From NCBI GenBank assembly GCA_021847175.1, contig JAJZUI010000004.1, positions 1 to 41,005 of the forward strand: a stretch of 41,005 nucleotides of DNA, given 5' to 3'. The first letter of the stretch is position 1; the number at the start of each line of letters is the position of its first letter. Below the pieces are notes generated by a model. It did not search any database. It saw only the letters and a list, made by a program, of their open reading frames with translations, and was not told where the DNA came from. Position numbers and translations under genes: made by a program. The stretch comes from Pseudomonadota bacterium. GTDB lineage: Bacteria; Pseudomonadota; Alphaproteobacteria; Acetobacterales; Acetobacteraceae. Below, piece after piece: positions 1 to 41,005 of the stretch.

Positions 1-479
1 CCGCGCACGCGCATCGCGCGCGGCGAAGGGACGAAGGTGGCGGCGGCGGGAATGGCGGGCATGCCGGTCTCGACCGGCCCACCCGCGGCGCGCCAGGCGG
101 CCCAGCCGCCGTCGAGCACGCGCACGCGGTCGTGGCCCATGGCCGCGAACATCCACCAGACGCGCGAGGCCCAGAACATCGGGCCGCGGTCGTAGACGAC
201 GATATCGGTGTCGTTACCGATGCCGAGCGCGCCGACCAGGCGGGCGAAGCGGCCGGGCGCGGGGAGCATGTGCGGCAGCGCCGCGTCCGCGTCGGCGATC
301 AGGTCGACATCGAAATAACGCGCGCCGGGGATGCGGCCGGCGGCGAACTCGGCCGCCGGGTTGCCGGGTTCGCCAGGCAGGTACTTCATTGATTCGAGAA
401 TCACGAGGCCGGAGCTGCCAAAGGGCGGCCTGCCGAGAGTGGACAGAAGCTCGGCGGCGCTGATGACGGGGTCGGTCAT
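1..479 (-). CDS. Sulfurtransferase, rhodanese / 3-mercaptopyruvate type (3' part outside window)
   Basis: The first 159 residues of a two-domain rhodanese-family sulfurtransferase are visible; the gene runs off the left edge. The N-terminal, non-catalytic rhodanese domain is recognisable by the pattern PGARYFD followed by a Leu/Pro-rich LPHMLP, then DIVVYDRG and VLDGGWAAW. These are typical of SseA/thiosulfate-mercaptopyruvate sulfurtransferases, which move sulfane sulfur to an acceptor such as cyanide or a thiol. The active-site cysteine loop lies in the second domain and cannot be checked here. The ATG at 479 follows an AAGGAA-like ribosome site. The gene starts 23 bases after the stop of the AlaX gene, so the two are probably co-transcribed. 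Family assignment is firm; the exact donor substrate is unknown. Confidence 0.85.
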   Translation of the reverse strand, partial: MTDPVISAAELLSTLGRPPFGSSGLVILESMKYLPGEPGNPAAEFAAGRIPGARYFDVDLIADADAALPHMLPAPGRFARLVGALGIGNDTDIVVYDRGPMFWASRVWWMFAAMGHDRVRVLDGGWAAWRAAGGPVETGMPAIPAAATFVPSPRAMRVR

Positions 480-502
480 ATGCGTTTCCTTGATGCGCAG
501 GC

Positions 503-1231
503 TCACGCGAGCGCGATGGCGATGCGGCGGTTCTGGCGGCCCTTGTTCTCGATCTTGAGGACGTTGACGCGGCCGACGAGGCCCGTGCGCGCGACGTGCG
601 TGCCGCCGCAGGGCTGCAGGTCGACGGGCTTCTCGCCGGCGCCGATGCGCACGAGCCGCAGGCGACCGGTGCCGCGCGGAGGCTTCACGGAGAGGGTGCG
701 GACGAGGCCGGGGTTGGTGTCGAGCACGCGCTCGTCCACCCATTCGATGCTGACCGGGTGGTCGCCGGCGATCAGCGCGTTGAGGCGTTCCTCGATCGCC
801 TCCTTCGTCGGCGGGTCGGGCAGGTCGAAATCGAGGCGGGAGCGGTCGGACCCGACGGCGCCGCCGGTCACCGCGGCACCGGGGATGGCGGCGCACAGCA
901 GGTGCATCGCGGTGTGCATGCGCATGTGGGCAAAGCGGCGGTCCCAGTCGAGCACGGCGTCCACCGTCGTGCCCACCGCCGGGAGGGCCGAGCCAGGGGC
1001 GGGGAGGTGGATGATGGTCTCGCCCCCATTGTCCCCGTCGGCGCCCTTGATCGTGTCTGCGATGACCGTCTCGCCGCCGGCCCAGACGATCCTTCCGGTA
1101 TCGCCGGGCTGGCCGCCCCCGCGGGCGTAGAAGACGGTGCGGTCGAGGACGATGCCCTCCGGCGAGGCGGCAATCACAGTGGCGCTGGCCCGGCGCAGCT
1201 CGGCGTCGGCCATGAACAGGCGTTCGGTCAT
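503..1231 (-). CDS. alaX: AlaX-type alanyl-tRNA editing protein
   Basis: A 242-residue free-standing homologue of the editing domain of alanyl-tRNA synthetase, expected to hydrolyse Ser (or Gly) mischarged onto tRNA-Ala in the cytoplasm. The zinc/editing site is complete: H106 and H110 in the MHTAMH segment, and C208 and H212 in CGGTH. The early FYARGGGQPGD segment is also typical. The reading frame is open further upstream, but the region before 1231 is arginine-rich shadow sequence. The ATG at 1231 gives a normal N-terminus and the usual length for the medium-size AlaX class. It is followed at 23 bases by the rhodanese gene. I see no truncation. Confidence 0.9.
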   Translation of the reverse strand: MTERLFMADAELRRASATVIAASPEGIVLDRTVFYARGGGQPGDTGRIVWAGGETVIADTIKGADGDNGGETIIHLPAPGSALPAVGTTVDAVLDWDRRFAHMRMHTAMHLLCAAIPGAAVTGGAVGSDRSRLDFDLPDPPTKEAIEERLNALIAGDHPVSIEWVDERVLDTNPGLVRTLSVKPPRGTGRLRLVRIGAGEKPVDLQPCGGTHVARTGLVGRVNVLKIENKGRQNRRIAIALA

Positions 1232-1289
1232 GCGCCGACGATAGAGGGGCCAGGCAGCGCTGCCCAGCCCGTGTCGCGGTTGGCTGGTA

Positions 1290-2165
1290 TCAGGCGAAGG
1301 CGGGGACGAGCGCGCGCAGCTTCGCCGCGCCCTGCGCGCCCTTGAGCGCCTCGCGCCACAGACCCTCGGCGACGCGCTGGTGCGCCGCAAGAGCCTCGTC
1401 CGCGCTGGTCAGCATCGCCACACCGGGAGCCGGGCCGGGCCCGCTGTCGCAGCGGTGCGAGTTGATCGCCAGCGTGGCGCGGTCGCGCGCGCGCAGGATC
1501 TTGAACGGACCCGGCGGCTCGACGTTGGAGAGGATGCCGAACTGCAGGCCCATCGGCTCGGCTTCCATGAGGGCGGCGATGTGCTCGACCTCCGCCGCGG
1601 CGACGTCGCGGCACTGGCGGCGCAACCGGTCCGAGAGTGGCAGCGCGCCGGCCACTCCGAGTTCGAGGAAGGAGCGGATGCGCCCCGCCGACATCATGCA
1701 GATGATGGACGGGCGGCGCTGGCCGTAGAGGCGCTTCCTCGCGGCGAGGATGCCGAGGATCTGCTCGCCGGCGGCGATGAGCGCGCCGCGCTCGGTGGTA
1801 GCCTGTGCAGCTGCCTCCTCGAAGGCGGCGGCGAGCGCCTGGTCGAACCGGTCCGTGGTGGTGAGGTAGGAGATCGGCTCCGCAATCTGGAGGATCTGGT
1901 CGGCCGTCTCCTCCGACTGGCGCAGCCGTTCGAAATAGCCGACCGGGCGCGCATAGTACTCGACGCCGATGCCGAGCAGGGAGAGCGGCGAGATCTTGAG
2001 CAGCTCCGCGAGTCGCTGGATGGTGTCCAGCTTGATGACCTCGCCCTTCTCGTAGCGGTAAAGTGCCGCGCGCGAGACACCGAGCCGGGCGGCGATCTCC
2101 TCCGCGCGCAAACCCGATTCGAGCCGGTAGGCCCGCAACTGCTGACCGACTTCCGTGAACCGCAT
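1290..2165 (-). CDS. XRE-family (helix-turn-helix) transcriptional regulator
   Basis: A 291-residue protein with a Cro/C1-type helix-turn-helix at about residues 5-65 (core GVSRAALYRYEKGE), which binds DNA. A roughly 220-residue C-terminal domain follows that I cannot assign to a small-molecule binding family. This layout matches alphaproteobacterial regulators annotated only as helix-turn-helix proteins with an unnamed effector domain. The ATG at 2165 is preferred over the TTG one codon earlier. No binding site or target can be deduced. The C-terminus converges on nothing: the next gene on the same strand (AlaX) starts 58 bases beyond the stop. A sigma70-like promoter is visible upstream at 2337-2365. 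Confidence 0.85.
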   Translation of the reverse strand: MRFTEVGQQLRAYRLESGLRAEEIAARLGVSRAALYRYEKGEVIKLDTIQRLAELLKISPLSLLGIGVEYYARPVGYFERLRQSEETADQILQIAEPISYLTTTDRFDQALAAAFEEAAAQATTERGALIAAGEQILGILAARKRLYGQRRPSIICMMSAGRIRSFLELGVAGALPLSDRLRRQCRDVAAAEVEHIAALMEAEPMGLQFGILSNVEPPGPFKILRARDRATLAINSHRCDSGPGPAPGVAMLTSADEALAAHQRVAEGLWREALKGAQGAAKLRALVPAFA

Positions 2166-2336
2166 CAAAAAGCTCCTCTACAGTGCGGCGGGCCGCGCTC
2201 CTCGGGCCCGTGCGTGTCACAACCACCTTTGACCGTCACCCGGCATTACTTGCCAGGCCGGCAGGCTCTATCCGGGTGACACCCCACCCGCACCGTCGGC
2301 GCGAAGCCCGCGGCCGCTCGGCAAACTCATGAGGAC

Positions 2337-2365
2337 ACCATAGGGGCGCGCGAAACGCTGTTCAA
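2337..2365 (-). promoter_or_regulatory. Sigma70-like promoter for the XRE regulator
   Basis: Read on the minus strand, TTGAAC and TATGGT are separated by exactly 17 bases. Transcription would start near 2330, about 165 bases before the regulator's ATG. It lies in the 248-base gap between the regulator and the tartronate semialdehyde reductase stop, in a stretch less GC-rich than its surroundings. This is pattern matching only. Confidence 0.45.
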
Positions 2366-2413
2366 CGGTTAATCGCAGCGGACGAGACGACTGACAAATT
2401 TATGATGCATTAT

Positions 2414-3289
2414 TTATGGGGCGAGACCGGCCAGCGCCTCGATCGCCTTGACCAGCGCCGAGTGGTCGAGATCGGCGCCGCCTTGGGCGGTGACGGCGGA
2501 GAACATCTGCTGCGCGATGGCGGTGTTGGGGAGCGCCATGCCCATCTCGCGCGCCGAGCCGAGGGCGAGGTTGAGGTCCTTCTGGTGCAGGCGGATGCGG
2601 AACCCGGGCGCGAAGGTGCGGTTGAGCATGCGCTCGGCGTGCACCTCGAGGATCCGCGACGAGGCGAACCCGCCCATCAGCGCCTGGCGGACGGCGGCGG
2701 GATCGGCGCCGGCCTTTTTCGCGAAGGTGAGGGCTTCGGCGACTGCCTGGATGTTGAGCGCGACGATGATCTGGTTGGCGACCTTGCAGACCTGGCCGGC
2801 GCCCGCAGCCTCGCCGACATGGGTGATGTTCTTGCCCATGACCTCGAACAGCGGCTTGGCGCGGGCGAAGGCCCCCGCCGAGCCGCCGACCATGATGGTG
2901 AGGCTGCCGGCCTTGGCGCCGACCTCGCCGCCGGAGACCGGAGCGTCGAGCCACTGGCAGCCGGCGGCCTCGATTCGCGCCGCGAAGTCGCGCGTCGCGG
3001 TAGGCGAGATGGAGGACATGTCGATGACGAGCGTGCCCTTCTTCAGACCCTCGGCGACGCCGCGCGGGCCGAAAAGCACCGCGGCGACGTCCGGCGTGTC
3101 GGGCACCATGGTGATGACGACTTCCGATCCGGCGGCGACGGCGGCGGCGTCCGGGTGAACCGTGGCAGCAGCGCGCAGTTCCGGCGTGAGGCTCTTGCGT
3201 TCGGGAACGAGGAGGTCGTGGCCGGCGGCCTTAAGGTTGAGCGCCATGGGGCGGCCCATGATGCCGAGGCCGATGAAACCGATCTTCAT
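2414..3289 (-). CDS. glxR: 2-hydroxy-3-oxopropionate (tartronate semialdehyde) reductase
   Basis: A 291-residue beta-hydroxyacid dehydrogenase. The N-terminal Rossmann motif GFIGLGIMGRPMA (residues 4-16) binds NAD(P)H. DAPVSGGE (115-122) is the substrate loop, and K169 in GAGQVCKVANQ is the expected catalytic lysine. The family includes 3-hydroxyisobutyrate dehydrogenase. The immediately upstream hydroxypyruvate isomerase (24-base gap) favours tartronate semialdehyde reduction to glycerate, as in glyoxylate assimilation. The usual third partner, glyoxylate carboligase (gcl), is not in the window. The alternative is a general 3-hydroxyisobutyrate dehydrogenase-like enzyme. Confidence 0.82.
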   Translation of the reverse strand: MKIGFIGLGIMGRPMALNLKAAGHDLLVPERKSLTPELRAAATVHPDAAAVAAGSEVVITMVPDTPDVAAVLFGPRGVAEGLKKGTLVIDMSSISPTATRDFAARIEAAGCQWLDAPVSGGEVGAKAGSLTIMVGGSAGAFARAKPLFEVMGKNITHVGEAAGAGQVCKVANQIIVALNIQAVAEALTFAKKAGADPAAVRQALMGGFASSRILEVHAERMLNRTFAPGFRIRLHQKDLNLALGSAREMGMALPNTAIAQQMFSAVTAQGGADLDHSALVKAIEALAGLAP

Positions 3290-3313
3290 GGAAATCTCCG
3301 GAGGTCAGGGGGG

Positions 3314-4093
3314 TCAGACGTTGAACTGCTGGCGCCAGGCGAGGCCGGCGACGGTTTCGGCCGCGGGGCGGTATTCGCAGCCGACCCAGCCGGCGTAGCC
3401 GAGTTCGTCCATCCGGCGGAAGATGTAGGCCCAGCCGAGTTCGCCGGTGCCGGGCTCGTTGCGGGCGGGAACGTCGGCTATCTGCATGTGGGCGATGATG
3501 GGCATGAAGCGTTCCATGCGCTTGGTCACGTCGCCCTCGGTGATCTGGCAGTGATAGACGTCAAACTGGAGGCCGGCGCGCTCGGGCCCGATCGCCGCGA
3601 TGATGTCGGCGGCCTGCTGCATGGTGTTGAGGTGAAAGCCAGGCATGTCGCGGTGGTTGATCGGCTCGAGGGCGAGCCGGACGCCGGCGGCGGCTGCGCG
3701 TTCCGCGGCCCAGGCGAGGTTGCTGGCATAGAGGGCGGCGGCGGTGGCATGGGCGGTGCCCTGGGGCGGGATGCCGGCCATCATGTGCACGAGCTTGCAG
3801 TCCAGCGCCGCGGCGTAGTCGAGCGCCATGGCGACGCCGTCGCGGAACTCCTGGACGCGCCCGGGGACGGAGGCGAGCCCGCGCTCGCCCTTCGCCCAAT
3901 CGCCGGGGGGCATGTTGAACAGCGCCTGGGTGAGGCCGTTGTCGGCGAGCCGCCTGGCGAGATCGGCGGCGGGATACTCGTAGGGGAAGAGGTATTCGAC
4001 CGCCTTGAACCCGGCCCTCGCCGCCGCCGCGAACCGGTCGAGGAACGGCAACTCATTGAACATCATGGAAAGATTGGCGGCGAGCTTGGGCAT
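3314..4093 (-). CDS. hyi: Hydroxypyruvate isomerase
   Basis: A 259-residue TIM-barrel protein of the AP endonuclease family 2 / xylose isomerase-like fold, expected to interconvert hydroxypyruvate and tartronate semialdehyde. Its start (AANLSMMFNELPFLDRF) is the usual N-terminus of Hyi. The two acidic residues expected to act in catalysis are present as E143 (ALEPINHRDMPG) and E240 (GCEYRP), with metal-ligand-type residues D178 and H181 in FDVYHCQ. The frame is open upstream to 4147, but the ATG at 4093 is the one that begins the conserved sequence. It is followed after 24 bases by glxR, which uses its product. Confidence 0.88.
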   Translation of the reverse strand: MPKLAANLSMMFNELPFLDRFAAAARAGFKAVEYLFPYEYPAADLARRLADNGLTQALFNMPPGDWAKGERGLASVPGRVQEFRDGVAMALDYAAALDCKLVHMMAGIPPQGTAHATAAALYASNLAWAAERAAAAGVRLALEPINHRDMPGFHLNTMQQAADIIAAIGPERAGLQFDVYHCQITEGDVTKRMERFMPIIAHMQIADVPARNEPGTGELGWAYIFRRMDELGYAGWVGCEYRPAAETVAGLAWRQQFNV

Positions 4094-4186
4094 GCGATCC
4101 CCCGGGTTTGGCGGGCGGAGGCTAGGGTCGTGAAGCGCGCGGGACAAGGGCGGGGCGCGGGCCAGCCGGACCGCCGGGAAATGGCG

Positions 4187-4855
4187 TCAGCCGGCGTCGG
4201 TGCGCGTGTATTCGAGGCGGTAGCGGCCGCGCAGGAGGGTGCCCGCGGCGCCGGCGGCGCGCAGGGCGGTCTCCGGCAGGAGCGTCGCCAGGGCTTCCGG
4301 GTCCGTGGCCTCGACCATCAGGAACCAGGCGGGCGGGGCCTGGATGTCGGCGCGGCCGCGCGTCTCGGTGGTGCGCTGGCCAGAGGCGGCCAGGTCCGCG
4401 GCGCAAAGATGGGCGCCGGTGACGCGAGGGGCGGCGAGGGTTTCGTGCAGCAGGGCGATCAGCGCCGCGTCGCCGGAGCCAGCGCCGGCCGCGGCTTCGA
4501 AACGGATGGTGAGGATGGCGGCGCCGGCGCCGGGGCCTTCGCTGTGGCGCACGCCGGCCATGGCGCGGCTGGTGTCGCGGAAGGCGGCGGTGGCGCGGCG
4601 CGTCCAGGGCGTCGGGGCGTCGAGGCGCGCGGCGTAGTCCGGGCCGAGCAGCACGGCCATCGTCGCGGCCTCGTAGAGGGTGAAGAACTCGGGATGGGTC
4701 GCGGCATCGGCGGCGATGTAGCGGCGGCCGCGGCGGAAGCCGGGGATCGCGGCGCGTTCCGGCATGTGTTCCTGGAGGTGCCAGGCGTAGAACTCGGCGC
4801 GGCCGTCGGGGGTGATTCCATTCCAGATCGCGACGACGGCCTGACCCCAGAGCAT
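4187..4855 (-). CDS. Uncharacterised protein, probable duplicated dimeric alpha/beta-barrel (EthD-like)
   Basis: A 222-residue soluble protein with no signal peptide or membrane segment. The N-terminal half (AIWNGITP, FYAWHLQEHMPERAAIPGFRRGRRY) has the histidine and 'EH-P-R-IPGF-RGRRY' pattern of EthD-like ferredoxin-fold monomers. The C-terminal half appears to repeat the fold more loosely (WFLMVEATDPEALATLL). I do not recognise a defined enzyme. The ATG at 4855 is preferred because the open frame upstream of it is arginine-rich shadow coding. It lies 93 bases upstream of hyi on the same strand, so it may share that transcript. It may be a small-molecule isomerase or heme/ligand-binding protein, but this is only a fold-level inference. 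Confidence 0.6.
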   Translation of the reverse strand: MLWGQAVVAIWNGITPDGRAEFYAWHLQEHMPERAAIPGFRRGRRYIAADAATHPEFFTLYEAATMAVLLGPDYAARLDAPTPWTRRATAAFRDTSRAMAGVRHSEGPGAGAAILTIRFEAAAGAGSGDAALIALLHETLAAPRVTGAHLCAADLAASGQRTTETRGRADIQAPPAWFLMVEATDPEALATLLPETALRAAGAAGTLLRGRYRLEYTRTDAG

Positions 4856-4930
4856 GCGCGAGCATAAGGCGCGCGCGGCGCGGCGGGGAAGGGCTGCTTG
4901 ACAGGGGTGTGGGGCGAGGGTAGCCGCAAA

Positions 4931-4945
4931 TGCGAAGCGTTCGCA
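4931..4945. promoter_or_regulatory. Palindromic operator candidate upstream of the iron ABC operon
   Basis: A perfect 6-3-6 inverted repeat, TGCGAA-GCG-TTCGCA, lies just upstream of the ribosome site (4949-4953) of the binding-protein gene. It is flanked by the direct repeat GCAAATG (4926-4932 and 4943-4949). Position and symmetry suggest a repressor site. A Fur/Mur-family metal regulator is plausible given the downstream iron importer, but this is inference. A TTGACA at 4898-4903 could be the -35 element, though its -10 partner is weak. Confidence 0.4.
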
Positions 4946-4957
4946 AATGGAGGTGTC

Positions 4958-5980
4958 TTGTTCCGTCTTTCGCGCCGGGCCGTCCTGCTGGGCGGCGGGG
5001 TTTTGCTTGCAGCGCCGTTCGTCGCCTCGCGCGCGGCGCAGGCCGGCACGCCGCTGGTGCTCTACGCGGCGCAGCACGAGCAGGTGGTGGACATGATCAC
5101 CCGCGCCTTCACGAAGTCGACCGGCATCGCGGTGCGGACGCGCTTCGGCGAAGCACCGGAGATCGCCAACCAGATCGCGACCGAGGGCCGGCATTCGCCG
5201 GCCGATGTCTATTTCACCGAGAACTCGCCGGAACTGCTGTTGCTTGACGAGCGGCACATGCTGGCGCCTGTGGAGAAAAGCACGCTGGCGCAGGTGCCGG
5301 CCAGATGGAGTGCACCCAGCGGCAACTGGCTCGGCGTGCTCGCCCGGGATTCGGTACTCGCCTACAACCCGAGGCTGGTCACGGCGGACGCGCTGCCGGC
5401 CTCGCTGCTGGATCTCGCGGCGCCGGCGTGGAAGGGGCGCGTCGCGTTCGCGCCGACGGATGCCGACACGCTGCCTGTCATCGGCGCGATCGCGGCGCTC
5501 AAGGGACGCGCGGCGGCGCTGGCGTGGCTGCGCGGTATGAAGGCGAATGCGAAGATCTATGATGACGACGAGGGCGTCATCGCCGCGGTCGATCGCGGGG
5601 CGGTGGCGACCGGTATCGTCAACTCCTATTACTGGTGCCGGCTGCGCACGGAGCAGGGCGCAGCGAAGACGGCGAGCCGGCTGCATCGTTTCTCCCCCGA
5701 CGATGTCGGCAACCTGATCAACGTCTCCGGCGCCGCGGTGCTGGCGTCCTCGCGCCGGCAGGCGGAGGCGCAGCGTTTCCTCGCTTTCCTGGTCTCGGCA
5801 CCAATGCAGATGGCGCTGGCGCAGAGCGACATCGATTTCGAGTATCCGCTGCGGCCCGGTATCGCGGCGAACCCTCTGTTGGCGCCGTTCGCCTCGCTGC
5901 GTCCGCCGCCGGTCACCATCGCCGGGATCGGCGACGACCGGCTGGCGGCGCGACTGTTGCAAGACGTAGGGCTCGTCTGA
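4958..5980 (+). CDS. Fe(III)-type ABC transporter substrate-binding protein
   Basis: A 340-residue periplasmic binding protein of the FbpA/AfuA class. The N-terminus (LSRRAVLLGGG... ending ASRAAQA) is a Tat-like or Sec signal peptide. Adjacent tyrosines Y224-Y225 in NSYYWCR and the later NLINVSGAAVL / EYPLRPG segments are FbpA hallmarks; in that family the paired tyrosines bind ferric iron. The start is a TTG at 4958, chosen because a GGAGG lies 4 bases before it and no ATG exists in frame. Upstream TTG/GTG codons would give an implausible leader. The gene heads a binding protein-permease-ATPase operon. Iron is the likely cargo, with the related thiamine/spermidine-type cargo less likely. Confidence 0.82.
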   Translation: MFRLSRRAVLLGGGVLLAAPFVASRAAQAGTPLVLYAAQHEQVVDMITRAFTKSTGIAVRTRFGEAPEIANQIATEGRHSPADVYFTENSPELLLLDERHMLAPVEKSTLAQVPARWSAPSGNWLGVLARDSVLAYNPRLVTADALPASLLDLAAPAWKGRVAFAPTDADTLPVIGAIAALKGRAAALAWLRGMKANAKIYDDDEGVIAAVDRGAVATGIVNSYYWCRLRTEQGAAKTASRLHRFSPDDVGNLINVSGAAVLASSRRQAEAQRFLAFLVSAPMQMALAQSDIDFEYPLRPGIAANPLLAPFASLRPPPVTIAGIGDDRLAARLLQDVGLV

Positions 5981-6016
5981 AACGTGGGGCTCGTCTGAAA
6001 CGTGGGGCTCGTCTAA
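5963..6016 (+). repeat. Three tandem 18-bp repeats carrying the stop codon
   Basis: Three consecutive 18-base units (5963-5980, 5981-5998, 5999-6016) are nearly identical, with core ACGTRGGGCTCGTCT followed by TGA, TGA and TAA. The first unit is the end of the binding-protein gene (DVGLV-stop). Each following unit would encode NVGLV-stop in the same frame. The array fills the gap to the permease ATG at 6025. Confidence 0.9.
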
Positions 6017-6024
6017 GCCAGGGC

Positions 6025-7548
6025 ATGCCTGTCGCGCTCGTTCTCGCCGCTGCCATCGGCCCGGTGCTGGTGCTGTTGCCGATCCTGGCGACGCTCGCGA
6101 GCGCGCTCGGCGCCGGGTGGGGGGCAGCGCGGGCGCTGCTGTTCCGCCCGCTGGTGGCACAGCTGCTGGGGAACACCCTGACGCTGATGCTCGCGGCGAT
6201 GCTGGCGGCGGGAGTGCTGGGCCTCGCCTCGGCGTGGCTGGTGGAGCGCACCGCGTTGCCGGGAAGGCGCGCCTGGGCGGTGCTGGCGGCGGCGCCGCTC
6301 GCCGTGCCGCCGTTCGTCGCGGGATATGCCTGGGTCTCGATCGCGCCGGTGTTCGAGGGCTTCCTTGGCGCCTGGCTGGTGGTGACGCTGACCTACACGC
6401 CGCTCGTCTACCTGCCCGTCGCCGCGGCGCTGCGCGGGCTGGATCCGGCGCTGGAGGAGACGGCGATGGCGCTCGGGCTCGGGCGCTGGCGGGTTTTCCT
6501 GCGCGTCGTGCTGCCGCAGCTTCGTCCGGCGCTGCTCGGCGGGATGCTGCTGGTGGCGCTCGACGTGCTGGTGGAGTTCGGCGCCTTCGCGTTGTTGCGC
6601 TTCCGTACCTTCACCACGACGATCTATGCCGCGTACCGTACCGGGTTCAATGCCGACGCGGCGGCGATGCTGGCCTTCGTGCTGCTGTTGCTGTGCCTGC
6701 TTTGCCTGGTGGCGGAGTTCGCGGTGCGCGGGCGGGCGCGGTATGCGCGCGTGGGCAAGGGCACGCGGAGGCGCGCGCGGCCCCTGGCGCTGGGGCGCTG
6801 GACGCTGCCGGCGCTGATGGTGCTCGCGCTGCCGGTCGCGGCGGGGCTGTTGCTGCCGCTCGCGACGATCGCCTACTGGATGACCCGGCACGCCGCCGCC
6901 GCTTCCTCGCCAGCGGCGGCAAGCTGGGGGCGACTGCTGGCGGCGACCTGGTCGTCGCTGTGGCTCGGGGCGACGGGTGCCACGCTGACGGTGCTGCTGG
7001 CGCTGCCGCTGGGCTATCTCGTGGCACGGCGTCCGGGGCGGCTCGCGACGCTGCTGGAACGCGCGGCGTTCCTGGCCATGGGGGCGCCGGGGATTGTGGT
7101 GGCACTGGCGCTCTCGGGGCTCGCGGTGCGGCACGCGCGCGGGCTTTACCAGAGCGCCGGATTGCTGCTGGTGGCCTATGCCGTGCTGTTCCTGCCACTC
7201 GCCGTCGTTTCGGCGCGGGCGGCGCTGGAGCAGGCGCAGAAGGCGCTGGAGGATGTCGCGCGCGCGCTGGGGCAGGGATGGCTGGCGACCGCGTGGCGGG
7301 TGGTGCTGCCGCTGGCGGGACCGGGGCTCGGGGCGGCGGCGGCGCTGGTGTTCGTTTCGGTCTCGACGGAGTTGACGGCGACGCTGCTGCTGGCGCCGAT
7401 CGGCACGCGGACACTGGCAACCGAGGTGTGGGCGAACACGGCGAGCCTGGCCTTCGCGGCGGCCGCCCCGTATGCCGCGGTAATGACGCTGTTCTCCCTG
7501 ATCTCGACCTGGCTGCTGGCGCGGCGCTTCGCCGCCGCCGCGGTCTGA
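6025..7548 (+). CDS. Fe(III)-type ABC transporter permease, fused double-domain
   Basis: A 507-residue inner-membrane permease of the FbpB/AfuB type, made of two homologous binding-protein-dependent transport domains in one chain, with around a dozen hydrophobic segments. Each half carries an EAA-type loop that docks with the ATPase: the first at ALEETAMALGLGRWRVFLRVVLP, the second at ALEDVARALGQGWLATAWRVVLP. It forms the channel for the upstream binding protein and is powered by the ATPase 18 bases downstream. The ATG at 6025 is chosen because the upstream open frame only translates the 18-bp repeats into a basic RLKRGA repeat. Stop and start are separated by the repeat array. Confidence 0.88.
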   Translation: MPVALVLAAAIGPVLVLLPILATLASALGAGWGAARALLFRPLVAQLLGNTLTLMLAAMLAAGVLGLASAWLVERTALPGRRAWAVLAAAPLAVPPFVAGYAWVSIAPVFEGFLGAWLVVTLTYTPLVYLPVAAALRGLDPALEETAMALGLGRWRVFLRVVLPQLRPALLGGMLLVALDVLVEFGAFALLRFRTFTTTIYAAYRTGFNADAAAMLAFVLLLLCLLCLVAEFAVRGRARYARVGKGTRRRARPLALGRWTLPALMVLALPVAAGLLLPLATIAYWMTRHAAAASSPAAASWGRLLAATWSSLWLGATGATLTVLLALPLGYLVARRPGRLATLLERAAFLAMGAPGIVVALALSGLAVRHARGLYQSAGLLLVAYAVLFLPLAVVSARAALEQAQKALEDVARALGQGWLATAWRVVLPLAGPGLGAAAALVFVSVSTELTATLLLAPIGTRTLATEVWANTASLAFAAAAPYAAVMTLFSLISTWLLARRFAAAAV

Positions 7549-7566
7549 ACGCAAGGCCCGGCACGG

Positions 7567-8601
7567 ATGTCGGCACTCCGGATCGAGGGCCTGCGCAAGC
7601 TGCTGGGCGGGCGGGCGGTGCTGGACGGGCTGGCGCTCGACGTGCCGGAGGGAGCGCTGGTCGCGATCCTCGGGGCCTCGGGCAGCGGCAAGACGACGCT
7701 GCTGCGGCTGGTCTGCGGGTTCGAGGAGGCGGACGCGGGGACGATCGCGCTTGCGGGGCGGGTTGTCTCGGGGCCGGGGCTGCACGTGCCGGCACCGGCG
7801 CGGGGCGTGGGCTATGTGCCGCAGGAAGGGGCGCTGTTTCCGCATCTCTCGGTGGCGGGGAACGTGGCGTTCGGACTGCCGCGCGCCGGGCGGCGGGATG
7901 TGCTGCGGATCGGGCGGCTGCTGGAACTGGTGGGCCTGCCGGCCGGCTTCGCGGCGCGGTCGCCGCAGGCGCTCTCGGGTGGCGAGCAGCAGCGCGTGGC
8001 GCTGGCTCGCGCGCTGGCGCCGCAGCCGCGCCTGGTGCTGCTCGACGAGCCGTTCTCGGCGCTCGATGCCGGGCTGCGGGCCGAAACCCGCGAGGCGGTG
8101 GCGGCGGCGCTGCGCGAGGCGGGTGCGACGGCGCTGTTCGTGACGCACGACCAGGCGGAGGCGCTGTCGCTGGGCGATGCGGTCGCCGTGCTGCGCGACG
8201 GGCGCGTGGCGCAGATGGCGGACCCCGTGACACTGTATCGCAGGCCCGCGGATGCGGCGCTGGCGCGCTTCGTGGGCGAGGCGGTGATGCTGCCGGGGAT
8301 GGCGACCGCGGGGCAGGCGGTATGCGCGCTGGGGCTGCTGGCGCTGGCGGAAGGCGTCCCGGACGGGAATGTGACGCTGATGCTGCGGCCGGAACAGATA
8401 CGCCTGGTGGCGGAGACGGAGGCGGACGCCGTGTCCGGGCGGGTCCGTTCGGTGGTGTTCCACGGCCATGATGCGCGGGTGGACGTGGTGCTGGCGGGCG
8501 GGGCGGAAGTCGCGGCACTCGTTCCCGGACATGCCTGCCCCGCTGCGGGCGATGCGGTGTGGCTTGCGGTGCGGGGCCCGGCCGTGGCCTATGCGCCATG
8601 A
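7567..8601 (+). CDS. Fe(III)-type ABC transporter ATP-binding protein
   Basis: A 344-residue ABC ATPase of the FbpC/PotA class that energises the upstream permease. Walker A is GASGSGKT (36-43), the Q-loop lies in VGYVPQEGALFPHLSV, the signature LSGGEQQR is at 136-143, Walker B LVLLDE at 156-161 and the switch histidine in FVTHDQAEAL. After about residue 240 a C-terminal TOBE-like regulatory domain follows (LMLRPEQIRLV...), as usual in iron and polyamine importers. All ATPase motifs are intact. It is the last gene of the iron operon and ends 99 bases before the Dpp permease. Confidence 0.9.
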   Translation: MSALRIEGLRKLLGGRAVLDGLALDVPEGALVAILGASGSGKTTLLRLVCGFEEADAGTIALAGRVVSGPGLHVPAPARGVGYVPQEGALFPHLSVAGNVAFGLPRAGRRDVLRIGRLLELVGLPAGFAARSPQALSGGEQQRVALARALAPQPRLVLLDEPFSALDAGLRAETREAVAAALREAGATALFVTHDQAEALSLGDAVAVLRDGRVAQMADPVTLYRRPADAALARFVGEAVMLPGMATAGQAVCALGLLALAEGVPDGNVTLMLRPEQIRLVAETEADAVSGRVRSVVFHGHDARVDVVLAGGAEVAALVPGHACPAAGDAVWLAVRGPAVAYAP

Positions 8602-8635
8602 CGCGCGGCGGTGGCCGCGATACGTTCCGGGGGAG

Positions 8636-8704
8636 ATGACGCTTGTCGATGACGGTCTGGTCTCGCGCGGAGGGGCGGCGGTGACGCGCGCCGTGCGTTG
8701 GTGA
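8636..8704 (+). other. Possible 22-residue leader ORF overlapping dppB start
   Basis: An ATG at 8636, directly behind a GGGGGAG, opens a 22-codon frame (MTLVDDGLVSRG...). Its TGA (8702-8704) overlaps the GTG start of dppB as GTGA. This is the arrangement used for translational coupling throughout this window. The ribosome site is unusually close to the ATG and the peptide resembles nothing I know, so it may be chance. Confidence 0.25.
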
Positions 8705-9669
8705 TCGCGCAGCTCGTTTCACGGCTGCTGCAGGCAATCCCGGTGCTGCTGGTGGTGGGGTTCCTCTCCTTCGCCATCTTCACCTATGTCGGCGACCCGG
8801 TGAGCATCATGCTGGGGCAGAACGCGACGCCGGCGATGCGGATCGCGATGCGCCACGCGCTCGGGCTCGATCAGCCGTTCCTCGTGCAGTACTGGCACTT
8901 CATGGTGCGGGCGGTTCACTTCAATTTCGGGCTGTCCTACCGGCTGGCGCTGCCGGTCTCGCAGCTGATCCTCGAGCGGCTGCCCGCGACGACGGAGCTG
9001 GTGATGACGTCCGCCGTGCTGGCGCTGCTGGTGGGGCTGCCGCTTGGCGTCTACACCGGCATCAGGCCCAACGGGTTTGTTTCGCGCACGATCATGGCGG
9101 GTTCCCTGCTCGGCGTGTCGCTGCCGACGTTTTTGCTTGGCATCCTGCTGATCCTGTTCTTTTCCGTGTTGCTGGGCTGGCTGCCGAGCTTCGGGCGCGG
9201 GCACGTGGTCAACTTCACGCATTGGAGCACCGGGTTTCTCACCCTTTCGGGCCTGAAGTCGCTGATCCTGCCCTCGATCACGCTGGGGCTGTTCCAGATG
9301 ACGCTGATCATGCGCCTGGTGCGCACCGAGATGCTGGAGGTGCTGCGCAGCGACTACATCAAGTTCGCGCGGGCGCGTGGGCTCGGGCCGCGGGCTATCT
9401 ACTTCGGGCACGCGCTGCGCAACACGCTGGTGCCGGTGATCACGATCGTGGGGCTGCAGATCGGCGGGCTGATCGGGTTCTCGATCGTGACCGAGACGGT
9501 GTTCCAGTGGCCGGGGATGGGGCTCCTGCTGGTGCAGTCGATCCAGAACGCGGACATTCCGGTGATGAGCGCGTACCTGATGTTGATCGCGGTGGTGTTC
9601 GTGGTGATCAACCTGGTGGTCGATATCCTTTATTACGTGGTGGATCCGCGGCTGAGAGTGAAGCGATGA
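8701..9669 (+). CDS. dppB: Dipeptide/oligopeptide ABC transporter permease DppB
   Basis: A 322-residue inner-membrane permease of the DppB/OppB family. The N-terminus (LVSRLLQAIPVLLVVGFLSFAIF) is the first membrane helix. The DPV...MLGQNATPAMRIAMRHALGLDQP segment is the characteristic periplasmic loop. The EAA loop appears as YIKFARARGLGPRAIYFGHALRNTLVPV. No ATG is available: the frame opens after a TGA at 8650, and the candidates are TTG 8698 or GTG 8701. GTG is preferred because it forms a GTGA overlap with a short upstream frame. It pairs with DppC, with which it overlaps by 4 bases. Peptides are the family substrate; nickel or opines are also possible. Confidence 0.88.
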   Translation: MIAQLVSRLLQAIPVLLVVGFLSFAIFTYVGDPVSIMLGQNATPAMRIAMRHALGLDQPFLVQYWHFMVRAVHFNFGLSYRLALPVSQLILERLPATTELVMTSAVLALLVGLPLGVYTGIRPNGFVSRTIMAGSLLGVSLPTFLLGILLILFFSVLLGWLPSFGRGHVVNFTHWSTGFLTLSGLKSLILPSITLGLFQMTLIMRLVRTEMLEVLRSDYIKFARARGLGPRAIYFGHALRNTLVPVITIVGLQIGGLIGFSIVTETVFQWPGMGLLLVQSIQNADIPVMSAYLMLIAVVFVVINLVVDILYYVVDPRLRVKR

Positions 9670-10598
9670 GCGGGGCGACGGCCTCGCCCGGGCGGCTGGC
9701 GCGCGCCTGGGACAGCGATATCGCATGGAGCTTCCGCCACTCGCCGGTGGCCCTGGTTTCAGGCTTCGCGGTGCTGGTGTGTTTCGTGGGCGCGTTTGGG
9801 TGCGGCTTCCTCGCGCCGCACGACCCGTTCAACCTGGCAAGCCTGTCGCTGTCCAACTCCTTCCTGCCGCCGGTGCCGCTCAAGGGCAGCTCCTGGAGCT
9901 TCGTGTTCGGCACCGACGACCAGGGGCGCGACGTGCTCTCCGCCATCATGTACGGGACACGCATCAGCCTGATCGTGGGCTTCGCGGCGATCGCGATGGC
10001 GCTGTCCCTGGGGATCGCGCTCGGGCTGCTCGCGGGCTATTTCGGCGGCGTCACGGACGCGGTGCTGATGCGGGCGGCGGATGTGCAGCTTTCCTTTCCT
10101 TCGCTGCTGATCGCGCTGCTGGTCGATGGCATCGTCCGCGCGCTGCTCCCGCGCGGGGCACAGAACGCGCTCGAGCTCTATGTGCTGATCTTCGCGATCG
10201 GCATCGCGCGCTGGCCGCAATTCGCGCGCACCGTGCGCGGCTCGACGCTGGTGGAGCGCGGACGCGAATACGTGATGGCGGCAAGGGTGATCGGGATCGG
10301 GCCGGTGCGGATCATGGCCTCCCACATCCTGCCCAACGTGCTGGGGCCGGTGCTGGTGCTGGCGACGATCAACCTCGGGCTTGCGATCCTCGACGAGGCG
10401 ACGCTTTCGTTCCTGGGTCTCGGGCTGCCGCCGACGCAGCCCTCGCTCGGGACGCTGATCTCCAACGGCAACAATTTCCTCTACAGCGGCGACTGGTGGA
10501 TCACGGTGTTCCCGGGGATCGTGCTCGCGGGGATGGTGCTGGCGATCAACCTGCTGGGCGACTGGCTGCGCGACGCCTTGAACCCGAGGTTGCGCTGA
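9666..10598 (+). CDS. dppC: Dipeptide/oligopeptide ABC transporter permease DppC
   Basis: A 310-residue partner permease. The HDPFNL segment after the first helix and FGTDDQGRDVLSAIMYGTRISL are diagnostic of DppC/OppC. The EAA loop is YVMAARVIGIGPVRIMASHILPNVLGPV. C-terminal LSFLGLGLPPTQPSLGTLI is also typical. The ATG at 9666 overlaps the dppB stop by 4 bases (ATGA), and its own stop shares a base with the dppD start, so the genes are translationally coupled. With DppB it forms the membrane channel. No periplasmic binding protein is encoded next to it. Confidence 0.9.
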   Translation: MSGATASPGRLARAWDSDIAWSFRHSPVALVSGFAVLVCFVGAFGCGFLAPHDPFNLASLSLSNSFLPPVPLKGSSWSFVFGTDDQGRDVLSAIMYGTRISLIVGFAAIAMALSLGIALGLLAGYFGGVTDAVLMRAADVQLSFPSLLIALLVDGIVRALLPRGAQNALELYVLIFAIGIARWPQFARTVRGSTLVERGREYVMAARVIGIGPVRIMASHILPNVLGPVLVLATINLGLAILDEATLSFLGLGLPPTQPSLGTLISNGNNFLYSGDWWITVFPGIVLAGMVLAINLLGDWLRDALNPRLR

Positions 10599-11584
10599 TG
10601 GCGGGTGGAGCGGATGCGACGCTGCTCGAGGTGCGCGACCTGGTGGTGGAGTTCCCGACCAGGCGCGGCGTGCTGCGGGCGCTGGACGGCATAAGTTTTT
10701 CCATCGCGCGCGGCGAGGTTCTGGGCGTGGTGGGCGAGAGCGGCGCGGGCAAGTCGCTCACGGGGGCGGCGATCATCGGCCTGCTGGAGCCGCCGGGGCG
10801 AGTGGTGGGCGGCGAGATACGGCTGGATGGCCAGCGCATCGACAACCTGCCGCAGGCGGCGATGCGCAAGGTGCGGGGCAAGCGGATCGGGGCAATTTTC
10901 CAGGACCCGCTCACGACGCTGAACCCGCTGCTCTCGATCGGGCGGCAGCTGGTGGAGACGATCCGCACGCACCTGCCGCTTTCCGAGAGCGAGGCGCGTG
11001 AGCGGGCGATAAGCTGGCTGGAAGAGGTGGGAATTCCCGCGGCGCGGCAGCGGATCGATGCCTATCCGCATGAGTTCTCGGGCGGCATGCGCCAACGCGT
11101 GGTGATCGCGCTCGCCTTGTGCGCCGAGCCGGAGATGGTGGTGGCGGACGAGCCGACGACGGCGCTCGACGTTTCGATCCAGGCGCAGATCATCGCGCTG
11201 ATGAAACGCCTGGCAGCGGAGCACGGCACCGCGGTGATGCTGGTGACGCACGACATGGGCGTGATCGCGGAAACCTGTGACAGGGTGGCGGTGATGTATG
11301 CCGGGCGGATCGCCGAGATCGGGCCCGTGCGGGAGGTGGTGAAACATCCCTCTCACCCCTACACCTCGGGGCTGATGGCGAGCATTCCGGCACTGGACCG
11401 CAAGGTCGCCAGGCTGGCGCAGATCGAGGGCGCGATGCCGCGCCTGACAACGATCCCCAGGGGCTGCGCGTTCAATCCGCGCTGCCCCAAGGCGATGGAT
11501 GTGTGCCGGCAGGAGAAGCCGGGACTGCGGCCGGCGGGGGCGACAATGGCGGCGTGCCATCTCTACGAGGTGGAAAATGTCTGA
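10598..11584 (+). CDS. dppD: Dipeptide/oligopeptide ABC transporter ATPase DppD
   Basis: A 328-residue ABC ATPase. Walker A GESGAGKS, Q-loop IGAIFQDPLTTLNPLLSIG, signature FSGGMRQRV, Walker B MVVADEPTTALD and the H-switch VTHDMGVIAE are all present. The C-terminal oligopeptide-transporter extension contains the cysteine-bearing GCAFNPRCPKAMDVC, which in the family binds an iron-sulfur cluster. ATG 10598 sits in a TGATG overlap with dppC. It forms a heterodimer with DppF to drive uptake. Confidence 0.92.
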   Translation: MAGGADATLLEVRDLVVEFPTRRGVLRALDGISFSIARGEVLGVVGESGAGKSLTGAAIIGLLEPPGRVVGGEIRLDGQRIDNLPQAAMRKVRGKRIGAIFQDPLTTLNPLLSIGRQLVETIRTHLPLSESEARERAISWLEEVGIPAARQRIDAYPHEFSGGMRQRVVIALALCAEPEMVVADEPTTALDVSIQAQIIALMKRLAAEHGTAVMLVTHDMGVIAETCDRVAVMYAGRIAEIGPVREVVKHPSHPYTSGLMASIPALDRKVARLAQIEGAMPRLTTIPRGCAFNPRCPKAMDVCRQEKPGLRPAGATMAACHLYEVENV

Positions 11585-12578
11585 CGCCATGGCCGCGGAT
11601 CGGCCGGTACTGGAGGCCGAGCATGTGACGCGCGTGTTCGACGTGTCGCGGCCAATGCTCGCGCGCCTGATGGCGGGCGAGAAGAAGCGGATGCTGCGGG
11701 CCGTCGATGACGCGAGCTTCGCGATCCGGCGCGGAACGACGCTGTCGCTGGTGGGCGAGAGCGGGTGCGGCAAGTCGACCGTGGCGCGCATGGCCGTCGG
11801 GCTCTATGCGCCAAGCGCGGGGGCGATGCGCTTCGAGGGGTGTGAGCTGTCCGCCGCGCGGCGCGATGCGGCGCTGCGGCGGCGGATGAACATGATCTTC
11901 CAGGACCCCTATGCCTCGCTCAACCCGCGCTGGCGGGTGCGCGATATCGTTGCGGAGCCGATCCGGGCGTTCCGACTCGCGCGCGGGGCCGCGGTGAGCG
12001 AGCGCGTCGCCGAATTGCTCGTCCAGGTGGGTTTGTCGGCGGCGGATGGACAGAAATATCCGCACGAGTTTTCGGGCGGGCAGCGCCAGCGCGTGTCGAT
12101 CGCGCGCGCGCTGGCCTCCGAACCCGAGTTCCTGGTGTGCGACGAGCCGACCTCGGCGCTGGATGTCTCGGTGCAGGCGCAGATCCTGAACCTGATGAAG
12201 GGGCTGCAGGAGCGGCTCGGGCTGACCTACCTCTTCATCAGCCACAACCTCGCGGTTGTGCGGCACATGTCCGAGCGGCTGGGGGTGATGTATCTCGGGC
12301 GGATCGTGGAGATGGGGAAGGCGGAGGCGATTTTCTCGAAACCGCAGCATCCCTATACGCGGCTGCTGCTGGAGGCCATCCCGGACCTCGAGATGGTGGG
12401 CCGTGCGCGGACGCCGGTTGGCGGCGAGGTGCCGAGCCCGATCGCGCCGCCGCCTGGCTGCGCCTTTCATCCGCGCTGCCCACTGGCTCGCGAGAAGTGC
12501 CGTTCCGTGCGACCGGAGACGGCGCGGGCGGGCGAGGTGGAGGTGGCATGCCACGCGGTGGCGGAAGGCTGGGGCTGA
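11577..12578 (+). CDS. dppF: Dipeptide/oligopeptide ABC transporter ATPase DppF
   Basis: A 333-residue ABC ATPase of the DppF/OppF type. Walker A GESGCGKST, Q-loop MIFQDPYASLNPRWRV, signature FSGGQRQRVS, Walker B FLVCDEPTSALD and switch FISHNLAVVRHMS are intact, and the C-terminal GCAFHPRCPLAREKC carries the family's cysteines. The N-terminus has a DVSRPMLARLMAGEKKRMLRAVDD insert before the core, usual for DppF. It starts 8 bases before the dppD stop. The next gene (yraN) starts inside its last 31 bases. Confidence 0.92.
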   Translation: MSDAMAADRPVLEAEHVTRVFDVSRPMLARLMAGEKKRMLRAVDDASFAIRRGTTLSLVGESGCGKSTVARMAVGLYAPSAGAMRFEGCELSAARRDAALRRRMNMIFQDPYASLNPRWRVRDIVAEPIRAFRLARGAAVSERVAELLVQVGLSAADGQKYPHEFSGGQRQRVSIARALASEPEFLVCDEPTSALDVSVQAQILNLMKGLQERLGLTYLFISHNLAVVRHMSERLGVMYLGRIVEMGKAEAIFSKPQHPYTRLLLEAIPDLEMVGRARTPVGGEVPSPIAPPPGCAFHPRCPLAREKCRSVRPETARAGEVEVACHAVAEGWG

Positions 12579-12973
12579 CGCGCGCGCCGCGCCCGGCACC
12601 GGCACCTGCGCGGCGGGAGCGTGGCCGCGGCGCCGAGCGCGCGGGGCGGGACGCGGAGGAGGCCGCGTGCCTGTGGCTCGCCGAGGACGGCTGGGAGATC
12701 TTCGCGCGGCGGGTGCGTACCGCGCGCGGCGAGATCGATATCGCGGCGGAACGCGAGGGACTGGTCGCGATCATCGAGGTCAAGCAGCGCGCCACACACG
12801 ATGATGCGGCGGCAAGCATCTCGGCGCGGCAGCAGGCGCGGCTGATGGCCGCCGCGGAACTGCTGCTGGCGCGCCATCCCGCGCGGGGAAGCGCGGGCGT
12901 GCGGTTCGACGTGCTGCTGGTGGACGCCGAGGGACGGGTGGGGCGGATCGAGGACGCGTTCCGCCTGATGTGA
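12548..12973 (+). CDS. yraN: UPF0102/YraN family putative nuclease
   Basis: A 141-residue protein of the UPF0102 (YraN) family, which has a restriction-endonuclease-like (PD-(D/E)XK) fold. The signature is clear: RRVRTARGEIDIAA (residues 55-67, E62 and D64) and IIEVKQR (75-81, E77 and K79). Molecular function in bacteria is not well established. The family usually sits beside rsmI/ribosome-biogenesis genes, so a position fused to a peptide transporter is unusual. ATG 12548 lies within dppF (31-base overlap), in another frame, and an arginine-rich N-terminal 30 residues precede the conserved part, so a later start is possible. Confidence 0.8.
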   Translation: MPRGGGRLGLTRAPRPAPAPARRERGRGAERAGRDAEEAACLWLAEDGWEIFARRVRTARGEIDIAAEREGLVAIIEVKQRATHDDAAASISARQQARLMAAAELLLARHPARGSAGVRFDVLLVDAEGRVGRIEDAFRLM

Positions 12974-13146
12974 GTCCGGCGACGCACGCGGCTGGAACGA
13001 ACCGGCCCGTGAGCCATCTTGAAGCGCGTGACGGCACGGCATAGCCTCCGCGGCGGTCATACCCGCGCGACCACACCGCCGGGGGGCGGGATGGCCGCGC
13101 AGGGCCGGCCTGCCTGCGACAAGAAAAGAAAACAGAGAGGAACGTC

Positions 13147-14139
13147 ATGGTAAACCGCCTGCTTCGTCCCCTCGTCACGGCCGCTCTGGCGCTGATGCTG
13201 GCGCCGGCAGCGATCCCGCGCACCGCGGCCGCCGCCACCATCACCGTGACGCATTACGGTGCCGCGTTCTACGGCGCGCCCTTCGCGGTGGCGCTCAAGG
13301 AGGGGTACTTCAAGAAACACAACGTGGACATCACCGGCTTTCTGACCTCCTCCGGAGGCGGAACGACGGTGCGCAACACGCTCGCCGGCGGGATACCCTA
13401 TGGCGAGGTGGCGCTGTCCGCTGCGGTGGAGGCGATCAACGCCGGCCAGCCGCTGGTGATCATCAATGGCGGCGTCGACACGATCGCCGACATCCTCTGG
13501 ATCGCCAAGCCCGGGTCGCCGCTGCACTCCGTAAAGGACCTGGCCGGCAAGCGCGTCGGCTTCACGGAGCCCGGATCGGTGACCAACATGCTGATCCTGA
13601 TGGCGCTGCAGCGCGCCGGGATGAAGCCGAGCGACGTGAAGCTGGTTTCGGTTGGCGGCATCGGCGCCAACCTTTCCGCGGTGCTGAACGGGGCGATCGA
13701 CACCGGCATGACCGGCGAGCCGGTCTGGTCGGAGAACGAGAGCAAGGTCCAGCCCGTCTTCTGGGTCAAGGACGTGATGCCGCCGCAGATGATGCAGTCG
13801 GTGGGCATCACCACGCGCGCCTACGCCAAGGCGCATCCCGAGGTGCTGCGCGGGATCATCGCCGCGCGGGAGGATGGCGTGCGGTTCATCTATGCGCATC
13901 CGAACCAGGCCGCGGATATCGTGGCCGCGGCGTACCACGGCAACGCCGAACTCTATCGCAAGGTGTTCCACAACTTCGCAGCGATCCATTACTGGCTGGA
14001 AGGCGAACTCGACTACGCCGGCATGAACCGGATGGTTGAAGGGCTGCAGATCATCGGCAAGCAGAAGGGGCCGGTGGACTGGAAGAAGGTGGTCGACACC
14101 GCCTTCCTGCCCAAGGACCTGCAGCTGAAGTCGAAGTGA
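13147..14139 (+). CDS. NitT/TauT-family ABC transporter substrate-binding protein
   Basis: A 330-residue periplasmic protein. Residues 1-30 are a Sec signal peptide ending in TAAAA. The mature part begins ITVTHYGAAFYGAPFAVALKEGYFKKHNVDI, the classic opening of SsuA/TauA/NMT1-like binding proteins, and includes LAGKRVGFTEPGSVTNMLI and a glycine-rich GGGTTV loop at the ligand site. The family carries sulfonates, nitrate, bicarbonate, thiamine precursors or aromatic acids, and sequence alone does not choose. ATG 13147 follows GAGAGG with good spacing. The ATPase and two permeases follow without gaps, then a lyase and a hydratase pair, so an organic acid is a reasonable inference. Confidence 0.88.
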   Translation: MVNRLLRPLVTAALALMLAPAAIPRTAAAATITVTHYGAAFYGAPFAVALKEGYFKKHNVDITGFLTSSGGGTTVRNTLAGGIPYGEVALSAAVEAINAGQPLVIINGGVDTIADILWIAKPGSPLHSVKDLAGKRVGFTEPGSVTNMLILMALQRAGMKPSDVKLVSVGGIGANLSAVLNGAIDTGMTGEPVWSENESKVQPVFWVKDVMPPQMMQSVGITTRAYAKAHPEVLRGIIAAREDGVRFIYAHPNQAADIVAAAYHGNAELYRKVFHNFAAIHYWLEGELDYAGMNRMVEGLQIIGKQKGPVDWKKVVDTAFLPKDLQLKSK

Positions 14140-14987
14140 TGGCCGACGGCTTGGCGGGCACGGCCTCGGTGCCTGGCGCCGCCTCGCTGGCCGCCCCAGG
14201 CAGCCCGCACGCCTCCATGCGCGGGGTGACGCGGGTCTACCCCGGGGCGGCGCCGGTACACGCGTTGGGACCGATCGATCTCGACTTGGCGCGCGGTGAG
14301 TTCTTCTCTGTGGTGGGTCCGTCCGGATGCGGCAAGTCGACCCTGATCGACGTGCAGGCAGGGCTCGCGGTGCCGAGCGCGGGCGAGGTGACGTTCGAGG
14401 GCAGGCCGGTCTCGGGCAAGGTGCCGGACGGAATTGGCGTGGTGTTCCAGGAGGACGCCTCGTTTCCCTGGCTCACGGTCACTGACAACATCGCCTTTGG
14501 GCTGCGTCGCGCCGGCGTCGATCCGGCGGAGGTACGCAGGCGGGTGGAGTACGCAGTTGGCTTCATGGGGCTGAGGGACTTCGCGCGCGCCTATCCCGTG
14601 CAGCTCTCCGGCGGCATGCGCCAGCGCGTGTGCATCGCCCGCACACTGGTGCTGCAGCCGCGGCTGATCCTGCTCGACGAGCCGTTCGGCGCGCTCGACC
14701 AGCAGACCAGACTGCTGATGGGCGACGAGCTGCTGCGGCTGTGGCGGGAGACCAGGGCGACGGTGCTGCTGATCACCCACGCGCTCGACGAGGCGGCGAT
14801 GCTGTCCGACCGGGTGGGCGCGATGTCCGCGCGGCCGGGGCGTTTCGTCGACCTTCTGGAAACCGGCTGGCCGCGCGAGCGCGACAGCAGCCTGGTGGCG
14901 GAAGCCGGGTTCGGGGCGATCACGGCCAGGCTGTGGTCGCATCTGCGCGCGGAATCCCTCAAGGCGATGGGCGGCGCGCCGCCATGA
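14139..14987 (+). CDS. NitT/TauT-family ABC transporter ATP-binding protein
   Basis: A 282-residue ABC ATPase of the SsuB/TauB class. Walker A GPSGCGKST, Q-loop GVVFQEDASFPWLTV, signature LSGGMRQRV, Walker B LILLDEPFGALDQQT and switch LLITHALDEAAM are all intact. A roughly 25-residue Ala/Pro-rich leader precedes the core. ATG 14139 shares its A with the binding-protein stop (GTGATG); a GTG one codon earlier is the alternative. The switch HALDEA is typical of NitT/TauT systems. It energises the two permeases downstream. Confidence 0.9.
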   Translation: MADGLAGTASVPGAASLAAPGSPHASMRGVTRVYPGAAPVHALGPIDLDLARGEFFSVVGPSGCGKSTLIDVQAGLAVPSAGEVTFEGRPVSGKVPDGIGVVFQEDASFPWLTVTDNIAFGLRRAGVDPAEVRRRVEYAVGFMGLRDFARAYPVQLSGGMRQRVCIARTLVLQPRLILLDEPFGALDQQTRLLMGDELLRLWRETRATVLLITHALDEAAMLSDRVGAMSARPGRFVDLLETGWPRERDSSLVAEAGFGAITARLWSHLRAESLKAMGGAPP

Positions 14988-15745
14988 GCCGCGGGCGCGC
15001 CGTGCTGGCGAGCCGGGTCGGCCTGATCGTGGGGTCGATCGCGTTGCTCGAGATCCTGTGCCGCACGGGCGTGATCAACCCGCTGACCCTGTTGCCGCCG
15101 AGCGAGATGGCGGTGGCGATGGTGAACCTGCTTGCCTCCGGCAAGGTGGCGCCGGACATCGAGCGGACCTTCTCGACGGTGGCGATCGCCTTCGCGCTCT
15201 CAGTCGTGGTGGGGATCGCGGCCGGGGCGGTTCTGCATGCGATACCACGCCTTCGACGCGCGCTCGATCCGCTGCTCGCGTCCTACTATGCGGTTCCGTT
15301 CTTCGTCTTCTACCCGGTGCTGGTGGCGTTTTTCGGGCTCAACGAGATGCCGCTGGTGGCGATTGGGTTTGCCGCCGCCATGGTGGCGATGGCGATCAGC
15401 ACGCTGAACGGACTCGACCGCGTGCCGCCGGTGCTGATCAAGGTGGCGCGCATGCACCGGCTCGGGCGGTTGCGCACGCTCTTCCTGGTGGTGGTGCCGG
15501 CGGCGGCGGCGTCGCTGATGACGGGGATGAAGCTGGCGCTGGCCTATGCCTTCATCAGCATCATCGCCGGGGAGTTCATCCTCTCCGGCAAGGGGCTCGG
15601 CTACCAGATCGCCTACGCCTATAACAGTTTCGATAACAAGACGATGTACGGGTTGATGCTGTTCGTGCTGCTGGTGGCGACGGCAATGAACTCGCTGCTG
15701 CACATGTGGGAGCAGCGGCTGCTGCGCCGCAGGAGCCGGGCATGA
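14984..15745 (+). CDS. NitT/TauT-family ABC transporter permease (1)
   Basis: A 253-residue inner-membrane permease with about six helices. It has the TauC/SsuC pattern: an N-terminal helix, LLPPSEMAVAMVNLL, DPLLASYYAVPFFVFYPVLVAFFGLNEMPLVAIGF, and an EAA-like loop around RVPPVLIKVARMHRLGRLRTLFLVVVP. ATG 14984 overlaps the ATPase stop by 4 bases. It is one of two different permeases in this operon, which presumably heterodimerise. Confidence 0.87.
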   Translation: MSRGRAVLASRVGLIVGSIALLEILCRTGVINPLTLLPPSEMAVAMVNLLASGKVAPDIERTFSTVAIAFALSVVVGIAAGAVLHAIPRLRRALDPLLASYYAVPFFVFYPVLVAFFGLNEMPLVAIGFAAAMVAMAISTLNGLDRVPPVLIKVARMHRLGRLRTLFLVVVPAAAASLMTGMKLALAYAFISIIAGEFILSGKGLGYQIAYAYNSFDNKTMYGLMLFVLLVATAMNSLLHMWEQRLLRRRSRA

Positions 15746-16509
15746 GCGCGGCACTGGCCCGCCCTGGGCGGCCGCGCGGCCTGGCACTCGACCAGCCGCT
15801 GATCGTGCTGGCGCTGCTGCTCTGCTGGCAGGGGGCCTATGCCTACGCCGGGTCCTCTGCGATCACCTCACCCCTCGCCACAATCGCCTACGCGGCCTCG
15901 ATGCTGCAGCAGGGCTGGTTCTGGAGCAACGTGGGGGCGACGGCACTGGCGTTTTTCTATTCGCTGGTGATCGCCTCGCTCATCGGCGTGCTGGCGGGGC
16001 TGGGGCTCGGGCTGTGGCGGTTCGCGGGCGACGTCACGGAGCCGGTGCTGGCAGCGCTCTACACCATTCCGAAGGTGACGCTCTATCCGCTGATCCTGCT
16101 GCTGTTCGGGCTCGGGCTGCCGGCGAAGGTGGCGTTCGGGGTGATCCATGGCGTGATCCCGGTGACGCTGTTCACCCTCGCGGCGGTAAAGGGGCTGCCG
16201 CCGGTACTGCTGCGCAGCGCGCGCGCCATGCGCCTCTCGCCGCGCCAGACGCTCCTGCACGTGCTGGCTCCTGCGGTACTGCCGGAAATCTTCACCGGGC
16301 TGCGGGTCGGGTTCTCACTCACGCTGCTCGGGGTGCTGATCGGCGAGATGTTCGCCTCGCAGAAGGGCATGGGGTTTCTCATCCTCAACGGCATCAACCT
16401 GCACAACGTCAAGCTCACCACCGCCGTCGTGCTGATCGTCGTGGTGACCGCGATCCTGGCCAATGCCGGGTTGCTCGCGGCCGACAAGCGCCTGCGGCGC
16501 CAGCGATGA
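15742..16509 (+). CDS. NitT/TauT-family ABC transporter permease (2)
   Basis: A 255-residue second permease of the same family, with about six helices. TSPLATIAYA after the first helix, EPVLAALYTIPKVTLYPLILLLFGLG and the EAA-like loop near LPPVLLRSARAMRLSPRQTLLHVLAP are characteristic. The ATG at 15742 overlaps the preceding stop by 4 bases (ATGA). With the preceding permease it forms the translocation pore. It is followed after 90 bases by the lyase gene. Confidence 0.87.
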   Translation: MSAALARPGRPRGLALDQPLIVLALLLCWQGAYAYAGSSAITSPLATIAYAASMLQQGWFWSNVGATALAFFYSLVIASLIGVLAGLGLGLWRFAGDVTEPVLAALYTIPKVTLYPLILLLFGLGLPAKVAFGVIHGVIPVTLFTLAAVKGLPPVLLRSARAMRLSPRQTLLHVLAPAVLPEIFTGLRVGFSLTLLGVLIGEMFASQKGMGFLILNGINLHNVKLTTAVVLIVVVTAILANAGLLAADKRLRRQR

Positions 16510-16599
16510 GACCGACGGCGGAATGGAACGCCGGCCGCGCGCGGCTTGTCCACGCGCGGCCGAATGCCTAACCTCGAGCCAGAACAAGGGGAAACGCCG

Positions 16600-17484
16600 A
16601 TGCCAACCAGTCATGCCGCACGCCTGCGTGCCCTGCTCAGCGAACAGCGGACGATCGCCGCGCCCGGTGCCTTCGATGCCATCGGCGCCCGCCTCATCGT
16701 GCAGGCCGGGTTTCCCGTGGTCTACATGACCGGGGCGGGGACGGCGGCGACGCTCGGCTTCCCGGACTACGGCCTGGTGACGATGAGCGAGATGGTCGAC
16801 AACGCCGCCCGCCTGGTGCGCGCCGCCAATGCGCCGGTGATCGCCGATGGCGACACCGGCTATGGCAACGAGCTCAACGTGGTGCGACTGGTGCAGGAAC
16901 ATGCCCGCGCCGGCACCGCGGGGATCCATATCGAGGACCAGGTCTCGCCCAAGCGGTGCGGCCATCTTGACGACAAGGAGATCGTTCCGCGCGAGGACTG
17001 GCTGGCCAAGATCCGCGCCGCGGTGGCGATGCGCCCGGACCCCGATTTCGTGGTGATCGCGCGCACCGACAGCCGCGCCGTCGCCGGCTTCGACGAGGCG
17101 GTTGGGCGCTGCAACGCGGCGCTGGCGGCCGGCGCCGACATCGCATTCCTGGAGGCGCCGCGGACGATGGAGGAGGTCGCCGCTGTGCCGCAGCGGGTGA
17201 ACGGCCCGTGCCTCTACAACCTGGTGAAGGGCGGCAAGAGCCCGGACGTGACGCTCGATGAGGCGGAGGCGATGGGCTACCGGCTGGTGATCGTTCCGGG
17301 GCTGCTGTTCAAGACCATGATGCATGCCTGCGACGGCGCGCTGGCGGCGCTGAAGGCGACGCGCCGGCACCCGGAAGTCGGCGGAATGACGGTGCGCCAG
17401 GCTTTTTCGCGCGTCGGCGCGGACGAGTGGGATCCGCTGCGCACGCGCTTCCGCGACGCTTCCGTGCGGGAGGCCGCGGAATGA
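16600..17484 (+). CDS. Isocitrate lyase/PEP mutase superfamily lyase (2,3-dimethylmalate lyase-like)
   Basis: A 294-residue TIM-barrel enzyme that should cleave a C-C bond in a 2-hydroxy dicarboxylate, giving pyruvate or glyoxylate plus a carboxylate. The Mg-binding acids are in VIADGDTGYGN (D83, D85) and E112 in HIEDQ. The catalytic-cysteine loop of lyases is present as PKRCGH (C120), which phosphonopyruvate mutases lack; IARTDSRAV (153-161) is also conserved. ATG 16600 follows AAGGGGA at 7 bases; an ATG at 16564 lacks a ribosome site. Length fits methylisocitrate lyase and dimethylmalate lyase. The LeuC/LeuD-type hydratase genes that follow with a 4-base overlap favour a dimethylmalate-type or related branched substrate. 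Confidence 0.82.
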   Translation: MPTSHAARLRALLSEQRTIAAPGAFDAIGARLIVQAGFPVVYMTGAGTAATLGFPDYGLVTMSEMVDNAARLVRAANAPVIADGDTGYGNELNVVRLVQEHARAGTAGIHIEDQVSPKRCGHLDDKEIVPREDWLAKIRAAVAMRPDPDFVVIARTDSRAVAGFDEAVGRCNAALAAGADIAFLEAPRTMEEVAAVPQRVNGPCLYNLVKGGKSPDVTLDEAEAMGYRLVIVPGLLFKTMMHACDGALAALKATRRHPEVGGMTVRQAFSRVGADEWDPLRTRFRDASVREAAE

Positions 17485-18896
17485 GCGCGCCGCAGTCGCT
17501 GTTCGACAAGATCTGGCAGCGCCATGCCGTGGTAACGCGGCCGGACGGGGCGGTGCTGCTGCTGGTAGGGCGGCACCTGCTGCACGACGGCTCCGCGGCC
17601 GCGTTCCGCTTCCTCGACGAGCGCAGGCTGCCGCTGCACGACAAACGCCACACCTTCGGCACGCCGGATCACTATGTTTCCACCGCCGGCAATGATCTTG
17701 CGTCCATCGGCGAGGCGTTCCGCCGCGACCTGGTCTCGGGGATGGCGGAGAACGCGAGGAAGCACGGCTTCACCCATTTCGGGCTCGGCGATCCGCGCCA
17801 GGGCATCATCCATGTGATCGGGCCGGAGCAGGGGATCACGCTGCCCGGCATCACCATGGTTTGCGGCGACAGCCATACCTCGAGCCACGGCGCGCTCGGG
17901 GCGCTGGCGTTCGGCATCGGCGCCTCGGAGGTCGCGCATGTGCTGGCGACGCAGACGCTGTGGCAGTCGCGCAAGCCGCAGAGCATGCGCATCAATGTGG
18001 AGGGAAAGCTCGGCACCGGCGTGACGGCGAAGGATGCGATCCTGGCGATCATCGCGCGGATCGGCACCGCCGGGGGGACGGGCAAGGTGATCGAGTATGC
18101 CGGCCCCGTGTTCCGCGACATGTCGATCGAGGGGCGGCTCTCCGTCTGCAACATGTCGATCGAGGCGGGAGCGCGGGCCGGCATGGTGGCGCCGGACGAG
18201 AACACCTTCGCCTACCTCAAGGGGCGGCCCTACGCGCCGCAGGGCGCGATGTGGGAGCGGGCGGTGGCGTTCTGGCGCACGCTGCCGAGCGACGCCGGCG
18301 CGGCGTTCGACGCCGAGGTGACGCTGAACGGCAACGCGATCGAGCCGATGGCGACCTGGGGCACGAGCCCGGAGCACGCGAGCGCGGTGACCGGCGCGGT
18401 GCCCGACCCCGCGGCGGCACCCACCGCGGAGCGGCGCGAGGCGATCGCCAGCGCGCTCAACTACATGGGGCTGAGCCCGGGCATGCGGATGGATGAGATC
18501 CCGATCAACCGCGTCTTCATCGGTTCCTGCACCAACTCCCGCATCGAGGACCTGCGCGCCGCTGCCGCGGTGCTGCAGGGGCGCAAGGCGAAGGTGCAGG
18601 CCTGGGCGGTGCCGGGATCTGGCCTGGTCAAGCGCCAGGCCGAGCAGGAGGGCCTCGACAAGGTCTTCAGGGATGCGGGGTTCGAGTGGCGCGAGCCGGG
18701 CTGCTCGATGTGCGCCGGCGTCAACGGCGACCTGGTGGAGCCTGGCGTGCACTGCGCCTCCACGTCCAACCGCAATTTCGTCGGGCGCCAGGGGCCGGGC
18801 GCGCGGACGCATCTGATGAGCCCGACCATGGCGGCTGCCGCGGCGGTGACCGGCCACATCACCGATGTGCGTCGCCTGATGGCGGGAGAGGCATGA
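17481..18896 (+). CDS. Aconitase-family hydratase/dehydratase, large subunit (LeuC-like)
   Basis: A 471-residue [4Fe-4S] hydro-lyase of the LeuC group. The cluster cysteines are C350 (FIGSCTNSR), C408 and C411 (GCSMCAGVN). MVCGDSHTSSHGALGALAFGIGASEV and CASTSNRNFVGRQG are strong LeuC signatures. The early segment usually read as D-H-x-x-P-T is here PDHYVSTAG, a departure near the substrate site. Isopropylmalate dehydratase for leucine synthesis is the default call. However, no leuB or leuA lies nearby and the gene overlaps the lyase by 4 bases and follows an importer, so a catabolic role such as dimethylmaleate hydratase is more likely (inference). Confidence 0.8.
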   Translation: MSAPQSLFDKIWQRHAVVTRPDGAVLLLVGRHLLHDGSAAAFRFLDERRLPLHDKRHTFGTPDHYVSTAGNDLASIGEAFRRDLVSGMAENARKHGFTHFGLGDPRQGIIHVIGPEQGITLPGITMVCGDSHTSSHGALGALAFGIGASEVAHVLATQTLWQSRKPQSMRINVEGKLGTGVTAKDAILAIIARIGTAGGTGKVIEYAGPVFRDMSIEGRLSVCNMSIEAGARAGMVAPDENTFAYLKGRPYAPQGAMWERAVAFWRTLPSDAGAAFDAEVTLNGNAIEPMATWGTSPEHASAVTGAVPDPAAAPTAERREAIASALNYMGLSPGMRMDEIPINRVFIGSCTNSRIEDLRAAAAVLQGRKAKVQAWAVPGSGLVKRQAEQEGLDKVFRDAGFEWREPGCSMCAGVNGDLVEPGVHCASTSNRNFVGRQGPGARTHLMSPTMAAAAAVTGHITDVRRLMAGEA

Positions 18897-19498
18897 TGGA
18901 ACCTTTTTCGACCGTGGACGCGAAGGCCATGCCGCTCGACATGACCAACGTGGACACCGACCAGCTCGTGCCGGCGCGGTATCTCTGGCGCCCCCGCCAG
19001 GACGGCTACGCGGAGATCCTGTTCCACGACCTGCGCCGCGAGCCGGGCTTTCCGCTCGACGCGCCCGCGCACAAGGGGGCCGCGATCATGGTGGCCGATC
19101 GCAATTTCGGCTGCGGTTCCTCGCGCGAGCATGCCGCCTGGGCGCTGGTCGATTCCGGCTTCCGGGTGGTGATCGCGCCGTCCTTCGGCGACATCTTCTA
19201 CTCCAACAGCTTCAAGAATGGGCTGCTCCCGATCGTGCTGCCCGAGGCGCGCTGCGCGGAGCTGCGGGCAGCGCTGGCGCGCAACCCTGGGACGCATCTG
19301 GTGGTGGACCTGCCCGCGCAGACCGTGACCGGTCCGGTCGGCGTGAACGACGGGTTCTCGGTGGACAGCTTCGCCGTGGACCCGCTGCGCAAGGAGTTGC
19401 TGATCGCCGGACAGGACGAGACCGGGCTGACGCTCAGCCTCGCAGCCACGATCAAGGGCTTCGTCGCCGGCTACGCCGAGGCAATGCCCTGGGTCTGA
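18893..19498 (+). CDS. Aconitase-family hydratase/dehydratase, small subunit (LeuD-like)
   Basis: A 201-residue swivelling-domain subunit. The LeuD signatures NVDTDQLVPARYL (near 19-31) and NFGCGSSREHAAWAL (near 66-80) bind the substrate's carboxylate and pair with the cluster subunit. The ATG at 18893 overlaps the large-subunit stop by 4 bases and follows GGGAGAGG; the second ATG (18896) is equally in frame. Together with the upstream large subunit it should form a heterodimeric hydratase. The gene ends the transport-lyase-hydratase unit. Confidence 0.83.
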   Translation: MMEPFSTVDAKAMPLDMTNVDTDQLVPARYLWRPRQDGYAEILFHDLRREPGFPLDAPAHKGAAIMVADRNFGCGSSREHAAWALVDSGFRVVIAPSFGDIFYSNSFKNGLLPIVLPEARCAELRAALARNPGTHLVVDLPAQTVTGPVGVNDGFSVDSFAVDPLRKELLIAGQDETGLTLSLAATIKGFVAGYAEAMPWV

Positions 19499-19574
19499 CC
19501 GCGGCTTCCCGCCGGGCTCGCTGATGCGACGCCGCTGGCGTGACGGCGCGCTGGGCGGCGGCTATGAAGGGTGC

Positions 19575-19958
19575 ATGATCGCGTGGATGCGCGCCGGGCG
19601 CGGACGGCGGGGGCTGATGGGTCTCGCCCTGCTGGCGCTGTGGCTGAAGGTGATGCTGCCGCCGGGTTTCATGCCGGCGACGGGCGGTGGTGCCTTGCTT
19701 GCGATCTGCACCGGGCACGGGCCGCCGGCGGCGGCCAAGAGCGGCAAGGCCCTGCCGGCGGGCGAGGCAGGCAAGCCCTGCGGCTTTGCCGGGCATGCGC
19801 TGGGTCCGCCCGGGCCGCCCTCCGCGCCCGTGCTGGCAGCACCTCGCGCCGTGTTCCTCGCCGAGATGGGCGGGCCGACATGGCGGGTGGTCGCACCGGG
19901 GCGTCGCCTCGCGGCGCCGCCCCCACCGGCGCAGGCGCCTCCCGTTCGTCCCGTCTGA
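19575..19958 (+). CDS. DUF2946-like small exported/membrane protein
   Basis: A 127-residue protein with an N-terminal hydrophobic segment (GLMGLALLALWLKVMLPPGFMPA) and the pattern ICTGHGPP...CGFAGHA with two cysteines, as in DUF2946 proteins. The C-terminus is proline-rich. The function of this family is not established, but it is often found near copper and heme genes, which fits the PCu(A)C and SCO1 genes that follow. ATG 19575 behind GAAGG is chosen because it opens directly onto the membrane segment; an ATG at 19524 gives 144 residues. Confidence 0.65.
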   Translation: MIAWMRAGRGRRGLMGLALLALWLKVMLPPGFMPATGGGALLAICTGHGPPAAAKSGKALPAGEAGKPCGFAGHALGPPGPPSAPVLAAPRAVFLAEMGGPTWRVVAPGRRLAAPPPPAQAPPVRPV

Positions 19959-20032
19959 GAGTTGGGTATCGGCCCCGCGTGGCCTGGTGTTGGCGCGCCC
20001 TTTGGGGCGTAGTTTCGGACAGGGAACGAATC

Positions 20033-20563
20033 ATGACGAGGATGACGCGCGCGCTGGCGCTGGCCGGCGCGATGATGGTGGCGGGTTCCGCCTATGCGCA
20101 GCCGGTGAAGCTGGGGGCGCTCACGATCACGTCGCCCTGGGTGCGGCCGACGCCGCCGGGTGCGCCGTCGGCCGCCGGGTATCTGAACATCGTGAACCAC
20201 GGTTCCGTGACGGACCGGCTGGTGGGGGCTACGACGCCGGACGCGGCGAGCGTGCAGGTGCACGAGATGTCGATGACGAGCAATGGGGTGATGAAGATGC
20301 GCCCGGTGCCGGGCGGGCTCGCGATCCCGCCGGGCAAGACCGTCGCGCTGGCGCCGGGTGGCTACCACCTGATGATCATCGGGCCGACGCAGGAGTTCAA
20401 GGCGGGCGAGAGCGTGCCGGTGACGCTCATCTTCAAGCACGCGGGCAAGGTGGCCGTGTCGTTTCCAGTGGCGAATGGACCGGCGAAGCCGGCGGGCGCA
20501 ATGGGCGCGATGCCGGGGATGACGATGGGAGCGATGCCGGGCAAGGCCCCGGCGAAGCCATGA
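20033..20563 (+). CDS. Periplasmic copper chaperone PCu(A)C
   Basis: A 176-residue periplasmic protein with a signal peptide (cleavage after GSAYA). The Cu(I) site matches the family pattern H-M...M...H-x-M: HEMSMTSNGVMKM followed 22 residues later by HLM. PCu(A)C delivers copper to the Cu(A) site of cytochrome c oxidase together with SCO1, encoded immediately downstream with a 4-base overlap. The C-terminal 25 residues form a methionine-rich tail (GAMGAMPGMTMGAMPG) that may bind additional copper. ATG 20033 follows an AGGGA. Confidence 0.88.
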   Translation: MTRMTRALALAGAMMVAGSAYAQPVKLGALTITSPWVRPTPPGAPSAAGYLNIVNHGSVTDRLVGATTPDAASVQVHEMSMTSNGVMKMRPVPGGLAIPPGKTVALAPGGYHLMIIGPTQEFKAGESVPVTLIFKHAGKVAVSFPVANGPAKPAGAMGAMPGMTMGAMPGKAPAKP

Positions 20564-21150
20564 ACCGGCGGATCTTCATGGGTGCCGGGGTCGTGGCCGC
20601 CGCGGCGCTGGTCGGTGTGGGCGAATATCTGATGATCTCTCGGACCGAGCCGCCAACGCCGCTCACCGGGGGCGTGGGCGGCGCGTTCAGGCTCATCGAC
20701 GACAACGGCAAGCCGTTCACCAATCGCGATCTGCTGGGCAAGCCGGCGATGATCTACTTCGGCTACACGTTCTGCCCCGAGGTGTGCCCGACGACGCTCA
20801 CGCATATGAGCGCCTGGCTGCACGCGCTGGGGCCCGAGGCGGGGAAGCTGCGGGCGGTGTTCGTGACCATCGACCCGGCGCGCGACACCGCGGTGAAGAT
20901 GAAGGAGTATCTTTCCGGGTTCGATCCGAACATCATCGGGCTCACCGGGACGCCGGCCGAGATCGCGACGATCGCCAGGGATTACAAGGTCTATTACAAG
21001 AAAGTGCCCATCCCGGGCGGCAGCTACACGATGGACCACTCCTCGTTCATCTACCTGATGACCGCGAAGGGAGACCTCGCGGGGCTGATCGACTACGGCG
21101 AGCCGGACACCAAGGCGATGGCCGCGATACGGCGGCTGCTGCGCAGCTAG
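20560..21150 (+). CDS. SCO1/SenC family copper-delivery protein
   Basis: A 196-residue thioredoxin-fold protein anchored or exported by an N-terminal hydrophobic segment (GAGVVAAAALVGVGEYLMI). The copper site is complete: C72 and C76 in FCPEVCP and H160 in TMDHSS. It matures the Cu(A) centre of cytochrome oxidase, acting with PCu(A)C. The ATG at 20560 overlaps the PCu(A)C stop by 4 bases. Length is normal for bacterial SCO1. Confidence 0.92.
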   Translation: MNRRIFMGAGVVAAAALVGVGEYLMISRTEPPTPLTGGVGGAFRLIDDNGKPFTNRDLLGKPAMIYFGYTFCPEVCPTTLTHMSAWLHALGPEAGKLRAVFVTIDPARDTAVKMKEYLSGFDPNIIGLTGTPAEIATIARDYKVYYKKVPIPGGSYTMDHSSFIYLMTAKGDLAGLIDYGEPDTKAMAAIRRLLRS

Positions 21151-21212
21151 GCGCGGGCAGCGGGCATGCGCGGGGCAGATGGTCCGCCCCGCGCCGCGAC
21201 GACGGCGCGCGA

Positions 21213-21596
21213 TCAGGGCCGCGCGACGGTCCAGGCGCCGTTGAGGAAGCCGTTGCCGGTGGTCTGGCCAGGCTTGCTGTCGCCCACCCAGGTGTAGAGC
21301 GGGTGGCCCTTGTAGGCCCACTGCTTGGAGCCGTCGGCACGGGTGATCACGCTCCAGTTGCCGGAGGCGGTGCCGCCGTTGTCGAGCAGCGGCGGCCATT
21401 TCTGCGCGCATGGTCCGTTGCAGGCGGACTTGCCGCCGGCGTCCTTGGCGAACTCGTACAGCGTCATGCCCTTGGCGTTGACGAGCACCTTGCCGATGGC
21501 GGTGTTCCCGACATTCGCGGGGGCCGCGGCGAAGGCGAGCGGGGCGAGGCCGGCGAGAAAAGCGGCGGCGAGCGGAAGGCGGTAAAGCGAGCGCAC
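21213..21596 (-). CDS. Exported 'secreted repeat' protein (COG4315-type)
   Basis: A 127-residue exported protein with a signal peptide ending AFAAA. It carries two copies of the short secreted repeat: KGMTLYEFAKDAGGKSACNGPCAQKWPPL (with a C-x3-C pair) and QWAYKGHPLYTWVGD. The function of the family is unknown; members are small periplasmic or surface proteins. The start is a GTG at 21596 with a perfect GGAGG five bases upstream and no nearby ATG; the longer upstream frame does not encode a signal peptide. The protein is convergent with SCO1 and divergent from the methyltransferase. Confidence 0.82.
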   Translation of the reverse strand: MRSLYRLPLAAAFLAGLAPLAFAAAPANVGNTAIGKVLVNAKGMTLYEFAKDAGGKSACNGPCAQKWPPLLDNGGTASGNWSVITRADGSKQWAYKGHPLYTWVGDSKPGQTTGNGFLNGAWTVARP

Positions 21597-21774
21597 GGAA
21601 ACCTCCCTGATGCTGGTTGCGAAAATTTCATCTTTGGTGGTGCCGCGTCGTGACGGCCGCGGTAGATGCAGCGTGGCATGTCCACGAACTTCGGGCAACC
21701 AGAACCCGGCCGCGGGCCTCGTCGGCGGCGTCGCCACGGCGCTAGGATGCTCGCAAGCCGAAGGGGACGGGCAG

Positions 21775-22392
21775 ATGAGCGATACGGGTATCGAGCGGTG
21801 GAACAAGCGCTTCGCGCAGGATGAATACGTGTTCGGCGAACGGCCCAACGCGTTCCTGGCGCGGCAGAAGGAGCGGCTGGCGGGCTGCAGGAGCGCGCTG
21901 TCGGTGGCTGACGGCGAAGGGCGCAACGGGGTGTGGCTCGCGGAGCAGGGGATCCGGGTGACCGCGGTCGAAGGCTCGCCTGTGGGGCAGGAGAAGGCCA
22001 GGCGGCTCGCGGCGAGGCGGGGCGTCACGCTGGATTTCGTGCTCGCCGATCTCGCGACGTGGACCTGGCCGGAGCAGGCTTTCGATGCGGTGGTGGGCAT
22101 CTTCATCCAGTTCGCGGGACCGGGGCTGCGCGAGCGGATCTTCGCGGGGATGCGCCGCGCGCTGAAGCCGGGCGGGCTGCTGCTGCTGGAGGGCTACCGG
22201 CCGGAACAGATCGCTTACGGAACGGGTGGACCTAAGGTGGAGGAGAACCTCTATACCGAGGCGTTGCTGCGCGAGGCGTTCGCGGGCATGACGATCGAGT
22301 TGCTCGATGCCTACGACGCGGAAATCGAGGAAGGCAGCGGGCACGCCGGGATGTCGGCGCTGATCGACCTGGTGGCGCGCGCGCCGGGTTAG
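21775..22392 (+). CDS. Class I SAM-dependent methyltransferase (TehB-like)
   Basis: A 205-residue cytosolic methyltransferase. Motif I is VADGEGRNGVWLA, in place of the common DLGCGxGRN. The opening (WNKRFAQDEYVFGERPNAFL) is that of the tellurite-resistance TehB/thiol methyltransferase group. LLLLEGYRPEQ is motif III. The substrate is unknown. ATG 21775 follows an AAGGGGACGGG; the frame extends upstream but without a plausible N-terminus. It lies 33 bases upstream of the SDR gene and is probably co-transcribed with it. Confidence 0.85.
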   Translation: MSDTGIERWNKRFAQDEYVFGERPNAFLARQKERLAGCRSALSVADGEGRNGVWLAEQGIRVTAVEGSPVGQEKARRLAARRGVTLDFVLADLATWTWPEQAFDAVVGIFIQFAGPGLRERIFAGMRRALKPGGLLLLEGYRPEQIAYGTGGPKVEENLYTEALLREAFAGMTIELLDAYDAEIEEGSGHAGMSALIDLVARAPG

Positions 22393-22425
22393 GATCGCAC
22401 CAGGAGAAGCAGGGGGCGAGGAACG

Positions 22426-23238
22426 ATGGTCGATCCTGTGAATTCCAGCCGTGTCGCGATCGTCACCGGTGGCGGGCGCGGGCTGGGGCGGGCCATGGTG
22501 CTCGGGCTGGCGGGCGCGGGCATCCATGTGGTGACGACAGCCGCGCGCGAGGATGCCGAACTTGACGCGCTGCTCGCGCAGGCGGAGCGGATGGAGGCCG
22601 CGGGGCAGGTGGTGCCGATGCTCGCCGACGTCACGCGAGAGGACGATTGCCGGGGCGTGGTGGCGGCGGCGGTGGACGCGTTCGGGCGTCTCGACATCCT
22701 GGTCAACAATGCCGGGCGCGGCATGAAATATGTCAGCCGGGATTTCATGACGGCGCCGACACGGTTCTGGGAGGTGGAGGCCGAAACGTGGCGGCTGGTG
22801 ATCGACACCAACGTCAACGGGCCGTTCCTGATGGCGCGCCACGCCGTCCCGTGGATGCTGAAGGCGGGGTGGGGGCGGATCGTTAACATCTCGATGAATC
22901 GAGAGACGATGCGCCGGCGCGGGTTCTCGCCCTATGGCCCGTCGAAGGCGGCGCTGGAGTCCGAAACCGCGATCTGGGCGCGGGACCTTGCGGGGACGGG
23001 GGTGACCGTGAATGCGCTGCTGCCGGGTGGGGCCACGGCGACCGGCATGATCCCCGATGGCGTGGCGGAAGAGCTTCGGGCGAAGCTGCTCGACCCCGCG
23101 ATTGTCGTGGCCCCGCTGTTGTGGCTCGTTTCCGCGGCGGCGGACGGGGTGAGCGGCAAGCGCGTGACGGCGACGCGCTGGCCGGTGGATGCGGGCGACG
23201 TGGGGGCGCTGGTGGAGGCGATCGAGCCTGCCGGCTGA
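22426..23238 (+). CDS. Short-chain dehydrogenase/reductase (SDR)
   Basis: A 270-residue Rossmann-fold NAD(P)-dependent oxidoreductase. The cofactor motif TGGGRGLG (14-21), NNAG (94-97), N130 and the Y170-x3-K174 pair are present. The position 13 residues before the tyrosine, where the catalytic serine normally sits, is methionine (M157), but a serine (S156) is adjacent. The substrate is not identifiable. ATG 22426 has a GAGGAAC ribosome site. It is tail-to-tail with the small exported protein gene 21 bases downstream. Confidence 0.85.
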   Translation: MVDPVNSSRVAIVTGGGRGLGRAMVLGLAGAGIHVVTTAAREDAELDALLAQAERMEAAGQVVPMLADVTREDDCRGVVAAAVDAFGRLDILVNNAGRGMKYVSRDFMTAPTRFWEVEAETWRLVIDTNVNGPFLMARHAVPWMLKAGWGRIVNISMNRETMRRRGFSPYGPSKAALESETAIWARDLAGTGVTVNALLPGGATATGMIPDGVAEELRAKLLDPAIVVAPLLWLVSAAADGVSGKRVTATRWPVDAGDVGALVEAIEPAG

Positions 23239-23259
23239 TGGAGATTCCTGGCTTCCTGG

Positions 23260-23619
23260 TTACGGACGCGGCGGCCGGAGCTGCAGGTTGACGTTGCCGT
23301 AGAGGAACGGCCCCGGAGCGGACGGCATGGCGTAAGGGCCCCGCATCGGGCCGATATTGAATTGGATGTTGCTCACCACGCAGGCGAGGTGAAGCGATGT
23401 TTGCAGACCGACACAGAGCTTTTCGGCGTCGGCGAGCATGGCGGCGCGGGCGGCGTTGGTGTCGCCGCTGACGACGGGCTCGCGCAGCCGAACGTTGACG
23501 AAGGCGGACACCACCGGCGAGGCGGGGGTGGCCGGGGTGGCGGGCAGCGCCGCGGGCGGCGCGGCGAGCGCGAGGCCGGGGAGAGCAAGGACGAGAGCGG
23601 CGGGAAGCAAACGCTTCAT
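23260..23619 (-). CDS. Uncharacterised small exported protein
   Basis: A 119-residue protein with a Sec signal peptide (KRLLPAALVLALPGLALA) followed by a Pro/Ala stretch (residues 20-35) and a short mature domain with two cysteines (KLCVGLQTSLHLAC). It is faintly reminiscent of small UrcA-like periplasmic proteins, but no family can be claimed. ATG 23619 opens directly on the signal peptide. It diverges from the Gfo/Idh/MocA gene across 136 bases. Confidence 0.65.
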   Translation of the reverse strand: MKRLLPAALVLALPGLALAAPPAALPATPATPASPVVSAFVNVRLREPVVSGDTNAARAAMLADAEKLCVGLQTSLHLACVVSNIQFNIGPMRGPYAMPSAPGPFLYGNVNLQLRPPRP

Positions 23620-23755
23620 GGTTCGGCTCCAACGCTGCGAACAGGCGGCAATTCGCGAGGACAATAGACGATCCCGTGCGACGGGACCATGGTGCGTCGC
23701 TGTCGGCCGTGGCGGCGAAGCCCGGCATGGCGAGGCGGACAGGAGGAGGAGCGTC

Positions 23756-24901
23756 ATGGCGGAACGGCGCGTGGGCGTGATCATCAACGGCGCCACGGGG
23801 CGGATGGGCACGACGCAGCACCTGGCGAACCTCGCGGCGATCGCGGCCGAAGGCGGGCTCGTGTTGCGCGATGGCGACCGGCTGATCCCCGAGCCGGTGC
23901 TGGTAGGGCGCGACGCCGGGAAGCTGCGCGCGCTGGCCGAGGCGCATGGGCGTTTGCGCTGGACCACGAGCCTCGATGAGGCGCTGGCGGGACCGGCGGC
24001 GATCTTCATGGATTGCGCCAATACCGCGGGGCGGCCGGAGCGGGTGCGCCGGGCGATCGCCGCGGGCAAGCACATCCATATCGAGAAGCCGACGGCGCCG
24101 ACGGTTGAGGAAGCCATGGCGCTGGCGCGGGCGGCGCAGCGGGCAGGACTGAGGCATGGGGTGATCCAGGACAAGCTGTTCCTGCCCGGCTTCGCCAAGC
24201 TGCTGATGACGCGGGAGGCTGGGTTCTTCGGGCGGATCCTGTCGATCCGCATCGACGCCGGGTCGTGGATCTTCGACGGCACGACGCGCCCGGGTCAGCG
24301 ACCGAGTTGGAACTACAGGAAGGACGATGGCGGCGGGCTCGCGCTCGATATGATGGCGCACTGGCGCTACATGGTGGACCGGCTGGCGGCGCCGATCACC
24401 GGGGTTTGCGCGCTGATGGCGACCGCGATCCCTGAGCGGGTGGACGAGCAGGGGCGGCGCTACCGCGTGGACGTGGAGGACACGTCGCACGCCTTGTTAC
24501 GGCTGGAGAACGGCGGCGTTGGCGTGATCACCAACTCCTGGGCCACGCGCATCCGCCGCGACGACACGATGGTGGTGCAGATCGACGGCACGGACGGCTC
24601 CGCGGTGGCGGGGCGGTATCGCTGCTTCACGCAGACGGCGGGGGAGACGCCGGATGCGTTCTTTGGCGGCGGGCAGCGGGCGACGATGGATTTCGCCGCG
24701 CAGTGGCGGGAGGTGGCGGACACGCAGCCCGTGGGCAATCCGTTCCGGCGGTGCTGGGAGGCGTTCCTGCGCCATGTCGCGGAGGATGCGCCCTATGTGC
24801 CGGACCTGGTGGAGGGAGCGAAGGCAGTGCAGCTCGCGGACCTCGCGTATCGCAGCGTGGCCGAGGGGCGGTGGATGGCGGTGCCGGCGCTACGGCTTTG
24901 A
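23756..24901 (+). CDS. Gfo/Idh/MocA family oxidoreductase
   Basis: A 381-residue NAD(P)-dependent oxidoreductase, usually acting on sugars or polyols. The Rossmann start is VIINGATGRMGTT, and the family's EKP motif appears as HIEKPTAPT. The C-terminal beta-sheet domain contains the substrate pocket with GGGLALDMMAHWRYM, where the H could be the catalytic base. The N-terminal GATGRMG is closer to dihydrodipicolinate-reductase-type loops than the common GxGxxG. ATG 23756 has an AGGAGGAGG at ideal distance; the frame upstream is shadow. Confidence 0.85.
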   Translation: MAERRVGVIINGATGRMGTTQHLANLAAIAAEGGLVLRDGDRLIPEPVLVGRDAGKLRALAEAHGRLRWTTSLDEALAGPAAIFMDCANTAGRPERVRRAIAAGKHIHIEKPTAPTVEEAMALARAAQRAGLRHGVIQDKLFLPGFAKLLMTREAGFFGRILSIRIDAGSWIFDGTTRPGQRPSWNYRKDDGGGLALDMMAHWRYMVDRLAAPITGVCALMATAIPERVDEQGRRYRVDVEDTSHALLRLENGGVGVITNSWATRIRRDDTMVVQIDGTDGSAVAGRYRCFTQTAGETPDAFFGGGQRATMDFAAQWREVADTQPVGNPFRRCWEAFLRHVAEDAPYVPDLVEGAKAVQLADLAYRSVAEGRWMAVPALRL

Positions 24902-25103
24902 TGCCGCGGCCGGAGGAACGGCATCGCCAGGGACCGGGTTGGCAAGAGCCCGGCGGCGGGAGTGCCGCGGGCGGGCGACAGGCCGTGTTGCCGCGCGCAC
25001 GATTCATTCGTTAGCACTTCAAACTCAAACATTGAATTCGAGGGCCGGGCGCCCACGGGGGCGTTGCGGCCGCCAGCGGCGAGGGCCGCAAGGGGGCAGT
25101 ACG

Positions 25104-26675
25104 ATGACGACCATCACCGTCAGTTCCGGTGTCATGCGCACCGGCCTGTCCATTGCCGGCGGGACCACGCTCATCGTTCTCTCCGGCGGAACCGCGGTGG
25201 GCGACGTGGTGCTGAGCGGCGGCATCGCGGTCGCGCAGAACAATGGCTGGCTGCAGAGCACCACGTTCGACGGCGGCACGGGGCTGATCGGCGCCAGCGG
25301 CTTCGCGCAGTCCGAGGTGGTGGAGAACGGCGGCGTCCTGACGGTGCAGTCCGGCGGGACTGCGGACCTCGTTACGGTGAGCAGTGGCGGCAGCATGACG
25401 GTTGCGGCCGGCGGCGTGGTGACGGGGACCACGGTGGGCGCGCAGGGGACGGTGAGCGTTCTGGGGCTCGACAACGGCGGCACGGTGCTGAACGGCGGCG
25501 TGGAGATCGTGGCCGCGGGCGGCACCAGCGAGGCGACGCTGGTCAACCTGGGCGGCACGGAGACGGTGCAGTCCGGCGGTCTGGCGGTCGTTTCGTCGGG
25601 GCAGGTGGATTACGGACTGACGGCGAGCGGCGGAACCATCGCGGTCTCCTCGGGTGGCACGACGAGCGGCGCCGTGCTGCTCGCCGGTGGGCAGGAGGTC
25701 GTGTCCAGCAACGGCTCGGCCCTCGCACCCACGATCAGCGGCGGCGGCACGCTCGACCTGCTCCCGGGCGCGGTGGTGGGCGGGGAGATCCTGTTCGCGG
25801 GCGGGAACGCCACGCTCATCATTGGCGACACAACGCCGCCAGTCGTCCCGATCGGCGGATTTGTCGCCGGTGACACGCTCGACCTGACGCAGCTCCTGTT
25901 CTTCGGCACCACGAGCGTCGGCTTCGACACAGCAACCGACGTGCTGACCGTGACCGAGGGTGGCACCCAGGCCTCGGTGCAGTTAGCCCCCGGGAACTAC
26001 AGCGGCGTGACCTGGAGCGCCCAGGCCGATGCCGGTGGCGGGACCCAGATTGTCGCGTGCTTCGCGGCGGGCACGCGGCTGGCCACGCCGGCAGGCCCGG
26101 TCGCGGTACAGGCGCTTCGCCCGGGCGACCATGTCGTTGCCCTTTCAGGACGGCTGGCGCGGGTCCGGTGGCTCGGGCACCGGCGGATCCACCTCGCGCG
26201 GCATCCGCTCGCGCACGAGGTGATGCCGGTGCGGGTGCGCGAAGGCGCGTTCGCCGACAACGTACCGTCACACGACCTGCTGCTGTCGCCGGATCACGCG
26301 GTCTTCGTCGCCGGGGCGCTGGTGCCGGTGAGGCACCTGATCAACGGCGTATCGATCCTGCAGGAAAGCCGCGCGGCGGTGACGTACTGGCATGTGGAGC
26401 TGGACCGGCACGACGCGGTTCTCGCCGAGGGGCTGGCCTGCGAGACATATCTCGACACCGGCAATCGCGATGCGTTCGAGAACGCCGCGCCGGCAGTGCA
26501 GTTGCACCCGGTGTTCGGGCACGGCGCGGACCCGATGGACGCCTGGCACGAGCGCGGCTGTGCCGCGATCCTCACCGATCCAGCGCAGCCGGCGCTGCGC
26601 GCCCTGCATCTGCGGCTTCTCGCGCGCGGGTTGAGGGTGGCGCAGGTGGCATCCAGCTCCGCGCATTCGAAGTAG
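25104..26675 (+). CDS. Surface/exported protein with AIDA-type repeats and C-terminal Hint_2 domain
   Basis: A 523-residue protein in two parts. Residues about 1-250 are Gly/Thr/Val/Ser-rich AIDA-like repeats (variants of VxSGGTxxxxTVxxGG), as in autotransporter passenger domains. From C319 (CFAAGTRLATPAG) comes a Hint_2 (hedgehog/intein-like) domain: VQALRPGDHVV, VRWLGHRRI, HDLLLSPDHAVFVAG, YWHVELDRHDAVLAEGLACETYLDTGNR. The cysteine and the S-P-D-H segment are the ones expected for autoproteolysis. There is no signal peptide and no beta-barrel, so type I or other secretion is implied. ATG 25104 has AAGGGGG upstream. The 202-base region upstream is less GC-rich near 25000-25040, where a promoter could lie. 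Confidence 0.85.
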   Translation: MTTITVSSGVMRTGLSIAGGTTLIVLSGGTAVGDVVLSGGIAVAQNNGWLQSTTFDGGTGLIGASGFAQSEVVENGGVLTVQSGGTADLVTVSSGGSMTVAAGGVVTGTTVGAQGTVSVLGLDNGGTVLNGGVEIVAAGGTSEATLVNLGGTETVQSGGLAVVSSGQVDYGLTASGGTIAVSSGGTTSGAVLLAGGQEVVSSNGSALAPTISGGGTLDLLPGAVVGGEILFAGGNATLIIGDTTPPVVPIGGFVAGDTLDLTQLLFFGTTSVGFDTATDVLTVTEGGTQASVQLAPGNYSGVTWSAQADAGGGTQIVACFAAGTRLATPAGPVAVQALRPGDHVVALSGRLARVRWLGHRRIHLARHPLAHEVMPVRVREGAFADNVPSHDLLLSPDHAVFVAGALVPVRHLINGVSILQESRAAVTYWHVELDRHDAVLAEGLACETYLDTGNRDAFENAAPAVQLHPVFGHGADPMDAWHERGCAAILTDPAQPALRALHLRLLARGLRVAQVASSSAHSK

Positions 26676-26850
26676 ACGACGCAGCCGGAATCCGAAGGCA
26701 CGGCCGCGACCTGGTGGAGCGCGCCTGACCCGAATATGCCGTTATTGCTATCCCGGAATCATCGCCGCTGGCTATGATACCGATAGTGAATTCCGGCTGG
26801 ACCCGATCGATTGGAGCGGCATCTATGAGGCCCCCGACCACGAGGCTCGG

Positions 26851-29691
26851 ATGCCACGCGATCAGATCGAGTATTCGCAGGCGATCGGCGACCAGGTCGC
26901 CTATACGACCTGCTATATGTGCGCCTGCCGGTGCGGCATCAAAGTTCACCTGAAGGACGGCAGGCTCCGCTACATCGAGGGCAACCGCGACCATCCCGTG
27001 AACCAGGGCGTGCTGTGCGCCAAGGGTTCGGCGGGAATCATGAACGTGCTGTCGCCGGCGCGGCTGCGCAAGCCGCTGAAGCGCGTGGGGCCAAGGGGCG
27101 CGGGCGAGTTCGCCGAGATCGAGTGGGACGAGGCGATGGCGATCGTGGCCGAACGGCTGCGGCGCATCCGCGAGACCGATCCGAACCAGCTCGCCTTCTT
27201 CACCGGGCGCGATCAGTCGCAGTCGCTGACCGGGTATTTCGCGCAGATGTTCGGCACCATGAACTTCGCGGCACATGGCGGGTTCTGCACCGTGAACATG
27301 GCCGCGGCCGGGCTCTATTCGGTGGGTGGCGCGTTCTGGGAATTCGGCGAGCCGGACTGGGACCATGCGAAGCTGTTCCTGATGATCGGGATCGCGGAGG
27401 ACCACGATTCCAACCCGATCAAGCTCGGGCTCGGCAAGCTCAAGGAGCGCGGGGCGAAGGTCGTCGCGGTCAACCCGGTGCGCACCGGCTATGCCGCCGT
27501 CGCGGACGAGTTCGTGGCCATCACGCCGGGCACCGACGGGCTGTTCGTCTTCGCGCTGATCCATTGCCTGCTGGAGAGCGGCAAGGTCGATCTCGAATTT
27601 TTGGTCCGCTACACCAACGCGCACTACTTGGTGATCGATGCGCTCGGCGCGGCGGACCACGGGCTGTTCGCGCGCGATGGCGAGGGCAGGGCGCTCGCGT
27701 GGGACCGCGCGACGGGAGCCGCGGCGCCCGCCGAGGACGCGGGTATCAATCCGCAGTTGCTGGGCCGCTATGCGCTGGCCGACGGGCGGGCGGCGCGGCC
27801 GGCGTTCGCGCTGTTCGCCGAGCGGTTCCTGGCACCCGAGTATGCGCCCGAGGCGGTGGCGGCGACCTGCGGGGTGCCGGCAGAGACGATCCGGCGGATT
27901 GCCGCCGAGATCGCCGAGATCGCGTTCAACCAGCCGGTGGTGCTCGAGCAGCCTTGGACAGACAGCAACGGGCGACGACACGAGACGATGGTTGGCCGGC
28001 CGGTGGCGATCCACGCGATGCGCGGGATTTCGGCCCATTCCAACGGGTTTCACACCTGCCGGGCGATCCATCTGTTGCAGATGCTCATCGGTGCCGTCGA
28101 TACGCCCGGCTCCTGGCGGTACAAGTCGCCCTATCCGAAGCCGATCCCGGCGGGGCCGGTGCCTGGCGGCAAGGTGCGCAGGGAAGACGGATCGCTGGCC
28201 ACGCCGCCGATCGGGTTTCCCAAGGGACCGGAGGACCTGCTGGTCGATGAAGCGGGCGAGCCGATGCGCATCGACCGCGCGTTTTCCTGGGAGGCACCGA
28301 TCGCGGTGCACGGGCTGATGCACCTCGCGATCGGGGAGGCGCATGCGCAGACGCACCAGAAGATCGACACGCTGATGATCTACATGGCGAATGTCGCGTG
28401 GAACTCGGCGATGAACCCGGGCGATGCGATGCAGATGCTGACCGACCAGAACGAGGACGGCAGCTATCGCATCCCGTTCGTCGTCCTGTCCGACGCCTTC
28501 TTCTCCGAGACCGTGCCCTACGCCGACCTCGTGCTGCCGGACACGACGTATCTGGAGCGTTACGACTGCATCTCGCTGCTCGACCGGCCGATCGGTTCGG
28601 CGCACGGACCGGCGGATGCGATCCGCGTGCCCGTGTTGAAGCCTGACCGCGATGTGCGGCCATTCCAGGACGTGCTGATCGACCTAGCGGGAAGGCTTAG
28701 GCTGCCGCATTTCGTCGACGCGGGCGGCAAGCCGCTCTATGCATCTTACGCCGACTACATCGTGCGCCACGAGCGCAAGCCTGGCGTGGGCCCGCTCGCG
28801 GGGTTCCGCGGCGCGGACGGGAAGGTAGTAGGTCGCGGTGCGCCGAACCCGGATCAGCTGCGCCGCTACGAGGCGAACCGCAGCTTCTGGCGCCACCACC
28901 TGCCGGCGGAGCAGCTCTATTTCAAGCATTCCAACCGCGCCTATCTCGAGGGTGCGAAGGCGATGGGGCTGATCGACGACGCGTCCAAGATCACGCTGCA
29001 ACTCTACAGCGAGACGCTGCAGAAATTCCGGCTCGCGGCCGAGGGGCATGGCGCAGTGCAGCCGCCCGAGCGGCTGCGCAAGCGTGTGGCGCGCTACATG
29101 GATCCGCTGCCGATCTGGTACACGCCGATCGAGGAGACGCTGGTGGACCGCGCGCGCTATCCGCTGCACGCGATCACGCAGCGGCCGATGGCGATGTACC
29201 ATTCCTGGGGCTCGCAGAACGCCTGGCTGCGCCAGATCCTCTCGGAGAACCGGCTCTACGTGAACCGCGAGACCGCGGCGCGCCACGGCATCGCGGACGA
29301 GGACTGGGTGCGCGTCGAGAGCCGCAAGGGGTCCGTGCGCTGCCGCGCACGGCTGATGGACAACCTCAACCCGGACACGGTGTGGACGTGGAACGCGATC
29401 GGCAAGCGTTCCGGCGCGTGGACGCTCGACCGGGACGCGCCGGAAGCGCGCACGGGCTTCCTGCTCAACCACGTGATCTCGGAGTATCTGCCGCCGGACG
29501 AGGAGGGCAGGCGGCTTTCCAACAGCGATCCGGTGACCGGGCAGGCGGCGTGGTTCGACCTCACCGTCAGCATCACGCGCTGCGAGCCCGACGAGCCGGA
29601 GGTGACCGCGCCACAGCCGGAGGGGCTCAAGGCGCCGTTCGAGACCAGGCATCCCGCGGTCCTGCGCTTCGGCGAGGAGGCGCGCCGGTGA
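26851..29691 (+). CDS. soeA: Sulfite dehydrogenase molybdopterin subunit SoeA
   Basis: A 946-residue molybdopterin oxidoreductase of the DMSO-reductase superfamily, similar to the SoeA sulfite-oxidising enzyme. It would oxidise sulfite to sulfate on the cytoplasmic face and pass electrons to SoeB. The [4Fe-4S] motif is CYMCACRCG (C21, C24, C28) with C56 in GVLCAKGSAGI. HGGFCTVNM places C146 as the probable Mo ligand. ATG 26851 lacks a strong ribosome site; the frame is open and protein-like for at least 25 more codons upstream, but without a standard start codon. The GTG of soeB overlaps its stop. Membrane association is via SoeC. Confidence 0.82.
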   Translation: MPRDQIEYSQAIGDQVAYTTCYMCACRCGIKVHLKDGRLRYIEGNRDHPVNQGVLCAKGSAGIMNVLSPARLRKPLKRVGPRGAGEFAEIEWDEAMAIVAERLRRIRETDPNQLAFFTGRDQSQSLTGYFAQMFGTMNFAAHGGFCTVNMAAAGLYSVGGAFWEFGEPDWDHAKLFLMIGIAEDHDSNPIKLGLGKLKERGAKVVAVNPVRTGYAAVADEFVAITPGTDGLFVFALIHCLLESGKVDLEFLVRYTNAHYLVIDALGAADHGLFARDGEGRALAWDRATGAAAPAEDAGINPQLLGRYALADGRAARPAFALFAERFLAPEYAPEAVAATCGVPAETIRRIAAEIAEIAFNQPVVLEQPWTDSNGRRHETMVGRPVAIHAMRGISAHSNGFHTCRAIHLLQMLIGAVDTPGSWRYKSPYPKPIPAGPVPGGKVRREDGSLATPPIGFPKGPEDLLVDEAGEPMRIDRAFSWEAPIAVHGLMHLAIGEAHAQTHQKIDTLMIYMANVAWNSAMNPGDAMQMLTDQNEDGSYRIPFVVLSDAFFSETVPYADLVLPDTTYLERYDCISLLDRPIGSAHGPADAIRVPVLKPDRDVRPFQDVLIDLAGRLRLPHFVDAGGKPLYASYADYIVRHERKPGVGPLAGFRGADGKVVGRGAPNPDQLRRYEANRSFWRHHLPAEQLYFKHSNRAYLEGAKAMGLIDDASKITLQLYSETLQKFRLAAEGHGAVQPPERLRKRVARYMDPLPIWYTPIEETLVDRARYPLHAITQRPMAMYHSWGSQNAWLRQILSENRLYVNRETAARHGIADEDWVRVESRKGSVRCRARLMDNLNPDTVWTWNAIGKRSGAWTLDRDAPEARTGFLLNHVISEYLPPDEEGRRLSNSDPVTGQAAWFDLTVSITRCEPDEPEVTAPQPEGLKAPFETRHPAVLRFGEEARR

Positions 29692-30419
29692 CGAGCCTTC
29701 CCGAGCCACAGCCGGGCGGCAAGAAGCTTGGCCTCGTTATCGACCTCGACACATGCGTCGGGTGCCATGCCTGCGCGGTGAACTGCAAGGAGTGGAACAC
29801 CGGCGGACACCACGCGCCGCTGCCGGACCACAACCCGTATGGCAAGGAACCGCACGGCGTGTGGTTCAACCGCATCCACTCCTACGAAGCGGGGTGCGGC
29901 AGCACGAGCAAGACGGTGAACTTCCCGCGCTCCTGCCTGCATTGCGAGACCCCGCAGTGCGTGACGGTGTGCCCGACCGGCGCGTCCTACAAGCGCGCAG
30001 AGGACGGGATCGTGCTGGTCAACACCGATATCTGCATCGGATGCAAGCTGTGCTCCTGGGCGTGCCCCTATGGCGCGCGGGAGTTCGACGAGGACCAGGG
30101 CGTGATGAAGAAGTGCACGCTCTGCATCGACCGCATCTACAACGAGGCGCTGCCCGAGGCGGAGCGCGAGCCAGCCTGTGTGGCGACCTGCCCCTCGCGG
30201 GCGCGGCACTTCGGCGACTTCAACGATCCCGACAGCAAGGTTTCGCGGCTGGTGGCGGAACGCGGCGGCGTGGCGCTGATGCCCGAACTCGGCTACGCGC
30301 CGGTCAACCGCTACCTGCCGCCGCGCAAGGCGACGATCCCCGCGAAGCCGCTCGAGCGGCAGCATGGCGGGAGCGTCAACGCGTTGCTGAAGATGCTCGA
30401 CATGGTGCTTTCGCGATGA
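29688..30419 (+). CDS. soeB: Sulfite dehydrogenase iron-sulfur subunit SoeB
   Basis: A 243-residue electron-transfer subunit of the DmsB/NrfC type. Four 4Fe-4S motifs can be counted: CVGCHACAVNC (C23, C26, C29, C33), CLHCETPQCVTVCP, CIGCKLCSWACP and CTLC with CVATCP. It carries electrons from SoeA to SoeC. The start is a GTG at 29688 in a GTGA overlap with soeA, preceded by GAGGAGG; longer frames upstream do not encode family sequence. There is no Tat signal, in keeping with the cytoplasmic orientation of Soe enzymes. Confidence 0.88.
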   Translation: MTSLPEPQPGGKKLGLVIDLDTCVGCHACAVNCKEWNTGGHHAPLPDHNPYGKEPHGVWFNRIHSYEAGCGSTSKTVNFPRSCLHCETPQCVTVCPTGASYKRAEDGIVLVNTDICIGCKLCSWACPYGAREFDEDQGVMKKCTLCIDRIYNEALPEAEREPACVATCPSRARHFGDFNDPDSKVSRLVAERGGVALMPELGYAPVNRYLPPRKATIPAKPLERQHGGSVNALLKMLDMVLSR

Positions 30420-31348
30420 CTCCGGCCGGCTCTGTCCTGCTGCTGACCACGCTGACCGGGTTCGGCTACGGGCTGATCGCCTGGCTGGGGACGCTGGCCG
30501 GGCTCGGCTTCCTGCCGGCGGCGCCGTTTTTCCTTCCGGTTTGCGTTGCGATCGGGCTTGGGTTTTCCAGCGCCGGGCTGGTGGCGTCCACACTGCATCT
30601 CGGGCATCCGGAGCGCGCCTGGCGGGCGTTCAGCCAGTGGCGTTCCTCCTGGCTTTCGCGCGAGGGCGTGGCGGCGATGGCGACGTTCCCGCCCGCGGTG
30701 GCTTTCGCGGGGTTGTGGTGGCTGCTCGGCGCGGGGGCGGTGGCGACGCGCGTCGCGGGGGTGGTCGCCGCGGTGCTGGCGTTCGTAACGGTGTTCTGCA
30801 CATCGATGATCTATGCGAGCCTCAAGCCGATACGGCAGTGGCACAATCCGCATACCGCACCGGATTACCTGATCTTCGCGGTATTCTCCGGCGCCGTGCT
30901 GCTCGCGGCGCTGTGGGCAATCTGGTTCGGCGCGGCGAAGGGGCTGGCGGTCGCGGCGCTGGTCGCGGCGCTGGCGGCGCTGGGCGCGAAACTGGCTTAT
31001 TGGCGCTTCATCGATACGCAAAAGCCGCTGGTCTCGCTCGCCTCCGCGACCGGGCTGTTGTCGTTCGGCACCGTGCAGCCGCTCGACCGGCCGCATTTCA
31101 CCGAGAACTATGTGCTGCGCGAGATGGGCTACCAGATCGCGCGCAAGCATGCGGTGAAGCTGAGGCGGATCGCGGCCGTGCTCGCGTTCCTGCTGCCGGC
31201 GTTGCTGGCCCTGGTGGCCTCGGAGCGTGTCCTGCCGGCGGTGGCCACGACTGCGGCAACGCTTTCGGCGCTGGTGGGACTGCTGGTGGAGCGCTGGTTG
31301 TTCTTCGCCGAGGCAACCCATGTCTCGACGATTTATTATGGGGTTTGA
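30416..31348 (+). CDS. soeC: Sulfite dehydrogenase membrane anchor SoeC (DmsC family)
   Basis: A 310-residue inner-membrane protein with about eight hydrophobic helices. STLHLGHPERAWRAFSQWRSSW (about residues 61-82) is highly characteristic of DmsC-type anchors. It docks the Mo and FeS subunits and passes electrons to quinone. ATG 30416 overlaps the soeB stop by 4 bases. The gene ends 62 bases before the convergent dehydratase-like gene. Confidence 0.86.
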   Translation: MTPAGSVLLLTTLTGFGYGLIAWLGTLAGLGFLPAAPFFLPVCVAIGLGFSSAGLVASTLHLGHPERAWRAFSQWRSSWLSREGVAAMATFPPAVAFAGLWWLLGAGAVATRVAGVVAAVLAFVTVFCTSMIYASLKPIRQWHNPHTAPDYLIFAVFSGAVLLAALWAIWFGAAKGLAVAALVAALAALGAKLAYWRFIDTQKPLVSLASATGLLSFGTVQPLDRPHFTENYVLREMGYQIARKHAVKLRRIAAVLAFLLPALLALVASERVLPAVATTAATLSALVGLLVERWLFFAEATHVSTIYYGV

Positions 31349-31410
31349 TGGCTGTTTAGCCTGAACGACGGCAAGGCTTCTGGCGCCGCTGGGAACGGCA
31401 GCGCGCCCGG

Positions 31411-32934
<1,524 letters not shown>

Positions 32935-32948
32935 GCGAGCATCTCCCG

Positions 32949-35900
32949 TCAGGCAAACGCCAGGGCCGGTTGCGCTTGCGTCGCAGCCTCCGTCGCAGGC
33001 CGAGGCGACGCGCGCCGGTGATCCGCCAGGCGTTCCTGATAGCGACTCAGCGTGTAGGCAAAGGTCTGCACGCGGATCTTGATCGAGCCGCCCGGCTTGT
33101 TGGCGTCGAGGTCGTGCAGCGTGAGGCAGGGGGTGCGGCCGGCGGCGAGGATGCGCTCGACCAGCCCGTAGGCGGGCGCGTCGTTGCCGCATTTGAAGCT
33201 GGAGAGGTCCAGCACCGCGACGTTGGGGTGCCGCGCGGCGAACTTCGCCGCCCAGACCTTCTGCACGCTGGCGGCGGCATAGTTCTCCGGCCAGACGTCG
33301 CGCACGTCGAACACGTCGGCGATGCGGCGATCGGCGAGGTCGGCGCGGAAGAAGCGGGCGAGATATGCCTCGTCCCTGGGGATCGCGGCGATGCTGAGGA
33401 CCGGGTAGCCGAGCGCCTGGAACTCCTCCAGGACGCGGTGATTGAGGCCCGGGTCGGCATGGTAGGGACGGGCCAGGACAAGCAGCACGATCCCGTCGTC
33501 GCGTTCCGCCGCGTCCAGCATCCGCCGGCCGTGGCGCTGCAGCTCGGCCTCGAAGACCCGCTGCGCCTTGAACCCTTCCGCGACCGCCCAGGCGTTCTCG
33601 TGCGCGGTGATGCCGAGACGTTCCTGCCAGGTCTCCAGCAACTGCTGGCGCAAGAGGTGGGGCACCTCGAAGTCGAGCACGCCGGTGACGTAGCCGACGC
33701 CGGCGGCGGCGAAGCGATCCGTCTCCCTGGTCAGGGCCGCGGCGACCACTTTCGGGCTGCCGGCCACCACCGGGCAGCTCGACGCCGAGATGGTGTGGGA
33801 GACGAAGCTTTCGATGCTGTTTACCGCCGGAAACCAGATGTAGTCGAGCGGTTTGCGCGCGTGCGTGTGCGTCAGCAGGTCGTGCACATGCGCGAGCGCC
33901 ACCTTCGAGGGGAAGCAGGGGTCCACGGTGCCGTAGCGCCCGCCCCGCGCCCACAGATCGGCCGAGGTCTCGTCGGAGAACACGATCCGGCCGGATGGCA
34001 CGCCCAGCGCCTCCAGGTAGGCGCGCAGGAACGGTGCAAGGCGGTAGGCGTCGAGCACGCGCGGGATGCCGATGCGCAGCGCCGCGCGCCGTGCGGCCAC
34101 CGCTTCCGGGCTGCGGCTGAACGGGCGAAGCCCCGGCCGGCGCACGACCGGGCCATAGCCGAACCAGCGGCGGTGGACCGCAACGTCCTCCACCGGCGTG
34201 CCGGCCTCGGGCAGCGGCGCCGGCTGGCTGGCGCGGCGGAACGCGGCATCGGCCGCGAATTCCACCAGGTTCGGATAAAGTTCCTGCAGCCGCTTGCGGT
34301 TCTGGCTGACGGCGATCACCGCCGACTTGGTTTCGACCGTTCCCTTTTCGCAGGAGAATCCGGCGACGTAGCGGGCCGCGCGCCCGTCCGGGGTGCTGGT
34401 GTCGATGAAGGTGCGTGGGCACTCGTTGGCGCAGAAGCGGCAGCGCGTCGTCTCGTCGGTGCGCGTCCGGTAGCGCAGGTCGATCGCCGCCTGCAGGCCG
34501 ATGAAGCGCGAGTCCCCGCGCCGGCGGACGACGCGGCGCGCTTCCAGCGCCGCGCCCAGCGCGCCCGCCTCGCCGCAATGCGGGTGGACGATGATCCGCG
34601 CGCCCGGCACGCGCGCGGCGATGTAGTCCATCTGTGCCTTGACCGCGGCGAGATTGCGCTGCGTGCCGCCCTGCAGGACGAACACGCGGCCGAGCTCCGC
34701 CATGCGCGGGATCTGCACCACGTACTGCCAGATGTTCTTGGGCAGCACCGTCGCGAGCCCGGCGAACAGCTCGTCGCGGTTGAAGCCCTCCTTCTGGAAG
34801 TTCACACGGTCGGTGTCGAGGAACACCGCGCAGCCGTATGAGAAGCGGGGGCTGAGCTCGGCCTGGAAGGCATGCGCGGCGAAGTCCTCGATCGGCACGC
34901 CGAACTGGTCGGCCATCGATTGCAGCAGCATGCCATTGCCGGCGGAGCACTGGTTGGACAGGCGGAAGCCCTTGATCGTTCCGTTCTCGAGGAACAGCAC
35001 CTTGATGTCCTGGCCGCCGACGTCGCAGATTACGTCAACGTCCTCGCCGCAGCAGTGCTGCGCGCTCAGCATGTGCGCGACAGTCTCGACCAGGTTGGCG
35101 TCCGCGTGCAGGGCGGCATCGAGCACGTCGCCGGCATAGCCGGTGGCACCGAAGCCCAGGACATCGAGGCCGCAACCCTGGGCGGCGACACGGTCGCGCA
35201 GGCGCGCGAGGATCTCCTTGGCGTCCTGGATCGGGTTGCCACCGGAGATCACGTAGTCCTTGGCGACGAGCGCACCGTCCTCGTCGATCAGCACGGCCTT
35301 CGAGGTGGTCGAGCCGCCGTCGAAGCCGATATACCCAGCGACCCGGCCGCCGGGCTGAAGGCGTGGCGGCGAGAAGGGCGGCGGCAGGACGGCACGGGCA
35401 ACGCTGTCCGCGTCCTCGCCCGGCGCGAGCAACGGCGGCCCGGCCTGGTGCATCAGGCGCGCCTTTCGTCCATGGGCGATGAACGGCTCCAGCCCCTCCA
35501 GCCCGCGATAGGCGGGGCCATCGGCGGCGGACGCGGCGCCGAACAGCGCGGCGCCGGCGGCGGCGAAATATTGCGCGTTGGGCGGAACGAGGATCTGGGC
35601 ATCGGCATCGCCCTGCGCCACGGCGACGCCACGCTCGCGCCACAGCTCGGCGATGCGCCGTCGCCAGCTCTCCTGCAGGAACGGCAGGAAGGTGTTCGGC
35701 CCGCCGAGCAGCAGCACCTTTGGGTGCAGCGTATGGCCGCGAGTAAGCACGGTGAGGTTCTGCAGCACGATCGCGTCGGCGAGCGAGTTCATCACCTCCT
35801 CGGGCGGCACGCCGGACTTGAGCAGGTTGACGACGTCGGTCTCGGCGAACACGCCGCACCGCGCGGCGACGCGGTGCAGCCGGGCGGGATCGAACCGGAG

Positions 35901-36389
35901 CCGGCCGAGCGCATCCGATGACATGCCGACCTTCAGCATGCATTTGTCGATCGTGGCCCCGGTGCCGGAGGCGCATTTGTCGTTCATCGAGGTGATGACG
36001 CCGCGTTCCCCGGTGGCGGGATTGTTGCGAAAGAGGATGATCTTGGCGTCCTGGCCGCCGAGCTCGATCACGCTGCCGGCATCGGGGTAAAGCCGCTCCA
36101 CCGCGACGGTGACAGCGTTCACCTCCTGGACGAAGCGCGCGCCCAGCGGCTCGGCGAGCGGGCCGGCACCAGAGCCTGTGATGAAGGCGCGGACGGCCTC
36201 GGTACGCACGAGCCCGAGATCGCGCGCGATCGCCGCCAGCATCTCGGCGACCTTTTCGGCCTGGCGGGTGCCGTGGCGCTCGTAGCGTTGCCAGCGCAAC
36301 AACCCCGTCCGCGGATCAACGACGACACATTTGACTGTGGTCGAGCCGACATCGACGCCGATGAAAACGCCTGGGTCTGCTGCCTGCAT
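32949..36389 (-). CDS. Double acyl-CoA-dehydratase-activase (BadF/BcrA/HgdC-type) fused to DUF2229
   Basis: An 1146-residue fusion. Activase module 1 (about 8-290): GVDVGSTTVK, ELGGQDAKII, C139 in NDKCASGTG, C178 in ARCGVFAETD. Module 2 (about 352-620): GFDGGSTTSK, CDVGGQDIKV, C481 in NQCSAGNG, C520 in YGCAVFLDTD. A CRFCANEC stretch (C650, C653, C657) and a DUF2229/dehydratase-like domain (about 640-1120) with C825, C872 and C1067 follow. In the known HgdC homodimer each chain contributes two cysteines, 39 residues apart, to one bridging 4Fe-4S cluster. Here both modules keep the pair with exactly this spacing. ATP hydrolysis would drive low-potential electrons to the dehydratase domain or the partner. 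The ATG at 36389 gives a clean start. Confidence 0.85.
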   Translation of the reverse strand: MQAADPGVFIGVDVGSTTVKCVVVDPRTGLLRWQRYERHGTRQAEKVAEMLAAIARDLGLVRTEAVRAFITGSGAGPLAEPLGARFVQEVNAVTVAVERLYPDAGSVIELGGQDAKIILFRNNPATGERGVITSMNDKCASGTGATIDKCMLKVGMSSDALGRLRFDPARLHRVAARCGVFAETDVVNLLKSGVPPEEVMNSLADAIVLQNLTVLTRGHTLHPKVLLLGGPNTFLPFLQESWRRRIAELWRERGVAVAQGDADAQILVPPNAQYFAAAGAALFGAASAADGPAYRGLEGLEPFIAHGRKARLMHQAGPPLLAPGEDADSVARAVLPPPFSPPRLQPGGRVAGYIGFDGGSTTSKAVLIDEDGALVAKDYVISGGNPIQDAKEILARLRDRVAAQGCGLDVLGFGATGYAGDVLDAALHADANLVETVAHMLSAQHCCGEDVDVICDVGGQDIKVLFLENGTIKGFRLSNQCSAGNGMLLQSMADQFGVPIEDFAAHAFQAELSPRFSYGCAVFLDTDRVNFQKEGFNRDELFAGLATVLPKNIWQYVVQIPRMAELGRVFVLQGGTQRNLAAVKAQMDYIAARVPGARIIVHPHCGEAGALGAALEARRVVRRRGDSRFIGLQAAIDLRYRTRTDETTRCRFCANECPRTFIDTSTPDGRAARYVAGFSCEKGTVETKSAVIAVSQNRKRLQELYPNLVEFAADAAFRRASQPAPLPEAGTPVEDVAVHRRWFGYGPVVRRPGLRPFSRSPEAVAARRAALRIGIPRVLDAYRLAPFLRAYLEALGVPSGRIVFSDETSADLWARGGRYGTVDPCFPSKVALAHVHDLLTHTHARKPLDYIWFPAVNSIESFVSHTISASSCPVVAGSPKVVAAALTRETDRFAAAGVGYVTGVLDFEVPHLLRQQLLETWQERLGITAHENAWAVAEGFKAQRVFEAELQRHGRRMLDAAERDDGIVLLVLARPYHADPGLNHRVLEEFQALGYPVLSIAAIPRDEAYLARFFRADLADRRIADVFDVRDVWPENYAAASVQKVWAAKFAARHPNVAVLDLSSFKCGNDAPAYGLVERILAAGRTPCLTLHDLDANKPGGSIKIRVQTFAYTLSRYQERLADHRRASPRPATEAATQAQPALAFA

Positions 36390-36751
36390 ATCGATGCGAC
36401 GACTATGGAAAGCAAATGGATCGCGCTTACCCGCTAATCCCGTCCGAGCATGAAGTCCTTGATTCAGGTCAGTCCCCGGACCGCCGGCCAGGGGGCATGT
36501 CGTCGCCATGTTCGCCACCTGTAGCGCTGCCTGCCGCCGGGGACGCCAGACCCGCTGCTGCGGAGCGACAAAGACCCGTTGTCCTGGCAGGCCGGGATGG
36601 AATGGCAGACATTCCGGACACGGACGCGGTATATTCGCGCGACGCCTCGTTGACGCGGGCCGATGCGCTCGCCGTGTGCTGATGCTATTCGTTTTGATGG
36701 AAGAATCGCGTGTGGATGACACGACCCTTCCCGATGGGAGCGGAGCACGGC
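36390..36751. other. Divergent intergenic region between activase and histidine kinase
   Basis: 362 bases separate the two divergent genes. Short frames read through it in several phases but none shows a family motif or good ribosome site. It holds an FNR-like half-symmetric box at 36459-36472 and a TATATT at 36630-36635 that could be a -10 element for the kinase gene. No -35 partner, repeat or RNA structure is convincing. Confidence 0.5.
36459..36472. promoter_or_regulatory. FNR/FixK-like box upstream of the activase gene
   Basis: TTGAT-TCAG-GTCAG resembles the FNR/FixK consensus TTGAY-N4-RTCAA, with one mismatch in the right half (G for the last A). It lies about 76 bases upstream of the activase ATG. 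If centred at -41.5 it would put transcription start near 36424. A site for an oxygen-sensing regulator would suit an oxygen-sensitive ATP-driven reductase. Confidence 0.4.
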
Positions 36752-38368
36752 ATGCGGGCTAAGGATTGGGGGACGATCGAGGGCGGGGGCGGGGCCGGTG
36801 CGGGGGGCGCCGTAGAGGCTGGGCCCGGCGAGGAGTCCCTGTTCCTCTCCGCCGTTCCCGCCTCGCCGCTGCAACAGCGGGCGGCCGCGGTCTTCTTCCT
36901 GGCCTCGCTGCTGGGGTTCGTCCTCGCCACCCCCTTCGCCCGGGTATCGCTGCCGCGGCTGCCGGCCCTCGTCGCGATCGACGAGGCGGTGCTGATCACC
37001 GTCGATCTCATCACCATGGTCCTGCTCTACGGCCAGTTCCTCGTCGTCCGGTCGCGCGCGCTGCTTGTCCTCACCAGCGGATACCTGTTCGAGGCGCTGA
37101 TAACGTCGCTCCACCTCCTGACATTCCCGGGCGTGTTAGCGCCGACCGGCCTGCTCGGCGCGGGGTCCCAGACCACCGCGTGGCTCTACTGGTTCTGGCA
37201 CAGCGGGTTCCTGATCGCCGTGATCGGCTACACGCTTGTCGATGGCCCGGTACGCGGGCACCCCATACCTATCCTTTTCGGCGCCGTGCTGGCCGTGGCC
37301 GCCGCGGCGGGCGGCATGGCGCTGCTCGCCACGGCCGGCGCGCCGTACCTGCCCCGCATCATGGTGACCCTCAATCAAAGCGGGCGGCTCAACGTCCTTC
37401 CGGCATGGGGGGACACGGCCCTGGGGCTGCTCGCGCTTGCCCTGCTGTTGCGGGCGGGGCCGCGGACAATGCTCAACCTCTCGCTCATGGGGGTGGTGTG
37501 GGCGTCGATGCTCGACGTCATGCTGGCCGGGTTTTTCGCCACCGCCCGTTTCCAGGTCGCCTTCTATGTCGGGCGGGTCTTCGGCCTGCTTGCCTCCAGC
37601 CTGCTGCTCATCGCACTGGTGACGAACATCGGCCTGGTCTATCGCCGCGCGGTGGCTTCGGCGCGGGCCGCCGACGAGGCGAACCGGTCGAAGGGCCGCT
37701 TCCTCGCGGCGGCCAGCCACGACCTGCGCCAACCCTTGCAGTCGCTGTCGCTCTTCGCGGGAGCTCTGCGCGGCCTGGTCTCGGACGAGCGCGCCGCGAT
37801 GGCCGTCGCCGGGCAGGAACAGGCCGTCGCGACGATGACCGAGCTGCTGGACGCGCTGCTCGACATCAGCAAGCTCGACAGCGGCAAGGTCAACCCGCTC
37901 ATCACCGATGTCACCCTGGGCGAGCTGTTCGACCGGCTTCGCGTCGAGTTCGCCGGTCTCGCGGCGGCGAAAGGGTTGCGGTTCGAGGTAACCGGATGCA
38001 CAGATGTGGCGCGAAGCGATCCGATCCTGCTCGGCCGGATCCTGCGCAACCTCATCGGCAACGCCATCCGCTACACGGAGAGGGGCACCGTCCGCCTGGG
38101 GTGCGAGCGCGAAGGCAAGTCTCTGCGCATCGAGGTGGCAGACACCGGCATCGGCATCGGGCAGGAGGACATGCGACATATCTTCGAGGAATTCTACCAG
38201 GTTGGCGTGCCGCCGAATGCCACGCGCGAGGGCTATGGCCTTGGCCTCCCCTGGGCGCAGAGGGCGGCGCGGGTGCTCGGGAGCGAGATACGCGTCCGGT
38301 CGCGGCCTGGCGCGGGCTCGGTCTTCTCGATCGTGCTGACCGGCGGCTCGCCTGAGGGCGTGGCGTAG
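36752..38368 (+). CDS. Membrane-bound sensor histidine kinase (MASE4-like sensor)
   Basis: A 538-residue kinase. After a Gly/Ala-rich N-terminal 40 residues comes an integral-membrane sensor of about eight helices (45-295) resembling the MASE4 domain (VDLITMVLLYGQFLVVRSRALLVLTSGYLFEALI, ending in TNIGLVYRRAVAS). The phosphoacceptor H-box is ASHDLRQPLQ with H323. The HATPase domain has ADTGIGIG and GYGLGLPWAQRAA. The ATG at 36752 has GGAG six bases upstream; a GTG at 36710 and ATG 36734 are alternatives. It is followed directly by its probable response regulator. The ligand is unknown. Confidence 0.85.
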   Translation: MRAKDWGTIEGGGGAGAGGAVEAGPGEESLFLSAVPASPLQQRAAAVFFLASLLGFVLATPFARVSLPRLPALVAIDEAVLITVDLITMVLLYGQFLVVRSRALLVLTSGYLFEALITSLHLLTFPGVLAPTGLLGAGSQTTAWLYWFWHSGFLIAVIGYTLVDGPVRGHPIPILFGAVLAVAAAAGGMALLATAGAPYLPRIMVTLNQSGRLNVLPAWGDTALGLLALALLLRAGPRTMLNLSLMGVVWASMLDVMLAGFFATARFQVAFYVGRVFGLLASSLLLIALVTNIGLVYRRAVASARAADEANRSKGRFLAAASHDLRQPLQSLSLFAGALRGLVSDERAAMAVAGQEQAVATMTELLDALLDISKLDSGKVNPLITDVTLGELFDRLRVEFAGLAAAKGLRFEVTGCTDVARSDPILLGRILRNLIGNAIRYTERGTVRLGCEREGKSLRIEVADTGIGIGQEDMRHIFEEFYQVGVPPNATREGYGLGLPWAQRAARVLGSEIRVRSRPGAGSVFSIVLTGGSPEGVA

Positions 38369-38794
38369 ATGCCGGGCGGCTCGGGAAGCCCCGGTTCCGC
38401 CGGGCAACCACGGCCGCATGTCCTGGTGGTCGAGGACGACCCAGGCGTGCGCTCCACGATACGCCTGGTCCTGGAGATGCAGGGCTGCCGCGTCAGCACG
38501 GCGAGCAACCTGGCCGAGGCCCTCGACGAGGCGCGCGCGAATCGCGGGATCTCGGTGATGGTTGTAGATTACAACCTGCGCAACGACGAACGCGGCACCG
38601 ACGTCGTCCGGTCCGTCCGCACCATCCTCGGGCCAGGCGTCAAAGCGCTGCTGCTCACCGGCGACACCACGAACGCTGCGGACGAGGCCGCGCAGGGCCA
38701 CGGCCTGCCGATGCTTCGCAAGCCGATAAGTCTCGACCAGCTGTTGGATTTTGTGCGCGGCGCGCCGGGAAACGGCCGCGGGGATTTGTATTAG
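38369..38794 (+). CDS. Single-domain response regulator
   Basis: A 141-residue CheY-like receiver protein with no output domain. The acidic pocket is VEDD (D23, D24), the phosphoacceptor D67 in VVDYNL, the switch threonine in LLTGDT and the lysine in LRKPIS. ATG 38369 starts directly after the kinase TAG, so the two are coupled and form a two-component pair. With no DNA-binding domain it probably signals to another protein, for example a phosphorelay. Confidence 0.88.
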   Translation: MPGGSGSPGSAGQPRPHVLVVEDDPGVRSTIRLVLEMQGCRVSTASNLAEALDEARANRGISVMVVDYNLRNDERGTDVVRSVRTILGPGVKALLLTGDTTNAADEAAQGHGLPMLRKPISLDQLLDFVRGAPGNGRGDLY

Positions 38795-38851
38795 TGCGAA
38801 ATGAAGAGGCCCGCCAGGAACGCGCCGGCTGAGCGAGGGCAGAGGCGCCAT

Positions 38852-38939
38852 TGGCGGATGGGGTGGGATTCGAACCCACGAGGGGTTGCCCCCTGGCGGT
38901 TTTCAAGACCGCTGCCTTAAACCGCTCGGCCACCCATCC
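38852..38939 (-). tRNA. tRNA-Ser (anticodon UGA)
   Basis: A class II tRNA on the minus strand. The acceptor stem pairs GGATGGG with CCCATCC, followed by discriminator G and an encoded CCA (38852-38854). The T-loop is GGTTCGAATCC, the anticodon loop CTTGAAA with anticodon TGA at 38903-38905, and a long variable arm (GGGG-CAA-CCCC) is characteristic of serine tRNA. It reads UCA codons. Confidence 0.97.
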
Positions 38940-38995
38940 GGCGGCGGGAAACTAGCCAGCGGGGCGGAATCGCGCCAGCGCCTGCCGCGCGGAGT

Positions 38996-39009
38996 TTGAC
39001 GCACGTCAA
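38996..39009. promoter_or_regulatory. Perfect FNR/FixK-like box
   Basis: TTGAC-GCAC-GTCAA is a perfect inverted repeat matching the FNR/FixK-family consensus (TTGAY-N4-RTCAA). It lies 61 bases before the ATG of the YeeE-like remnant. Transcription under oxygen or redox control is inferred; no convincing -10 element is fixed to it. Confidence 0.6.
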
Positions 39010-39069
39010 GGACGGCGGGGAGTGCCCGGATCAGGCTGTTTTTAAGCGAGACGCGGTACAGGGCGCGCG

Positions 39070-39237
39070 ATGTCCCGCGGGGTCGTCCTGGAGGGGAGCG
39101 GGTTCGGCGATCCCAGTATCCTGACCGGCCAGTTGCGCCTCGCGGACTGGTCGGTGTTCCGGGTGATGTTCACCGCGATCGCGGTCTGCGCCGCGCTGCT
39201 CTATGGCGCGCGGGCGCGGGGATCGGGATGGCGGTGA
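39070..39237 (+). pseudogene. YeeE/YedE sulfur-transporter remnant
   Basis: A 55-codon frame encodes RGVVLEGSGFGDPSILTGQ and VFRVMFTAIAV, matching the first two helices of the much longer YeeE/YedE (thiosulfate/sulfur transport) family. The frame then ends in ARARGSGWR-stop, with no further family sequence. A 17-codon frame with a hydrophobic start follows (39228-39281, MAVIIAAVGWL...) and may be another scrap. It is truncated at both ends, yet carries an FNR-like box upstream. Confidence 0.6.
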
Positions 39238-39299
39238 TCATCGCCGCGGTGGGGTGGCTGACCCGTGCCGTGGAACCATAGCCTTGAGGAGGCGCTGAG

Positions 39300-39440
39300 A
39301 TGAGGAAGAAAGCGAAGGCCGCGACAACGCGGCTCTCCGCCCTCGCACTCGCGAGCGCCGCGACGCTGGCGCTGCCGCCGGTGGCGGGCGCGGCCGCGCC
39401 GGCGATGGCGCAGGCGCAGAACCCGTGCGCGCCGGCCTGA
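39300..39440 (+). CDS. Short exported peptide ending in NPCAPA
   Basis: A 46-residue frame begins with ATG 39300 behind a strong GAGGAGG eight bases upstream. Residues 3-38 look like a signal peptide (KKAKAATTRLSALALASAATLALPPVAGAAAPAMAQA), leaving QNPCAPA as mature product. NPCAPK-type repeats are known in small alphaproteobacterial exported proteins; here just one unit is left, so it may be a truncated copy. Confidence 0.5.
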   Translation: MRKKAKAATTRLSALALASAATLALPPVAGAAAPAMAQAQNPCAPA

Positions 39441-39515
39441 AGGCGGCCCCGGCACCTCGTCACGGCCCCGCAACGTCCGGGCGCCCGGGCGTGATGCCCA
39501 GGCGGTATCGTGCCG

Positions 39516-40805
39516 CTAGAAGGCGTAGCGCCAGGCCAGCGTGAAATCGTACTGGTACATCGACAGCTTGATCGTGCGTCCCGTCGGGCCGAGCCCAGGC
39601 ACCACCTCCGGCCCGCTCACGCTGTGCCAGGGCACGTAGGTGCCGGCGAAATCGATCGTCGAACGCTGGTTCACCTTGTAGCTGAAGCCCGCGGAGATGT
39701 GATCCGTCACGACGCCGGGGGCGAGGATGTTGAGCGTGACGTCGGAAGACGAGATCGGGTTGGTGTTGTGGGCGTAGCCGGCCCGCAGCGTCCAGGCCGG
39801 GTCCACGCGCCATTCCGCGCCGATCGCCACGACATCGACGTCGTGCCAGCCGAAGCCGGGTCCGTTGGCCGAGCCGAACGGCGCACCGACGAACGCGGAG
39901 GGGGTGCTGATCGATTTGATATCGGAATAGAAGATGTGCTTGTAGTCGAGCATCACCGTCCAGTCCGGCGCCGGATCCCAGGCCACGCCGACGCCGACAT
40001 TGGCGGGGATGTTGAACGAGCCGTGGTCCGCGAACAGGCCTTGGTACTTGTTGAACTTCGTCATCCAGATCGGCGTCGCGCCGGAGACGGAGAAGCGCAG
40101 CGTGGGGGTTACGCTCAGCAGCGCACCGACCCGCAGTCCGCCGCCGTAGGACATGGCCTGGCCGTTGTCGGTGAGGTTCGACGGCGAGCTGGAAAGGGGC
40201 GAGAACGCGCCAAGGCCATAGGCACTGAACATCTGCACCGCGAGGACCGGCGCGACGCCGATGGCGATGTTGCCAAACCGGCGGGCATAGCTCGGGCTGA
40301 TGAACATCTGGCTCAGGTTGACCCCGGCCTTGCCGCCACAGAAGACGCCGTCGCCGCCGGGACAGGCGGGGTTGGCGATGAAGCCCGCGTAGTCCGTGTT
40401 CATGCCGCCATTGCCGTAGAGCGCGATGCCCCAGGCGGAGTTCGCGTCGATCTGCTGCGAGTATGCGAAATTCGGGATGACGAAATTGTTCCAGGTGCTG
40501 GTGACGGTGCCGGGAGCAACGAAGCCGAAGCCTGGCGGCACGGAATACCGGCGATGCGGGGAGAACAGGGAGATGCCGATCTCGAACCCGGTGCCGACGG
40601 AGAGTAACCCCGCGGGGTTGGTCGCGACGGTCATCGCGTCTTCGGGATTGGCGGTTCCGGCGCCCGCCGTGGACTGCTGCACGGCGCTGTAGCCGTGCTG
40701 GAAATATCCCTCGGTCGCCCGGGCCTTCGGTCCGGCCCCGACCACGGCCGCAATCGTGGCCATTGCAACGACGACCGTGCGGCCGGCAAACCTCTTTCTT
40801 GTCAT
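39516..40805 (-). CDS. OmpP1/FadL-family outer membrane protein
   Basis: A 429-residue outer membrane beta-barrel that takes up hydrophobic molecules such as long-chain fatty acids or aromatic hydrocarbons. A signal peptide (1-30, ending KARAT) precedes EGYFQHGYSAVQQSTAGAGTANPEDAMTVATNPAGL, the FadL hatch with the NPA turn. It ends in the aromatic residue F (TLAWRYAF), as barrel proteins do. ATG 40805 follows GGGGAGGA. It is transcribed away from the sulfurtransferase end that follows at the right edge, on the same strand. Confidence 0.9.
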   Translation of the reverse strand: MTRKRFAGRTVVVAMATIAAVVGAGPKARATEGYFQHGYSAVQQSTAGAGTANPEDAMTVATNPAGLLSVGTGFEIGISLFSPHRRYSVPPGFGFVAPGTVTSTWNNFVIPNFAYSQQIDANSAWGIALYGNGGMNTDYAGFIANPACPGGDGVFCGGKAGVNLSQMFISPSYARRFGNIAIGVAPVLAVQMFSAYGLGAFSPLSSSPSNLTDNGQAMSYGGGLRVGALLSVTPTLRFSVSGATPIWMTKFNKYQGLFADHGSFNIPANVGVGVAWDPAPDWTVMLDYKHIFYSDIKSISTPSAFVGAPFGSANGPGFGWHDVDVVAIGAEWRVDPAWTLRAGYAHNTNPISSSDVTLNILAPGVVTDHISAGFSYKVNQRSTIDFAGTYVPWHSVSGPEVVPGLGPTGRTIKLSMYQYDFTLAWRYAF

Positions 40806-40827
40806 TTCCTCCCCGTGAGATTTTACG

Positions 40828-41005
40828 CTAGGTCACGTGTTTGATAACGAAGCGAAACACTTTGCCCTCCTGCGACTGTTCCACCATCTCGTTGCCCGTG
40901 GTGCGGCAGAAGGCAGCGAAGTCCGCGACGGCGCCGGGATCGGTCGCGAGCACTTCGAGCGTTGCGCCCGTGGGAAGTTCCTTCAGCGCCTTCTTCGCCC
41001 GCAGG
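40828..41005 (-). CDS. TusA-family sulfurtransferase, C-terminal part (5' end outside window)
   Basis: The last 58 residues of a small TusA/SirA-like sulfur carrier are visible: LRAKKALKELPTGATLEVLATDPGAVADFAAFC...GNEMVEQSQEGKVFRFVIKHV. This follows the family's CPxP active-site helix, which lies beyond the window. TusA proteins pass persulfide sulfur to partners. It ends 23 bases before the FadL-type gene begins on the same strand, so both may share a transcript. Confidence 0.85.
   Translation of the reverse strand, partial: LRAKKALKELPTGATLEVLATDPGAVADFAAFCRTTGNEMVEQSQEGKVFRFVIKHVT

Follow-up and report, generated by a model that had tools for sequence, protein, structure and literature searches.

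Introduction

The anaerobic plasmalogen synthase PlsA/PlsR is composed of modules that have been named Act1, Act2, Red1 and Red2 (PMC12838417; PMC9702350). Its genes constitute a two-gene operon in C. perfringens and a single ORF in facultative anaerobes, and the expression of PlsA/PlsR in E. coli leads to the production of plasmalogens (PMC12838417), which are also reported to be made by Listeria (PMC9702350). The PlsA homologue Ger (glycerol ester reductase) instead generates alkyl ethers (PMC11150832), and both activities are not yet distinguishable by sequence (PMC13274423; PMC11868695). For the reaction, a scheme of two successive electron reductions with protonation and dehydration has been put forward (PMC8788747). 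A modified PlsA homologue of T. maritima, Tmari_0479 (PMC8788747), is one of the Ger enzymes that have been assayed in E. coli (PMC11150832).

Here, we describe a related locus of an alphaproteobacterium in the window, the whole stretch of 41,005 nucleotides that was analysed, with respect to its gene layout, domains, motifs, cysteine conservation, the fold class of its PlsR-like protein and its evolutionary placement. An earlier note on this DNA had recognized two activase ATPases in one chain followed by DUF2229, which is borne out by an ORF of 1146 residues at 32949-36389 matching PF01869 twice and PF09989. The architecture, which had been considered special, turned out to be standard for proteins of the PlsA/Ger type (PMC12838417, PMC13274423). 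From its sequence, we consider it probable that this gene and the adjacent one at 31411-32934 form an operon of the PlsA-PlsR type, likely encoding an ether-lipid synthase.

Organization of the locus

The encoded proteins share two activase modules, Red1 and Red2 with PlsA-PlsR of C. perfringens and with the single-ORF versions of Enterococcus, Lactococcus and Bifidobacterium, and their distribution over two adjacent genes resembles plsA-plsR of C. perfringens. Two PF01869 modules are also described for Ger of Desulfatibacillum alkenivorans and Thermotoga maritima (PMC13274423), which by this description are like the window protein. The locus contains the following features:

32949..36389, minus strand: PlsA/Ger-like gene, 1146 amino acids, with the order Act1, Act2, four-cysteine motif, DUF2229 (Red1)
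35520..36374, minus strand: Act1 (activase module 1), residues 6-290, ATP motifs intact; based on Pfam PF01869, motifs and its own clade
34512..35348, minus strand: Act2 (activase module 2), residues 348-626; based on Pfam PF01869 and VIA structure matches
35973..35975, minus strand: C139, presumed ligand of the bridging cluster, invariant where present
35856..35858, minus strand: C178, presumed ligand of the bridging cluster, invariant where present
34947..34949, minus strand: C481, presumed ligand of the bridging cluster, invariant
34830..34832, minus strand: C520, presumed ligand of the bridging cluster, invariant
34350..34442, minus strand: C650-x2-C653-x3-C657...C680, candidate extra [4Fe-4S] site, cysteines invariant in 19 of 19 proteins aligned
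33390..34076, minus strand: DUF2229 (PF09989), Red1, residues 772-1000; based on Pfam
33189-33191, minus strand: C1067, downstream of DUF2229, which together with C825 and C872 makes up the three-cysteine site of Red1
31411..32934, minus strand: PlsR/Red2-like gene, 507 amino acids, with the three-cysteine site C85, C128, C405 and the clade-specific C125

The ATG of the second gene is found 14 bases past the stop codon of the first and is preceded by the sequence GGGAG, and for both reasons the two genes very probably belong to one operon. DUF2229 is a Pfam name covering one half of the catalytic part. The further cysteines of the protein include C825, C872 and C1067 as well as the four-cysteine motif from C650 to C680, which is located just before the domain and not inside it.

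The window also harbours a molybdoenzyme of the DMSO-reductase family with Fe-S and DmsC-type subunits (26851-31345), whose genes are convergent with the pls genes, a MASE4-type membrane histidine kinase with a response regulator (36710-38791), divergent from them, and a FadL/TodX-type outer-membrane transporter for hydrophobic compounds (39519-40805). The molybdoenzyme, previously taken for a sulfite dehydrogenase, could not be confirmed as such, since it passes no NCBIfam family cut-off and its substrate (sulfite or other) is not fixed by family models. A functional link of the pls genes to either the molybdoenzyme or the histidine kinase is unsupported, as neither is kept in 18 relatives.

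Activase modules

PF01869 covers two stretches of the 1146-residue protein (221 bits compared to a cut-off of 31.5 in Pfam). The ATP-binding residues, to which the earlier note had drawn attention, are found in both modules, with intact motifs in Act1 (GVDVGSTTVK / ELGGQDAK / GGP) and Act2 (GFDGGSTTSK / DVGGQDIK / GGT). As had been described, the bridging pairs C139/C178 and C481/C520 show a spacing of 39 in either module, and they are invariant in relatives with the exception of one truncated protein. When the residues of both modules were shuffled, 80 of 20000 trials reproduced this spacing in the two modules at once. A chance origin was rejected on these grounds, with conservation providing the stronger evidence.

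Characterised activases had been portrayed as assemblies of two identical chains. This is not their sole form, since class I benzoyl-CoA reductases contain two different activase chains, BcrA and BcrD. In the host's own BcrA (C287/C326) and BcrD (C130/C169), the same spacing recurs. Class I enzymes (BcrABCD / BzdNOPQ / MbdONPQ) resemble the window system in their heterodimeric activase with one [4Fe-4S] and their heterodimeric HAD-fold reductase, but differ in their four chains, their CoA-thioester substrate and in activase modules belonging to neither the Act1 nor the Act2 clade. The 1146-residue protein stays below the class I equivalog cut-offs for BcrA (119.7 vs 578), BcrD (83.5 vs 312.85) and BzdQ (107.5 vs 380.2).

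Act1 and Act2 are only 27% identical. In module trees, the phylogenetic check that had been proposed, they constitute separate old clades with matching branching, which led us to reject a recent tandem duplication. Since both trees agree and the modules are distinct, the activase tandem is old and inherited. Because both modules look functional and both bridging pairs are kept, the two non-identical modules of one chain likely hold a single [4Fe-4S] cluster between them, so that the intramolecular, asymmetric dimer, which had been raised as a possibility, now appears likely.

A structure model of the 1146-residue protein (mean pLDDT 78, pTM 0.69) is in line with the assignment of Act2, which in VIA comparisons matches activators with Z 25.9 (4eht_B, rmsd 2.7, 256 aligned), Z 25.3 (1hux_A) and Z 25.7 (MbdQ, 9gai_D). 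Model confidence falls at nearly every cysteine loop, as reflected in low pLDDT.

Reductase halves

The 507-residue partner was modelled with a mean pLDDT of 78 and a pTM of 0.82. Its top structure matches are exclusively HAD, BCR and DCCP chains, with DCCP (7yyl_B, E 1.9e-5) as best match in Foldseek and 3o3m_B found by VIA with Z 9.8 (rmsd 5.1, 275 aligned), which identifies the protein as the reductase half expected of PlsR. On the basis of its model, the partner is thus assigned as the PlsR/Red2 half with HAD/BCR/double-cubane fold. Searches of Pfam and NCBIfam at E<=1 retrieved no match at all for this protein, curated HAD, BCR and DCC families included. DUF2229 is a Pfam family separate from the HAD, BCR and DCC families, and in searches with the 1146-residue model its structure matches were swamped by those of the activase modules. 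A comparison of the DUF2229 half with the PlsR half by hhalign was not significant (E 0.23), and profile searches of both reductase halves against PDB sequences returned no match.

Relationship to the PlsA/Ger family

Searches of plasmid records at the protein level identified full-length fused homologues annotated as 'acyl-CoA dehydratase activase', a term that is misleading for the Act1-Act2-DUF2229 layout. The domain order is equal over the full length in fused proteins of Collinsella, Haliovirga, Acetoanaerobium and Listeria, and a Fusobacterium gene pair is split exactly like the window genes. The fused Collinsella protein is 31% identical over the PlsA part (E 1.6e-136) and 27% over the PlsR part. 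We aligned the window clade with five PlsA-like proteins (Collinsella, Acetoanaerobium, Haliovirga, Listeria and Fusobacterium), which serve as proxies with Listeria as nearest stand-in for validated PlsA/Ger, and with two distant proteobacterial fused types. All homologues aligned keep 14 cysteines, which encompass the bridging pairs, the CX2CX3C...C motif and the three-cysteine sites of Red1 and Red2; the more distant fused types keep the four-cysteine motif with a different first spacing.

A tree of the full-length proteins recovers the window clade as monophyletic (100/100). The clade joins the PlsA-like proteins to the exclusion of the remaining fused types (100/100), a grouping that is repeated for both activase modules taken separately (98/94 and 97/94). 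Both ATP sites are kept in the window clade, whereas the Act1 motifs of the two distant types are degenerate, as in GCDLGKASVG and GICIGAATLS. These fused activase-activase-DUF2229 proteins of other Pseudomonadota, with their 14 cysteines kept and module 1 degenerate, represent a natural one-sided dimer. Since both distant groups have equal architecture, the layout alone cannot fix the substrate. As judged from these comparisons, the best reading of the 1146- and 507-residue proteins is that of a divergent addition to the known PlsA/Ger family, where the double-activase layout is standard.

A divergent clade of close relatives

A genome scan retrieved 18 close relatives with 48-65% identity, in MAGs labelled as Afifella, Gammaproteobacteria, Pseudomonadales, Spongiibacteraceae, Myxococcales, other deltaproteobacteria, Bacteriovoracaceae and Planctomycetota. 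By their sequences, they define with the window protein a coherent and divergent clade, with internal identities of 49-65% compared to about 30% to PlsA of the Firmicute type, that is scattered across Alpha- and Gammaproteobacteria, Myxococcota, Bdellovibrionota and Planctomycetota. In these relatives the four bridging cysteines (save for one protein truncated in module 1, which is without the first pair), C650/C653/C657/C680, C825/C872/C1067 and C85/C125/C128/C405 of the partner are invariant. The clade differs from PlsA-like homologues by an identity of about 30% for the 1146-residue protein (19-25% for the 507-residue protein) and by three extra invariant cysteines, of which C150 and C455 of the activases are absent and C125 of the partner is rare outside the clade, several PlsA-like homologues having Gly in place of C125. 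In view of these identities, the substrate may have changed. We found no experimentally tested member of the clade.

The partner follows in every relative's locus where the contig continues, with its frame broken into pieces in one of them; no other neighbouring gene is kept across the 18 loci, as expected for an enzyme working on ready-made lipids. In the Afifella MAG (L010, 413-5455), PlsA-like and PlsR-like parts form one continuous frame of 1680 residues. TetR genes near the pls genes at three loci of the clade, and beside the Collinsella gene, recall the TetR gene adjoining E. faecalis pls (PMC9702350); none adjoins the pls genes of the window. In two distant MAGs (L020, 8042-8926; L023, 11114-11902), homologous proteins that have no Pfam match, appear methyltransferase-like by eye and contain hydrophobic stretches directly adjoin the pls genes and are possible lipid-modifying partners. 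The copy in a record titled Bifidobacterium breve strongly resembles those from lake MAGs of proteobacteria, and the title or bin of this record is probably wrong.

Host genome

The host genome (3.70 Mb, 94.5% complete) contains one DUF2229 gene. PF09989 is rare in the class, with matches in 7 of 385 genomes and in one other of the 59 nearest relatives; control genomes with a match include Thermotoga maritima. Such rarity, along with a clade tree in which phyla are intermingled, would fit a horizontal spread, with MAG binning errors being possible. The CarF-type desaturase PF10520 gave no match, a result without weight as the control gave none either.

The presence of such a system in this genome had been regarded as unusual, a view that fails in light of a complete bcrDABC-oah-had operon and two COX1-type heme-copper oxidases. 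All four subunits of the class I benzoyl-CoA reductase, BcrD, BcrA, BcrB and BcrC, score over curated cut-offs, and their genes (contig C286, 3326-10639, together with oah and had, and with a 2-oxoacid:acceptor oxidoreductase gene nearby) indicate anaerobic aromatic degradation. Due to its bcr operon and oxidases, the host looks facultatively anaerobic, and a further ATP-driven low-potential donor is therefore no surprise.

Alternative functions

The reading that fares best among the rivals, a 2-hydroxyacyl-CoA dehydratase or CoA-ester reductase, whose activase pair would power a HAD/BCR-like reductase with a CoA thioester as substrate, we consider unlikely. It is in accordance with public annotation, with the match of the activase modules to HgdC/HadI and MbdP/Q, with the HAD/BCR/DCCP fold of PlsR and with a host that runs a CoA-dependent benzoyl-CoA reductase. 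Yet, the closest characterised proteins with the exact domain order use phospholipids, whose esters they reduce (PMC12838417, PMC11150832), so the dehydratase-like target that had been suggested is not supported. Similarly, no CoA-pathway gene is kept at the loci of the 18 relatives and the 507-residue protein lacks a HAD or BCR family match in Pfam and NCBIfam. HgdC/HadI with 2-hydroxyacyl-CoA dehydratase and DCCP:DCCP-R have the ASKHA activase fold and the reductase superfamily in common with the window system, but they differ in their homodimeric, separate and non-fused activator and in their substrates.

It is very unlikely that the system constitutes a double-cubane-type reductase of small molecules, similar to DCCP:DCCP-R with another physiological substrate, despite the closest structural match of the partner and its four invariant cysteines, one above the three of the wider family. 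The double cubanes of DCCP and BzdN need six cysteines (PMC11971306) and both reductase halves fall short of this number, with four invariant residues in Red2 and three in Red1, not counting the four of the motif ahead of Red1; moreover, DCCP is a homodimer with separate activase.

That the clade would use the same machinery to reduce a different ester, such as another lipid, a wax or an acyl ester, is highly improbable, since the long, well-supported branch (100/100, length 2.85), the clade-specific invariant residues and phyla unlike classical PlsA carriers are countered by the intact ATP sites of both modules, by the full set of 14 shared cysteines and by the lack of any accessory gene hinting at another substrate.

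Proposed mechanism and implications

We return to the synthesis of ether lipids, for which reaction and proposed mechanism are taken over from the literature on characterised relatives. What types of cluster the window protein contains, how electrons pass through it and which substrate and product it has is our inference. The system would act as ATP-driven, Fe-S-dependent and oxygen-sensitive reductase that converts an ester of membrane glycerophospholipids to an ether. A donor such as ferredoxin would feed low-potential electrons into the intramolecular [4Fe-4S] cluster of Act1/Act2, where ATP binding and hydrolysis would lower the potential and push single electrons to a reductase part. This part would consist of DUF2229/Red1 and, on a chain of its own, PlsR/Red2; both contain a presumed three-cysteine cluster site, and a further four-cysteine site is found ahead of Red1. 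Two sequential one-electron reductions of the sn-1 ester carbonyl, followed by dehydration, would yield a vinyl ether (plasmalogen), or a saturated alkyl ether if the enzyme behaves like Ger.

A more speculative proposal, to which we assign a rather low probability, views the proteins as a separate, horizontally spread PlsA-like clade whose hosts, Proteobacteria, Myxococcota, Bdellovibrionota and Planctomycetota, respire oxygen or are facultative. The fourth Red2 cysteine C125 and the extra activase cysteines C150 and C455 might then alter the clusters, such that the enzyme would tolerate more oxygen or use a different ester than known PlsA/Ger.

The ether-lipid pathway is poorly documented in the lineages carrying the window clade. 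If the assignment as ether-lipid synthase is correct, a lineage of alphaproteobacteria that has respiratory oxidases and degrades aromatic compounds anaerobically can probably make ether phospholipids under anaerobic conditions, which would add a source for ether-lipid biomarkers and provide a divergent enzyme for probing the distinction between PlsA (vinyl ether) and Ger (alkyl ether), as well as oxygen tolerance.
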